Shown: positions 1 to 48,858 of the stretch, in pieces
Layout of the letters: every line of letters starts with the position of its first letter
Numbering within the stretch: the first letter of the stretch is position 1
DNA from: an uncultured Nitratifractor sp.
GTDB lineage: Bacteria; Campylobacterota; Campylobacteria; Campylobacterales; Sulfurovaceae
Assembly: GCA_913054475.1 (NCBI GenBank)
Contig: CAJXJF010000006.1
Location: 1-48,858, forward strand
Length of the DNA stretch: 48,858 nt
Direction: 5' to 3'
Position numbers and translations under genes: made by a program
The notes under the pieces: generated by a model
The model's input: only the letters and a program-made list of their open reading frames with translations
Told to the model about the DNA's origin: nothing
Databases searched by the model: none

Positions 1-13
1 CACTCTCCTGCTC

Positions 14-77
14 ATATTATCCAACCAGTAGTGGATAATATAGAAAAATGTTTTAATAAAAGCTTAAAAAACATTTT
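14..77. repeat. Two adjacent AT-rich inverted repeats
   Basis: Two hairpin-capable dyads lie side by side. The first has perfect 10-base arms at 14-23 and 32-41 (ATATTATCCA / TGGATAATAT) around an 8-base loop. The second has 10-base arms at 45-54 and 68-77 (AAAATGTTTT / AAAACATTTT). They sit beyond the 3' end of the minus-strand gene at 157-873 and near the window edge. Likely roles are a bidirectional terminator or an operator for a gene outside the window; the sequence does not decide between them. Confidence 0.5.
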
Positions 78-156
78 CAGGTAGAGCATAATATAATTAT
101 CAAATATAAGAAAAAGTAAAAATACTCTATCTGGAGAGTCTCTTGTCACTGCTAAG

Positions 157-873
157 TTATCCGTGATTTGCCTTGTGGTATTGCAGTCGGTGGGGGCGAC
201 ACAGGCTGTGAAAAGCTTTGTGAGAATGGATATGGAGATCGTTTTCATCGTTTGAATCGGATCGCTGCTTTATTTTTGTGTTTTTGGAAGTGAGCGTTTC
301 ACTCCTGACGAGTCTCAACTGCCATGTGGCTTCGCCGGGGAGAAGCCGGTAGTAGAGCTTTCGGATACCTCCGCTCGGACAGCAGTTTGGGCCATCCTTT
401 TCATATATGGGAAAGGTGCGGACGAGGTGAGCTTTTTCGATGCTGAATCTATCGTGTCCCATATAGCCCCGGGCCTCCGCGGAATTTAGGTCGAGCTTTG
501 GCAGGTGGATACCGCTCATCGATCTCATCCGGTTGACGCTGAAGGCGACGAGTCTGCCGTAACTGCCGCTTCCGGCTGAGCTGACGAAGATATAGAGCTC
601 GGGTGAGCCGTCACGGTTCAGGTCGGCGACCTCCATCCCGCTGACGCTCCCCTCGATATCCATTGTGACGGGTCGGCTCTGTTCTTTGAGCCCTTCGGGA
701 GTGACGGTGAGTCTGTTGATGGAGCCTTCGTCGGCAGCTTCGATATGGAAACTCACCCCCTCGGGAGAGAGGTTCATCTCCAAAGGCTCTTTCAGTGCTC
801 CTGCCTGGAGTATCACCGTGGCCAATCCTATCCCCATCATATTTATCCAACTTTTTCCTCCCGCTTTCGGCAT
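157..873 (-). CDS. Probable periplasmic PliI-like inhibitor of I-type lysozyme
   Basis: 238 residues. The N-terminus has a basic start, a hydrophobic stretch (about residues 10-25) and a small-residue AGA site, so export is likely. The core carries an aspartate-rich loop (DLNRDGSPELYIF) followed by SSAGSGSYGRLVAF, and later NCCPSGG and LLPGEATWQLR. As I recall the family, this resembles PliI, periplasmic proteins that block invertebrate-type lysozyme through a loop containing the SGSYG-like motif. The last 45 or so residues after WQLR are polar and His/Lys/Asn-rich and do not look like the rest of the fold. They may be a read-through after loss of an earlier stop. No operon partner is seen; the next feature is the tRNA region. 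The family call rests on motif memory only. Confidence 0.55.
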   Translation of the reverse strand: MPKAGGKSWINMMGIGLATVILQAGALKEPLEMNLSPEGVSFHIEAADEGSINRLTVTPEGLKEQSRPVTMDIEGSVSGMEVADLNRDGSPELYIFVSSAGSGSYGRLVAFSVNRMRSMSGIHLPKLDLNSAEARGYMGHDRFSIEKAHLVRTFPIYEKDGPNCCPSGGIRKLYYRLLPGEATWQLRLVRSETLTSKNTKIKQRSDSNDENDLHIHSHKAFHSLCRPHRLQYHKANHG

Positions 874-1314
874 CGTCTCTCCCTCTATTTCTATTCGGAT
901 TCATTATAACGGTTGCGTATAGAGATCTCCATAGCGTTTTTGGTGAATGCTCGGGTGAATTGTGATAGGTGTATTGAGTGGGATGGAAACTGAATCGGCA
1001 GATATTTTCCCGGATGAGCTCACTTCGGCTCGTGGTATTTCAGGAGTACCTTCATTTGGCGGTATCTCAAGGAGCTCGATATGTCTCGTTCCTATGTAGC
1101 CTCTTCATCTCTGCTCGAGATAGCCAGGGAATTTTACAAACTGGGTCCGGCTTTTGTATTGGAGCTCTTATGATGCGTTACAACGGATTACGAGACTCTT
1201 TCGTAGCATATTCCGACAAACGGATATATGGCTTTCATCGAAATCAAGCGTTTATGCTTTATGAGGTATGGTAATTTGTACTTGAGGAAAAATATTTTCT
1301 GTGGGTATGAAGAG
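874..1314. other. Intergenic stretch with no supported gene
   Basis: About 440 bases separate the lysozyme-inhibitor-like gene from tRNA-Asn. I see no convincing complete gene. A plus-strand frame open from 1018 to the TGA at 1171-1173 translates to a protein-like string (WRYLKELD then SRSYVASSSLLEIAREFYKL), with an ATG at 1081 but no clear Shine-Dalgarno site. It could be a remnant of a degraded gene. A 98-codon frame at 978-1274 in another register has unlikely composition and is not called. Confidence 0.4.
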
Positions 1315-1389
<75 letters not shown>

Positions 1390-1425
1390 ATCGTGTGGAC
1401 ATTCCGTTGCCGAAATGTGAGTGGG

Positions 1426-1454
1426 ATTATAGAGAACTTTTCTCTATTTGTCAA
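1426..1454 (-). promoter_or_regulatory. sigma70 promoter of tRNA-Asn
   Basis: On the minus strand TTGACA (1454-1449) and TATAAT (1431-1426) are both perfect consensus hexamers with a 17-base spacer. Transcription would start near 1419, about 30 bases before the mature tRNA. The -35 box lies inside the last codons of the upstream radical SAM gene, which ends at 1444. Confidence 0.92.
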
Positions 1455-2379
1455 GAGTTTTCGTGCAATTTTCGAAAAAAATCACTCCATTTTTCTCCAC
1501 TTTGGTCACTTTGCCCTCTTTTACGAGAGAATCGAGCCTCTGGGCGCTTTCGCGGTCGAAGAGAATCTCTACATCGTGAGGGGTCAGGGGTCGGCGTGAG
1601 AGGGTCGAGATTATCTCCTCTCGCGTATATGAGGAGGCTTTTGTATCGGTCGCGCCCTCTCTCGAGGTGATGGCTATATGCAAGGAGGGGTCGAAGCACA
1701 TCGACAACTCTCGCAGTCTGCCGTAGTCCACCGCCTTGACATCATATGCCGGAGGGCGGTCTATCGTACCTATATCTATACGCTCGGGAGCGAGTTTCAC
1801 GAGGAAATCGCTCAGAGCCCTCATCTCGGACTCCCTGTCGTTTATACCGGCGACGACGAGAATCTCTATTATCAGCGAACCCTCATATTCGTCGGCGAAC
1901 TTCAACATACCCTCTTTTATGCGCTCCGGGTCGATACTTTTGTGCATTCTGTCTATGCGTCTGAGACAGCGGGGGGTGGCGCAGTCGAGAGAGAGTTTGA
2001 CGATATCGAGCATCTTGAGAGCCTCTCTGGTCTCTCTATCGGGTACCGTACTGCCGTTGCTTAGAATCAGAATCTTCCTGCCTCCCGATATCTCCTTGAG
2101 TCGTTTTATCAATTTCGCCAGTTTCGGATAGAGTGTGGGCTCTCCGTTGGCGGTGATGGTGAGGATATCTATATCGTCGTATCTGTGCAGAGCCTTTTGG
2201 ACCTCTGCGACTATCTCCTCCACCTCCGGTACCTCCTGCGGCTCTGTAGTGGGCCTGGCCGGGGATAGTTCGCAATAGAGGCAGTCGTAGTTGCATATCT
2301 TTGTGTATGGGCTAAGGTCGATACCCAGAGATTTGCCGAAACGCCTGGAGAGTATGGGGCCGAAGACGATGGAGGACAT
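1444..2379 (-). CDS. Radical SAM family protein
   Basis: 311 residues. The motif CNYDCLYCEL near residue 29 is the CxxxCxxC loop that binds the [4Fe-4S] cluster and S-adenosylmethionine. It is followed by a glycine/glutamate SAM-binding strand (ITANGEPTLYP) and a TIM-barrel pattern (LSNGS, KLSLDC). The protein resembles the COG0731-type Fe-S oxidoreductases common in Campylobacterota, whose substrate is unknown to me. The C-terminal 80 residues form a small winged-helix-like tail (SRRPLTPHDVEILF). A TATAAT box at 2405-2400 on the minus strand fits as its -10 element. It is transcribed divergently from the gene at 2455. It could be related to the wyosine-synthesis enzyme TYW1, but bacteria lack that base, so I leave the function open. 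Confidence 0.85.
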   Translation of the reverse strand: MSSIVFGPILSRRFGKSLGIDLSPYTKICNYDCLYCELSPARPTTEPQEVPEVEEIVAEVQKALHRYDDIDILTITANGEPTLYPKLAKLIKRLKEISGGRKILILSNGSTVPDRETREALKMLDIVKLSLDCATPRCLRRIDRMHKSIDPERIKEGMLKFADEYEGSLIIEILVVAGINDRESEMRALSDFLVKLAPERIDIGTIDRPPAYDVKAVDYGRLRELSMCFDPSLHIAITSREGATDTKASSYTREEIISTLSRRPLTPHDVEILFDRESAQRLDSLVKEGKVTKVEKNGVIFFENCTKTLDK

Positions 2380-2454
2380 AGATAGCCTTTTTTGTCGCGA
2401 TTATACCACTGCTTAACCGCGTATAAATGCCATTTCGAGTAGAATTGTCGAAAA

Positions 2455-3228
2455 ATGGCTCGACAGAGGGAGAGAGTGGATAGAGAAAAAGTTCGAAAAA
2501 TGCTCGAGGAGCAGGCCGAATATAGAAATGACAGCGAGGAGCTCTCCTACGAAAAACCCGACCCTCTGTTGGTGGCTTCGAGATATGCGGATGAGCGTAT
2601 AGCTCTGATAGCCGCTCTTTTCGCATATGGCAACGCTTCGCAGATTGTCAGCTTTCTCGATAGGCTCGATTTCTCCCTGCTGGACGCTTCCGAGGAGGAG
2701 ATAGAGAGGGGAGTCGAAGGCAGATATTACAGATTCCAGAAGAGTGAAGATATAAAAGCCCTCTTCATAGCCCTTGCGAGAATCTCCAGGGAGGGCGGAA
2801 TAGAGGAGTATGTAAGGAGGGGTTATGAGCGCAGGGGAGATATCAGGGACGGGCTCTGGTCTCTCATAGAGGCTATCCGCTCGGCATATCCCTACAGCAG
2901 CAGGGGGTACGATTTTCTCGTGGGTAGAGTCCCCTCCGATACGCTGCGCTGTGCACCCTACAAGAGATATATGATGTATTTTCGCTGGATGGTTCGCAAA
3001 GATGAGCTCGATATGGGTTTGTGGAGCTCCATAGAGAGAAGAGATCTCATAATGCCTCTGGATACACACACCCACAAAGTCTCTTTGAAGCTGGGACTGA
3101 TAGAGAGAAAGAGCTACGATATGAAGGCAGCCATGGAGTTGACGAAAGTTCTGGCGGGCTTCGATCCGGAAGATCCCGTCAGATACGATTTCGCTCTCTA
3201 TAGAATAGGGCAGGAGGGGCTGATATAG
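2455..3228 (+). CDS. TIGR02757 (DUF2400) family protein
   Basis: 257 residues, cytoplasmic, no signal peptide. The motif pattern (DPLLVASRYADERIALIAAL, then FAYGNASQI, CAPYKRYMMYFRWMVR and PLDTHTHKVSLKLGL) matches the TIGR02757 family, which is distantly related to the HhH-GPD fold of base-excision glycosylases. The biochemical activity of the family is not established. The ATG at 2455 follows possible -10 elements near 2422 and 2436. It lies 45 bases upstream of polA on the same strand, so the two may be co-transcribed, which would suit a DNA-repair role, but that is inference. Confidence 0.82.
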   Translation: MARQRERVDREKVRKMLEEQAEYRNDSEELSYEKPDPLLVASRYADERIALIAALFAYGNASQIVSFLDRLDFSLLDASEEEIERGVEGRYYRFQKSEDIKALFIALARISREGGIEEYVRRGYERRGDIRDGLWSLIEAIRSAYPYSSRGYDFLVGRVPSDTLRCAPYKRYMMYFRWMVRKDELDMGLWSSIERRDLIMPLDTHTHKVSLKLGLIERKSYDMKAAMELTKVLAGFDPEDPVRYDFALYRIGQEGLI

Positions 3229-3273
3229 CCTTCATATCCGCCTGTCGTCGATATATGAGAACAAAGGAAAGAT

Positions 3274-5961
3274 ATGAAAACCATAACGATAATAGATACC
3301 TTCGCATTCTTTTTCAGAGCCTACTTCGCTCTTCCTCCTCTGAAGAATAGAGAGGGCTTTCCGACTGGATTGCTCACAGGCTTCGTCAATTTCATTCATC
3401 AACTGCAAAAAGAGCATGCCACGGACTATATAGTTTTCGCGCTCGACAGCAAGGGGCCGACATTCAGAGACACTATATACGAAGAGTACAAAGCCAATCG
3501 TCCCACTCCGCCGGAAGATTTGATGAAGCAGTTGCCCATAGCCATAGAGTGGGTCGAAAAGATGGGATTTGCGAGTATCTCCAAAGAGGGTTACGAAGCC
3601 GACGATGTGATAGCTTCGATATGCAGATGTTCGAGGGAGCAGGGGCTCATCGCCAAGATTGTCAGCTCGGACAAAGACCTCTATCAGCTCATAGACGACA
3701 GCAGGGTCTTTATCTACGATTGGGTAAAAAAGAGTGTCGTGGACGAGAAGGGCTGTATGGAGAAGTTCGGTATAGCACCCAGATATTTCGTCGATTTTCA
3801 GGCGCTTGTCGGTGACAGCTCGGACAATGTGCCGGGTGTACCGGGCATAGGTCCCAAAACGGCTTCCAAGCTCATATCCGAATACCATACACTCGAAAAT
3901 CTCTATGAACATATCGAAGAGGCCGCCACGCCGAGAATAAGGAGACTGCTGATAGAAAATCGGCAAAAGGCTTTTCTGTCGAGGGAGCTGGTACGGCTGA
4001 GAGACGATATCTTCGAGGAGTGTTCCCCCAGAGAGTTCACCTTCGAAGAGAAAAACTATCTCTCGGCTCTCGAGGATGAGTTCGAAAAGTACGATATGAA
4101 GCAGGCTCTCTCCTGGGCTCTTGCCACGGATAGCGGCAGGAGAGAGCCTGAAGTGAGCGAAAAGAGCGAGGCTCCCTCTTTCGAGGCCGTTACACTCGAT
4201 AGCAGAGAAAAAGTCGAGGAGGTACTCGAGAGGATAGAGGAGGGGAGTGTGGTGGCTCTGGATACGGAGACTACGGGTCTGGATACGAGAAGAGACGATA
4301 TCGTGGGTTTCTCTTTCGCATTCGAGGATAACAGAGCGTACTATGTCCCCATATCCCACAGCTATCTCGGAGTCGGCGAACAGGTCGGCAGGAGAGATGC
4401 GGGAGAGCTGCTATCCAGACTCATGCGATACAGGGTGGTCGGACAGAACCTCAAATTCGACCTTTCCCTGCTTTATAGAATATACTCTTTGCCCGAGATA
4501 GAGCCCCATGCGGATACGATGCTTATGGCGTGGTTGTTGGACCCGGGCTCGAGAGTGGGCCTGGACCATCTGGCGATGAAATATTTCTCTTATAGGATGA
4601 AATCTTTCGGTGAAACCGTCAAGAGAGGAGAGAATTTCTCTTCGGTGGAGATAGAGGAGGCCACATTCTATGCCGCCGAAGATGCCTGGATGACATACAG
4701 ACTGTACAAAAAGCTGTCGGCACTCTTTAAAAATCTCTCTCTCGACAGAGTGCAGAAAGAGGCGGTCGATGTGGAGTATCCGTTTATAAATGTTCTGATA
4801 GCCATGGAGAGAGAGGGTATAAAGGTCGATACGCAGCATCTTCGCAGACTGGCGAAGGAGCTCGAAGATGAGCTGGGGCGTCTGACTCTCGCCATCTATG
4901 AAGAGACGGGAGAGGAGTTCAATATCAAATCCACGAAACAGCTGGGTGAGATACTCTTCGGCAAACTCGGACTCAAAGGCGGCAAAAAGACCAAAACCGG
5001 TTTCAGTACCAACGAGAGCGTACTTCGCTCTCTTATCGACAAACATCCCGTCATATCCATGATTCTGGAGTATAGAGAGCATCAGAAGATGCTCTCGACC
5101 TATGTGAAGCCCCTCCTGAAACTGGCGTCCAAAGAGGCCGACGGCAGAGTACACACCACCTTTTTGCAGACCGGTACGGCCACGGGAAGACTCTCTTCCA
5201 AAGAGCCCAATCTCCAGAATATTCCCGTACGCTCGGAATTGGGCAGAAGAGTGAGAAGAGCTTTCGTCGCTTCGGAGGGGTACAGGCTTGTATCTATCGA
5301 CTATTCGCAGATAGAGTTGAGACTTCTGGCTCACTTCAGCGGTGATGGCGCACTCATGGAGGCTTTCGCGTCGGGAGAGGATATCCATATGGCTACAGCC
5401 GTCAGACTCTTTGGCGAGGAGGAGGCCGCTGCGAAGAGAAACTTCGCGAAATCCATAAACTTCGGACTGCTCTACGGTATGGGCTCGAGGAAACTCGCCG
5501 CCGAGCTCGGAATATCTACAGCCGAAGCGAAGAGTATAATAGAGTCCTACTTCGCAGCCTTCCCGACAGTGAAAAGCTATCTTGCAGATATCGAGGAGCG
5601 GATAAAGAGAGAGGGCTATGTAGAGACCCTGCTTGGCAGACGGCGGGTATTCGACTACGCTCAGGCCTCTCCCGTACAGAAAGCGGCTATGTTGAGGGAG
5701 GGTGTCAATACAGTCTTTCAGGGTAGCGCCGCCGATCTCATAAAACTGGCCATGCTCGATCTGCACAGCATGATAGAGGAGGAGGGGTTGAAGGCGAAGA
5801 TGCTTCTTCAGATACACGACGAATTGATCTTCGAAGTGGATGAGAAGGAGGCGGAGAGCCTGGCACGAAGATTCGGATATACTATGGAGAATATCTATCC
5901 TCTCGAAACGGCTCTGAAGTGTTCCGTGGCGATTGGAGAGAGTTGGGACCTTCTGAAGTAG
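3274..5961 (+). CDS. polA: DNA polymerase I
   Basis: 895 residues, close to the usual length. It fills gaps and removes RNA primers during replication and repair. All three domains are visible. The 5' nuclease (about 1-290) has EADDVIASI, SSDKDLYQLI and GDSSDNVPGVPGIGPKTA. The 3'-5' exonuclease (about 310-490) keeps DTETTG at residue 330, NLKFD and YAAEDA, so proofreading should be active. The polymerase domain has motif A (DYSQIELR, residue 676), motif B (KRNFAKSINFGLLYG) and motif C (IHDE, residue 848). The ATG at 3274 has AAAGGAAAG just upstream. It follows the TIGR02757 gene by 45 bases and is followed by an independent promoter for the GAF gene. Confidence 0.98.
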   Translation: MKTITIIDTFAFFFRAYFALPPLKNREGFPTGLLTGFVNFIHQLQKEHATDYIVFALDSKGPTFRDTIYEEYKANRPTPPEDLMKQLPIAIEWVEKMGFASISKEGYEADDVIASICRCSREQGLIAKIVSSDKDLYQLIDDSRVFIYDWVKKSVVDEKGCMEKFGIAPRYFVDFQALVGDSSDNVPGVPGIGPKTASKLISEYHTLENLYEHIEEAATPRIRRLLIENRQKAFLSRELVRLRDDIFEECSPREFTFEEKNYLSALEDEFEKYDMKQALSWALATDSGRREPEVSEKSEAPSFEAVTLDSREKVEEVLERIEEGSVVALDTETTGLDTRRDDIVGFSFAFEDNRAYYVPISHSYLGVGEQVGRRDAGELLSRLMRYRVVGQNLKFDLSLLYRIYSLPEIEPHADTMLMAWLLDPGSRVGLDHLAMKYFSYRMKSFGETVKRGENFSSVEIEEATFYAAEDAWMTYRLYKKLSALFKNLSLDRVQKEAVDVEYPFINVLIAMEREGIKVDTQHLRRLAKELEDELGRLTLAIYEETGEEFNIKSTKQLGEILFGKLGLKGGKKTKTGFSTNESVLRSLIDKHPVISMILEYREHQKMLSTYVKPLLKLASKEADGRVHTTFLQTGTATGRLSSKEPNLQNIPVRSELGRRVRRAFVASEGYRLVSIDYSQIELRLLAHFSGDGALMEAFASGEDIHMATAVRLFGEEEAAAKRNFAKSINFGLLYGMGSRKLAAELGISTAEAKSIIESYFAAFPTVKSYLADIEERIKREGYVETLLGRRRVFDYAQASPVQKAAMLREGVNTVFQGSAADLIKLAMLDLHSMIEEEGLKAKMLLQIHDELIFEVDEKEAESLARRFGYTMENIYPLETALKCSVAIGESWDLLK

Positions 5962-5985
5962 GGAGGGGTTATCGCTTCGTTGTGA

Positions 5986-5991
5986 TATAAT
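5986..5991 (+). promoter_or_regulatory. -10 box for the GAF gene
   Basis: TATAAT at 5986-5991, preceded by TGTGA, lies 29 bases upstream of the ATG at 6020. No clear -35 box is seen, which is common for sigma70 promoters of this phylum. Confidence 0.6.
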
Positions 5992-6019
5992 TGATGGCAA
6001 TAGTGTCGGGGGAAGAGAG

Positions 6020-6523
6020 ATGAAATACAAAGAGGCTTATCATCAACTGAGTGAATTCGGACATAAGCTTATAGAACAACCGTCACTGGAAGAGGGGCTT
6101 CCGATGATAGCCGAGTATGCGAGAAGTCTGGTGGGTGCCCAGAGGTGTAGCATATATATCCATGACAAAAACAGAAGGAAGCTCTGGACGATGCTCAGCG
6201 ACGGCATTTCGGAGATAGTGATAAACGACGACGAAGGGATAGCGGGGGCATCTCTGCATATAGCGGAGCCCATTATAGTGAACGATGTCCGCAACGACCC
6301 CCGCTTCTTTTCCAAAATCGACAAGGAGAGCGGCTTCGTGACGAAGAATGTCATAGCGGTACCGATTCTCAACTCCAACGGTGTCGCCATAGGAGTTTTC
6401 GAGGTGATAAACAGCAAGGAGGGAGCTTTCGACAAAGAAGATATAAAATTTATCACCTTCTTCTCCAACTTCATCCAGAGTTACATAGAGCTGGCCATAC
6501 TCAACAGAAAGATCGAGAAGTAG
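6020..6523 (+). CDS. GAF domain protein
   Basis: 167 residues, essentially one GAF domain (about 15-160) and nothing else. The typical pattern is present: GAQRCSIYIHD, GIAGASLHIAEPIIVNDVRNDPRFF, NVIAVPILNSNGVAIGVFEVINS and DKEDIKFITFFSNFI. GAF domains bind small ligands such as cyclic nucleotides or sense redox state. A lone domain would need a partner, and none is adjacent. The ATG at 6020 follows GGGGGAAGAGAG. Its stop codon (6521-6523) directly abuts the stop of the convergent hisD gene. The ligand cannot be told from sequence. Confidence 0.9.
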   Translation: MKYKEAYHQLSEFGHKLIEQPSLEEGLPMIAEYARSLVGAQRCSIYIHDKNRRKLWTMLSDGISEIVINDDEGIAGASLHIAEPIIVNDVRNDPRFFSKIDKESGFVTKNVIAVPILNSNGVAIGVFEVINSKEGAFDKEDIKFITFFSNFIQSYIELAILNRKIEK

Positions 6524-6529
6524 CTACTT
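6518..6529. repeat. 12-base palindrome spanning two convergent stop codons
   Basis: AAGTAGCTACTT is a perfect palindrome whose centre TAGCTA is the stop codon of the GAF gene on one strand and of hisD on the other. There is no intergenic base between the two genes. It may act as a short bidirectional hairpin, but there is no U-tract, so a terminator role is weak. Confidence 0.5.
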
Positions 6530-7819
6530 GCTCTTCAGCCTCTCTCTCACACTCTTCTCATGAGCCGTCAAACCTTCCGTGGCGGCGATTAGCGCGCACT
6601 CCTCTCCGATTTTTCCAAGCCCCTCTTCGCTCATCATGATGAGTGAAGATTTCTTGAGGAAATGCTCCACGCTCAGAGGTGAGTAGAATCTCGCCGTCCC
6701 TCCGGTGGGCAGTGTGTGGTTCGGTCCCGCGATATAGTCTCCTATCGGTTCGGGCGTATATCTGCCGAGAAAAATAGCTCCTGCATGTTTTATGGACGAG
6801 AGCAGTTGCATTGGGGCGACGGTCATCACTTCGAGATGCTCGGGAGCTATCTCGTTCATGAGAGAGACAGCCTCCTGCATATCGGAGGTGACTATGATAG
6901 CCCCTCTATCCTCTATCGATTTTCGCGCTATCTCCTCTCTGTCGAGTGTCGAAAGCTCTCTCTCCACCTCCTGCGATACCATCTCGGCCAGTTTCGCAGA
7001 GTCGGTGATGAGTATGGAGCTCGCCATCTCGTCGTGCTCTGCCTGGCTGAGGAGGTCTATGGCCACCCAGTCGGCCCTCGCGCTCTCATCTGCAAGGATA
7101 CCTATTTCGCTGGGACCGGCTATCATATCTATATTGACATCTCCATAGACCATCTTCTTGGCCGTCGCTACGAAGATGTTGCCGGGGCCTGTGACGACAT
7201 CCACTTTCGGGATACTCTGCGTACCGTATGCCATGGCTCCTATGGCGGATGCGCCGCCCACTCTGAAAACCTTCTCTATACCGCAGAGGTGACAGGCCGC
7301 AAGCAGCAGTTCGTTTATATGGGCGTCGGGTGTAGGGGTGCAGACGACTATATCCTCCACTCCAGCCACGAGAGCCGGTATGGCGTTCATGAGCAGAGAA
7401 CTGGGATATGCCGCTTTGCCCCCGGGTATATATAGCCCCGCTCTCTCTACGGCGCTCACCTTCTGTCCCAGCATGGAGCCGTTTTCGTCGAACTCGATCC
7501 AGCTTTTGGGCATCAGTTTGCGATGATACTCCTCTATCCTCTCGTATGCCAGATGCAGAGCGCTTTTCAAATCCGAATCGAGAGAGTCGTAGGCTCTTTT
7601 CATATCTTCTATATCTACGCGAAGCTCGGAGCTATCGGCCGGTTCCCAGCGGTCGAAACGCCCTATCTGTCGCAAAAGAGCATCGTCTCCGTCGTGCCGT
7701 ATCTCGTCGAGTATGGCCCTCACGCTCCCCTCGACACTCTCGATATCCATCTTCCCTCTACCGAGAAGCTCGGCAAACTCCCTTTCGAAGCTCTCCTCTT
7801 CGCTGTAAAAAATCCTCAT
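6524..7819 (-). CDS. hisD: Histidinol dehydrogenase
   Basis: 431 residues. It catalyses the last two steps of histidine synthesis, oxidising L-histidinol to L-histidine with two NAD. Visible motifs are GPGNIFVATAKKMVYG, IDMIAGPSEIGILAD, the zinc-site SQAEHDE, APEHLEVM, GDYIAGPNHTLPT and the C-terminal LTAHEKS, so the Gln, His, Asp and His zinc ligands all appear present. The frame opens with a TTG at 7837, but the ATG at 7819 is preferred: GAGGAGATAGAGAG lies just upstream, and it starts 4 bases after the stop of the PLP-enzyme gene, which implies translational coupling. No other his genes are nearby, so the pathway is scattered. Confidence 0.97.
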   Translation of the reverse strand: MRIFYSEEESFEREFAELLGRGKMDIESVEGSVRAILDEIRHDGDDALLRQIGRFDRWEPADSSELRVDIEDMKRAYDSLDSDLKSALHLAYERIEEYHRKLMPKSWIEFDENGSMLGQKVSAVERAGLYIPGGKAAYPSSLLMNAIPALVAGVEDIVVCTPTPDAHINELLLAACHLCGIEKVFRVGGASAIGAMAYGTQSIPKVDVVTGPGNIFVATAKKMVYGDVNIDMIAGPSEIGILADESARADWVAIDLLSQAEHDEMASSILITDSAKLAEMVSQEVERELSTLDREEIARKSIEDRGAIIVTSDMQEAVSLMNEIAPEHLEVMTVAPMQLLSSIKHAGAIFLGRYTPEPIGDYIAGPNHTLPTGGTARFYSPLSVEHFLKKSSLIMMSEEGLGKIGEECALIAATEGLTAHEKSVRERLKSK

Positions 7820-7823
7820 CTCT

Positions 7824-8723
7824 CTATCTCCTCGCAAACTTTCTTTCGTATCGGGCTAGCATGCTCTCGTTCCCTTTGATGCCGCCCTGGTGAATATAGA
7901 GTATATTCTTCGCCATCTCCCGCTCATACTGCGTCAAAACGAGCCATCCTTTGGGATCGTAGAGCAGATCGAACTCCACGCCACAACTGTCGCGCAATTC
8001 TATCCAAATTTCGTAAAACTCGCGGTAGAGCTTGCCGAAGTGGTATTTGCGTGCGCTATCGACTATTGTCGGATAGAGGCTTCGATCCTCTTCGAGCATA
8101 CGAAACTGTTCGAGCAGATAGTCTCTGTCGCCGACGCAGGGGGTGGTATATACCCTGATCGCACTGCCCGCCTCGATCAGGCTCTTTTGCAGAAAGAGCG
8201 CTGTCGTACCCGTACCCGAGGGGAGGAAGATATCGAGCTCATCGAGATTCTCTTCACTATACCATCTCTCTATCTCCATCGCCAGCTCCCGTACACCCTC
8301 GAGTGCGAAGAGCTCCCTCCCTCCCTCTTCGATGAAGAGGGTCTCATCGTCGAGCTCTATTTCATCCATCTTCTTCCCCGTTATGAACTGCGTACCGTTT
8401 CTCAAAGCCGCGGCATAGTTGCCCACGGGGGTTCGGCGCAGAAGATCGGGGATATGGTCGGTATGGTATATGAACTCCCAGCCTCTCGCTTTGGCGAGTA
8501 CGGAGAGAGAGTACATGGCGTTGGACTGGTTGGAGCCGTAGGAGATGACCCTTTTTATGTGGGGAAGCTCCTTCTTCAGGATGGAGTGGAATTTACGGCC
8601 TTTGTTTCCGGAAAAATCCTCGCTTATAAGCTCGTCTCGTTTGAGAAAATAGTCTCTGCCTCTGAAGCTCATCTTCTCTACCGGAGTGGGAAGGTGCAGC
8701 TCTATGCTGGTGTCGTTTTTCAT
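7824..8723 (-). CDS. PLP-dependent D-cysteine desulfhydrase / ACC deaminase family protein
   Basis: 299 residues, a fold type II PLP enzyme. The segment SGNKGRKF (about residue 38) holds the expected Schiff-base lysine, and GSNQSNAM supplies the substrate-binding Ser/Asn pattern. LPSGTGTTALFLQKSL is the phosphate-binding glycine loop. Family members deaminate 1-aminocyclopropane-1-carboxylate or split D-cysteine to pyruvate, sulfide and ammonia. The latter is the commoner activity in bacteria, but the residues that separate the two cannot be judged here. Its stop lies 4 bases before the hisD start, so the two form an operon. Histidine synthesis and D-cysteine breakdown have no obvious link. 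Confidence 0.82.
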   Translation of the reverse strand: MKNDTSIELHLPTPVEKMSFRGRDYFLKRDELISEDFSGNKGRKFHSILKKELPHIKRVISYGSNQSNAMYSLSVLAKARGWEFIYHTDHIPDLLRRTPVGNYAAALRNGTQFITGKKMDEIELDDETLFIEEGGRELFALEGVRELAMEIERWYSEENLDELDIFLPSGTGTTALFLQKSLIEAGSAIRVYTTPCVGDRDYLLEQFRMLEEDRSLYPTIVDSARKYHFGKLYREFYEIWIELRDSCGVEFDLLYDPKGWLVLTQYEREMAKNILYIHQGGIKGNESMLARYERKFARR

Positions 8724-8761
8724 TCGTTTGCTCCATAATCGTCTATTTCCCGATATTGGGA

Positions 8762-8767
8762 TATAAT
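8762..8767 (+). promoter_or_regulatory. -10 box for the YqaA-like gene
   Basis: TATAAT at 8762-8767 stands 25 bases upstream of the ATG at 8792, in the short divergent space between the PLP-enzyme gene and this gene. No strong -35 box is visible. Confidence 0.55.
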
Positions 8768-8791
8768 TGCGGAAAATCGTAGCGAAAAGTT

Positions 8792-9199
8792 ATGGAATAT
8801 AGCACACTTTTTCTAATCTCCTTCGTCGCAGCTACGATACTCCCCGTATCGAGCGAAGCGACACTCTACTACTATCTGAGAGAGGGTTTGGACCCACTGC
8901 TTCTGCTTCTCTTCGCCGGTACGGGCAACACTATGGGCTCCGTGCTCAACTATCTGCTTGGCCGCAAGGGTACGGACTATCTGATACAAAAAGGCAAAAT
9001 CTCTCCCGCATCGCTACATAGAAGCGAAAAGTTTTTCGGGCGCTGGGGAGGATACAGCCTGCTTCTAAGCTGGCTTCCGATAGTCGGAGACCCCCTCACT
9101 CTGGTGGCCGGGGTTCTGCACTATCGGCTGTCGAGCTTCATTCTCATCGTCTCTATCGCCAAATTCGGCAGATATGCTCTGATAGTTCTCTTTTTCTGA
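8792..9199 (+). CDS. YqaA/DedA-like inner membrane protein
   Basis: 135 residues with three or four hydrophobic segments. The pattern SFVAATILPVSSEATLYY near the N-terminus, GNTMGSVLNYLLGRKG, EKFFGRWGGYSLLLSWLPIVGDPLTLVAG and the C-terminal aromatic tail match the short YqaA branch of the DedA/SNARE-associated family. Family members are small integral membrane proteins linked to lipid carrier transport, but the function of this branch is not settled. The gene stands alone, with its own -10 box at 8762. It is followed by 130 bases without a recognisable gene. Confidence 0.8.
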   Translation: MEYSTLFLISFVAATILPVSSEATLYYYLREGLDPLLLLLFAGTGNTMGSVLNYLLGRKGTDYLIQKGKISPASLHRSEKFFGRWGGYSLLLSWLPIVGDPLTLVAGVLHYRLSSFILIVSIAKFGRYALIVLFF

Positions 9200-9331
9200 A
9201 AACAATTCGAAAATAGTGATATCAGAGAGATATCTTCGAGAAGTTCGGCAAGAAGTTTTTGCAAGCCGTTTAGGTACCTCGAAGAGAAAGGATTGTAAGC
9301 TTTGTTCGACAAGTATCACTTCTCCCCTTTT

Positions 9332-11293
9332 TTACGCAAATTCGAAACCCTTTTTCGGATCGGTAGTTATGATATCTACGAGTGTCTTGTAGAACTCTTC
9401 TGGATCGATTGGCGAAGTAAGGAAGATTTCGATGCCGGTATATTCGGAAATCTTGCGCATATCGGGGAATCGCTCACTATCTACAAGCCCGATTATAGTA
9501 CTGAATTTCCCTCTATGTCTGAGGAAAGTGACGAGTCTCTTCAAATTTTCCGAAGAGTTGCCATTGTATAGATCGGCGATGAAGGGTTCGAGTTCTATGA
9601 TAATCATATCGTAAAAATAGATATCTCTCATGGCATCGTCGATATCGGGAAGATATTTGAAAGAGATATTCACCTTCGCCACAAGAAGTTCCGTAGCGGT
9701 TTTGTCGCTATCTTCTCTTCCTATGAAAAGCAGACTCTTGCCTATGCTCGAATCTTTGGCGAAATCTTTTAGGATGAGAGTCTCGTTGAGATAGTTTTTT
9801 TTCTTCGAAGAGTACAAAGAGACTATCATATCCATGATATCCTTTTGTGTGAACGGACTGTACAATATGGCATCGATAAAAGAGTTTTCTTCGCTTTCAC
9901 TCTCTCTTTCGGAGGATTTTTGTAGAGCTACCAATTTTATCCACGGGGTTTTGTATTTGCAGGCTCTCATCCATTTTTGCAAAGAGCCGTTTTCCAATAT
10001 CACTATATCGTAAGAGTCGCTATTGAAAAGTTTTTCGAACTCTTTGTCATTGTGGGCATGATCGGTTGCAAAGTGAAAATAGCCAAGCATTTTCTCTAAG
10101 GAGATTCTCAAATCTTCCATGGCTATATAGCTAAGTACCCTTTTGCGCATCATATCCTTCGACGGTAGTCTATAACTTCTTCGCTCCACGGTCGATATGG
10201 GGAAAGTCAGTTCGATCGTGCATCTTTCGTTTTCTGTATCTATATGAAACTCTTCCGTAAGGTTGTCGAAATTCCTGCTGATAAGTTCTTTCTCCTCATC
10301 ACTGCACTCTCCTTCAATTTTGGTAGTAATCTTGAAATGCAGAGTGAGAAAGTCGTTTCGATTAGTCACCGTATAAATATTGATTGTCGTTTTGTTTGCA
10401 AGGCTCTTCATCTCGAAAATGCTTTTTAGAATCTTGAGCAGTCTATTTTCTATGGATAACGGGTGTCCCAACATTTTTGCCGGTACACTCTTTTCGACGG
10501 CAAAAATGATATCGAACTCTCTATTTTCCGAGGAGCTGATGTTTTGCATTGTGTTGTGTATCGATTTCAACATGATATTGATGTCGAATATCTTTTTTGT
10601 GCAACCGTCTCTCTCTCCCAGTTCATCGGAAAAATCCATCAATATCGCTACCGTATCGTCTATATTGGAGAGATATTTTTTCATCTCGTTCAAAAAGAGA
10701 GATATCTTTTTGTCACTATAGAGCTCTTTGAGTAATTTTAGGATCTTGTTCAAATTGTCGAGATCGGCTTTTATGTTTAAAGCCCTGTTTTTATAAAAGT
10801 CTATCAACAAAGCCATCTCTTCGCTATCGGATTTTTGCTCCGGCGTATTGTCTATTGAGCTCTTGTTGAAATCCCTGTACAATCTTTTCAAGAGTAGCGA
10901 AAGGCTCTTTTTGTTGTATGGGCGTGAAAGAGTATAGCAAATTGCGGCGGAAGACTTCAAAATGGATAGAATCGTTTTTTCCATCGCGCCTTCATTGTAG
11001 ATTATGAGGAATTTCGAATCGTAATCCCGTGTCGCCATAGAGTCGAGAAGTTCGCTACAGTTTTTCGCGTCTTTTTCATCGCTACCTATATCGCAGACAA
11101 TCAGGGGATAATTCGAAAATCTTTTTATATCTTTATCTTCTATCCGATTTTGCAAAGCATTCTCTATATCGCAGTCTTCGAAAAGTCCAGATAGGAGTTT
11201 TGGCAGGTAGCTATCTTTTTTGCTACCAGATAGATAAAGTACCGAAGCGCCGATTTTTTTCACTTTTGTAGATGACATTGGCGAAAGCTCCAT
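9332..11293 (-). CDS. Degenerate histidine-kinase-like protein with three receiver-like domains
   Basis: 653 residues, no transmembrane segment. Residues about 15-135 look like a receiver domain: a strand ending in VCDIG and a RPYNKKSL end. Residues about 155-240 are helical like a dimerisation domain but have no phospho-acceptor histidine. Residues about 245-370 resemble a GHKL ATPase with GHPLSIENRLLKILKSIF, where the usual Asn of the N box is missing and no clear G box is seen. Two more receiver-like units follow (about 385-500 and 515-650), with Asp replaced at VILENG and IIIELEP. All this suggests a scaffold or pseudo-kinase instead of an active phosphorelay. It is AT-richer than its neighbours and stands alone, 98 bases from livF. 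Function unknown. Confidence 0.7.
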   Translation of the reverse strand: MELSPMSSTKVKKIGASVLYLSGSKKDSYLPKLLSGLFEDCDIENALQNRIEDKDIKRFSNYPLIVCDIGSDEKDAKNCSELLDSMATRDYDSKFLIIYNEGAMEKTILSILKSSAAICYTLSRPYNKKSLSLLLKRLYRDFNKSSIDNTPEQKSDSEEMALLIDFYKNRALNIKADLDNLNKILKLLKELYSDKKISLFLNEMKKYLSNIDDTVAILMDFSDELGERDGCTKKIFDINIMLKSIHNTMQNISSSENREFDIIFAVEKSVPAKMLGHPLSIENRLLKILKSIFEMKSLANKTTINIYTVTNRNDFLTLHFKITTKIEGECSDEEKELISRNFDNLTEEFHIDTENERCTIELTFPISTVERRSYRLPSKDMMRKRVLSYIAMEDLRISLEKMLGYFHFATDHAHNDKEFEKLFNSDSYDIVILENGSLQKWMRACKYKTPWIKLVALQKSSERESESEENSFIDAILYSPFTQKDIMDMIVSLYSSKKKNYLNETLILKDFAKDSSIGKSLLFIGREDSDKTATELLVAKVNISFKYLPDIDDAMRDIYFYDMIIIELEPFIADLYNGNSSENLKRLVTFLRHRGKFSTIIGLVDSERFPDMRKISEYTGIEIFLTSPIDPEEFYKTLVDIITTDPKKGFEFA

Positions 11294-11391
11294 TTTAAAT
11301 TATGATAAGTAGCATAGCACGCTACTTCGTTATATAGGATATCGGCATTTTGTCGATTCCACCGTTTGTATATGTGAAATTCGAAGCATAC

Positions 11392-12084
11392 TCATACTCC
11401 GAGATACCTCTTCCTGACATCATCGTTTCCCTCGAGTTTTTCGGACTCTCCCTCGAGAGATATTATGCCGTTTTCCAGCACATACCCATAGTCGGCTATC
11501 GATAGGGCGGCAAAGGCGTTCTGCTCTACGAGCAGTATGGGGAAACTCTTCTTGAGTTCGGCAATCACCTCGAAGAGCTCACCTACGATACGGGGTGCCA
11601 GCCCCAGACTCGGCTCGTCGAGCATCAGGAGTTTCGGTTCGCTCATCAGTGCTCTGGCTATGGCCAGCATCTGCTGTTCTCCGCCACTGAGAGTACCCGC
11701 CATCTGCTCTCTCTTGTCGTAAAGCCTGGGAAAGAGCTCGTACATTCTTCCCCTGAGTCTCTCGAAGTTCTCGTCATTGTTGAAGGCTCCCATTCTCAGA
11801 TTCTCTTCTACGCTGAGATTTATGAAGACTCTTCTTCCTTCGGGGACGAGGGCTATACCCTCTCTGACGATTTTGTGAGTGGGGTGAGTGCTGATGTTTC
11901 TACCTTCGAATATCACCCGACCGCTCTTCTTGACGGAGTTGACCAGAGCGTTGAGAGTAGATGTCTTTCCCGCTCCGTTGGAGCCTATGAGTGTCACTAT
12001 CTCTCCCCTTTTGATATGCATATCTATGCCGCGCACCGCCGCAATCACTCCGTAATAGACCTGAAGATTCTTTATCTCAAGCAT
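11392..12084 (-). CDS. livF: Branched-chain amino acid ABC transporter, ATPase subunit
   Basis: 230 residues. It is the second ATPase of the Liv importer and sits on the inner face of the membrane. Walker A GSNGAGKTST, signature LSGGEQQMLAIARAL and Walker B LLMLDEPSLGL are intact, and VEQN holds the switch region. The start at 12084 overlaps the end of livG by 8 bases and has GGAGAG upstream. It is the last gene of the livKHMGF operon. Confidence 0.95.
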   Translation of the reverse strand: MLEIKNLQVYYGVIAAVRGIDMHIKRGEIVTLIGSNGAGKTSTLNALVNSVKKSGRVIFEGRNISTHPTHKIVREGIALVPEGRRVFINLSVEENLRMGAFNNDENFERLRGRMYELFPRLYDKREQMAGTLSGGEQQMLAIARALMSEPKLLMLDEPSLGLAPRIVGELFEVIAELKKSFPILLVEQNAFAALSIADYGYVLENGIISLEGESEKLEGNDDVRKRYLGV

Positions 12085-12853
12085 TTCTGAACTCTCCGAG
12101 ATATGCGCTTATGACCTTTTCATCGACTACTGCATCCGCCGGTGAACCGTCGAAAATCTTCTCTCCATAATCGAGTACCGTCACTCTGTCGCAGATTGCA
12201 TTTACAAATTTCATATCATGTTCTATGAGAAGTATCGTCAAGTCGTAATCCTCTTTTATCTTTCGTATTATCCTGGAGAGCTCTTCGGTCTCTATGGGGT
12301 TCATCCCCGCAGCCGGTTCGTCGAGCATCAGAAGGGTAGGGTTGGTGGCGAGGGCTCTGGCTATCTCGACCTTTCTCTGGTTGCCGTAGCTCAGTGCGGA
12401 CGCATTGCTGTGGGCGAAACCGGCTATTGCGAACTCTTCGAGTATCTCCATGGCCTTCTCTCTCATCATCTTCTCGTAGCTGAAATATCTCGGTAGTCTC
12501 AAAATCGCTTCGATATAGCTATATTTCGTCTGCTCGTGTAAACCTATGAGAATATTCTCCAGTACGCTCATACTCTTGAAGAGTCTGATATTCTGGAAAG
12601 TTCTAGCAATACCCCTATGGACCGCTTCCGAGGCTTTGATACCGCTTATATCCTCTCCCCTGAAGAGCACTCTGCCGGATGTGGGTCTGTAATTTCCGGT
12701 GATTATGTTGAATATGGTGGTCTTTCCGGCTCCGTTGGGACCTATCAGACCGTATATCTCGCCTCTGGCTATGGCGAAGGATAGTGCATCTATAGCCGTC
12801 ACCCCGCCGAATTTCATAGTTACACTCTCTATTTCGAGTAGTCTCTCTCTCAT
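12077..12853 (-). CDS. livG: Branched-chain amino acid ABC transporter, ATPase subunit
   Basis: 258 residues. The open frame extends upstream to 13039, but that part is the out-of-frame reading of livM. The ATG at 12853 is the real start because it overlaps the livM stop as ATGA and the protein then begins with the family-typical [14 protein letters not shown]. Walker [12 protein letters not shown], signature [15 protein letters not shown] and Walker [12 protein letters not shown] are present, followed by LIEHDM. The long insert between Walker A and signature (residues about 90-140) is usual for LivG. It pairs with LivF to energise uptake. Confidence 0.95.
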
Positions 12854-13878
12854 CTGCCGGACCTCTTGCCCAATTTTTCTCCTATGATATCCATGATTTC
12901 CCTGTCTCCGAAGAGTCCCCTTCTGGCGAAGAGCATCATCACTATGAGGAGTATCGAAAATACCACCATTCTCATTCCCGGATGGGCACCGGTATGCATA
13001 GCGAATATCACCATGTCGTCGTCGAGAAAGCGCAACCACTCCATACTGCCCATCACGAGGACCGTTGATAGCAGTGTCCCGCTCATACTGCCCAGTCCGC
13101 CGAGCACGATTATGATGAGTAACTGGAAGGTCAGCATGAAGGTGAACTGGTCGGGGGATATCGTGGTGAGGAACGATGCGAGCAGACCGCCTCCCAGGCC
13201 TTCGAAGAAGGCACTCGTCGCGAATGCCGTGGTCTTTATTTTGAAGGTGTCTATGCCCATGGCTATGGCCGCATCCTCATCGTCTCTTACAGCCTTCATC
13301 GCTCTGCCGTATCTGGAGTATACGATATGGAGCATCACGACGAAAGTTATCAGAGCGATACTGCCTATCCAGAGAAAGTCCGCATTGTCGGGAATATCGT
13401 TGAGCCCCATCGCTCCGTTGGTATAGGCGGGATTGTTGATGGCGAATATTCTTATGATGAAGCCGAAGCCGAGGGTGACTATCGCAAGGTAGTCGCCTCT
13501 GACTCTGAATACCGGAAAGGAGAGTAGCAGGGCTATGAACATGGATGCGATACCTCCCGCGACGATTGCGGGCAGAAAAGGGGCGTGCATGGCCAGTACC
13601 GTCTCTGCCGGATCGACGAGTGCGAACATATCGCTCTTGATATCGGCCGGTATGAGAAAGAGAGCCGTCACATACGCCCCTATAGCTACGAAGCCGTTGG
13701 GTTCGAGAGAGAATTGTCCGGTCACTCCGTTTATCAGGTTGTAGCTGAGAGCGAGTATGGCGAAGATGCCGATATTGTTCATTATACTGAGTGTATAAGA
13801 GTCCAGAAATCTATCGCACAGATAGATGAAAAGAAGAGTCGAGAGTATGGCTATCGTTTTGAAAACAGTACCTTTCAT
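12850..13878 (-). CDS. livM: Branched-chain amino acid ABC transporter, permease subunit
   Basis: 342 residues with eight or more hydrophobic segments. The signature stretch SFFEGLGGGLLASFL, followed by TFQLLIIIVLGGLGSMSGTLLSTVL, is typical of the LivM permease, as is NGVTGQFSLEPNGFVAIGAY near residue 50. It forms the membrane channel with LivH. The ATG at 13878 has AAGGAG upstream and lies 9 bases after livH. The short C-terminal tail is basic (EKLGKRSGR). Confidence 0.95.
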   Translation of the reverse strand: MKGTVFKTIAILSTLLFIYLCDRFLDSYTLSIMNNIGIFAILALSYNLINGVTGQFSLEPNGFVAIGAYVTALFLIPADIKSDMFALVDPAETVLAMHAPFLPAIVAGGIASMFIALLLSFPVFRVRGDYLAIVTLGFGFIIRIFAINNPAYTNGAMGLNDIPDNADFLWIGSIALITFVVMLHIVYSRYGRAMKAVRDDEDAAIAMGIDTFKIKTTAFATSAFFEGLGGGLLASFLTTISPDQFTFMLTFQLLIIIVLGGLGSMSGTLLSTVLVMGSMEWLRFLDDDMVIFAMHTGAHPGMRMVVFSILLIVMMLFARRGLFGDREIMDIIGEKLGKRSGR

Positions 13879-13887
13879 GAGAGCTCC

Positions 13888-14781
13888 TTAGAATCTGCTT
13901 CTCTCGAGATCTTCCCCCATTATACCGGTGGGTCTGAAGAGAAGAACCAGTATCAGAAAGAAAAATGCGAAAGCGTCCTTGTATCCTCCGAGCTCCGGAA
14001 AGAGCGCCACTACGAAGATTTCGGTAAAACCGAGTATGAATCCTCCCAGTACGGCACCCGTGACACTCCCGATACCTCCCAGCACAGCCGCCGCGAAGGC
14101 CTTGAGTCCTACGATGATGCCCATGAGAGGATCGATGGAAGGGTAGCTGACAGCGTAGAAGATACCGCCGATGGCGGCCAGTGCCGAGCCGAGAGCGAAG
14201 ACGATACTTATGATGGAGTCGGCATTTATACCCATCAACTTGACGGTGGGGATATCGAAAGCCAGCGCTCTTATCGCCATTCCGTATTTCGTACGGTAGA
14301 GAATCCAGAGTAGCGAAGCGAGTATGATAACGGTCATTATCGGAATTATGACTACGGTAACAGGCATATAGATACCGTTGAAGTGCATCACTTTGCTCAG
14401 GTATTCTGGAGCGCTGAAGGCTCTGGGTACTCCGCCGAAGAGGACATTGAAGAGGTTTTCGAGAAAGAAACTGATGCCGATTGCTGTAATGAGCAGAGAT
14501 ATCTTGGGTGCGTTCCTGAGAGGTTTGTAGGCTATTTTGTCCGTCAGAATACCCACGACAATGGAGCCGAATATGGCCAGCGCCACGGCCGCTTCGAAGG
14601 GAAATTTGAACGAGACAGCGAAGTAGGTGAGGAAGGCTCCTACCATCATGATATCTCCGTGGGCGAAGTTTATCAGCCTGAGCACGCCATATACCATCGT
14701 ATATCCTATGGCTATGAGTGCATACATACTACCCAGACTCGCCCCGTTGACGAGTTGTTGCAAAAATGTGGAAAGATCCAT
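13888..14781 (-). CDS. livH: Branched-chain amino acid ABC transporter, permease subunit
   Basis: 297 residues with about eight membrane spans. N-terminal LQQLVNGASLGSMYALIAIG and GVLRLINFAHGDIMMVGAF are hallmark LivH sequences, and VGLKAFAAAVLGGIGSVTGA forms the coupling-loop region. The ATG at 14781 has GGAGAG upstream. It is separated from livK by 88 bases holding a terminator-like hairpin, so it may be expressed at a lower level than the binding protein. Confidence 0.96.
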   Translation of the reverse strand: MDLSTFLQQLVNGASLGSMYALIAIGYTMVYGVLRLINFAHGDIMMVGAFLTYFAVSFKFPFEAAVALAIFGSIVVGILTDKIAYKPLRNAPKISLLITAIGISFFLENLFNVLFGGVPRAFSAPEYLSKVMHFNGIYMPVTVVIIPIMTVIILASLLWILYRTKYGMAIRALAFDIPTVKLMGINADSIISIVFALGSALAAIGGIFYAVSYPSIDPLMGIIVGLKAFAAAVLGGIGSVTGAVLGGFILGFTEIFVVALFPELGGYKDAFAFFFLILVLLFRPTGIMGEDLERSRF

Positions 14782-14806
14782 CTGCCACTCTCCAGTATTG
14801 GATTCG

Positions 14807-14863
14807 TTTCTCCAGCTAAAACTCCATCGAGTTTTCGCCGGAGAAAATCGGGCTAGGCCCGAT
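14807..14863 (-). terminator. Hairpins between livK and livH (partial terminator)
   Basis: Read on the minus strand after the livK stop, ATCGGGC and GCCCGAT (14863-14847) form a 7-base-pair stem with a 3-base loop followed at once by TTTTC. A second, longer imperfect stem follows: GGAGAAA/TTTCTCC with inner AAAACTC/GAGTTTT arms (14846-14807). The first is shaped like a weak intrinsic terminator. The position between binding protein and permease genes is one where processing or attenuation often raises the binding protein level. Confidence 0.7.
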
Positions 14864-14869
14864 ATCCCA

Positions 14870-15994
14870 TCAGGGATTGACGGTCGTTTTATAAACGAAA
14901 TCGCCCTTTTTCACTTCGTTTACCACTGCGGATTTGACCGCATTGCCATTTTTGTCGATAGTGATCACTCCGGTAACGCCACTGTACTCTTTGGTGTGGC
15001 GGAGTTTGTCGTTGATGCACTCCTTGTCGTCGGAGGCTTTGCCTTCGTCGATACATTGATTCATTGCGGATAGAATCATCCCGTAGGCATCCGCCGCAAG
15101 TGCGCCCATGGAGTCTGCTGCTTTGGAATACTTTTTGTGAAATGCTTCCACATAGGCTTTGGCTTCCGGAGAGTTGGCCGCAGTTTCGTTGAAGTGGTCG
15201 GTGTACATGAAGCCTTCGGAGGCTTTGCCACCGATTTCGACCAGTTCGGGAAAACCTACGCCGTCCGCGCCGATAAAGGGGGTATCGATACCCATACTTC
15301 TGGCCTGCTTGACCATAAGCGCCGCTTCGGGATAGTATCCGGTGAACGCTATAATGTCGGGAGAAGTCGCTTTTATGGCCGATACCTGAGCGTTGAAATC
15401 TTTGTCGCCGGAATTGATGAGAACTGTTTTGAGGATTTTGCCGCCACCGGCTCTATATGCCTTTTTGAAAGCCTTGGAGAGACCTACGGAGTAGTCCTGT
15501 TTTGCGTCGGTAACCACGACAGCCTTCTTCATACCGTTCTCAAGTGCGTATTTGGCCATCACCGAGCCCTGAAAAGGATCGATAAAGCAGGCTCTCGTGA
15601 CATACTTCTTGCCCTTGGTCACTCTCGGGTTGGTAGAGGCGTGGGTTATCATTGGAGTGTGTGCTCTTTCGGCTACAGGGGCCATCGCCATCGAGTTGCT
15701 CGATGCCACTTCGCCGAGTATCACGGCTACACCATCTTTGTCGATGAGCCTCTTGACGGCGGTAGCGGCTTCCACTTTGTCGCCTCTGTCGTCGAGGACT
15801 ACAAGTTTCACATCGTCTCCATTTTTGAGTTTGTGATTCTGCTCGTACGCTATGTCCAGACCTCCTTTGCTGGTCTGACCGAATGCAGCTATGGGACCAG
15901 TAAGAGGCAATACGACACCTATCTTCACCTCTTTGGCTGTCGCAATGGCACTCATGAGCGCCGCGGCCGCTACAAAACTGAAAGCTTTCCTCAT
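14870..15994 (-). CDS. livK: Branched-chain amino acid ABC transporter, substrate-binding protein
   Basis: 374 residues. A Sec signal peptide occupies about residues 1-20 (MRKAFSFVAAAALMSAIATA), so the mature protein is periplasmic. The mature start KEVKIGVVLPLTGPIAAFGQ and the later VILGEVASSNSMAMAPVAE, ITHASTNPRVTKGKKYVTR and AFTGYYPEAALMVKQARSMG match the Leu/Ile/Val-binding protein family (type I periplasmic binding fold). Ligand preference cannot be read off; some relatives bind other small amides or amino acids. It is the first gene of the operon. The ATG has GGAGAG upstream, and TAATAT at 16031-16026 is a possible -10 box. Confidence 0.94.
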   Translation of the reverse strand: MRKAFSFVAAAALMSAIATAKEVKIGVVLPLTGPIAAFGQTSKGGLDIAYEQNHKLKNGDDVKLVVLDDRGDKVEAATAVKRLIDKDGVAVILGEVASSNSMAMAPVAERAHTPMITHASTNPRVTKGKKYVTRACFIDPFQGSVMAKYALENGMKKAVVVTDAKQDYSVGLSKAFKKAYRAGGGKILKTVLINSGDKDFNAQVSAIKATSPDIIAFTGYYPEAALMVKQARSMGIDTPFIGADGVGFPELVEIGGKASEGFMYTDHFNETAANSPEAKAYVEAFHKKYSKAADSMGALAADAYGMILSAMNQCIDEGKASDDKECINDKLRHTKEYSGVTGVITIDKNGNAVKSAVVNEVKKGDFVYKTTVNP

Positions 15995-16106
15995 TTTCTC
16001 TCCTTGGGGATTTGATATGTCCGCTATATTACCAGCCTGTTTCTTGTGTGAAACTGAAAAGATGTTTATCGACTCTCTTTGTTGAAAGCGACAATTCGCA
16101 ATCCGC

Positions 16107-16112
16107 TATAAT
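16107..16112 (+). promoter_or_regulatory. -10 box for the fmt-birA-parAB unit
   Basis: TATAAT at 16107-16112 lies 26 bases before the GTG start of fmt, in the 144-base divergent space between livK and fmt. No consensus -35 is visible. Confidence 0.65.
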
Positions 16113-16138
16113 TTCGTAAAATTTTCTGGAGAGCGGCA

Positions 16139-17062
16139 GTGGATAGAGAGAAAATCAACATTATATATATGGGAACACCAGAGTATGCGAGGGTGATTTT
16201 GCAGAGACTGCATGAGTGTGACGAGTTCGATATAGCTCTGGTACTCACCCAGCCGGATCGTCCCGTGGGTCGAAAAAGAGTCATGACGGCACCGCCGGTG
16301 AAACTCTATGCCCAAGAAAAAGATTTGGAGTTTTTGCAACCCCACAGCCTGAAAGATGGAGACTTGAGTGCCGTTTTGAGAGGGTACTCCCCGGATTTCA
16401 TCGTGGTGGCGGCCTATGGACAGATATTGCCAAAGGAGATTCTTTCGATAGCTCCATGTATCAATCTTCACGCTTCACTTCTACCGGAGTATAGAGGGGC
16501 CTCTCCCGTACAGAACGCTCTTCTCAACGGAGATTTGGCCACGGGAGTGACTGCGATGCTCATGGAAGAGGGGCTCGACAGCGGTCCGGTACTTGCATAC
16601 AGCGTCATGGATATAGAGGATAGAACGACACTTTCGGCTCTGATGCAGAGACTCTCGGTGATGGCGGCCGAACTGATTGTCGATACCCTTCTTGCATACG
16701 AGCGCCTGCATCCCATTCCCCAGATAGATGCACTCTCGACGCACTGCAGGAAGATAAGAAGGGGCGACGGAGAAGTGAGGCTCGAAAGGGCTGTAGATGT
16801 CTATAGGCGCTACAGGGCTTTCGAAGGCTGGCCCGGAGTCTATCTGCCCGATGGGCTGAAGCTTCTGGAGTTAGAACTTTTGGATGAGGATGGAGAGTAT
16901 GAAGCGGGTGAGATTGTGCATATCGGTGCAGATAGTATGGATATAGGCTGCAGGAGAGGTCTGTTGAGAGTGCATACTCTTCAGCCCAAATCCAAAAGAG
17001 CGATGAGTGCCAAAGCCTACGCGCTGGGAAGGGGGTTGAGAGTTGGAGATACACTTATTTGA
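16139..17062 (+). CDS. fmt: Methionyl-tRNA formyltransferase
   Basis: 307 residues. It formylates initiator methionyl-tRNA using 10-formyltetrahydrofolate. The N-terminal catalytic domain shows IIYMGTPEYARV, LVLTQPDRPVGR, VVAAYGQILPKEIL and INLHASLLPEYRGASPVQNALLNGD, with the catalytic Asn/His pair in NLHASLLP and the Asp in the following LDSGPVL segment. A C-terminal OB-like domain ends at VGDTLI. The GTG at 16139 is chosen because GGAGAG precedes it at the right distance; an ATG ten codons later would remove the first beta strand. It overlaps birA by 20 bases. Confidence 0.96.
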   Translation: MDREKINIIYMGTPEYARVILQRLHECDEFDIALVLTQPDRPVGRKRVMTAPPVKLYAQEKDLEFLQPHSLKDGDLSAVLRGYSPDFIVVAAYGQILPKEILSIAPCINLHASLLPEYRGASPVQNALLNGDLATGVTAMLMEEGLDSGPVLAYSVMDIEDRTTLSALMQRLSVMAAELIVDTLLAYERLHPIPQIDALSTHCRKIRRGDGEVRLERAVDVYRRYRAFEGWPGVYLPDGLKLLELELLDEDGEYEAGEIVHIGADSMDIGCRRGLLRVHTLQPKSKRAMSAKAYALGRGLRVGDTLI

Positions 17063-17678
17063 GACCCTTCCCTCCACACAGCGCTATCTTGCGGGGATGG
17101 TCAGAGATGGCGGGATTTCGGAATCTATGGCCGTTTTGGCGCTCGAACAGTCCGACGGCATAGGAAGTCGTGGCAACACTTGGATTGGAGCGAGGGGCAA
17201 TTTTCATGCCTCCATAGCGCTCCGCGCTGGGCAATTGCCGCAGGATTTGCCTCTGCTGTCGGCCTCGATCTATTTCGGCTGGCTTATGAGAGAGCTGCTC
17301 GAGGATATAGGCTGCAGCGTATGGCTGAAGTGGCCCAACGACATATATACCGCAAGGGGCAAGGCGGGAGGTGTAATCACGCAGAAGATAGGCGATTTTC
17401 TCATAGTCGGCATAGGTGTCAATCTCGCCCGAGAACCCGCAGGATATGCCTCTGTGGAGGCAAATATCGAGCCTTTGGAGCTCTGCCGGCTCTATATCGG
17501 GAAGATAGAAGAGAGAGTCTCATGGAAGGATATATTTAGTAAGTATCAGTTAGAATTTGAACTTAACAGAGCTGCTTTTTTCCATATGGAAGAGAGAGTC
17601 GAGAGCCTGAGAGAGGCTCGATTGTGCGACGACGGGTCGCTTATTGTAAAGGGTGAAAGGATAGTGAGTCTCAGATGA
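17043..17678 (+). CDS. birA: Biotin--[acetyl-CoA-carboxylase] ligase
   Basis: 211 residues, the short catalytic form without the DNA-binding repressor domain. It activates biotin to biotinyl-AMP and attaches it to the biotin carrier protein. The motifs [32 protein letters not shown] (biotin-binding GRGR-like loop, here GSRGNTW), KWPNDIY and GGVITQK are present, with VGIGVNL later. The start is TTG at 17043, overlapping the end of fmt by 20 bases. The stop overlaps the parA start as ATGA. Confidence 0.94.
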
Positions 17679-18454
17679 GTGAAGTAATCAGTATAGCCAA
17701 TCAGAAAGGTGGAGTGGGGAAGACGACGACGGCAGTCAATCTGGCTGCATCGTTGGCGGACAAAGGTAAGAAGGTGCTCCTGATAGATATAGATCCGCAG
17801 TCGAACGCCACGACAAATCTCGGATATAGCCGTAACGATTACGAATTCAATATCTATCATGTGCTTATAGGAAGCAAGAAGATGTCTGAAATAATACTCA
17901 AGACATCGGTGAAAAGGCTGCATCTGGCTCCATCCAATATCGGTTTGGTGGGGATAGAGAAGGAGTTTTACGACGGCAGGAAGAAAAAACGGGAACTGGT
18001 TCTCAAAAAAGCGATAGAGAATGTGCGGGAGAAGTACGACTATATAATCATCGACTCCCCTCCTGCGCTGGGTCCTATCACGATAAACGCATTGAGTGCA
18101 TCCGATTCGGTGATAATACCCATACAGTGTGAATTTTTCGCTCTCGAGGGTCTGGCACAGCTGCTCAACACCGTATCTCTTCTGAAGAAGACGATCAATC
18201 CCAAACTCAGAATCAAGGGTTTCCTGCCCACGATGTATTCGAGCCAGAACAACCTCTCCAAGCAGGTTCTCGCGGATTTGGAGCACCACTTCAAAGACAA
18301 ACTCTTCAACTACAGGAAGAACTTTGTCGTAGTTCCCAGAAATGTCAAGATAGCCGAAAGTCCCAGTTTCGGCAAGCCTGTAACGCACTACGCCTCCGCA
18401 TCCAAGGGCTCCATGGCATACAAAGCTCTCGCATCCGCGATATTGAAGGCTTGA
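17675..18454 (+). CDS. parA: Chromosome partitioning ATPase ParA/Soj
   Basis: 259 residues. A deviant Walker A (KGGVGKTTT, starting about residue 10) and [24 protein letters not shown] and [16 protein letters not shown] identify the ParA family. It moves replication origins together with ParB by cycling on and off the nucleoid. It starts inside the birA stop (ATGA) and is followed by parB after 4 bases. The placement next to the ATP synthase operon is standard for Campylobacterota. Confidence 0.97.
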
Positions 18455-18458
18455 GAAG

Positions 18459-19325
18459 ATGGCTCTTGGCAAGGGGCTGGGTGAGATACTCGAAGAGATG
18501 GGCAGAGTCTATGAGAAGGGGCTCGATGTCACTCCTGATGAGTATGCAGGGGATGAGATAGGGGAGATAGATTTAGAGCTCATAGACCCCAATCCATATC
18601 AACCCAGAAAAAGTTTCGACGAAAAGAGTCTCGCGGAGCTGGCGGAGTCTATCAGAATGCACGGTCTGCTACAGCCGGTGGTGCTTTTCCCTTGGGAGGG
18701 TAGATATATACTCATAGCGGGCGAGAGGAGACTCAGAGCCCACAAGATAGCTGGAATACCGAAGATAAAGGCAATCGTGGCCGCTGTCGATTTCGACGAG
18801 AGTCGTATGCGACAGTTGGCTCTGGTAGAAAATATCCAACGAGAGGATCTCAATCCGATGGATCTGGCGCGCTCCTACAAGGAGCTCATAGAGGTACATG
18901 GACTGACGCATGAAGAGCTCTCGGGTATCGTACACAAAAGCAGGTCACAGATAAGCAATACGCTAAGACTCCTAGCACTCGACGACTATGTTGCCCAAAA
19001 GGTGGCTGAAGGGAAGATTACACAAGGACATGCCAAGATTCTGGTATCTCTTCCTGCTCGGGAGCAAAGAATCGTCGCAGATACGGTCATAGGCAGGAGG
19101 CTGAGTGTCAGAGAGACCGAAAGGTTGGTGCAAAACAGTAAGAAGAGAGGAGTCTCCTCTAAAAAGAGTGAGAATATATTCAGACTCGACGAAGAGGCAA
19201 AAGAGCTTCTTGGAGAGATATTTTCGCCTTTTAGACACAAAATACGAAAAAAGAGTGTGGAGTTGATATTTGAGAGTGAGAGCGAGTATGAAAAATTCGT
19301 TTCATTTATGAAAAAGAGAAGCTGA
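18459..19325 (+). CDS. parB: Chromosome partitioning protein ParB/Spo0J
   Basis: 288 residues. The N-terminal CTP-binding/ParB nuclease-like region shows IDLELIDPNPYQPRKSF, LAESIRMHGLLQPV and IAGERRLRAHKIAG. The helix-turn-helix includes LTHEELSGIVHKSRSQISNTLRLLALD, and the C-terminal dimerisation region follows from about residue 225. It binds parS sites near the origin and loads condensin. I found no perfect parS site in this window. The ATG at 18459 lies 4 bases after parA. Confidence 0.97.
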   Translation: MALGKGLGEILEEMGRVYEKGLDVTPDEYAGDEIGEIDLELIDPNPYQPRKSFDEKSLAELAESIRMHGLLQPVVLFPWEGRYILIAGERRLRAHKIAGIPKIKAIVAAVDFDESRMRQLALVENIQREDLNPMDLARSYKELIEVHGLTHEELSGIVHKSRSQISNTLRLLALDDYVAQKVAEGKITQGHAKILVSLPAREQRIVADTVIGRRLSVRETERLVQNSKKRGVSSKKSENIFRLDEEAKELLGEIFSPFRHKIRKKSVELIFESESEYEKFVSFMKKRS

Positions 19326-19394
19326 AGTGGCAGTACTTAAAGCGCCTTTAACTCCGTTGATGATAAAATACCGCAAATTTCGAGAGGAGAGTAG

Positions 19395-19817
19395 ATGCTA
19401 GATTTACATGTATCGTTGATGATTGTGGTGTTGGCGATCTTTTTCTTTCTGCTGGTTCAGCTCAACAAGAGACTCTATGTTCCTTTGTTGAGGTTTATGG
19501 ACAGGAGAGATGAGACGATAGCCAGAGACCTCAAGGATGCCGGGAATCTCAGTAGCGATAGCGAAGAGCTGTTTGCCGAGGCTCAGGCCAATCTGAGCGA
19601 AGCGAAAGCCAAAGCGGCTCAGATGAGGCAGGATGCCATAGAGAAGTGCAAAGAGGAGAATCTCGCCGCTTATGAAAAGAGGCAAGCGGAGCTTGTGGCA
19701 GAGTATGAGAGATTCATGAGTCGCCTCGATGAGGAGAGAGAGGCACTCAGAGGCAGTGTGCTTTCGCAGTTGCCTCTCATCAAAGAGAGTCTGAAAGCCA
19801 AATTCAGCAAAATATGA
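19395..19817 (+). CDS. atpF': ATP synthase F0 subunit b'
   Basis: 140 residues: one N-terminal membrane span (about 7-25) and a long charged coiled coil. It is the second of a heterodimeric pair of peripheral stalk subunits with AtpF. The ATG at 19395 has GAGGAGAG upstream, and a possible -10 element (GATAAAAT, 19362-19369) marks a promoter after parB. Its stop overlaps the next frame as ATGA. Confidence 0.92.
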   Translation: MLDLHVSLMIVVLAIFFFLLVQLNKRLYVPLLRFMDRRDETIARDLKDAGNLSSDSEELFAEAQANLSEAKAKAAQMRQDAIEKCKEENLAAYEKRQAELVAEYERFMSRLDEEREALRGSVLSQLPLIKESLKAKFSKI

Positions 19818-19831
19818 AGCAGGAAGGTGCC

Positions 19832-20380
19832 ATGAAAAAAAGAACCATGATTTTTACAGCTCTCCTTTTGCTTCCCATGCTACTGCTTGGGAATGAAGGG
19901 GGAGAAGGAGGACACTATCTCGCAATAGCGGGTCGGGAATACGATTTCTTACCCAGACTTTTCAACTTCCTGATATTCGCAGGTTTGAGCTATTATCTGA
20001 TAGCCGAGCCTATTAGAGGGTTTTTCGCCTCCAGAAGTGGAAGCATCTCCGCTCAGCTCAAGGAGATCGAAAAGAGACTTCACGAAGCCAAAGAAGCGAG
20101 AGTATCCGCCGAAGAGGCTGTAGTAGAGAGTAGAAAAAAGGCTGAGGAGATTTTGAAAGATACCGAGAAAGAGATCGAGGTAGTTGTCTCTCAATACAAA
20201 GAGGCGGGTGAAAAAGAGTTGGCCAATCTCGAAAAGCAGTTCGAAGAGAAGATGAGACTCGAAGAGAGAAAAATGAGAAGAGAGTTGATTGCAAAACTTC
20301 TCGATGAGAATATATCTACGGATGACATACCCATAACCGGTAGTGCTGTCGTAGAGAAAATATCTGGAAAGGTGGCTTGA
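19832..20380 (+). CDS. atpF: ATP synthase F0 subunit b
   Basis: 182 residues from the ATG at 19832. The frame could also begin at the ATG at 19814 that overlaps the atpF' stop, but AGGAAGG sits just ahead of 19832. A signal-like hydrophobic N-terminus (KKRTMIFTALLLLPMLLLG) precedes the membrane span LFNFLIFAGLSYYLI, and a coiled coil fills the rest. The extra N-terminal hydrophobic segment is a known habit of b subunits in this phylum. With b' it forms the peripheral stalk joining F0 to F1. Confidence 0.9.
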   Translation: MKKRTMIFTALLLLPMLLLGNEGGEGGHYLAIAGREYDFLPRLFNFLIFAGLSYYLIAEPIRGFFASRSGSISAQLKEIEKRLHEAKEARVSAEEAVVESRKKAEEILKDTEKEIEVVVSQYKEAGEKELANLEKQFEEKMRLEERKMRRELIAKLLDENISTDDIPITGSAVVEKISGKVA

Positions 20381-20381
20381 T

Positions 20382-20915
20382 ATGGAAGAGCTCATAGCTA
20401 AGAGATATGCGAAGGCGTTGATGGATCTTTGTGATGAAAAGGCTCTGGGAGATATCATAGCCTCCCTACAGGAGTTCTCCACAACACTCGAGAGTGAAAA
20501 GGCACAAGAGATTGTTGCCAATCCCCTGATAGCATCGAGGGTGAAATTCGAGACACTTGTGGCACCCATGAAAGGCAAGATAGACGAGAAACTATATAGA
20601 CTTCTCGAGATAATGAGTGAGAACGGCAGACTCGATCTGGTACCGGAGCTCGCTTCGATACTCGAATATGAGAGGAAGCTGGCCTCCAAGAGCTTCGTAG
20701 GAAAAATCGAAAGTGACGCTACGCTTGCCGACGAGGATATAAAGCGGCTCGAAAAGAGACTCAGCGAGTACAGCGGAGCGAAAATCGTTCTCGAAAAAGG
20801 TGCGCAAAGAGAGGATGGCTTGAGAGTCGAGGTGGAAGATCTCGGTATAGAGCTCAGTTATTCCAAAGAGAGAGTCAAAGCCGATCTTCTGGCTTTTATT
20901 CAGCAGGCCTTGTAA
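20382..20915 (+). CDS. atpH: ATP synthase F1 subunit delta
   Basis: 177 residues. LIAKRYAKALMDL at the N-terminus and the C-terminal VEDLGIELSYSKERVKADL fit the OSCP/delta family, which ties the b stalk to the top of F1. The ATG is one base after the atpF stop region, so the two are coupled. Confidence 0.95.
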   Translation: MEELIAKRYAKALMDLCDEKALGDIIASLQEFSTTLESEKAQEIVANPLIASRVKFETLVAPMKGKIDEKLYRLLEIMSENGRLDLVPELASILEYERKLASKSFVGKIESDATLADEDIKRLEKRLSEYSGAKIVLEKGAQREDGLRVEVEDLGIELSYSKERVKADLLAFIQQAL

Positions 20916-20945
20916 AAAGAAACAAAAATACAGAAAGGAGTAGAT

Positions 20946-22460
20946 GTGGCAGCGAAATTGCAAGCGGACGAGATCAGTTCCATAATCAAAGAGCGTATAG
21001 AAAACTTTGAGTTGAATGTGGATATCAATGAAGTGGGGAAGGTAATAGGTATCGGTGACGGTATCGCTCAGGTTTACGGATTGAGCAATGTCATGGCCGG
21101 TGAGATGATCGAATTCGAAAATGGTACCAAGGGTATGGTACTCAACCTGGAAGAGGCGAGTGTAGGTATCGTCGTTCTCGGAGAGTACACCGATATCAAA
21201 GAGGGTATGAGCGTCAAGCGTCTTGGTTCGCTTCTTGAAGTGCCGGTTGGAGACGAGGTAGTCGGTCGTATAGTCAATCCTCTCGGTGAGCCTTTGGATG
21301 GAAAAGGTGCGGTCGAGGCCAAGGAGAGGAGGTTCGTCGAGGAGAAGGCACCGGGCATCATGGCTCGTAAGTCGGTACATGAGCCTCTCCAGACAGGTAT
21401 CAAGGCCATAGACGCTCTCGTTCCTGTCGGTAGAGGTCAGCGTGAGCTGATCATCGGTGACAGACAGACTGGTAAAACGACTCTTGCCATCGATACGATT
21501 ATCAACCAGAAAGGACAGGATGTCGTCTGCATCTATGTAGCCATCGGCCAGAAGCAGTCCACAGTCGCATCCATGGTCAAAAAGCTCGAAGAGCACGGCG
21601 CTATGGAATATACCATTGTCGTCAATGCAGGCGCTTCCGATCCTTCGGCGCTTCAGTATCTCGCTCCCTATGCCGGTGTCACTATGGCGGAGTATTTCAG
21701 AGATAACGGCAGACATGCCGTCATATTCTACGATGACCTCTCCAAGCACGCAGTGGCCTACAGAGAGATGTCTCTGATTCTCAGAAGACCTCCAGGCCGT
21801 GAAGCCTATCCTGGGGATGTATTCTATCTACACTCCAGACTTCTCGAAAGAGCAGCGAAACTCAGCGATGAGCTCGGAGCAGGTTCGATTACTGCATTCC
21901 CCATTATCGAGACTCAGGCCGGCGATGTTTCCGCATATATCCCGACGAATGTCATCTCCATTACCGATGGTCAGATATTCCTCGAAACCGATCTCTTCAA
22001 CTCTGGTGTAAGACCTGCTATCAATGTCGGCCTCTCCGTATCCCGTGTCGGTGGTGCGGCGCAGATCAAGGCTATCAAGCAGGTTTCCGGTACATTGAGA
22101 CTCGATCTCGCCTCCTATAGAGAGCTACAGGCCTTCGCACAGTTTGCGAGCGATCTCGACGAGCACAGCAGACACCAACTCGAAAGAGGAACCCGCATGG
22201 TGGAGGTGCTCAAGCAGCCTCCCTACTCTCCTATTCCGGTAGAGAAACAGGTTGTTGTAATATACGCCGGCACCAAGGGTTATCTCGACGATATACCTGC
22301 CTCGGCGGTAACCAAATTCGAGGCGGAGCTCTATTCGTTTATGGATAGTAAATACTCCAATATTCTCGAAAGTATCAGAGAGTCCAAAAAACTCGATACT
22401 GATACCGAAGAGGAGCTGGAAAAAGCGCTTGAGGATTTCAAGTCACAGTTTGTAGCGTAA
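20946..22460 (+). CDS. atpA: ATP synthase F1 subunit alpha
   Basis: 504 residues, the usual length. Walker [25 protein letters not shown], and [13 protein letters not shown] with the arginine finger are present. The start is GTG at 20946, with AAAGGAG upstream; the overlapping ATG at 20944 is out of frame. It forms the non-catalytic nucleotide sites of the hexamer. Confidence 0.99.
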
Positions 22461-22470
22461 AGGCTTAAAT

Positions 22471-24779
<2,309 letters not shown>

Positions 24780-24795
24780 GCCCTAAAGGATAATC

Positions 24796-25182
24796 ATGAA
24801 CACTATGAAGCTTGAGATTGTGACCCCTACGGGTCTAATCTATGACGGCGAAACGAAAATGGTTACTCTTCCGGGTAAGGAGGGGGAGTTTGGTGTGCTT
24901 CCCGAGCACGCCTCTCTCGTATCTCTCCTCGATGCCGGATTGATAACTGTAGAGACAGCTGATGGCAAAGAGATAATCGTCGCCATAAACGGCGGTTATG
25001 TCAAGGTGGATGAAAACAAGGTCAGCTGTATCGTCGATGGTGCCGTATTGATAAGCGACGAAGAGGGAAGCATTAGCGAAAGTCTCGAAGAGGCAAAAGA
25101 GCTTCTGCAAAAAGCACAATCCTCCGATGTCGCTATCGCTACGGCTGTCAGCAGAGTGGAATCGATCAAAAAGTCTTACTGA
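24796..25182 (+). CDS. atpC: ATP synthase F1 subunit epsilon
   Basis: 128 residues. MKLEIVTPTGLIYDGE, LPGKEGEFGVLPEHASLVSLL and the following NGGYVKVDENKVS match the beta-sandwich domain; a short helical tail follows. It couples the rotor and can inhibit hydrolysis. AAAGGA lies before the ATG at 24796. It ends the F1 genes and runs straight into exbB. Confidence 0.96.
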   Translation: MNTMKLEIVTPTGLIYDGETKMVTLPGKEGEFGVLPEHASLVSLLDAGLITVETADGKEIIVAINGGYVKVDENKVSCIVDGAVLISDEEGSISESLEEAKELLQKAQSSDVAIATAVSRVESIKKSY

Positions 25183-25183
25183 A

Positions 25184-25768
25184 GTGGGTTTTTTCCGATT
25201 TCTCTCAGACTATCTCGCCAATGGAAGCGCCGTTACGATTATCGTCGTATCGGTTCTCTCCATCTATTTTGTATATAGCGTGTGGCTTTTCGTATATCGC
25301 TATAGAGTACTCTCCCAAAGGATAGATATAGAGTCGCGCTCACTGACCAAGCTCTACATGGGTCTTTCGTCAGGTGTTTCCAAAAACTCCATGCTCTTTA
25401 GATATATACAAAAGGTCGATACTCCTGTTGCACAGATGATGAACGCCGCTATAAACGATTCGGTCAGAAATGCTACGAAGGGTCTTACCCAACTCTCGAT
25501 AATGGCATCCACTTCTCCTTTTGTCGGTCTCTTCGGTACGGTTGTGGGAATTTTGGAAGCCTTCAGCAGACTCAGTCTGCAAAAGAGTGCCTCACTCTCC
25601 GTGGTCGCTCCCGCTATCAGCGAAGCTCTCGTAGCTACGGCCATTGGAATATTCGTGGCTATCTTCGCCTATACATTTCATCTGATACTCAAGCGCATGG
25701 CGTATGAGCTTCAGTCTCTTATGCAGTCGGAGTCGGAGATAGTGTTAGCCCAAAGTGCACGGGAGTGA
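25184..25768 (+). CDS. exbB: ExbB/TolQ-like proton channel protein
   Basis: 194 residues from a GTG at 25184, one base after the atpC stop. The frame extends back to an ATG at 25127 inside atpC, but that adds sequence unlike the family. There are three hydrophobic spans: about 15-35, about 100-120 (STSPFVGLFGTVVGILEAF) and about 140-165 (ISEALVATAIGIFVAIFAYTF). These are the hallmark segments of MotA/TolQ/ExbB. With ExbD it forms the proton-driven motor for the TonB/TolA-like protein downstream. No clear Shine-Dalgarno site is seen, so translation is probably coupled to atpC. Confidence 0.92.
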   Translation: MGFFRFLSDYLANGSAVTIIVVSVLSIYFVYSVWLFVYRYRVLSQRIDIESRSLTKLYMGLSSGVSKNSMLFRYIQKVDTPVAQMMNAAINDSVRNATKGLTQLSIMASTSPFVGLFGTVVGILEAFSRLSLQKSASLSVVAPAISEALVATAIGIFVAIFAYTFHLILKRMAYELQSLMQSESEIVLAQSARE

Positions 25769-25772
25769 TGTC

Positions 25773-26159
25773 TTGTTCAAGTGGGACGAAAATCCGGACC
25801 TCAATATAACTCCTTTCGTCGATGTTATGTTGGTACTCATGGCCATACTAATGGTCACTGCTCCCACGATTGTCTATCAGGAGAAGATTACTCTTCCCAG
25901 CGGTACGAAGAGCAATCAAACCCGTAAAAATCCACCTCTGACGATTAGAATGGATAGAAAGCGAAGAGTATATCTGGGCAGCAATGTCTATGAACTCAAA
26001 AGTTTCGCATCCGCTTTTATCCTCAAGGCATCTTCATATAGTGCGGATAGTGATGTCTTCATACGGGCGGATAGAAGTCTAAGATATGCCGATGTGATAC
26101 TGCTGCTGAAAATTATCAAAGAGAGCGGTTTTAGACATGTCTCTCTGATAACGGAATGA
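25773..26159 (+). CDS. exbD: ExbD/TolR-like motor protein
   Basis: 128 residues from a TTG at 25773; a GTG at 25755 in the same frame is possible. GGGAG lies 7 bases ahead of the TTG, and the resulting start FKWDENPDLNITPFVDVMLV is family-like. DVMLVLMAILMVTAP is the single span with the essential aspartate (NITPFVDV). The rest is periplasmic. It works with ExbB, and its stop overlaps the next gene (ATGATG). Confidence 0.92.
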   Translation: MFKWDENPDLNITPFVDVMLVLMAILMVTAPTIVYQEKITLPSGTKSNQTRKNPPLTIRMDRKRRVYLGSNVYELKSFASAFILKASSYSADSDVFIRADRSLRYADVILLLKIIKESGFRHVSLITE

Positions 26160-26854
26160 TGAGAGAGAAACTCATAGCGCTCGCCGTGTCGCTTGTAGCC
26201 TACATTACCGTTGTCGTCTCAGCCTACTATCTTTTCGCCTACAGAGCTACACGAGAGAGAGCGGTGCATTTTGTCGAAAAGAATTCCCAAAGCATAAAGG
26301 TGAGCCTCGCAGATGAAAAAAGAGCCCGAAAAAGAAGTGTCAGGAAAGATAGAAAAGTTCGAAAGAGAGTGAAAAAAAAGATCAACAAAAGAGTACCTCA
26401 TAAGAAAAAAATCAAGAGCAAGAGAGGGAAAAGGCCCCGAAAAAAGATAGAGAAAAAGAGTATTCACAGAAAAAGGCCAGATACAAAAAGCCTCTTTTCA
26501 AAAATTTCACATGCAAGCGATACGAAAAAGGAGAGCTCCGCTCCCGTGGCCCGTAAGAGTCTGAAAAAGAGCTCCAAAGAGGCAAAGGGTATTGTCAATA
26601 AATATCTGGCGGGAGTCGAGAGGAGACTCAAGGGCTGGCCTGCACAGGTAAATTTCGCCGGTGAAGAGATAGATGTATATCTCAAAATTTACGCAAGCGG
26701 CAAATTCGAGTATAAAATTCTCAAATTTTCCGACAACCGGGAGTTCAACGATGCCCTCGTAGCCTATCTCGATACACTTCGAAGAAGTGGTTTCGACCCT
26801 CACGATAGGAAGAGGCCCTATGAAATAGAGGTCAAATTTATAGCTCATGATTGA
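26156..26854 (+). CDS. TonB/TolA-like energy transducer
   Basis: 232 residues. One N-terminal membrane anchor (about 6-28) is followed by a Lys/Arg-rich spacer (about 55-115: RKRSVRKDRKVRKRVKKK and similar) and a C-terminal domain (about 145-232: WPAQVNFAGEEIDVYLKIYASGKFEYKIL) that resembles the TonB/TolA C-terminal fold. The spacer has almost none of the proline expected for TonB and lacks the alanine/lysine helix of TolA. Its place between exbD and tolB points to a TolA role in outer membrane constriction. This order is the norm in Campylobacterota. Confidence 0.85.
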   Translation: MMREKLIALAVSLVAYITVVVSAYYLFAYRATRERAVHFVEKNSQSIKVSLADEKRARKRSVRKDRKVRKRVKKKINKRVPHKKKIKSKRGKRPRKKIEKKSIHRKRPDTKSLFSKISHASDTKKESSAPVARKSLKKSSKEAKGIVNKYLAGVERRLKGWPAQVNFAGEEIDVYLKIYASGKFEYKILKFSDNREFNDALVAYLDTLRRSGFDPHDRKRPYEIEVKFIAHD

Positions 26855-26884
26855 AGCTTCATAACCCTTTCAGTATAGCGAAGA

Positions 26885-26890
26885 TATAAT
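26885..26890 (+). promoter_or_regulatory. -10 box upstream of tolB
   Basis: TATAAT at 26885-26890, after AAGA, lies 28 bases before the tolB ATG at 26919, in the 64-base gap after the TonB/TolA-like gene. It may give tolB-cpoB a promoter independent of the ATP synthase unit. Confidence 0.6.
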
Positions 26891-26918
26891 ATTGGAAAAT
26901 ATCAACTCGAAGGTTCCT

Positions 26919-28154
26919 ATGAGATATCTTTTGCTGATTATATTTGTGTGTATGAAGATCTTTGCGGTCGATGCGGTTTTGAAGATAGAGAAAGATGTGG
27001 ATGAGAGGGCCAATATCGCCGTAGTGGATGCTTCGGACTCTTTAGATAGACATAGCAGAAAGATATTCGATATATTCATGGCGGATTTCAGACTCAGCGC
27101 TCACTTCAAAGTCTCCCGTGACTATCTCGAAGATAGCTTCTCGAGAAGTCTAGCTCCCGACTTGAGAAAGTATGACTATGTTTTGAAGTATCTATACAGT
27201 GAAAACAAATCTGGTGCGGAGTTGAAAGTCAGATTGTTCAGAGGTGGCAACTCGTCTATGGTATTCGAGAGTAGATATCATATAGCCTTGGCTTCGAAAT
27301 ATCCCTTTCTCGTCCACAAGGCGGTAAGCGAAATCAACGACGCCTTGGGCTACAAATCGGTATCCTGGCTCAACAGATATGTCGTACTTTCGAGATATAT
27401 CGGCAAGAAGAGGAGTGAAATAGTACTTGCGGACTGTACTTTCCACTACAAAAAGGCGATTATCAAAGGCGGACTTTCCATCTTTCCCAAATGGGGAGAC
27501 AGCCGACAGACTACACTCTACTATACCGATTACAATGGTGAGCTTCCGATACTCTACCGTCTGGACCTGCGTACGGGCAAAAGGGTCAAACTTCTCGATT
27601 CGCAGGGTATGCTCGTATGCTCGGATGTGAGCGATGACGGCAAAAGGGTTCTTTTGACCATGGCACCGGACGGTCAGCCCGATATATACGAATATGATAT
27701 GCTCAGTCGAAATCTCAAAAGAATAACCTTCTTTTCCGGTATCGATGTAAACGGCAAATATGCCGATGATGGAAAGAGTGTGGTATTCGTCTCCAACAGA
27801 ATGGGATATCCCAACATATATATAAAGAGTCTCGATGGCAACGATGTCAGGCAACTGGTCTTTTTCGGCAAAAACAACAACTCCTGCGATACATACGGAA
27901 ACAGAATCGTATTCTCTTCGAAAGAGGATATGAAGAACTACAATCTTTTCATAATAAACAGTGACGGCAGCGCTCCTAGGCCCATTACCGCGGGAGGTGT
28001 CAACCAGTTTCCCCGTTTCTCTCCAAACGGTGATATCGTACAGTACATAAAGCGTGATAGGGGTGGAAACGCGATTGGCTATATAGGTCTGACGACGGGG
28101 CAGTCACTGCTCTTTCCGATGGGAGTGGAGAGAATACAGTCGATAGACTGGTAG
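26919..28154 (+). CDS. tolB: Tol-Pal system protein TolB
   Basis: 411 residues from the ATG at 26919; the open frame reaches back to a TTG at 26892 that would spoil the signal peptide. The signal is RYLLLIIFVCMKIFAVDA. An N-terminal alpha/beta domain is followed by a six-bladed propeller with WD-like repeats (DVSDDGKRVLLT, YADDGKSVVFVSNRMGYPNIY, RFSPNGDIVQYI). TolB is periplasmic and normally docks to Pal. In this cluster the gene directly after tolB is cpoB, not pal. Confidence 0.93.
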   Translation: MRYLLLIIFVCMKIFAVDAVLKIEKDVDERANIAVVDASDSLDRHSRKIFDIFMADFRLSAHFKVSRDYLEDSFSRSLAPDLRKYDYVLKYLYSENKSGAELKVRLFRGGNSSMVFESRYHIALASKYPFLVHKAVSEINDALGYKSVSWLNRYVVLSRYIGKKRSEIVLADCTFHYKKAIIKGGLSIFPKWGDSRQTTLYYTDYNGELPILYRLDLRTGKRVKLLDSQGMLVCSDVSDDGKRVLLTMAPDGQPDIYEYDMLSRNLKRITFFSGIDVNGKYADDGKSVVFVSNRMGYPNIYIKSLDGNDVRQLVFFGKNNNSCDTYGNRIVFSSKEDMKNYNLFIINSDGSAPRPITAGGVNQFPRFSPNGDIVQYIKRDRGGNAIGYIGLTTGQSLLFPMGVERIQSIDW

Positions 28155-28163
28155 GAGGAATAT

Positions 28164-28937
28164 ATGGGACTGATAAAAACGGCACTCTGTACATTGGCGA
28201 TATTTTCAGCACTCACCGCCGAGCCTTCGGTTTATGCACGGGCACACTCCACTACAGGAGGTGGTGCTTCTGTTTACGCTTTGCGTCAGCAGGTGGCAGC
28301 TCTGAAAGAGGAGGTGGAGGGGCTCAAAAGTATCGTACAGGGACTCTCCGACAGGATGCGCACAGGTGCATCGTCCGAGAAAAAGGGGAGTGTGGATATC
28401 TCCGAACTCGAAGCCCTGAAAGAGAGAGTGGCGAGACTGGAAAAACGCTATGGTGTTGAGAGCTCGAAGAGTACAGCCGCACCGAAGGCTCAAAGATTAT
28501 CGAAGAAGAGCATTGTACATAGAAGCCCCCAAAGCCCCGTAGCCGTTAAAAAGAGCGGTCCGGGGGGCGGACTCGAGAGTGCAAAATCGTCCGTACTATA
28601 CAGTAGGGGGGTGATTCTCTTCGGCAAAAAGCACTATGCCGAGGCGAAAAAGAGGTTCGAGATTCTGCTCAGGCGAAACTACAAACCCGCCGCTTCGAGT
28701 TTCTATATGGGAGAGATAGCATATAGAAGCGGAAGATACAGAGATGCCATCAAATATTACCAGAAGAGCGCCGAATTGAACGAAAATGCCGCCTATATGG
28801 ACAGGCTGCTGCTTCATACGGGTATATCGCTCGAAAACGAAGGCGAAAAGGGGCAGGCGAAAAAATTCTATCAGGCGATAGTGGATGCCTATCCTGGAAC
28901 CAGCAGCGCGAAAGTAGCCAAAAAGCATCTTAGATAG
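28164..28937 (+). CDS. cpoB: CpoB/YbgF-like coiled-coil TPR protein
   Basis: 257 residues. A signal peptide (about 1-25) precedes a coiled coil (about 35-95: LRQQVAALKEEVEGLKSIVQGL) and, after a basic spacer, C-terminal TPR repeats (about 140-257: YSRGVILFGKKHYAEAKKRF and AKKFYQAIVDAYPGTSSA). CpoB tunes peptidoglycan synthesis with the Tol machinery at division. The ATG has GGAGGAAT upstream. It is 9 bases after tolB. Confidence 0.88.
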   Translation: MGLIKTALCTLAIFSALTAEPSVYARAHSTTGGGASVYALRQQVAALKEEVEGLKSIVQGLSDRMRTGASSEKKGSVDISELEALKERVARLEKRYGVESSKSTAAPKAQRLSKKSIVHRSPQSPVAVKKSGPGGGLESAKSSVLYSRGVILFGKKHYAEAKKRFEILLRRNYKPAASSFYMGEIAYRSGRYRDAIKYYQKSAELNENAAYMDRLLLHTGISLENEGEKGQAKKFYQAIVDAYPGTSSAKVAKKHLR

Positions 28938-29045
28938 TCTCTTGGAGCATCTTTTATTCAGCTTTTGTTAAGCTGTGAAAGATAAAATGCATATTTACGG
29001 AATTTTCACAAGAGAGTTTCGGCAATAACGAAAAGGAAAAAATAG

Positions 29046-29549
29046 ATGACAATCGAACAGGAAAACAGTGTAGTAGGCATAGAATACGAGCTCAGAGAAG
29101 AGGGTGGAGATACGGTACTCGACAGCAACAAGGGAGCGGCCCCCTTGGAGTTCGTGATGGGTAAAGGGCGTATCATACCGGGTCTGGAGAACGGACTTGT
29201 CGGTATGAGTAGCGGTGAGAGCAAAACTATCACCGTAAAGGCAGCCGATGCCTACGGCGAGTATGACCCTGAAGCGACACAGACTCTCCCTAAAGAGCAG
29301 TTCGAAGGTATAGACCTGCAGAAGGGAATGGCCCTCTACGGACAGGGAGAGAATGGTCAGACTATCCAGGTGAGTGTAAAAGATTTCGATGACGAGAGCG
29401 TTACGATAGATTTCAACCACCCTATGGCCGGCAAGAATCTACAGTTTGATGTGACCGTTACGAGTGTAAGACCTGCTACAGAAGAGGAGATTCTCAGCGG
29501 TGAGGTCGGTGGCGGCTGTATGGATGGAAGCTGCGGCTGCGGACATTGA
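29046..29549 (+). CDS. slyD: FKBP-type peptidyl-prolyl isomerase SlyD
   Basis: 167 residues. VVGIEYELREEGGDTVLDSN, LEFVMGKGRIIPGLENGLVGM and AYGEYDPEATQTLPKEQF match SlyD, with the insert-in-flap domain (about 70-125). The C-terminal tail CMDGSCGCGH is a short metal-binding segment, much shorter than the His-rich tail of E. coli SlyD. It acts as a chaperone and nickel carrier for hydrogenase maturation in other bacteria. AAAAGGAAAAAA lies before the ATG. A -10-like GATAAAAT is at 28981-28988. Confidence 0.95.
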   Translation: MTIEQENSVVGIEYELREEGGDTVLDSNKGAAPLEFVMGKGRIIPGLENGLVGMSSGESKTITVKAADAYGEYDPEATQTLPKEQFEGIDLQKGMALYGQGENGQTIQVSVKDFDDESVTIDFNHPMAGKNLQFDVTVTSVRPATEEEILSGEVGGGCMDGSCGCGH

Positions 29550-29566
29550 GGCTCGAGCACTGCTTC

Positions 29567-29587
29567 GCGATACCTTTGCGGTATCGC
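29567..29587 (+). terminator. Hairpin after slyD
   Basis: GCGATACC and GGTATCGC form a perfect 8-base-pair stem with a 5-base loop, 18 bases after the slyD stop. No run of T follows at once; a pyrimidine-rich stretch does. It probably ends the ATP synthase/Tol/slyD transcription block, and the next gene differs sharply in base composition. Confidence 0.6.
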
Positions 29588-29645
29588 AACTCCCCGTTTC
29601 TATCTTTCTTGCCGGACAATTTCAATTTTCTCGAAGGGTTTTGTC

Positions 29646-32027
29646 ATGTATAGAAACAGTATAATAACAACTATTTTTATAATTCTATTTTCTTTATTTC
29701 TTCATGCGGAAAAACCGACCGAAGAGAGTCTCATTAGACTCTATGTGGCGACTTTCAATAGGGCTCCCGATGCAGCTGGTATAGAGTATTGGCTTTTTGA
29801 TTCGGGCTTGAATTTGCAAGAGATAGCCAAAAGCTTTTTCGAGCAGCCGGAGACAAGAAATATCTATAAAGATCTAAGTGACAAAGAGCAATTTATTCGA
29901 CAAGTTTATCTAAATCTTTTCAATCGTGAACCAGATAGTGCAGGTTTGGAGTATTGGAAAGAGAGACTTCTAAGCGGAGCTATTGAGCCATCTTCATTTA
30001 TCTTGGCACTTATCAATGGAGCGATGGCAAGTAGTGGAGGGGAGAGAGATAGAGATATCCTGAAGAACAAGACAGAGATAGGTTACTATTTTTATAGCTT
30101 GGGCCTGAACGATATAAGCTTGGCCACCAAGGTTATGAAATATATCGATACAGATAGAGAGTCGCTGATTGAAGCGATGGATTATATTGACAGGAATTCT
30201 CCTCAAAGCCTCTTGGTATATCGAAAAGGTTTTCAATATAGTATAAAATCGGATAGTCAAAAAGCTCTGAATTTCAGAGATATAATAGAGAGAGAGGAGG
30301 GCGGTTATATCTTTGTGGGTTCTACATATGACTATTTTGCACATAAAAACGAAGATGCCATAATACTTGAAACCGACAAGAACGGAACTGTAGTAAATAC
30401 TTTTGAACTCAAAGCCGATGGTTTCGATTTTTCAAAAAAAAGATTCATACAGATTGACAAAATTTCAAAAAATCGATACCTCATTTTGGGTGAATTTGAA
30501 AAAAATGCAACGACGATGGCAGATATCACAATTTTTACAGATAATGATAATACACTGTTATCTAAACTCTATACTATAAAAGGCTCCAATCTACAAAATA
30601 TAGACAATTGGCTTAGATTTACGAAAGTTATACCGTTAAGTGATGGTGGTTTTCTTGTATTGGGAGAGCAGGGCGGTAGGGATGATAACGATAGTGTTTC
30701 AGCTCTTGTGGGGCGATTCGATTCCGCTGGCAAAGCGCTTTTTGTCAAACGCTATTTTGCCAAGAAAAATGGATATTTTTTTACAGATGCCCTCGAAAGT
30801 GAAGATGGCATATATTTGACAGGTTATGAGAAAAAGAGCAGTAGTAATTCCAAAATAATATTGAGCAAAATAGATGGAAACGGAAACTTTTTGTGGTTGA
30901 AAAGGTATCTAAGATATCTTTTTGCAGATGATGGCAAAAAAGAGTATTGTGACGGATATGATACGAGAGGTCTTGGAATAGAGAAAATAAAAGATGGCTT
31001 GTTGTTGATTGCTCAAGATATGACATATAGAGATAGGGTAGATAGTTTGATGGGATTCAAAATGGATTATGATGGTGAGCCCTTCTCTGTCGAACGCTAT
31101 TCCTCCTCTTGTCTATCTTCATATTTCAAAGCCACAAAGAGTGATGAATTGGGTTATATCTATATATCCGCAACAGATAGAAGTATCATGAAGATCGATC
31201 AGGGCGGCAATTTTGTATATTCAGCGAAGATAGATACAGCTTGGTTTGACTCCTTTGCTGTCAATAGAGATGGCAGTGTATTACTATGTGGACACAATGG
31301 AGATTTTTCAAATAAAGCTATAGTGCTTGCGAGCAACTCGAATGCTAAGGTATTTGCTTCTACGAATAGCGATATCAAGAGCTCTTTTGAAAAGATCGAT
31401 ACGAATTTAATAAGCATAAAAAATATATCTTTAAATAGTGAAGATTTACAGATTCAGGATAGGGATCTATCAGGTAGTGTAAAGATTGCTATTGATAGTA
31501 GTAGATATGAGCATGAAAGCAGTAAAAATATAGATGGTGATTTCTATTCTGAGTATTCCTATAAAAGTATGAAGTTGACGAAAATTATCGATGGAGATAC
31601 ATATAGATTTGATTTTGATGGTGAAAATATAACATGCAGAGTAAATGGTATAGATACCCCGGAATCGATTGAGAGTTCCAAGCTAAGAAGAATATCCGAG
31701 AAGTGTTCTATCCCGAAAGATATAATTAAAAGAGCCGGTGTAAGAGCAAAGCATTTCGTGGAGCAAAGATTGAGAGTAGGAGAAGAGTATGATGTGGCGA
31801 TCGTGGATAGCGACATCTATTCTAGGAGCGTATGCAAAATCATATATGACGGGGATTTCATAGGCAAGGAGATTGCAAGATATGGTTATGCGGTTGTAAT
31901 GGGGCACTATCTGCTTTCGGATAAGGAAAAAGCCGAATATAGTCATCTACAAGAGAATGCACAAAAGAGAGATTACGGATTGTGGCTTACCGATAAGAAA
32001 CTCATGGAGTGTATAGCATATCCTTAA
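29646..32027 (+). CDS. Secreted DUF4214 / beta-propeller-like / thermonuclease fusion protein
   Basis: 793 residues. A signal peptide (1-21) is followed by two DUF4214-type units (about 25-140) with ATFNRAPDAAGIEYW and LNLFNREPDSAGLEYW, a motif known from S-layer and secreted repeat proteins. Residues about 210-590 form seven or so irregular repeats of a glycine-rich strand pattern (GGYIFVGSTYDYF, GGFLVLGEQGG, GIYLTGYEKKS, GLLLIAQDM, GYIYISATDRS, GSVLLCGHNG), suggesting a beta-propeller. Residues about 642-785 are a staphylococcal-nuclease-like domain with TKIIDGDTYRF, CRVNGIDTPES and YSRSVCKI, so the Arg, Asp, Glu and second Arg catalytic positions seem kept. The gene is markedly AT-richer than its neighbours and sits alone between terminators, as if acquired. 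The role could be extracellular DNA degradation, but the domain set is unusual. Confidence 0.82.
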   Translation: MYRNSIITTIFIILFSLFLHAEKPTEESLIRLYVATFNRAPDAAGIEYWLFDSGLNLQEIAKSFFEQPETRNIYKDLSDKEQFIRQVYLNLFNREPDSAGLEYWKERLLSGAIEPSSFILALINGAMASSGGERDRDILKNKTEIGYYFYSLGLNDISLATKVMKYIDTDRESLIEAMDYIDRNSPQSLLVYRKGFQYSIKSDSQKALNFRDIIEREEGGYIFVGSTYDYFAHKNEDAIILETDKNGTVVNTFELKADGFDFSKKRFIQIDKISKNRYLILGEFEKNATTMADITIFTDNDNTLLSKLYTIKGSNLQNIDNWLRFTKVIPLSDGGFLVLGEQGGRDDNDSVSALVGRFDSAGKALFVKRYFAKKNGYFFTDALESEDGIYLTGYEKKSSSNSKIILSKIDGNGNFLWLKRYLRYLFADDGKKEYCDGYDTRGLGIEKIKDGLLLIAQDMTYRDRVDSLMGFKMDYDGEPFSVERYSSSCLSSYFKATKSDELGYIYISATDRSIMKIDQGGNFVYSAKIDTAWFDSFAVNRDGSVLLCGHNGDFSNKAIVLASNSNAKVFASTNSDIKSSFEKIDTNLISIKNISLNSEDLQIQDRDLSGSVKIAIDSSRYEHESSKNIDGDFYSEYSYKSMKLTKIIDGDTYRFDFDGENITCRVNGIDTPESIESSKLRRISEKCSIPKDIIKRAGVRAKHFVEQRLRVGEEYDVAIVDSDIYSRSVCKIIYDGDFIGKEIARYGYAVVMGHYLLSDKEKAEYSHLQENAQKRDYGLWLTDKKLMECIAYP

Positions 32028-32064
32028 AACTATAACTATTCATGATATTATGGCTATTTCAAGG

Positions 32065-32127
32065 TAGAGAATAGCTGTTGTGCCGATAAGCTTCTCTATC
32101 TATAATCAAAAAGCCGATTTTTTTGAT
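32065..32127 (+). terminator. Two hairpins after the thermonuclease fusion gene
   Basis: The first is TAGAGAA-T-AGCT (32065-32076) pairing with AGCTTCTCTA (32089-32098), with one bulged base. The second is ATCAAAAA (32105-32112) and TTTTTTTGAT (32118-32127), an A/T-rich stem with a T-run in its right arm. Together they look like the end of the upstream transcript and would insulate the cobalamin operon promoter that follows. Confidence 0.6.
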
Positions 32128-32165
32128 GCAAGAGAGTGTTAATGTATAAAAAGTGCACTTTTATA

Positions 32166-32171
32166 TATAAT
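32166..32171 (+). promoter_or_regulatory. -10 box of the cobalamin operon
   Basis: TATAAT at 32166-32171 is the best -10 hexamer between the upstream terminator and cbiM. It gives a start near 32178, so the operon would have a leader of about 320 bases. No strong -35 box is visible at the expected distance. Confidence 0.5.
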
Positions 32172-32500
32172 ACGGCTATGAAACATCTACGAGGCAGAGG
32201 CAGGAGATACTTCAATCTCGCAATCATAGCCATATACTCCTCTCTTCACAAACTCGGAAGGGACGAGAGCAACTACAGATACCACCGTTCTGCCTACGAA
32301 GATCCCGAGAAAAAGACATCCCCGCCGCAGTCGTGAGAGCTCTACGGTAGCGTTTCGAAGTCGGGTCCTGTCCCATTTCCTGTGAGATAACAAGAGCCTA
32401 TCGAAACGACTGTAGCGTCAATGGAGCCGTATATAGAGTAGTCGTATCTTTGCGACCATAATCGTTATAGATTAGCGAATGTTTTGCGAAAGGATTGTAG
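32172..32500 (+). other. Leader region of the cobalamin operon, possibly structured
   Basis: This stretch has no supported gene. An imperfect inverted repeat pairs CTACGGTAGCGTTTCGA (32342-32358) with TCGAAACGACTGTAG (32401-32415), with a core of 8 perfect bases and a two-base bulge. The 42-base loop contains GGG/CCC (32363-32365 and 32372-32374). I see no B12 box (GCCAGGAGACCTGCC type) or other standard cobalamin riboswitch core. Two small frames are open here: plus 32178-32336 and minus 32187-32393 (TTG start). Both have unlikely composition and no ribosome site, and I do not call either one. Confidence 0.45.
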
Positions 32501-33190
32501 ATGCATATAGAAGCGGGTGTCGTCGAGGGCGGCAAAATGGTATTGGCTTATGCTACAGGTGCGGCCACTATGGCTGTAGGGTTCAAAATGGTATGGGAGA
32601 ATGTCGCAAAGTACGGTATCGTCTCCTATCTGCTCAAAGCGCTTCTGGCTACCGCCATAGTATTCAGCTGTTTCGAGATACTGCCCCACTATCCGGTGGG
32701 GGTGAGTGAAGTGCATCTGATACTCGGTACCACGATATACCTCATATTCGGACTGGCGCCGGCGATGACTGGACTGGCTGCGGGACTGCTGATACAGGGG
32801 CTCTTTTTCGCTCCTTCCGACCTTCCCCAATATGGGATAAATGTAACGACACTGCTCGCGAGTATTCTCATACTCCATACAGTGGCCAGAAGAGTCATTC
32901 CCGAGGGTATGGCATACAAGGATATCGGATATAGCCAACTGCTGAAACTCTCCGTGGCGTGGGAGGGGGCCATCGTGAGCTGGGTGGCCTTCTGGGCCCT
33001 CTACGGACAGGGTTTCGGTGCGGAAAATCTCTCCAATATTCTGGCTTTTGGAAGCTCCTATATGTTGGTGGTCATAATAGAGCCTCTTGTCGATCTCGCC
33101 GTACTTGCGGCGGTAAAAACACTCTATCGCGAAGGAGAGTGCAAACTCCTTTTCGAGAGCAGACTTCTGGGCTGTAAGGCGGCGTTTTGA
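32501..33190 (+). CDS. cbiM: CbiM-like cobalt transport permease
   Basis: 229 residues with six or so membrane spans. It begins MHIEAGVV; in CbiM/NikM proteins the N-terminal Met-His pair and following residues bind the metal, and this His2 is kept. HLILGTTIYLIFGLAPAMTGLAAGLLIQGLFF is the family core. It imports cobalt in energy-coupling-factor transporters, normally with CbiN, CbiQ and CbiO, none of which is here. AAAGGA lies before the ATG. It opens a 19-gene operon. Partner proteins may be elsewhere, or it may work alone with low capacity. Confidence 0.85.
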   Translation: MHIEAGVVEGGKMVLAYATGAATMAVGFKMVWENVAKYGIVSYLLKALLATAIVFSCFEILPHYPVGVSEVHLILGTTIYLIFGLAPAMTGLAAGLLIQGLFFAPSDLPQYGINVTTLLASILILHTVARRVIPEGMAYKDIGYSQLLKLSVAWEGAIVSWVAFWALYGQGFGAENLSNILAFGSSYMLVVIIEPLVDLAVLAAVKTLYREGECKLLFESRLLGCKAAF

Positions 33191-34005
33191 AGCGCTACAG
33201 ACACTACGACAAAGGTACGGCGGTCATACTCTCGTGCTTTGGCTCGGTCGTGGAGCAGAAGCTCTACGAAGATTTGAAAAGCGCAATGCAGGAGAGTTTC
33301 GAGGGGGTGGATTTCTTCATCTCCTTCAGCTCGAGAATGGTTCTCAAGGAGCTTGCCGCAAGAGGTATGGAGTATAGGAATCTGCCACAAGTTCTCGCAG
33401 ATACCGACAGGGCCGGCTATAGAAGGGTTGTCGTGGCATCTATCAATCTCTTCCCCACCGACGAACACGAACTGCTCGTAAAGACGGTAGAGGGATTCAG
33501 CCGCTTCAGTCTCTCCCGGATACGGCACACCGGAGCCATATTCGACTCGAGTGCGCAGACTAGCGCTGTGCTGAAAAAGCTCGACGATACGATAGGGCGC
33601 GAGGAGTGCGCGAATCTATATGTCATACACGGGGTGCCTCCTCTGGATTTGAAGGGGCTTGGAGCCGTCGAATATAGCCATGGTCTCCTCGAAGCCCTCT
33701 CGCCCGCGAACTTCTGCTGTTCGCTCGAGGGCGCCTATCCGTGGTCCGCTCTCAAAGATAGATTGATGCACGATATCGCGCAAAGAGGCTACAAAAAGGT
33801 GCAGGTGGTGCCGATGCTTCTTGTCAGCGGCAACCACTATATCAAGGATATGGTGGGAATCAGGGATGAACTCAGCGAACGATTCGAGAGTTTCATCGCA
33901 CCCGCCCTCGGCCAGAGCGGGAGATTCAATCTGCTCGAATTCGAAGATATACCTCGGCTGATACGCAGGAAAATCTTCGAAGAGATAGAGAAATTCGGTT
34001 GCTGA
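33187..34005 (+). CDS. cbiK: Sirohydrochlorin cobaltochelatase CbiK
   Basis: 272 residues, cytoplasmic. It inserts Co2+ into sirohydrochlorin in the anaerobic route. Two histidine motifs fit the CbiK metal site: YVIHGVPP and VPMLLVSGNHYIKDM, with SLEGAYPW as the acidic part. The duplicated class II chelatase fold is evident. The start is TTG at 33187 overlapping the cbiM stop as TTGA. It starts the dedicated pathway from sirohydrochlorin. Confidence 0.88.
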   Translation: MKRYRHYDKGTAVILSCFGSVVEQKLYEDLKSAMQESFEGVDFFISFSSRMVLKELAARGMEYRNLPQVLADTDRAGYRRVVVASINLFPTDEHELLVKTVEGFSRFSLSRIRHTGAIFDSSAQTSAVLKKLDDTIGREECANLYVIHGVPPLDLKGLGAVEYSHGLLEALSPANFCCSLEGAYPWSALKDRLMHDIAQRGYKKVQVVPMLLVSGNHYIKDMVGIRDELSERFESFIAPALGQSGRFNLLEFEDIPRLIRRKIFEEIEKFGC

Positions 34006-34009
34006 GAAG

Positions 34010-34681
34010 ATGCTTTATATGGTTTCTTTGGGGCCGGGAGACCCCTCGCTCGTCACCCTCAAGGCGCTCGATACTCTAAAGGCCGTGGATGCGATATGCA
34101 TACCCACCAAAAGCGGAGACAGGAGTTTCACGAAATCTCTGAGCTACCGCATCGTGGAGGAGTTGGCTTCGAGATACTCTCTGAAAGCCCGGAGAGTACC
34201 GATATACGCTCCGATGAACTATAGGGAAGAGGATTGGAGAGAGCAGGCCAAAGAGATAGCCGACTGTCTGGATAGATATGGCGAAACGGCCTTCGTGACA
34301 CTCGGAGATGCCGCCATATACAGCAGTGTCTACTATCTGCTGGATATCTTCGAGAGGGACTATCCCGAACTCTATGAAAAGTGTGAGGTGATAGCCGGTG
34401 TCACATCCTTTTCTCAGGCATCCGCCAAGGTGAAGAAGCCTCTCTGTCTGGGTGAGAGCGCTCTTAGTATAGAGCCTCTGCCCCTGCGCGAGACGCAACG
34501 AAGCAGAGTCTATATGCGCCCTTGGGTCGGTATGCCTACAGAGAGTATACCGGAGTCGGGAGAGCTCTACCGCTTCGAAAATCTCGACGGAGAGAGAGAA
34601 AAAATTCTCCTAGGCAGAGGTGATGAGATAGATAGCTATATGACCCTCTTTATAGATTTTTGCCGAAAGAGGGAGGAGTGA
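34010..34681 (+). CDS. cbiL: Cobalt-factor II C20-methyltransferase
   Basis: 223 residues. The tetrapyrrole methylase N-terminus MVSLGPGDPSLVTLKALDTL and FVTLGDAAIYSSVYYLLD, then AGVTSFSQASAKVKKPL, match CbiL/CobI. It transfers a methyl from SAM to C20 of cobalt-factor II. GAGAAG precedes the ATG at 34010. Its stop overlaps the cbiC start (TGATG). Confidence 0.92.
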   Translation: MLYMVSLGPGDPSLVTLKALDTLKAVDAICIPTKSGDRSFTKSLSYRIVEELASRYSLKARRVPIYAPMNYREEDWREQAKEIADCLDRYGETAFVTLGDAAIYSSVYYLLDIFERDYPELYEKCEVIAGVTSFSQASAKVKKPLCLGESALSIEPLPLRETQRSRVYMRPWVGMPTESIPESGELYRFENLDGEREKILLGRGDEIDSYMTLFIDFCRKREE

Positions 34682-35391
34682 TGCCGTTTATCAGAATGGA
34701 GCCTCCGGTGAACGAGGCGGCAGATATCTCGAGACTCTCCTTCGAGACGATAGAGAGAGAGCTTCGGGGCTACGAGGAGTGTGCGAGATTCACCTTCCGG
34801 GAGTTGGAGGTCGCCAAGAGGCTGATACATACGACGAGCTGTTTCTCTCAGGTGCTCGAGAGCCTCCATTTCACGGAAAATGCCGTGGAGCGCATTATGA
34901 AGCTTCTTGTCGAAGGGGCTCTCATAGTGACCGATGTGAATATGATAAAGGTGGGGTTGAGCTCCTTCTATCTCCAAAAGTACGGCAACGAAAGCGTATG
35001 TTATGTAAATGAGAGCTTCGCCTACGAAAGAGCCCGAAAAGATGGAGTCACGAGGAGCTATGCGGCCGTATGCGAAGCGGTGAAGAGGCATTCGGATAGA
35101 GCGATGATATTCGCCTGCGGCAACGCGCCAACCTTCATCTATGCCGCGGTGAACACTCTCATCGACGAGGGTATCGACCCTTCGAGCTGTGCCTTCATAC
35201 TCTTTCCGGTAGGTTTCGTGAATGTCGTGGAGTCCAAAGAGTACGGTCTTTCATATGCCGAGGAGTTCTCCTCCGCCGCCATTGCGCTCAAAGGCAGATT
35301 CGGAGGCTCCACCTCTACGGTAGCGGCGCTACACGCCATATACAGGCTCATAGAGGATTTCGATTCGGAGGGAAAGTACAATGGCAGATAG
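34681..35391 (+). CDS. cbiC: Cobalt-precorrin-8 methylmutase
   Basis: 236 residues from the ATG at 34681; the frame is open a further 7 codons upstream within cbiL. It moves the C11 methyl to C12 to give cobyrinate. RLIHTTSCF holds the catalytic histidine, but the family usually has HT.(A/G)DF, so the Asp is a Cys here. IFACGNAPTFIYA and ILFPVGFVNVVESKE match the family core. It overlaps the next gene by 11 bases. Confidence 0.9.
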   Translation: MPFIRMEPPVNEAADISRLSFETIERELRGYEECARFTFRELEVAKRLIHTTSCFSQVLESLHFTENAVERIMKLLVEGALIVTDVNMIKVGLSSFYLQKYGNESVCYVNESFAYERARKDGVTRSYAAVCEAVKRHSDRAMIFACGNAPTFIYAAVNTLIDEGIDPSSCAFILFPVGFVNVVESKEYGLSYAEEFSSAAIALKGRFGGSTSTVAALHAIYRLIEDFDSEGKYNGR

Positions 35392-35833
35392 AGAGCCTCG
35401 GATAAACGAGATGGGCTCCGTCGTGGAGGATGGCTATCGATGCAAACCGCTTGTAGCCGACCCGCAAAAGGCGATGATGTATTACAAGAGCCATATCTTC
35501 ATCTGTTGCGGCGATAGATGTCGCAAAGCCTGGAAGAGAGATGACCTTCCCTCCTATCTGAGGGATATACTCAAAAGTATGAGACTGCACAAAGGGAGCA
35601 GGCGTATAAAGATTTCGACGGGAGGCTGTTTCGGTACCTGCCGTTTCAGGACGGTCGCCAATATATATGAAAACAGCAGAGGCAACGGCTTTTCGGGCAA
35701 CGACAACCTATGGCTCAAAGCGGTCCATCGCTACGACGAATCGAGATGGAGAGAGCTCTTCGAGACTCTCGATAGCGATATCGAGCTTCTGGGCAGAGGC
35801 TTCGAGAGTATCGAAATGAAGGAGTATGACTGA
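35381..35833 (+). CDS. Thioredoxin-fold [2Fe-2S] ferredoxin-like protein in the cobalamin operon
   Basis: 150 residues, cytoplasmic. Cysteines at about 42, 43, 47, 83 and 87 form HIFICCGDRC and STGGCFGTC, the pattern of thioredoxin-like [2Fe-2S] ferredoxins (C-x3-4-C and later C-x3-C). Similar domains are fused to or found next to cobalt chelatases and cobalamin genes in other bacteria. It lies between cbiC and cbiD, overlapping cbiC by 11 bases and touching cbiD. The role is not known. It could give electrons to a reductive step such as the precorrin-6A reduction, whose normal enzyme CbiJ is absent from this operon, or serve cobalt reduction. Confidence 0.75.
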   Translation: MADREPRINEMGSVVEDGYRCKPLVADPQKAMMYYKSHIFICCGDRCRKAWKRDDLPSYLRDILKSMRLHKGSRRIKISTGGCFGTCRFRTVANIYENSRGNGFSGNDNLWLKAVHRYDESRWRELFETLDSDIELLGRGFESIEMKEYD

Positions 35834-36811
35834 TTGTCCCGGCAAAGGAGGGGATTTAGCACGGGTGTGCATGCCTGTTTCGCCATGAGAGGGGCGCTGG
35901 AGGCCTTTTTGCGCACGGGAGAGCCCAGTATGTCCATAAGCAGGAAAATCGCCAACGACGATATCGATGTAACCATAGGTTGCGGGATATTTGCCGAGGT
36001 GGCTTCCGAGAAAGGGCTTTTGAATCTCAACCCGATAGAGCACGAAGCCTACGATTTGGGCCCAGTACTGCTGTATGCCGGCAGAGGGACCGGTGTGGTC
36101 TGCAAAGCCGGCTTGAAAGCCCCGAAGGGCTACGCGGCCGTCAATCCGGTGCCGCTGAAGCATCTCGAAGCCATATGCCGAAGGCTTCTCCCCTCATACG
36201 ATGCGAAGATATACGCATCTATCGGAGTGCTGGAGGGGGAGATGCTCGCTCCCCGTACAGCCAACGAAAAGGTCGGTGTGCTCGGGGGTATCTCCATACT
36301 CGGCACCAGCGGATGGGTCAAGCCGGTATCGAGCATGGCATATCTCGACTCCATAGAGACGGAGCTGTCCGTCATATCCGCCCGCTCGAGAGAGAAGGTG
36401 GTATTGACGATAGGAGAGAGTTCGAAAAAGGAGGCTCTAAAGAGCCACGGCGAAGATATCACGGTCGAGATAGGCAATTTCGTTTTCGATGCCCTCAGGC
36501 GTGTCGAAAACTTCTCTTTCGAGAGGGTGATTCTCTACTGCGGTATAGCCAAGGCGCTGAAGATTGCCCAGGGGTTCGAAAATACCCACAACCGCTACGG
36601 CTTCGCCGACCTCGAAGAGGTCGAATCCCTGTTGCGGGGATGGGGATATACAGCACTGCCGAAGGAGAGTGTGACGCTCAGAGGGATATACGACTCTCTG
36701 CCGAGAGAGTATGCCCGAAGGCTCGAAAGGTATATAGAAGAGAGGGCTGTGCGCAGATTGCGCCGAAATTTCACGACTCTGAATATAGAGCTCGATATAG
36801 TGACTGGATAG
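35834..36811 (+). CDS. cbiD: Cobalt-precorrin-5B C1-methyltransferase
   Basis: 325 residues. RRGFSTGVHACFAMRGALEAF is the family's N-terminal GFTTG-type motif, followed by VTIGCGIFAEVASEKGLLNLNP and VGVLGGISILGTSGWVKPVS. It methylates C1 of the ring with SAM; the fold is not the tetrapyrrole methylase one. The start is TTG at 35834, directly after the stop of the ferredoxin-like gene; any later start would cut the GFSTG motif. Confidence 0.93.
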   Translation: MSRQRRGFSTGVHACFAMRGALEAFLRTGEPSMSISRKIANDDIDVTIGCGIFAEVASEKGLLNLNPIEHEAYDLGPVLLYAGRGTGVVCKAGLKAPKGYAAVNPVPLKHLEAICRRLLPSYDAKIYASIGVLEGEMLAPRTANEKVGVLGGISILGTSGWVKPVSSMAYLDSIETELSVISARSREKVVLTIGESSKKEALKSHGEDITVEIGNFVFDALRRVENFSFERVILYCGIAKALKIAQGFENTHNRYGFADLEEVESLLRGWGYTALPKESVTLRGIYDSLPREYARRLERYIEERAVRRLRRNFTTLNIELDIVTG

Positions 36812-36823
36812 GAAGGGAGAGAT

Positions 36824-37978
36824 ATGCTGACCATAGCCGGCAACGGAATGGGGCCGTACAGTTTCGAGAATCTGAATCTCGATATCGATAGTTTCGACAC
36901 GATTGTATGCGACCCCAACTTCGAAGAGAGTTCCGAGAGGATACTCAAACTCCGATACAGGGAGGCCAAAGAGTATATATTGCGCAACTACGACAAAGAG
37001 GAGATACTCTATGTAGTCACCGGTTCACCCCTCTTCTATTCGGCAGGCACCATCGTGGCCAAGCTTCTGCCCCGAGAGAGTGTCACAATCGTTGACGGGG
37101 AGTCTTCGCTCGGATATCTCTGCCGCAAGCTGGCGATATCCATGGCCGATGTGCAGAGTATCTCTCTGCACGCACGAGAGCGTCCCGACCCATCCCTCCT
37201 GCTGAAACGGAGATATACATTCATACTCTGCGACGCCCACAGCGTACGGAAGATGGCCAAAGCGCTCGAACATCTCAAAAGAGACGATATCTCGGTCACC
37301 ATAGCCTACAAGCTCGGATACGAAGATGAATATATAGGAGAGTTCGACCTCTATGGCCGATGCGAGTTCGATCTCGGCGAGCCGTATGTCCTGCTGATAG
37401 AGAGACTCTTCGGGCGCGAAAGCACAATAGCCGAAGATAGCTCTTTCGTCACGGAGAGAGGGATGATAAGCAAAAAGTACAAAAGAGAGCTCTCGTTGCA
37501 GCATCTCGATCTCGAAGAGGGTATGACCCTGTGGGATATCGGTGCGGGTAGCGGAAGCTGTGCCATATCGGCATATCTGCGCTACGGCGTGGCGACGGTA
37601 CTCTTCGAAAAGAATCCCAGGAGAGCGGCCTATATAGAGGAGAATCTCGCAAGAAAACGGGTGCTATGCAGTGAACTGCTCGTAGGAGACGCCGTAGAGC
37701 ACTGGAGAGAAAGAGTCGAGAGGCCTGAGAGAATCTTCGTGGGCGGAGGGGGTGCAAGGGTGCTTGCCCTCTTGCCCGAGCTCTACGATATCCTCGCCGA
37801 TAGCGGGATAATGCTCGTGGCGGCGGTGACTCTCGATAGTCTCGTCGCCGCCATCTCCTCGCTCGAGGAGTCCGCCATAGAGTACGAAGCCATCTCCCTC
37901 TCTTTCACGAGATACAGCGGAAAACTGATGATGGCCGAACCTCAACGGGAGATATTCTGGATAAAGGTGAGAAAATGA
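36824..37978 (+). CDS. cbiET: Fused CbiE-CbiT precorrin-6Y methyltransferase
   Basis: 384 residues. The N-terminal half (about 1-190) is a tetrapyrrole methylase (IAGNGMGPYSFENL, VVTGSPLFYSAGTIVAK), CbiE. The C-terminal half (about 195-384) is a class I SAM methyltransferase with LWDIGAGSGSCAISA and GDAVEHW, then RIFVGGGGA, CbiT. The fusion (like CobL) methylates C5 and C15 and decarboxylates C12. GGAAGGGAGAG precedes the ATG at 36824. Its stop overlaps cbiF as ATGA. Confidence 0.93.
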   Translation: MLTIAGNGMGPYSFENLNLDIDSFDTIVCDPNFEESSERILKLRYREAKEYILRNYDKEEILYVVTGSPLFYSAGTIVAKLLPRESVTIVDGESSLGYLCRKLAISMADVQSISLHARERPDPSLLLKRRYTFILCDAHSVRKMAKALEHLKRDDISVTIAYKLGYEDEYIGEFDLYGRCEFDLGEPYVLLIERLFGRESTIAEDSSFVTERGMISKKYKRELSLQHLDLEEGMTLWDIGAGSGSCAISAYLRYGVATVLFEKNPRRAAYIEENLARKRVLCSELLVGDAVEHWRERVERPERIFVGGGGARVLALLPELYDILADSGIMLVAAVTLDSLVAAISSLEESAIEYEAISLSFTRYSGKLMMAEPQREIFWIKVRK

Positions 37979-38694
37979 TCTATTTCGTAGGGGCAGGTCC
38001 GGGAGATATCGAACTCCTGACGCTCAAAGCCGTCAGAGTGCTCGAAAAGGCCGATGCCGTACTCTATACGGGCTCTCTCGTACCGGCCGAAATTCTGCAA
38101 TATTGCCGTGAAGATGCGCATATAGAGGATTCGAGAGATATGGACTATGCCGAGATATTCTCCTTTCTCGAAAAGTACTCCCAGAAGCTCACCGTAAGGC
38201 TCCATACCGGCGACCCCTCACTCTACTCGACGATAGCCAAGCAGATAGAGTTTCTCGAAAGCAGAGGAATCGAATATACCGTCATACCCGGAGTCAGCGC
38301 GGCTTTCGCGGCGGCGGCTTCTCTCGGGCTGGAATATACGCTTCCGGGTATCTCCCAGACTCTCGTCATAAGCCGTGTGGAGGGGCGTACGCCCAATCCA
38401 GAGAGACTCGAGACGATACTTGCCTGCAAAAACTCTTCGAAGGTCTTCTATCTCTCGATAAAGCTGATAGAGAGTCTCGTAGCCGAAGCGTTGCGTGCGG
38501 GTTACGCCCCCGATACTCCCTGCTGGGTCGTGGAGAAGGCATCGTGGAGGGAGGAGAGAGTCTATAGAGGTACCCTCGAGGATATAGCGCCAAAGGTATC
38601 GCACATAGGCGGAGTGGCGTTGATTCTCCTCGGAGATTTCCTGCATCGAAAGAGTACGCAGAGCTCCTATCTCTACGGAGGCGGGGAGAGTTGA
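37975..38694 (+). CDS. cbiF: Cobalt-precorrin-4 C11-methyltransferase
   Basis: 239 residues. FVGAGPGDIELLTLKAVRVL, YTGSLVP, LHTGDPSLYSTI and YTVIPGVSAAFAAAASLGLEYTLP match CbiF/CobM. It places the C11 methyl. It starts in the cbiET stop (ATGA). Confidence 0.95.
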   Translation: MIYFVGAGPGDIELLTLKAVRVLEKADAVLYTGSLVPAEILQYCREDAHIEDSRDMDYAEIFSFLEKYSQKLTVRLHTGDPSLYSTIAKQIEFLESRGIEYTVIPGVSAAFAAAASLGLEYTLPGISQTLVISRVEGRTPNPERLETILACKNSSKVFYLSIKLIESLVAEALRAGYAPDTPCWVVEKASWREERVYRGTLEDIAPKVSHIGGVALILLGDFLHRKSTQSSYLYGGGES

Positions 38695-39704
38695 AGAGGA
38701 TAGCCATAGTCTCCATCAACGAGACAGGACTTGGAAGCGCTTTCAGGCTGGCGGATATTCTGTATGAGTACGACTGTGTCGTATTCGGCAAAAGGGGAGT
38801 ATGCAGCGACGATAGCGGCGCCCGCCTTTTCGACTCTCTGGCCGTAGAGTTGCGCAAAATCTATGTACAGTTCGATGCCATCGTATCTTTCGTGGCTACA
38901 GGGGCGCTGATACGCATCCTGGCTCCTCTGCTCGAAGACAAGGCGACGGACCCGGCGGTGCTGGCTGTGAGTTTCGATCTCAAAAGAGTCGTTCCTCTCA
39001 TAGGGGGGCATCTCTCCGGGGCCAACCGGCTGGCCGCCGTAATAGAGGAGAGAGTCCCCGATGCCATCTCCTTCGTGACCACGGCATCGGAGCAGCTGGG
39101 CAGACTCTCTATCGACCTGCTCGCCGCCGAGAGGGGATGGCGCATAGAGAAGCTCTCCTCTCTGGCGAGGGTGGCGAATATGCTCGTAGATGCACGGCAA
39201 GTCGCCCTCTACTGCAGTGACGCCATCTTCCACTCTCTGAGCGAATATGACTCCTTTTCGAGGGTCGAGAGGGCGGAAGATGCCGATCTGATCGTAGCGG
39301 TGGCGGGAGATTACAAAGAGAAGGCCGTTTTGAGACCTCCCCTGAGTATTGGCATCGGCTGTATGAGGGGAAGCTCCGCGGAGTCGATAGAGAGAGCGGT
39401 GGAGGAGTTTCTGCGCAGACACGATATCGATCGCAGAGAGTTGAAAACGGTGGCGAGTTATAGCGCCAAAGAGGATGAGAGGGGGCTTTTGGAGTTCATA
39501 GAGAGCTATGGAGTCGAAGCGAGGTTTTTCGATGCTGCCCAGATAGAGGGTGTCGGGGGGAGCTTTTCGCCCTCGGCCGCCGGCAAACACTTCTCCATCA
39601 AAGGGGTGGCGGAACCTTCGGCACTGCTGGCGTCGGAATATGGGGAGCTACTCTTCCCCAAAGAGGTATTTTACTCAACTATAACGATAGCGGGAGCGAT
39701 ATGA
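38691..39704 (+). CDS. cbiG: Cobalt-precorrin 5A hydrolase
   Basis: 337 residues. DAIVSFVATGALIRILAPLLEDKATDPAVLAV and VPLIGGHLSGANRLAAVI are diagnostic of the CbiG middle and N-terminal regions; a C-terminal CobE-like part follows (IGIGCMRGSSAESIERAVEEFL, FSPSAAGKHFSIKGVAEPSALLAS). It opens the delta-lactone and releases acetaldehyde. The start is TTG overlapping cbiF as TTGA. Confidence 0.93.
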   Translation: MKRIAIVSINETGLGSAFRLADILYEYDCVVFGKRGVCSDDSGARLFDSLAVELRKIYVQFDAIVSFVATGALIRILAPLLEDKATDPAVLAVSFDLKRVVPLIGGHLSGANRLAAVIEERVPDAISFVTTASEQLGRLSIDLLAAERGWRIEKLSSLARVANMLVDARQVALYCSDAIFHSLSEYDSFSRVERAEDADLIVAVAGDYKEKAVLRPPLSIGIGCMRGSSAESIERAVEEFLRRHDIDRRELKTVASYSAKEDERGLLEFIESYGVEARFFDAAQIEGVGGSFSPSAAGKHFSIKGVAEPSALLASEYGELLFPKEVFYSTITIAGAI

Positions 39705-40492
39705 TGAACAGACTATATATAATCAGTAGCGGTGCGGGCGGAGAGAGCTATATAAGCGCCGAAGCGAGAGAGGCCCTGAGGGAGTGCGAGGTGGTCGTCT
39801 CCTATGTCAAGTATGCCAAAGAGCTCAAAGAGCTTCTCGAAGGCAAAGAGGTGATAACCTCGGGAATGACCAAAGAGATTCAGAGGTGCAAAGAGGCTAT
39901 AGATAGTGCCCTGAGCGGAAAGACTACGGCAATCATATCCAACGGAGATGTGAATGTTTACGGTATGGCCACACTGATTGTGGAGATGGTGGATGAAGAG
40001 AATCTCTGGGAGAGACTCGAAGTGCGCTCCCTCCCGGGAGTGACGGCACTTCTGGCTGTAGCGAGCAAGGCGGGCGCTCCTTTGAGCCAGGATTTCGCGG
40101 TCGTCTCCCTCTCCGACAGACTGACCGATATCGAAGTGATACGAAGACGCGTCGAGGCTGCGCTGGAGGGAGATTTCGTACTCGGTATATACAACCCCAA
40201 ATCGAGGAGCAGAGTCAAACCCTACGAAATGTTCCTCGAGAGGCTGGCAAACTATCCCGACCGTCCGGTGGTGGTGGCTTCGAATGTGGGCAGGGAGAGA
40301 GAAAAGATAGTCTATACCAGCAGTCACAAACTCGTCGAGGCCGGAGTCGAAAATCCCGATATGGGTATGTCCACACTTCTACTCGTAGGCAATTCGAACA
40401 GCAGATTCACGAAAAACGGGAAGGTGCTCACCCCCAGAGGCTATTTCGACAAATACGACTCCGCCGGTGAACTGAAGGGGAGTAGAGAGTGA
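39701..40492 (+). CDS. cbiH: Cobalt-precorrin-3 C17-methyltransferase
   Basis: 263 residues. ISNGDVNVYGMATLIVEM, VRSLPGVTALLAVASKAGAPL and DFAVVSLSDRL match CbiH/CobJ, and GIYNPKSRSRVKPY follows. The N-terminus (YIISSGAGGESYISAEAREAL) differs from the usual GIGPG-x-x motif. It methylates C17 with ring contraction. ATGATG offers two starts at 39701 and 39704; the first overlaps the cbiG stop. It is clear as a tetrapyrrole methylase of this type. Confidence 0.92.
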   Translation: MMNRLYIISSGAGGESYISAEAREALRECEVVVSYVKYAKELKELLEGKEVITSGMTKEIQRCKEAIDSALSGKTTAIISNGDVNVYGMATLIVEMVDEENLWERLEVRSLPGVTALLAVASKAGAPLSQDFAVVSLSDRLTDIEVIRRRVEAALEGDFVLGIYNPKSRSRVKPYEMFLERLANYPDRPVVVASNVGREREKIVYTSSHKLVEAGVENPDMGMSTLLLVGNSNSRFTKNGKVLTPRGYFDKYDSAGELKGSRE

Positions 40493-41769
40493 AGCTCCCC
40501 TCCCTCTGTATAGCCTCCTGCTCATCCGGCAGAGGCAAGACCGTACTATCGAGCGCTCTTATGTACCGCTTCAGGGATATCGTACGAGCATTCAAGATTG
40601 GGCCGGACTTCATAGACCCCCGTTTCCATGCCAGACTCTGCGGCAGAGCGTCGGTCAATCTCGACAGCTTTATAATGAACGAAGAGCAGTTGAAGCGACT
40701 CTTCGTAGATAATAGCGCGAAGCTGAATCTGATAGAGGGGGCCATGGGTTTCTACGACGGAGAGGATAGAGGCTGTAGTACACACAGCGTCACGGCCGCC
40801 CTCCGTGTACCTGTCGTTCTGCTCATGGACGCTTCGGGGAGCTACATCACCCTTTCGGCACTGCTCAAGGGTATGAGAGAGTATAGAAGAGGCAATATGA
40901 TAAAGGCGGTGGTGCTCAATCGCGTCTCGTCGGCCAGCCACTACGAGAGGATAGCTTCCATCCTGGCCAGAGAGCATCCGGATATAGAGCTTCTGGGCTG
41001 GATAGGACGAGAGCTCCCCTCTCTGCACTCCACCCATCTCGGACTCGACATGGGGGATATCTCTCTGATGCAGAGCATAGCCTCCCAGGTACTCGAGCAT
41101 ATAGATATGGATGCCCTGCTGAGTATAGCCAAGAGTGCCCAAATAGCCGAGCCCGAAACGCAAAACCCCTTCCCTGCGCACGATATTGGCGGTAAAAAAG
41201 CGGTTTTGGTCCATGACGAAAACTTCTCTTTTCTCTATCACGACAACTATCTCTTCCTCAAGGAGTCTTTCGGGGAGGTGCAGATAGTCAGTGCCGTGAA
41301 AGATGAGGAGATAGACCCCCGCAGCGACCTGGTACTGCTCTGCGGCGGTTATGTGGAGAGTGAGGAGGCCTATGCGCGCATAGCGGGCTCGAAGCGTTTC
41401 GCGGACTCTCTGAGGAGCTATCTGCAGGGAGGGGGACGGGTATATGCGGAGTGTGCGGGGCTGCTCTATCTCTCCGAGAGGGTGGACGACAAGAGGATGA
41501 GCGGCATACTCCCGCTCGCCTTTCATATGGAAAAACGCTTCCAAAGACTTGGTTACTACTACGACGAGAGCGGAACGAAGGGGCACGCTTTCCACTATAC
41601 CCGCCCCGACGAAGCGAGCCTCTGCAAAGCCTGCGGCAGACTTTCGAAAGAGCCGCGGGGAGAGGGGAGCGGCGGTGTGTGGTGCGCTTACGAAGGCAGG
41701 CTCAGGGCCACCTATCTGCATACGATGTTCAGAGCCTATCCCGATATTCTGTCGATGGAGAGACGATGA
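40489..41769 (+). CDS. cbiA: Cobyrinate a,c-diamide synthase
   Basis: 426 residues. The N-terminal P-loop-like ASCSSGRGKTVLSSAL and FKIGPDFIDPRFH (ATP and cobyrinate site) are followed by LIEGAMGFYDG. The C-terminal glutaminase shows the Cys nucleophile in YAECAGLLYLSE and His in YLHTMFRAYP. It amidates the a and c carboxylates with glutamine and ATP. The start is GTG overlapping cbiH as GTGA. Confidence 0.94.
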   Translation: MKLPSLCIASCSSGRGKTVLSSALMYRFRDIVRAFKIGPDFIDPRFHARLCGRASVNLDSFIMNEEQLKRLFVDNSAKLNLIEGAMGFYDGEDRGCSTHSVTAALRVPVVLLMDASGSYITLSALLKGMREYRRGNMIKAVVLNRVSSASHYERIASILAREHPDIELLGWIGRELPSLHSTHLGLDMGDISLMQSIASQVLEHIDMDALLSIAKSAQIAEPETQNPFPAHDIGGKKAVLVHDENFSFLYHDNYLFLKESFGEVQIVSAVKDEEIDPRSDLVLLCGGYVESEEAYARIAGSKRFADSLRSYLQGGGRVYAECAGLLYLSERVDDKRMSGILPLAFHMEKRFQRLGYYYDESGTKGHAFHYTRPDEASLCKACGRLSKEPRGEGSGGVWCAYEGRLRATYLHTMFRAYPDILSMERR

Positions 41770-42557
41770 GCCAAGCTGTATCACGAAAGCTACTCCCCGA
41801 CGCCGACACTCTCCTTCGCACCTCCACGAAAAGCCGATATGGCATAAGTGCGGATGTATATATTCTCGAAGATGGCAATTTTCTCAAGATATTTCCCGCC
41901 TCGTACGAAAAGAGCCGTATAGAGTGGGAGAAGATGCTTCTGGCGCATCTATCGCATATGCAGGTGCCGAGGATAGTCGGAAGCTTCTCCACACAAAGAG
42001 GAGAGGCGATACTCTACGAAAGGCTGGACGGCACTCACCCCTTCGAGCCCTCCACGCCGCAGCTTGCCCGTATCGGAGCCTTTCTCGCCGGAGTACACGA
42101 CTACGGCAAAAAGGCTCTTGCGCAGTCCGATTTCGCCAACTACGCCCCTGCATACGAACTTCCGGCTGTCGCGCGGCACTTCGAAAAGCTTCGCAGGAGG
42201 ATAGATTTCGAGCCTCGTCGTGAAACGATTCTCCATTGCGACCCCTTCCCCGACAATATCCTCTTCGTCGGGGAGAGGCTTTCGGGCTTCATAGACTTTT
42301 CCGATGCCTCTTTGGGCGACCCCCGCTTCGATTTGGGGGTGGCGCTGATGTCGATGTGTATGGATGAAGATAGAGTCGATAGAGGCAGGGCGGAAGCGCT
42401 TTTGGGGGGTTACGGAGGGGTGTATAGCGCCGACTCTCTGGAGGGGGCGGTCGATTTCGCCCTCTTTCACTATATGGCGAAACGCCTTGATATGGGAAAG
42501 AAGAGCTATCTGAAGCTCTACGAAATTTTGATAAAAAGATTGAAAAAAAGGAGTTGA
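41766..42557 (+). CDS. Homoserine kinase II / APH-fold phosphotransferase in the cobalamin operon
   Basis: 263 residues from the ATG at 41766, which overlaps the cbiA stop as ATGA; the frame is open far upstream in cbiA but that part is a shadow. It has the aminoglycoside phosphotransferase/choline kinase fold: possible ATP lysine in FLKIF (K41), catalytic HCDPFPDN (H157, D159, N164) and metal-binding IDFSDAS (D177). The HxDxxxxN and LSGFIDF stretches are close to ThrB-II homoserine kinases. In this operon CobD needs L-threonine phosphate, normally made by PduX, which is missing. This protein is thus a candidate L-threonine (or L-serine) kinase; that is inference. An antibiotic or homoserine role is less likely by context. 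Confidence 0.8.
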   Translation: MSQAVSRKLLPDADTLLRTSTKSRYGISADVYILEDGNFLKIFPASYEKSRIEWEKMLLAHLSHMQVPRIVGSFSTQRGEAILYERLDGTHPFEPSTPQLARIGAFLAGVHDYGKKALAQSDFANYAPAYELPAVARHFEKLRRRIDFEPRRETILHCDPFPDNILFVGERLSGFIDFSDASLGDPRFDLGVALMSMCMDEDRVDRGRAEALLGGYGGVYSADSLEGAVDFALFHYMAKRLDMGKKSYLKLYEILIKRLKKRS

Positions 42558-42558
42558 A

Positions 42559-43626
42559 ATGTTTGGAAAAATCAGAGGAGATGCGAAACTGAGCCAGGAA
42601 CTCGCTGCCAACAAGGCGGATTTCATGCTGGCTCTTTGCAACAGTGCTACTGCCGACATAGAGGGAATCACCCAGGCCGGACTGCCCGGCAGAATATATC
42701 TCACTCCGACGCTCGATGCGGAGTATCTCGCAAGCGGTACGGTACCGAGTCTCGGAGAGATACCCGAAACCCCCGCTGGTGTGCCCACTCCCGCCCTGAT
42801 GAGCAGAGCGGTGGAGCTTTTGAGCCCCTTCGCCTCTGTGAGTATGCTCGACCTCGGCCTGAGAGTCAAACCTCTCGTCGGGGAGCTTCTCGTCCCGATG
42901 GGAATCCAGGCCTGCGGAAACATAGCCACGCAGTGCCGTATCGAGGCGAGAGAGATATTCTACAAAGGGGTCGAGTATGCCCGGAGTGTGGAGCCCGTGG
43001 GAGAGTATATCATCCTGGCCGAATCGGTACCCTCCGGTACCACCACGGCAGAGGCGGCCGTCACCGCCCTGGGCTACGAATGCAGGGGGCTTTTTAGCTC
43101 GAGTTTCGCCGATTCACCCCTATCGGTCAAGAGGGAGACCATAGAAGCGGCCGTGAAGAGGGTCGAAGAGGAGAGTTGCGAGGGGCCTTTCGAAAAGCTC
43201 TCTCTCTGCAGTGACAATATGCTGCTCTTCTGTGCCGGTATGGTGGCCGGTTTCGGGGGGAGATATCCTCTCGTACTCGGAGGCGGTACCCAGATGGCGG
43301 CGGTAGCTCTCATAGCCGACACTCTGGCGCAGCACGAGGGGCTCGAGATAGCTTCGTCGAAGCTCTGCCTCTGGACCACGAAATGGGTGGCCGAAGATGA
43401 AAAGAGCGATATCGGAGCTCTTCTGGATATGCTCTCCTTCGAGCTCGAAGCCTCCTATCCGATATTCGACTTCTCCTCCTCTTCCCACCCCGCCCTCGCG
43501 CTATACGACAGAGGCGAGGCGAAAGAGGGGGTCGGGGCGGGAGCTTCCATCCTCTACGCTCTTGGAAAGGGGCTGAAGGTATCGGATATCGTAGCCTCCG
43601 TCGAAGAGCAGTTGGGCGGGATATGA
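42559..43626 (+). CDS. cobT: Archaeal-type nicotinate-nucleotide phosphoribosyltransferase (CobT-like)
   Basis: 355 residues. AESVPSGTTTAEAAVTALGY, MGIQACGNIATQ and VLGGGTQMAAVALIA match the TIGR00303-type CobT-like proteins found in archaea, cyanobacteria and some other bacteria. This is not the Salmonella CobT type. It activates the lower ligand base by transfer to ribose phosphate. No bluB or other dimethylbenzimidazole genes are in the window, so the base is unknown; some relatives in this phylum use adenine. AAAAGGAG precedes the ATG. Confidence 0.82.
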   Translation: MFGKIRGDAKLSQELAANKADFMLALCNSATADIEGITQAGLPGRIYLTPTLDAEYLASGTVPSLGEIPETPAGVPTPALMSRAVELLSPFASVSMLDLGLRVKPLVGELLVPMGIQACGNIATQCRIEAREIFYKGVEYARSVEPVGEYIILAESVPSGTTTAEAAVTALGYECRGLFSSSFADSPLSVKRETIEAAVKRVEEESCEGPFEKLSLCSDNMLLFCAGMVAGFGGRYPLVLGGGTQMAAVALIADTLAQHEGLEIASSKLCLWTTKWVAEDEKSDIGALLDMLSFELEASYPIFDFSSSSHPALALYDRGEAKEGVGAGASILYALGKGLKVSDIVASVEEQLGGI

Positions 43627-44117
43627 AGATACTCTACTGGGGAGCGTCCCGCTCGGGCAAGAGTATGCTTGCCGAAGAGAGGGCCAGAGAGTTGGCACGG
43701 GGACGGCAGATAGGATATATCGCCACATACGACGGAAGCTACCACGACGAAGAGATGCGCGCCAGGGTGCTTCTACACAGAAGACGCAGAGGAGAGGAGT
43801 TTGTGACCATAGAGGAGAGTATGGAGCCTTCCCGGGTACTCGAAGAGGGCGGCATATATCTGCTCGACTCCTTCTCCATGTGGATATTCAATACTCTTGC
43901 AAGAGAGTACGAAGAGGTGGAGAGTATGACGAAGGAGCTCTTCGAGAGCAGCTGCGACCTGCTTCTCGTCGCCGACGATACGGGCGGAGGATTGATACCC
44001 GACGATGCCCAAAGCCGCCTCTTCGCCGAGAGAAACGCTACGATGAGCGCTCTTTGCGCCAGACTCTGCGACGAGGTCGTGGAGGTGAAACTGGGAATGG
44101 AGTTCAGACTCAAATGA
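43623..44117 (+). CDS. cobU: Adenosylcobinamide kinase / guanylyltransferase
   Basis: 164 residues. The P-loop GASRSGKSMLAEE starts near residue 7, and LLHRRRRGEEFVTIEE holds the GMP-accepting histidine region. IYLLDSFSMW and LLVADDTGGGLIPDD follow the family. It phosphorylates the aminopropanol side chain and then adds GMP. It overlaps cobT as ATGA. Confidence 0.92.
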   Translation: MKILYWGASRSGKSMLAEERARELARGRQIGYIATYDGSYHDEEMRARVLLHRRRRGEEFVTIEESMEPSRVLEEGGIYLLDSFSMWIFNTLAREYEEVESMTKELFESSCDLLLVADDTGGGLIPDDAQSRLFAERNATMSALCARLCDEVVEVKLGMEFRLK

Positions 44118-45124
44118 GAAGATTCGAACATGGAGGCGACATAGCCTCTTTCGCCGAAAAGTATTCGCTGAGACTAGAGGATGTGATAGACCTCTCCTCC
44201 AATATCAACTTCGTAAAACCGCATATAGAGGCCAACTTCGCCGACTCCGTGGAGCCCTCGCTATATCCCGACTACGGAAAACTCCGACGGGCTCTGGCAT
44301 CGTTCTACGGTAGCGACGAAGAGTCTCTCGAGCTATACACGGGAGCCGGGTCGGCTATCTTTTCGCTCATGCGTTTTCTGCCGCAGAGAGATGTATATCT
44401 CTACGCCCCGCTCTATCTGGAGTACGAGAGGGCCGCCCTCGCCTGCTCCAAGAGGGTCTTCAAGATAGATAGACGGGAGTGCTCGTACGACGAGCCGGGC
44501 CCCTCTTCGATAGTGGTATTCGTAAACCCCTCCACCCCCGACGGCGCATATCACGACCTCTCCAAACTTTTGCGTATATGCCGAGAGAGGGGATGCAGTC
44601 TCGTTATCGACGAATCTTTTCTCGAATTTTCCGCAAAGGAGTCTTCGATAGAGAGAATCGCGGAGTATGAAAATCTCTATATAGTCCGCTCCGTAGGCAA
44701 ATACTTTTCGGCCGCGGGGGTGCGTATAGGGGCACTTCTCTCCTCCGCTCGCAATATCCGGAAAATATCGGCTACAGAGCCCCTATGGAAGATTTCGACA
44801 TACGACTGCCGCTATATGAATCTCGCACTCGAAGACAAAAGTTTCGCCCGAAGGTCGCAGGAGGGCAACGGCGAAGCCAAAAAGATACTCGAAGATATTC
44901 TGCGCTCCTCCCCCTATGTGAAGGAGTTCTACCCCTCCGAAGCCAACTTCGTACTGGCTCGACTCGACGGGGTGGACGCCCCCACCCTCTCCCGAAGACT
45001 CGCGCAGTATGCGATTATGGCGAGAGAGTGCTCCAATTTCGACTTTCTGGACCGCAGCTATATGCGCTTCGCCCTGAAGGAGCCCCGGAAACTATATCGT
45101 CTCGGGGAGGCCATGGATGCGTGA
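44114..45124 (+). CDS. cobD: L-threonine-O-3-phosphate decarboxylase (CobD-type aminotransferase fold)
   Basis: 336 residues from the ATG at 44114; the upstream open frame in cobU is a shadow. It is a PLP fold type I protein: LSSNINFVKP, TGAGSAIFSLMRF, VNPSTPDG (Asn near 138), VIDESFLEF (Asp near 166) and SVGKYFSAAGVRIG with the Schiff-base Lys near 196. In cobalamin synthesis this family decarboxylates L-threonine phosphate to aminopropanol phosphate. Homologs can use L-serine phosphate and yield norcobamides, so the substrate is not certain. It overlaps cobU as ATGA and cbiP by 8 bases. Confidence 0.88.
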   Translation: MRRFEHGGDIASFAEKYSLRLEDVIDLSSNINFVKPHIEANFADSVEPSLYPDYGKLRRALASFYGSDEESLELYTGAGSAIFSLMRFLPQRDVYLYAPLYLEYERAALACSKRVFKIDRRECSYDEPGPSSIVVFVNPSTPDGAYHDLSKLLRICRERGCSLVIDESFLEFSAKESSIERIAEYENLYIVRSVGKYFSAAGVRIGALLSSARNIRKISATEPLWKISTYDCRYMNLALEDKSFARRSQEGNGEAKKILEDILRSSPYVKEFYPSEANFVLARLDGVDAPTLSRRLAQYAIMARECSNFDFLDRSYMRFALKEPRKLYRLGEAMDA

Positions 45125-46463
45125 TATATCCGTCTTCGGTACCCACAGCGACGCGGGCAAATCGACCATAACTATGCTCCTGCTGCATATTCTGGCCAAA
45201 AACGGCATAGAGTGCGCCCCCTTCAAGGCGCAGAATGTATCCAACAATGCAGCAGTGGCCGACGACGGCTCGGAGATAGCCGTAGCCCAGCACTTCCAGG
45301 CACGGACAGCCGGAGTAGGAAGCTCATGGCACAACAATCCCGTACTCCTCAAATCCGCAAGGGGCAACGCCGCCTCACTCATCCTCAAAGGCAGAGCAGT
45401 AGCCCCTACGGAGGTGAGAGAGTACTACCGCAGACTCCACAGACTCGAACCGATAGTGACGGAGGCCTACGAAAGGCTCGGTGGGGAGTATCGGACGATA
45501 GTGGCCGAAGGTGCGGGAAGTCCGGTCGAGCTGAATCTGATGGACAAGGATCTCTCCAATATCTACATAGCCCGAAGCTTCGGCAATGCCATCATACTCG
45601 TCGCGGATATAGAAAAGGGTGGAGTCTTCGCCTCGATCTACGGTGTGGCGCAACTGCTCCCGCCGGATCTGCGCAAGAATCTATGCGGAGTGGTGGTCAA
45701 CAAATTCAGAGGCGACCGCTCCCTCTTCGACGAGGGTATTAAGATAATAGAGGAGCGCTTCGCTCTGCCGGTCTTCGCGCTTTTGCCCCACCACCCTCTC
45801 AACTACGGCTTCGAAGACTCCCAGAGCCTCAGAGGATATCGCAAGACGAAGAGCATAGAAGGCGCCAAAAAGGTGGCGGTGACGGCATATCCCTACATGA
45901 GCAACTACAACGATCTCGAAGCGCTGATGAACGATCCCGGTATAGAGCTCGACTTTCTCGATTCCGCCCGGGCGCTCGACGCCTACGATATGGTGATTCT
46001 TCCGGGCTCGAAACTTGTGATGGAGGATCTCAGATGGCTCAAGAGGAGAGGCTTTTTCGAGAGTCTTGGGAGTTTCGGAGGTGAGATAGTCGGTATATGT
46101 GGAGGCTACGAGATGATGTTCAAAGAGATAGTCGATCCCTACGGTATCGAGGGTGTCGCCGGCGAGAGAGAGAAGGGGCTCGCCTTCATAGACGATACGA
46201 TAGTGCTCGAAAAGGAGAAGATAGTCCGAAGGGGTGAATATGAGCTCTTCGGCAGGAAATTGCCCGAGGGCTTCGAGATTCATCACGGACGAAGCGCGAA
46301 ATATCCTCTCTACTTCGACGATGGCAGAATAAGGGGGAGTTTCGTACATGCCCTCTTCGACGATGCGCCGGCGATAGAGAGGCGCACAAGAAGCGTAGCG
46401 GAGTATCTGGAGTATATGAGCTCCTTCGTGGATGAAGGGAGGTTGCTCGAAAGTGTATTTTGA
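45117..46463 (+). CDS. cbiP: Adenosylcobyric acid synthase (glutamine-hydrolysing)
   Basis: 448 residues. FGTHSDAGKSTITMLLLHILAKNG and PFKAQNVSNNAAV are the ATP and substrate regions; AEGAGSPVELNLMD and the glutaminase GICGGYEMMF with HGRSAKYPLYF and FVHALFDD are present. It amidates b, d, e and g carboxylates. It starts 8 bases before the cobD stop. Confidence 0.95.
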   Translation: MRDISVFGTHSDAGKSTITMLLLHILAKNGIECAPFKAQNVSNNAAVADDGSEIAVAQHFQARTAGVGSSWHNNPVLLKSARGNAASLILKGRAVAPTEVREYYRRLHRLEPIVTEAYERLGGEYRTIVAEGAGSPVELNLMDKDLSNIYIARSFGNAIILVADIEKGGVFASIYGVAQLLPPDLRKNLCGVVVNKFRGDRSLFDEGIKIIEERFALPVFALLPHHPLNYGFEDSQSLRGYRKTKSIEGAKKVAVTAYPYMSNYNDLEALMNDPGIELDFLDSARALDAYDMVILPGSKLVMEDLRWLKRRGFFESLGSFGGEIVGICGGYEMMFKEIVDPYGIEGVAGEREKGLAFIDDTIVLEKEKIVRRGEYELFGRKLPEGFEIHHGRSAKYPLYFDDGRIRGSFVHALFDDAPAIERRTRSVAEYLEYMSSFVDEGRLLESVF

Positions 46464-47334
46464 ACTGACACTCTGCGCCCTTCTCATCGACAAAGTCATA
46501 GGCGAATTCAGCTCGAAGAGGCATCCTGTAGTCCTGATGGGCGGATTCATCGATTTTCTGCAGAAGCGTTTCTATGCCGATTCGATAGCTGCCGGTGCCG
46601 TACCTGCTCTGCTCGTACCTCTTGCCAGCTTTCTATCGTCCTATCTTCTCGTCGCGATGTCGCAGGAGCTCTCTCTTCTTGGTTTCGCTCTTGTCGCCTT
46701 GGCAGCCTCCACCGCCATAGCCGCGAATATGCTCGAAGCGTCGGTACGCAGGATAGAGAGCTTTCCCCACGAAATCGCCTGGCTTGTGAGCAGGGATACA
46801 CAGAATATGAGCAGTAGCGAGAGATACAGGGCGGCCATAGAGAGTTATGCCGAGAATCTGAGCGACGGTGTGGTGGCACCGCTTTTCTATATGCTCCTCT
46901 TCGGCCTGCCCGGCGCCATGACATACAAAGCGATAAACACTCTCGATTCGATGATAGGCTACAGAAACGAAAGATACGAAAACTACGGCAGGATATCGGC
47001 CCGTATCGACGATGTGGCCAACTACATACCATCTAGACTTAGTGCTCTTCTCATTCTCATGTGTGGCGGCAGGCTTTCCGCACTGCCCGCTATATCCAGA
47101 GACGGGGCGCGACACGAAAGCCCGAATGCCGGACTGCCGATATCCGCCATGGGATACACTCTGCGCATCTCTCTGGGCGGGCCTGCGAGCTATTTCGGAA
47201 AAATCAGAGCCAAACCCCGACTCTCCAAAGGCAGAGAGAATATCGGCACGGACGACCTGCACAGGGCTCTGGCACTGCATCCGAAAATCGAAAGCGTACT
47301 GTATATCATACTTTTTTTGGGGGTTCTGTTTTGA
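46453..47334 (+). CDS. cbiB: Adenosylcobinamide-phosphate synthase CbiB
   Basis: 293 residues from the GTG at 46453, with GGGAGG about 10 bases upstream; an ATG at 46432 is also in frame but lacks a ribosome site. Several membrane spans; LLIDKVIGEFSSKRHPVVLMG, ESYAENLSDGVVAPLFYMLLFG, MTYKAINTLDSMIGYRNERYENYG and RLSALLILMCGG are CbiB hallmarks. It joins aminopropanol (phosphate) to adenosylcobyrate at the inner membrane. It overlaps cbiP by 11 bases. Confidence 0.95.
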   Translation: MYFELTLCALLIDKVIGEFSSKRHPVVLMGGFIDFLQKRFYADSIAAGAVPALLVPLASFLSSYLLVAMSQELSLLGFALVALAASTAIAANMLEASVRRIESFPHEIAWLVSRDTQNMSSSERYRAAIESYAENLSDGVVAPLFYMLLFGLPGAMTYKAINTLDSMIGYRNERYENYGRISARIDDVANYIPSRLSALLILMCGGRLSALPAISRDGARHESPNAGLPISAMGYTLRISLGGPASYFGKIRAKPRLSKGRENIGTDDLHRALALHPKIESVLYIILFLGVLF

Positions 47335-48080
47335 GAAGCGACGGATATATCGGATGGAAACTCGCATGGAGCTACTTCAGCCGTTTTCCCGTGAGGATTG
47401 CGCCGGAGGAGTTCAGAGATAACGAGAGAGTATATAGAGCCATGCTCCTGTCGATTCCCACGGTAGGTGCGGGAGCGGCTCTTGCGGCGCTACTCTCCTG
47501 GCATCTGCTTGGCTCCCTGCAGTGGTACGGCGCCCTCGTTTCGGCACTGATATATATGTTCTCCTACGGTTTTCTTCACAACGAAGCGGTGGCGGATGTG
47601 GCGGATGCACTATACGCCGCCCATAGCGGCAAAGACCCTTACGAAGTGATAAAAGATCCCGCGGTCGGAGCGATGGGACTCTTCTACGGTATGGCTCTCG
47701 CCCTCCTCAAGATATCGGGCATCGTCTATCTTCTGCTGCACGATATGGAGGGGGTGGTGATAGCCGCGGCCATAGGGAGTCGCCTTGGCATACTCCCCCT
47801 CTTTCTCCTCTACGACTTTCGTTCATCTTTCGCAAGCAGACTCAAAAACTCCGTAAGGGCTGTAGATATAGCCGCCATCTTTCCGCTATATACGGTCGCC
47901 ATACTCCTATGTGCCGGTTCCTACTCCATACTCGCCGTTCTCCTCCTCTGCGCTATAGGAGCCGTCGTTGTCTCGCGCCATATCGTATCCACCCTCGGTT
48001 TCGCCAACGGGGATATGCTCGGCACGGTAATCGAGACAGGCGAGCTGATCTTCATAATAGGAGCCGCACTATGGCTCTGA
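47331..48080 (+). CDS. cobS: Adenosylcobinamide-GDP ribazoletransferase CobS
   Basis: 249 residues, an integral membrane enzyme. The TTG at 47331 overlaps the cbiB stop as TTGA; the long open frame before it is a shadow in cbiB. GFLHNEAVADVADALYA and VIKDPAVGAMG correspond to the family's LHLDGLADTADG and MKD-x-x-x-G motifs, with Asn in place of the first Asp. SRFPV near the N-terminus is typical. It joins the nucleotide loop to the corrin ring. Confidence 0.9.
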   Translation: MRSDGYIGWKLAWSYFSRFPVRIAPEEFRDNERVYRAMLLSIPTVGAGAALAALLSWHLLGSLQWYGALVSALIYMFSYGFLHNEAVADVADALYAAHSGKDPYEVIKDPAVGAMGLFYGMALALLKISGIVYLLLHDMEGVVIAAAIGSRLGILPLFLLYDFRSSFASRLKNSVRAVDIAAIFPLYTVAILLCAGSYSILAVLLLCAIGAVVVSRHIVSTLGFANGDMLGTVIETGELIFIIGAALWL

Positions 48081-48619
48081 CACTCCTCAGACACGCTCCG
48101 CCCCCTCCGAAACTCAGAGGCAGATTCAACGGCTGGAGCGATATCGATATAGATAGAGATTTCGAAATTGGCGATGAGTTGCGCTCCTTTGTAGAGAAGA
48201 AGAGTTTCGAGTGTATCTTCAGCTCCGATCTGCTCAGATGCAGAGCCACACTCGATGCTCTCGGCATCGAAAACTACAGCTGCGACAAAAGGCTCAGAGA
48301 GCTTCGCTTCAAAAGCTATGTCGAAGGGAGGAGTTTCGAAGAGCTCAGCAGACGCCGAGATTACAGCCCCGCCCTTTTGGACTCCTACGAAAGTTGGTTC
48401 GAATATATAGCCGACGAGTCCCGCAAAGATTTCGAAAAGCGCATAGACGAGTTTCTCGCCCAGCTCCATCCGCAGGAGGAGATACTGCTATGCACCCATG
48501 CGGGTGTCATTCGCCATATCTGCAAAAGAGCCGGAAAAAACCCTTCGACTATAGAGTATCTTCAAGTGCTACAGCTCCCGTTTCCGAAGAGCCCGTTAGG
48601 GAACGAAGCGTCCCGATAG
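48071..48619 (+). CDS. cobC: CobC-like histidine phosphatase (alpha-ribazole phosphatase)
   Basis: 182 residues from the ATG at 48071, overlapping cobS by 10 bases; the frame upstream is a shadow. LLRHAPP is the phosphohistidine RH motif (RHA here), then IFSSDLLRCRATLDALG, and LLCTHAGVIRHI gives the second catalytic His. It removes the phosphate from the nucleotide loop or from cobalamin phosphate. The last ten residues (SPLGNEASR) fall in a hairpin-forming sequence and may be a read-through into a repeat. It ends the operon. Confidence 0.88.
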   Translation: MALTLLRHAPPPPKLRGRFNGWSDIDIDRDFEIGDELRSFVEKKSFECIFSSDLLRCRATLDALGIENYSCDKRLRELRFKSYVEGRSFEELSRRRDYSPALLDSYESWFEYIADESRKDFEKRIDEFLAQLHPQEEILLCTHAGVIRHICKRAGKNPSTIEYLQVLQLPFPKSPLGNEASR

Positions 48620-48637
48620 CTCTTGGGCTTGTCTTCG
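48585..48637 (+). terminator. Imperfect hairpin at the end of the cobalamin operon
   Basis: CGAAGA-GCCC (48585-48594) can pair with GGGC-TTG-TCTTCG (48625-48637) with a three-base bulge; inside lies GGGA (48599-48602) and TCCC (48611-48614). The left arm overlaps the end of cobC. It is a plausible transcription end, though no T-run follows. Confidence 0.45.
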
Positions 48638-48688
48638 TCAAACAGAAGCGAGCCTAAGATTTGGCAGGATACGAATAAGTCTTTTGAC

Positions 48689-48702
48689 GGGACTGAAGTC
48701 CC
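48689..48702. repeat. Short perfect hairpin in the post-operon spacer
   Basis: GGGACT and AGTCCC are separated by GA. Such GGGACTGAAGTCCC units often recur between genes in bacterial genomes; only this copy is in the window, so a repeat family is a guess. Confidence 0.35.
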
Positions 48703-48823
48703 TACTCCATTGAGCCTCGGATTTCATTTATCAAGTAAAGATATCAGTACAATCTAAAGAAAGAATTGAGCATTTAATACGAAGTATAGTTGTATTATTG
48801 ATCATAAAATTTAAAATTTTTTA

Positions 48824-48852
48824 GTTGGTAAATGTTTACCTATGTAACCAAC
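48824..48852. promoter_or_regulatory. Nested dyads, possible operator
   Basis: Outer arms GTTGGT/ACCAAC (48824-48829, 48847-48852) share bases with an inner hairpin GGTAAA/TTTACC (48827-48832, 48835-48840), so the two pairings exclude each other. It lies in AT-rich DNA 6 bases from the window end. No gene in view depends on it. Confidence 0.35.
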
Positions 48853-48858
48853 ATAAAT

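What the first reader, a model, noticed from the sequence alone, without database searches (positions are those of the whole stretch)
35381..35833. [2Fe-2S] thioredoxin-fold protein in an operon that lacks cbiJ
All ring-building steps from cobalt-factor II on are encoded except the precorrin-6A reductase CbiJ. A small protein with CCGDRC and GGCFGTC cysteine motifs is locked between cbiC and cbiD by overlapping and abutting frames. It may supply electrons for the missing reduction, or be part of a new reductase with another protein, or serve the reduction of cobalt. Its link to cobalamin in other bacteria is known only by context.
Basis: partly seen in the sequence, partly recalled or inferred. 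Interest (0 to 1): 0.7.

Follow-up and report, generated by a model that had tools for sequence, protein, structure and literature searches.

The report
Iron-sulfur protein in CbiJ-less B12 operons
Bacteria that build vitamin B12 without the usual reductase CbiJ carry, in the same operon, a small iron-sulfur protein that probably supplies the electrons for that step, which gives a testable candidate for a gap long noted in B12 synthesis.

Summary
A 150-residue protein ("FdX", 35381-35833) lies between cbiC and cbiD, overlapping the first by 11 bases and abutting the second. Its modelled fold is a thioredoxin-like [2Fe-2S] ferredoxin. The nearly complete genome has no CbiJ.

FdX is a conserved family in Campylobacterota. 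In 100 genomes of its family, FdX and CbiD occur in the same 18, and CbiJ in none. In a phylum sample, 12 cobalamin genomes have FdX without CbiJ, 4 have CbiJ without FdX, and none has both. Of 50 genomes picked only for FdX, none has CbiJ and 48 have CbiD. FdX is the only unassigned gene common to these operons.

Its nearest relatives outside the phylum sit in CbiJ-less operons of Betaproteobacteria, Methylomonas and Manganitrophus. Thermus, Leptospira and haloarchaea instead carry a related domain fused to CbiX.

Best reading: FdX is the electron donor, perhaps the catalyst, for reducing cobalt-precorrin-6A. This is inferred from context; no biochemistry exists. The cbiD tree shows only about two independent associations, so whole-operon inheritance is a real confounder.

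The parts
35381..35833 (+). FdX: thioredoxin-like [2Fe-2S] protein, 150 aa, proposed electron donor or reductase for cobalt-precorrin-6A
   Evidence: translation; 57-member alignment; AF2 pLDDT 92; fold matches
35441..35443 (+). codon of invariant Cys21 in the N-terminal CKP motif, outside the ferredoxin fold
   Evidence: invariant in 57 sequences
35504..35521 (+). C42-X4-C47, first pair of predicted cluster ligands, with invariant Arg46
35627..35641 (+). C83-X3-C87, second pair of predicted cluster ligands, followed by invariant Arg88 and Arg90
35367..35372 (+). Shine-Dalgarno-like GGAGGG, 8 bases before the FdX start
   Evidence: sequence
35819..35824 (+). Shine-Dalgarno-like AAGGAG for cbiD, inside the end of FdX
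   Evidence: sequence
32501..33190 (+). cbiM-like cobalt uptake component
   Evidence: PF01891 1.5e-16
33187..34005 (+). cbiK cobaltochelatase
   Evidence: PF06180 1.6e-18
34010..34681 (+). cbiL
   Evidence: TIGR01467 2.4e-34
34660..35391 (+). cbiC
   Evidence: PF02570 6.9e-46
35834..36811 (+). cbiD (makes cobalt-precorrin-6A, the substrate of the missing step)
   Evidence: PF01888 5.1e-52; TIGR00312 5e-58
36824..37978 (+). cbiE-cbiT fusion (acts after the missing step)
   Evidence: TIGR02467 and TIGR02469
37975..38694 (+). cbiF
   Evidence: TIGR01465 3.1e-71
38691..39704 (+). cbiG
   Evidence: PF01890, PF11760, PF11761
39701..40492 (+). cbiH
   Evidence: TIGR01466 1.6e-70
40489..41769 (+). 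cbiA
   Evidence: PF07685 2.2e-20

Best explanation
FdX is a dedicated thioredoxin-fold [2Fe-2S] protein of the cobalt-early cobalamin pathway in organisms without CbiJ. Most likely it takes electrons from a housekeeping NAD(P)H:ferredoxin or flavodoxin reductase and delivers them one at a time to cobalt-precorrin-6A made by CbiD. This reduces the C18=C19 bond to give cobalt-precorrin-6B, the substrate of CbiT. Shown here: fold (as a model), cysteine pattern, position in the operon, absence of CbiJ, co-occurrence with CbiD, exclusion of CbiJ. Inferred: that a [2Fe-2S] cluster is bound, that the acceptor is cobalt-precorrin-6A, and that FdX contacts the substrate itself through its invariant basic residues and N-terminal extension rather than passing electrons to another enzyme.
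For: Genome without CbiJ. In 100 genomes of the family FdX and CbiD occur in the same 18 and CbiJ in 0. In two of them (G008, G018) FdX and cbiD lie on different contigs, so the link is not only adjacency. Phylum sample of 298: with CbiD and a real pathway, 12 FdX+/CbiJ-, 4 CbiJ+/FdX-, none with both (the lone CbiD of G300 has no CbiC either). Of 50 genomes picked for FdX alone, CbiJ over cut-off 0, CbiD 48. No other unassigned gene is universal in about 60 loci. Of 72,556 plasmids the only two hits of FdX are in cbi operons with CbiD and without CbiJ. Relatives in Methylomonas, Manganitrophus, Vitreoscilla and Acidovorax are the same. CbiX-fused [2Fe-2S] domains occur in CbiJ-less Thermus, Leptospira and Halobaculum, and eight CbiJ+ operons examined lack any. 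The Leptospira operon also has an NAD(P)H-flavin reductase-like gene next to cbiD. Fold: VIA Z 11.4 to 10.4 with [2Fe-2S] ferredoxins. Basic protein, median pI 8.8, invariant Arg or Lys beside the cluster cysteines.
Against: On the CbiD tree the Fd label needs only two changes, so the exclusion rests on about two independent operon lineages. The CbiJ+ Campylobacterota took a whole Ilyobacter-like operon, not just cbiJ. A [2Fe-2S] protein alone is a one-electron carrier and CbiJ does a hydride transfer. The CbiX fusions could point to the chelation step. Thiodictyon has CbiD with neither gene in its plasmid operon. No partner flavoprotein is encoded in the window operon.
Confidence: 0.52

Rival explanations
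1. FdX serves another redox need of the pathway, such as reducing Co(III) or Co(II) during ring synthesis or before adenosylation, and the cobalt-precorrin-6A reduction is done by an unrecognised enzyme encoded outside the operon.
For: The protein looks like an electron carrier. Flavin proteins have been suggested to keep cobalt reduced in the Sulfurospirillum corrinoid cluster (PMC4585668). Fusion of the related domain to CbiX in Thermus, Leptospira and haloarchaea does not single out the reduction step.
Against: CbiJ+ cobalamin producers need the same cobalt reductions yet lack the protein, in Campylobacterota and in eight other operons. No other unassigned gene is universal in the loci.
Confidence: 0.25
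2. FdX is one subunit of a two-part reductase (a sub-version of the best explanation): it passes electrons to a catalytic partner, possibly another Cbi enzyme with a second role or a flavoprotein encoded elsewhere, which binds the substrate.
For: NuoE-type domains usually work with a flavoprotein (fold matches). The Leptospira operon has an FAD-dependent reductase between DUF3209 and cbiD.
Against: No extra conserved partner gene in the Campylobacterota or Betaproteobacteria operons.
Confidence: 0.25
3. The FdX/CbiJ exclusion is only inheritance of two whole-operon types, and FdX has an accessory role (Fe-S sensor, chaperone or chelatase helper) unrelated to the missing reduction.
For: The CbiD tree needs only two changes of the label. 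The CbiJ+ Campylobacterota operon groups with Ilyobacter.
Against: Two Fd-bearing operon lineages, with the domain free in some and fused to CbiX in others, both lack CbiJ, and the step still has to be filled.
Confidence: 0.15

Closest known systems
Thioredoxin-like [2Fe-2S] ferredoxins (Aquifex Fd 1f37, Azotobacter FeSI 5abr, NuoE/HydC and HydB N-terminal domains)
   Same: Predicted fold (Z 10.4 to 11.4 over 90-99 residues) and C-X4-C ... C-X3-C pattern
   Different: Extra N-terminal part (residues 1-33) with invariant Cys21, invariant basic residues at the cluster, C-terminal part with invariant W111 and near-invariant H116 and W123; scores below the PF01257 cut-off
CbiJ/CobK precorrin-6A reductase (PF02571, EC 1.3.1.106 and 1.3.1.54)
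   Same: Proposed to fill the same step; the two were never found in the same operon or genome of those examined for both
   Different: Unrelated sequence and fold; no Rossmann domains, no NAD(P)H site
[2Fe-2S] 'NAD(P)H-dependent oxidoreductase subunit E' in betaproteobacterial cbi operons (e.g. WP_151123349.1, Ideonella)
   Same: Sequence relation (profile-profile probability 98.4%), same operon context with CbiD and no CbiJ, shared R-C and R-[IV]-K motifs
   Different: No N-terminal extension, placed after cbiH, 33-42% identical over the matched stretch; no assigned function either
CbiX with C-terminal [2Fe-2S] domain (Thermus, Leptospira, haloarchaea)
   Same: [2Fe-2S] thioredoxin-like domain in a CbiJ-less cobalamin cluster
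   Different: Fused to the chelatase, separate branch in the Fd tree
Ferredoxin-dependent bilin reductases (mechanistic precedent, from my own knowledge)
   Same: Reduction of a tetrapyrrole by single electrons from a [2Fe-2S] ferredoxin
   Different: There a separate catalytic protein binds the tetrapyrrole; no sequence relation was tested

Membership tests
Thioredoxin-like [2Fe-2S] ferredoxin fold | Thioredoxin-like ferredoxin fold | tested here: met
   AF2 pLDDT 92; VIA Z 11.1 to 5abr_A (92 aligned, rmsd 2.1) and 10.7 to 1f37_A (94 aligned, rmsd 2.3)
Thioredoxin-like [2Fe-2S] ferredoxin fold | Four cysteine ligands, C-X4-C and C-X3-C | tested here: met
   Present in 57 of 57 homologues with 34-36 residues between the pairs
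Thioredoxin-like [2Fe-2S] ferredoxin fold | Bound [2Fe-2S] cluster | not testable with these tools
   Needs spectroscopy
Pfam PF01257 (2Fe-2S_thioredx) sequence family | Match at the curated cut-off | tested here: not met
   No PF01257 match for P0001 even at E 1; the Ideonella and Methylibium relatives do pass it
CbiJ/CobK precorrin-6A reductase | PF02571 or TIGR00715 match | tested here: not met
   No match
CbiJ/CobK precorrin-6A reductase | Two Rossmann-type domains binding NAD(P)H and substrate | tested here: not met
   Model is a single thioredoxin-like domain; CobK fold from PMC4663756 abstract
CbiJ/CobK precorrin-6A reductase | Reduction of (cobalt-)precorrin-6A | not testable with these tools
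   Needs substrate and purified protein
NuoE/HydC-type subunit of an NADH dehydrogenase or hydrogenase | Encoded with a NuoF-type flavoprotein | tested here: not met
   Window neighbours are all cobalamin genes; in the related loci the neighbours recognised are cbi genes
DUF1636 (PF07845) | PF07845 match | tested here: not met
   No match at E 1
[2Fe-2S] proteins of CbiJ-less cbi operons (group proposed here) | In a cobalamin gene set with CbiD and without CbiJ | tested here: met
[2Fe-2S] proteins of CbiJ-less cbi operons (group proposed here) | Closer to each other than to other [2Fe-2S] ferredoxins | tested here: inconclusive
   HMM scores 30-40 bits against at most 22 for others; tree support 93/81, under the 95 mark, with a long FdX branch; CbiX-fused domains fall outside

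The most novel reading that the evidence does not exclude
FdX is itself the cobalt-precorrin-6A reductase: a small iron-sulfur enzyme that binds the tetrapyrrole with its basic residues and N-terminal extension and reduces it by single electrons. It would be an unrelated, non-hydride replacement of CbiJ, with a second version evolved as a domain of CbiX in Thermus, Leptospira and haloarchaea.
Probability: 0.3. Interest if true: 0.8.

Novelty: new variant of a known kind. Interest (0 to 1): 0.63.

Why it matters
CbiJ is repeatedly reported missing from otherwise near-complete cobalt-early cobalamin pathways: haloarchaea (PMC8305020, PMC6719526), Thaumarchaeota (PMC4303638), and Geobacter, Desulfovibrio and Desulfotalea (PMC545781). 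Those papers either leave a gap or call the gene non-essential. A single protein family that appears in its place names a candidate gene, makes the gap testable with existing reconstitution methods, and would help surveys that now score such organisms as having an incomplete B12 pathway. Whether the candidate applies to all of those groups was not tested here.

Tried and rejected
Standard cbiJ elsewhere in the genome: searched with two models, absent. Another unassigned gene as the reductase: clustering of all unlabelled ORFs near FdX gave a BluB-like flavoprotein (29 loci), a cysteine-rich protein (10) and unrelated genes, none universal. The apparent exception G300 (CbiD, neither FdX nor CbiJ): its cbiD is cut by a contig end and the genome has no CbiC, so the pathway is not there as a whole. 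Its A3 hit, and the second hit in the window genome, are an unlinked ferredoxin beside a panD-like gene. G160 hit: six stops inside, spurious. Relatives near CobN, siderophore or transport genes in Azospirillum, Paracoccus, Rhodococcus and Halotia are not in cbi operons and score lower. Strong statistical claims: rejected after the CbiD tree showed the label changes only twice; the naive 1 in 1820 for the 12/4 split ignores relatedness. Literature: no paper found that proposes a [2Fe-2S] protein for this step, but most subscription papers are not held.

Full report
What is there. The frame 35381-35833 (+) encodes 150 residues with CCGDRC and GGCFGTC. It overlaps the end of cbiC by 11 bases, abuts cbiD, and has its own Shine-Dalgarno-like site, while the site for cbiD lies inside its last codons. 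HMM searches confirm the neighbours as cbiM, K, L, C, D, ET, F, G, H and then cbiA, a kinase of the APH fold, an archaeal-type cobT, cobU, cobD, cbiP, cbiB, cobS, cobC. Corrin-ring synthesis from cobalt insertion onward is therefore covered except for CbiJ. I call the protein FdX.

CbiJ really is missing. PF02571 and TIGR00715 find nothing in the window's genome (99.94% complete, 0.05% contaminated), while named control genomes ring.

The family. FdX has no Pfam or NCBIfam match above cut-off. Fifty-seven non-redundant homologues share 25 invariant columns. Among them are four cysteines in a C-X4-C, 34-36 residues, C-X3-C pattern, a fifth cysteine in an N-terminal CKP motif, and basic residues K22, R46, R61, R75, K77, R88, R90. 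The protein is basic (median pI 8.8; window protein 8.7). A scan of 84,980 species genomes with two conserved peptides found 66 loci, all labelled as Campylobacterota or genera of that phylum. Relatives lacking those peptides would be missed.

Fold. AlphaFold2 with the 57-row alignment gives pLDDT 92. Foldseek's best matches are [2Fe-2S] thioredoxin-like proteins. VIA-align gives Z 11.4 to the HydB N-terminal domain, 11.1 to Azotobacter FeSI and 10.7 to Aquifex ferredoxin, covering residues 34-150. Residues 1-33, which hold Cys21, are outside that match.

Distribution inside the phylum. In 100 genomes of the same family FdX is in 18, CbiD in the same 18 and CbiJ in none. In G008 and G018 FdX and cbiD are on different contigs and still occur together. 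In 298 genomes of the phylum that are at least 90% complete, CbiD is in 17. Twelve have FdX and no CbiJ, four have CbiJ and no FdX, and one, G300, has neither. G300 also lacks CbiC and its cbiD is cut by a contig end, so it is not a working pathway as assembled. Genus g33 contains both types (G347 with FdX; G154, G297, G321 and G333 with CbiJ). Of 50 genomes chosen only because they carry FdX, none has CbiJ above its cut-off and 48 have CbiD.

Gene order. In about 60 loci FdX usually follows cbiC and precedes cbiD, cbiET, cbiF, cbiG, cbiH. No other unassigned gene is shared by all. Insertions between FdX and cbiD occur (L071, L038).

Outside the phylum. A tblastn of FdX against 72,556 plasmids gave two hits below E 0.01. 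Both are [2Fe-2S] proteins inside cbi operons of Burkholderiales that have cbiD and no cbiJ. With one of them as query, the next relatives lie in Vitreoscilla, Sphaerotilus, Acidovorax, Methylomonas and Candidatus Manganitrophus. The operons read are those of Vitreoscilla, Acidovorax, Methylomonas and Manganitrophus; none has CbiJ annotated, and an HMM check agrees for the latter two. Weaker hits are the C-terminal domain of CbiX in Thermus, Leptospira and haloarchaea, again in clusters without CbiJ. Conversely, the operons of Ilyobacter, Peptoclostridium, Calditerrivibrio, Deinococcus, Trichlorobacter, Listeria, Rhizobium and Azospirillum have CbiJ or CobK and no such domain. Thiodictyon has neither in its plasmid operon. 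The regions were partly chosen by searching for one gene or the other, so this list is a check of exclusion and not a random sample.

Relation between the groups. The FdX profile scores the six operon ferredoxins at 30-40 bits and all other ferredoxins tested at 22 or less. The profile-profile comparison, in which the second alignment mixes operon and CbiX-fused domains, gives 98.4% probability, E 5e-15. In a tree FdX and the operon ferredoxins join with support 93/81, which is moderate, and the CbiX-fused domains fall elsewhere.

A check that weakens the case. On a tree of CbiD the Fd label needs only two changes, and the CbiJ-bearing Campylobacterota group with Ilyobacter. They appear to have replaced the whole operon; a similar cluster in Ilyobacter was noted before (PMC4585668). 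The exclusion is therefore about two independent events, not sixteen.

Mechanism. Known from the literature: CbiD makes cobalt-precorrin-6A, CbiJ reduces it with NADH, CbiT uses the product (PMC7242693). Without CbiJ another electron source is required. FdX is the only unassigned, universally conserved gene of the operon, it has an electron-carrier fold, and it is absent where CbiJ is present. I therefore think it delivers electrons to cobalt-precorrin-6A. The Leptospira operon adds a flavin-dependent NAD(P)H reductase-like gene next to cbiD (PMC4758666 lists a flavodoxin reductase LB_163 and a ferredoxin-related LB_165 there), which suggests the chain NAD(P)H, flavin, [2Fe-2S], substrate. The density of invariant residues, many of them basic and next to the cluster cysteines, fits direct contact with a polycarboxylate tetrapyrrole, but this is inference.

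How the confidences relate. The best explanation (0.52) covers both the case in which FdX is the catalyst (novel case, 0.3) and the case in which it feeds a catalytic partner (second rival, 0.25); the last two are sub-versions of it and their figures overlap with it.

Known or new. The missing CbiJ is recorded in several groups: haloarchaea (PMC8305020; PMC6719526; PMC3403918), Thaumarchaeota (PMC4303638) and delta-proteobacteria (PMC545781). I found no paper that names a [2Fe-2S] protein as the replacement, within an open-access library only. The thing works like an electron donor or reductase for the CbiJ step. It is not a member of the CbiJ family, and it is a distant member by fold of the thioredoxin-like ferredoxins.

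Noticed in passing
L071:10489-15818: A block between FdX and cbiD in one Sulfurimonas MAG: by eye a C5-cytosine-methyltransferase-like protein, an 861-residue GHKL-ATPase-like protein, a response-regulator-like protein and a metallophosphatase-like protein; looks like a mobile or defence insertion into the B12 operon.
   Followed up: no
L089:2565-3251 and L071:15126-15818: A similar metallophosphatase-like gene lies directly before cbiD in two different genomes.
   Followed up: no
window 29646-32027; L038:1778-2788: A DUF4214-like protein with a nuclease-like C-terminus lies upstream of the operon in the window; a DUF4214-like protein is inserted between FdX and cbiD in the nearest relative (assignment by eye, not by HMM).
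   Followed up: no
L080:9757-9978 (also L060, L064, L078, L098; in frame with FdX in L029): A small protein of about 73 residues precedes FdX in several operons and appears joined to FdX in one.
   Followed up: no
L157:1420-1797 (G000:C15:16522); L158:1423-1806: A second, ordinary-looking [2Fe-2S] ferredoxin next to a panD-like gene, unlinked to the B12 operon; function unknown to me.
   Followed up: partly
window 1-48858: No cobalamin riboswitch or other Rfam hit apart from one tRNA (1318-1389, -), so the operon's control is not explained.
   Followed up: partly
L142:14683-15432: Leptospira B12 operon has an FAD/NAD(P)H reductase-like gene between a DUF3209 gene and cbiD, a candidate partner for the [2Fe-2S] domain.
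   Followed up: partly
window 35618-35620: The window's FdX has Thr80 where 96% of relatives have Arg, and also departs at positions 14, 24 and 86; it is one of the more divergent members.
   Followed up: no
L091:4043-4471 and nine other loci: A cysteine-rich small protein next to the kinase gene in ten Campylobacterota B12 loci, perhaps like the eight-cysteine proteins reported beside the Sulfurospirillum cluster.
   Followed up: no

Follow-up and report, generated by a model that had tools for sequence, protein, structure and literature searches.

The gene at positions 41766-42557 of the window (the whole stretch of 48,858 nucleotides from an uncultured Nitratifractor sp. analysed here) lies in a cobalamin operon and most likely encodes a non-orthologous L-threonine kinase (EC 2.7.1.177) of the APH/ThrB-II fold. 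The preliminary description had already proposed this reading, and it gains support from a ThrB encoded elsewhere in the genome, the lack of PduX and BluE, the co-occurrence with cobD, the repeated re-linkage to cob genes and a fusion to CobD; from this context we infer both the catalysis by the protein and threonine as its substrate. The kinase would use ATP to convert L-threonine to L-threonine O-3-phosphate, from which the CobD of the same operon would produce (R)-1-amino-2-propanol phosphate, to be joined to adenosylcobyric acid by CbiB. In Campylobacterota the APH kinase would, on this scheme, replace PduX/BluE.

The kinase gene and its operon

The features recognised in the window are the following, all on the forward strand:

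33187-40492, +, corrin-ring genes cbiK, cbiL, cbiC, a Cys-rich ORF (35381-35833), cbiD, cbiET, cbiF, cbiG and cbiH (NCBIfam; cbiD TIGR00312, E 6.9e-56)
40489-41769, +, CbiA, cobyrinate a,c-diamide synthase, with a 4-base overlap with the kinase (PRK01077, 274.5 bits, above cut-off)
41766-42557, +, APH-fold kinase P0001, predicted L-threonine kinase of the nucleotide-loop branch (PF01636, E 2.5e-26)
41841-42485, +, span of the conserved kinase residues G26 to R240 (alignment of the 54-member family)
42559-43626, +, CobT of the TIGR00303/PRK04447 type (PRK04447.1-5, 316.5 bits, above cut-off; TIGR00303, 208 bits)
43623-44117, +, CobU, adenosylcobinamide kinase / guanylyltransferase (PRK05800, E 3e-29)
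44114-45124, +, CobD, L-threonine-O-3-phosphate decarboxylase, predicted consumer of the kinase product (TIGR01140, 208 bits, E 2e-61, full length; PF00155)
45117-46463, +, CbiP, adenosylcobyric acid synthase (PRK00784, 418 bits, above cut-off)
46432-47334, +, CbiB, adenosylcobinamide-phosphate synthase, which takes aminopropanol phosphate (TIGR00380, 203 bits, above cut-off)
47331-48080, +, CobS (TIGR00317, E 8.5e-17)
48071-48619, +, CobC, alpha-ribazole phosphatase (TIGR03162, E 4.8e-21; PF00300)

With NCBIfam and Pfam profiles the late steps from cobyrinate onward were all recognisable in the operon, namely CbiA, CbiP, CobD, CbiB, CobU, CobS, CobT and CobC. The substrate of Salmonella CobD is L-threonine O-3-phosphate. 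Since CobU already covers the cobinamide kinase step, threonine phosphate is the late-pathway input left without an assigned gene.

The frame of the kinase is intact from ATG to TGA and encodes 263 aa. Its ATG is part of the ATGA that carries the cbiA stop, giving the 4-base overlap, and a single base separates its TGA from the ATG of cobT, so that both junctions reported in the preliminary description were found on the sequence. The assignment to the APH/ThrB-II type made there also held: the match to APH (PF01636) scored 93.3 bits against a Pfam gathering cut-off of 23.2, far beyond chance, and the motifs HCDPFPDN and IDF were found intact at residues 157-164 and 176-178. In the alignment of the window kinase family, for which 54 relatives were collected from Campylobacterota, G26, K41, H111, H157, D159, F161, D163, N164, D177, Y216 and R240 are invariant (54/54). 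The signature of the APH superfamily is therefore present in every member, with HxDxxxxN (H157, D159, N164), the ATP lysine K41 and the metal-binding D177, H157 and D159 forming the catalytic loop. The family norm of the motif is HGDLFxDN, and the window kinase departs from it with C158 (G in 91%) and P160 (L in 80%).

An AlphaFold2 model built on the 54 relatives had a mean pLDDT of 91.8. Its best PDB match was 2ppq, the ThrB-II homoserine kinase of Agrobacterium (E 6.9e-12), and aminoglycoside and macrolide kinases came next; the 50 best matches were APH, macrolide kinase or ThrB-II structures, all with a probability of 1.00.

Relation to the known threonine and homoserine kinases

PduX and BluE are established L-threonine kinases, the former of Salmonella (Fan and Bobik 2008, as cited in PMC6249242) and the latter of Rhodobacterales, with activity shown (PMC6249242), and CbiU (Dehre_1608) of Dehalobacter has been proposed as a third type (PMC4285132). 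The window kinase shares with PduX the predicted reaction (EC 2.7.1.177) and the position before CobD, the Klebsiella gene being adjacent to cobD, and with BluE the predicted reaction and the operon context. By contrast, PduX falls among the GHMP kinases (PF00288; E 6.5e-12 for the Klebsiella protein), and an Alloyangia protein, taken as BluE-like from its position in the cob cluster, gave only a weak GHMP match (E 0.003) and no APH match. Thus, both are of GHMP type in Pfam (BluE weakly), and the window kinase, of APH fold (PF01636) and with no PF00288 match, belongs to a different fold and falls outside the PduX/BluE group. Like the window kinase, CbiU is a homoserine-kinase relative encoded within a corrinoid operon where the genome lacks pduX, and its threonine kinase function has likewise been assigned by inference; however, CbiU is of the TIGR02535 type, a phosphoglycerate-mutase-like archaeal homoserine kinase of another fold family, and TIGR02535 was not found among the profile matches of the window kinase.

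The preliminary description had stated that the operon holds cobD and no PduX-type GHMP kinase, and this was borne out for the genome, which is 99.9% complete. Only two GHMP kinases were found in it, IspE and ThrB, the latter on contig C8 beside lpxC, which also answers the question raised there of a separate thrB; no third GHMP kinase was found. Neither the Klebsiella PduX (the record in which the gene adjoins cobD) nor the Rhodobacterales BluE-like protein gave a match in the genome when used as query. In a search run without a positive-control genome, pduX was absent from all 57 Campylobacterota genomes examined, and no third GHMP kinase was found beside cobD in Campylobacterota. In the pdu operon of E. 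coli E24377A pduX was not present.

The closest relative in both sequence and structure (2ppq) is ThrB-II, with which the window kinase probably shares an ancestor. The N-termini are similar (MGVKT and MAVYT), and HxDxFxDN, D177, C198, Y216 and R240 are common to the kinase family and ThrB-II. On the other hand, ThrB-II proteins have 320-340 aa, against about 260 aa for the kinase, and the scores with the ThrB-II models PRK05231/TIGR00938, the nearest curated families, were well below the cut-offs (68.6 vs 271 and 43.2 vs 255.9 bits). The ThrB-II residues N29, N195, A196, R235 and D243 are different in the window kinase and not conserved in its family, and K41 is mostly T in ThrB-II. In a quick tree, used for grouping only and weakly supported at its deepest branches, the Campylobacterota kinases stood apart from the ThrB-II-like sequences of alpha- and deltaproteobacteria; the window kinase and its G007 homologue formed long branches. 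The absence of the ThrB-II residues, the different state of K41 and the separation in the tree indicate that the kinase is a relative of ThrB-II and not a member.

Linkage to cob genes and co-occurrence with CobD

The genomes with kinase relatives belong to Sulfurovum, Nitratifractor, Sulfuricurvum, Sulfurimonas-type, Arcobacter and Sulfurospirillum, some of the genera being deduced from the named loci with which the relatives group. A cobalamin gene, most often cobT or cobD, lies within 3 kb on the same strand in 41 of the 54 family members; the other 13 are not beside cob genes. The immediate neighbours vary, with cobT (16 cases) or cobD (11) downstream and cbiL (6), cbiB (4) or cbiA (4) upstream, which suggests that the linkage has been re-formed repeatedly, and this is stronger evidence than a single conserved block would be. 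A tblastn search of plasmids with the kinase returned only distant ThrB-II-like proteins.

The preliminary description had called for a survey of co-occurrence with cobD, and its outcome favours the threonine kinase reading. Among 397 Campylobacterota genomes, in which kinase presence was set at E below 1e-35, 41 had both kinase and CobD, 1 the kinase only, 15 CobD only and 340 neither (Fisher p 5e-42, phylogeny ignored), that is, 42 genomes with the kinase and 56 with a true CobD. Since the curated cut-off of TIGR01140 was of no use in this phylum (0/397 genomes above it), we told true CobD apart from HisC by the E-value gap between 3.6e-59 and 5e-57 and by a match starting at profile position 1. 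Kinase and CobD occurred together in 17 genera. Moreover, cbiD was absent from 23 of the 41 genomes with both, from which it appears that the kinase tracks CobD and the late pathway, not ring synthesis. The window kinase is linked to CobD and the nucleotide-loop branch by its operon, and its family by co-occurrence across the phylum.

A strong kinase match was lacking in 15 of the 56 CobD-bearing genomes, including 5 of the 23 with cbiD, and PduX was absent from them too; one of them (G028) had only a weak kinase relative (E 5.6e-21). CobD can evidently be fed in some other way in relatives, and the APH kinase does not close the threonine-kinase gap in all Campylobacterota. The loci L127-L137 and L163-L165 come from CobD-bearing Campylobacterota, mostly Arcobacteraceae, without APH kinase, PduX or BluE-like protein, and the cob clusters read from among them contained no candidate replacement kinase. 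The reverse case, in which the kinase occurs but CobD does not and CbiB is matched weakly at best, was found in the genome G016 and in the MAGs that L066 and L067 come from, which make up one small subclade whose function may therefore differ; these, together with L058, form a subclade of kinases of about 300 aa in genomes without CobD.

A fusion of kinase and CobD

An in-frame kinase-CobD fusion of 634 aa was found at L064:168-2072, on a contig of a MAG labelled Spirochaetia. The first part belongs to the APH kinase family (196 bits), and the second, from the customary N-terminus of CobD onward, is a CobD (E 1.4e-65; the open frame has 644 codons). A kinase fused to the decarboxylase is what the threonine kinase reading predicts; the fusion is on a single MAG contig, in which a base error may have joined overlapping genes. 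Tavares reportedly described the L-threonine kinase BluE in 2018 and is also said to have described a Methanosarcina mazei CobD with kinase activity, apparently not in an APH domain. The fusion would resemble this M. mazei CobD in carrying out phosphorylation and decarboxylation of threonine in one polypeptide.

Alternative substrates and functions

It has to be considered whether the gene could be a ThrB-II homoserine kinase placed in the operon by chance, as ThrB-II is the nearest curated family and provides the nearest PDB structure. This appears very unlikely: a GHMP ThrB is already present in the genome, the score falls far short of the ThrB-II cut-off, the hallmarks N195, A196, R235 and D243 are absent while the family has an invariant K41 of its own, and the family tracks CobD, not threonine synthesis. 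We attach just as little probability to a salvage role, in which the kinase would phosphorylate free aminopropanol, ethanolamine or alpha-ribazole and so supply CbiB or CobS directly. Choline/ethanolamine kinases do have the same fold (3dxq is among the structural matches), and the frequent adjacency to cobT would suit such a role; yet a kinase for free aminopropanol would make CobD needless, and the two co-occur and can be fused, while alpha-ribazole phosphate is the direct product of CobT and the cobinamide kinase step belongs to CobU. That the gene is an unrelated hitch-hiker in the operon, for example a resistance or regulatory kinase, could be argued from the diverse functions of APH-fold kinases and from the few family members that occur without cobD, but the linkage to cob genes with differing neighbours, the CobD co-occurrence and the CobD fusion leave this explanation hardly any probability.

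A kinase for L-serine, with CobD receiving serine phosphate and norcobamides linked through ethanolamine phosphate as the result, would require the same chemistry and fold, and was considered in the preliminary description. Serine phosphate, the SerC product, arises in ordinary metabolism on the way to serine, so that no kinase would be needed to supply it; threonine phosphate, to our knowledge, is not an ordinary metabolite. In the same phylum, Sulfurospirillum multivorans makes norpseudo-B12, in which the methyl group of the linker is missing and for which a CobD-like enzyme is implicated in the supply of ethanolamine phosphate (PMC4585668). Five Sulfurospirillum genomes have a different cobamide operon; in G256 the order is cbiB, divergent cobD, cobU, cbiP, cobT, Cys-rich ORF, cobS, cobC and onwards, which matches the SMUL_1543-1566 cluster of S. 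multivorans (PMC4585668), and on this gene order we take G256 to correspond to S. multivorans. The APH kinase was found neither in the norcobamide-type operon of G256 nor in the rest of its genome, whereas G284, a congener whose operon and CobD are of the ordinary kind, carries the kinase. This distribution, together with the ordinary status of serine phosphate, favours threonine over serine and has weakened the serine alternative, which we now regard as improbable.

A probable further fold for the threonine kinase step

If threonine is indeed the substrate, cobalamin threonine kinases would be drawn from each of the three unrelated homoserine kinase folds: PduX (GHMP, like ThrB1), the proposed CbiU (phosphoglycerate-mutase-like, like the archaeal ThrB) and the APH kinase. 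We consider it rather probable, with somewhat less assurance than for the window kinase itself, that Campylobacterota have a new class of L-threonine kinases, of the ThrB-II/APH fold, which supplies their B12 synthesis, with the CobD-fused form acting as a bifunctional threonine-to-aminopropanol-phosphate synthase. No paper on an APH-fold cobalamin threonine kinase was found in a literature search that covered few subscription papers. In a survey, pduX proved absent from most of the experimentally verified cobamide producers examined and was for this reason left out of the criteria (PMC6461909); elsewhere, as in haloarchaea, EC 2.7.1.177 figures as a gap in the pathway (PMC8305020). With another fold for this step, and with a defined gene family, catalytic residues and a fusion to work from, the gap would become directly testable in one phylum; an annotation otherwise reading homoserine kinase or phosphotransferase would be corrected, and engineered B12 production would gain another enzyme.

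Other features of the cobalamin operons

The CobT of the window (42559-43626) is not of the classical Salmonella type. In late-pathway operons a conserved Cys-rich protein of about 140 aa was observed beside cbiB, cobD or cobS (L127:10226-10669, L129:6365-6790, L133:2732-3157 and L167:2105-2527), and it resembles in kind the 8-Cys SMUL_1548 protein (PMC4585668). The gene for precorrin-6A reductase, cbiJ, is missing from the window operon and from the other Campylobacterota-type cbi operons that were read. A Cys-containing protein of about 150 aa (35381-35833 in the window) has a fixed place between cbiC and cbiD, adjoining cbiD, with homologues at L132, L146, L047, L159 and L163-L165, and is a candidate either to replace CbiJ or to donate electrons at that step. 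The L159 homologue gave a weak match to thioredoxin-like [2Fe-2S]/DUF1636, and in the S. multivorans-type operon cbiJ is present and the ~150-aa protein absent.
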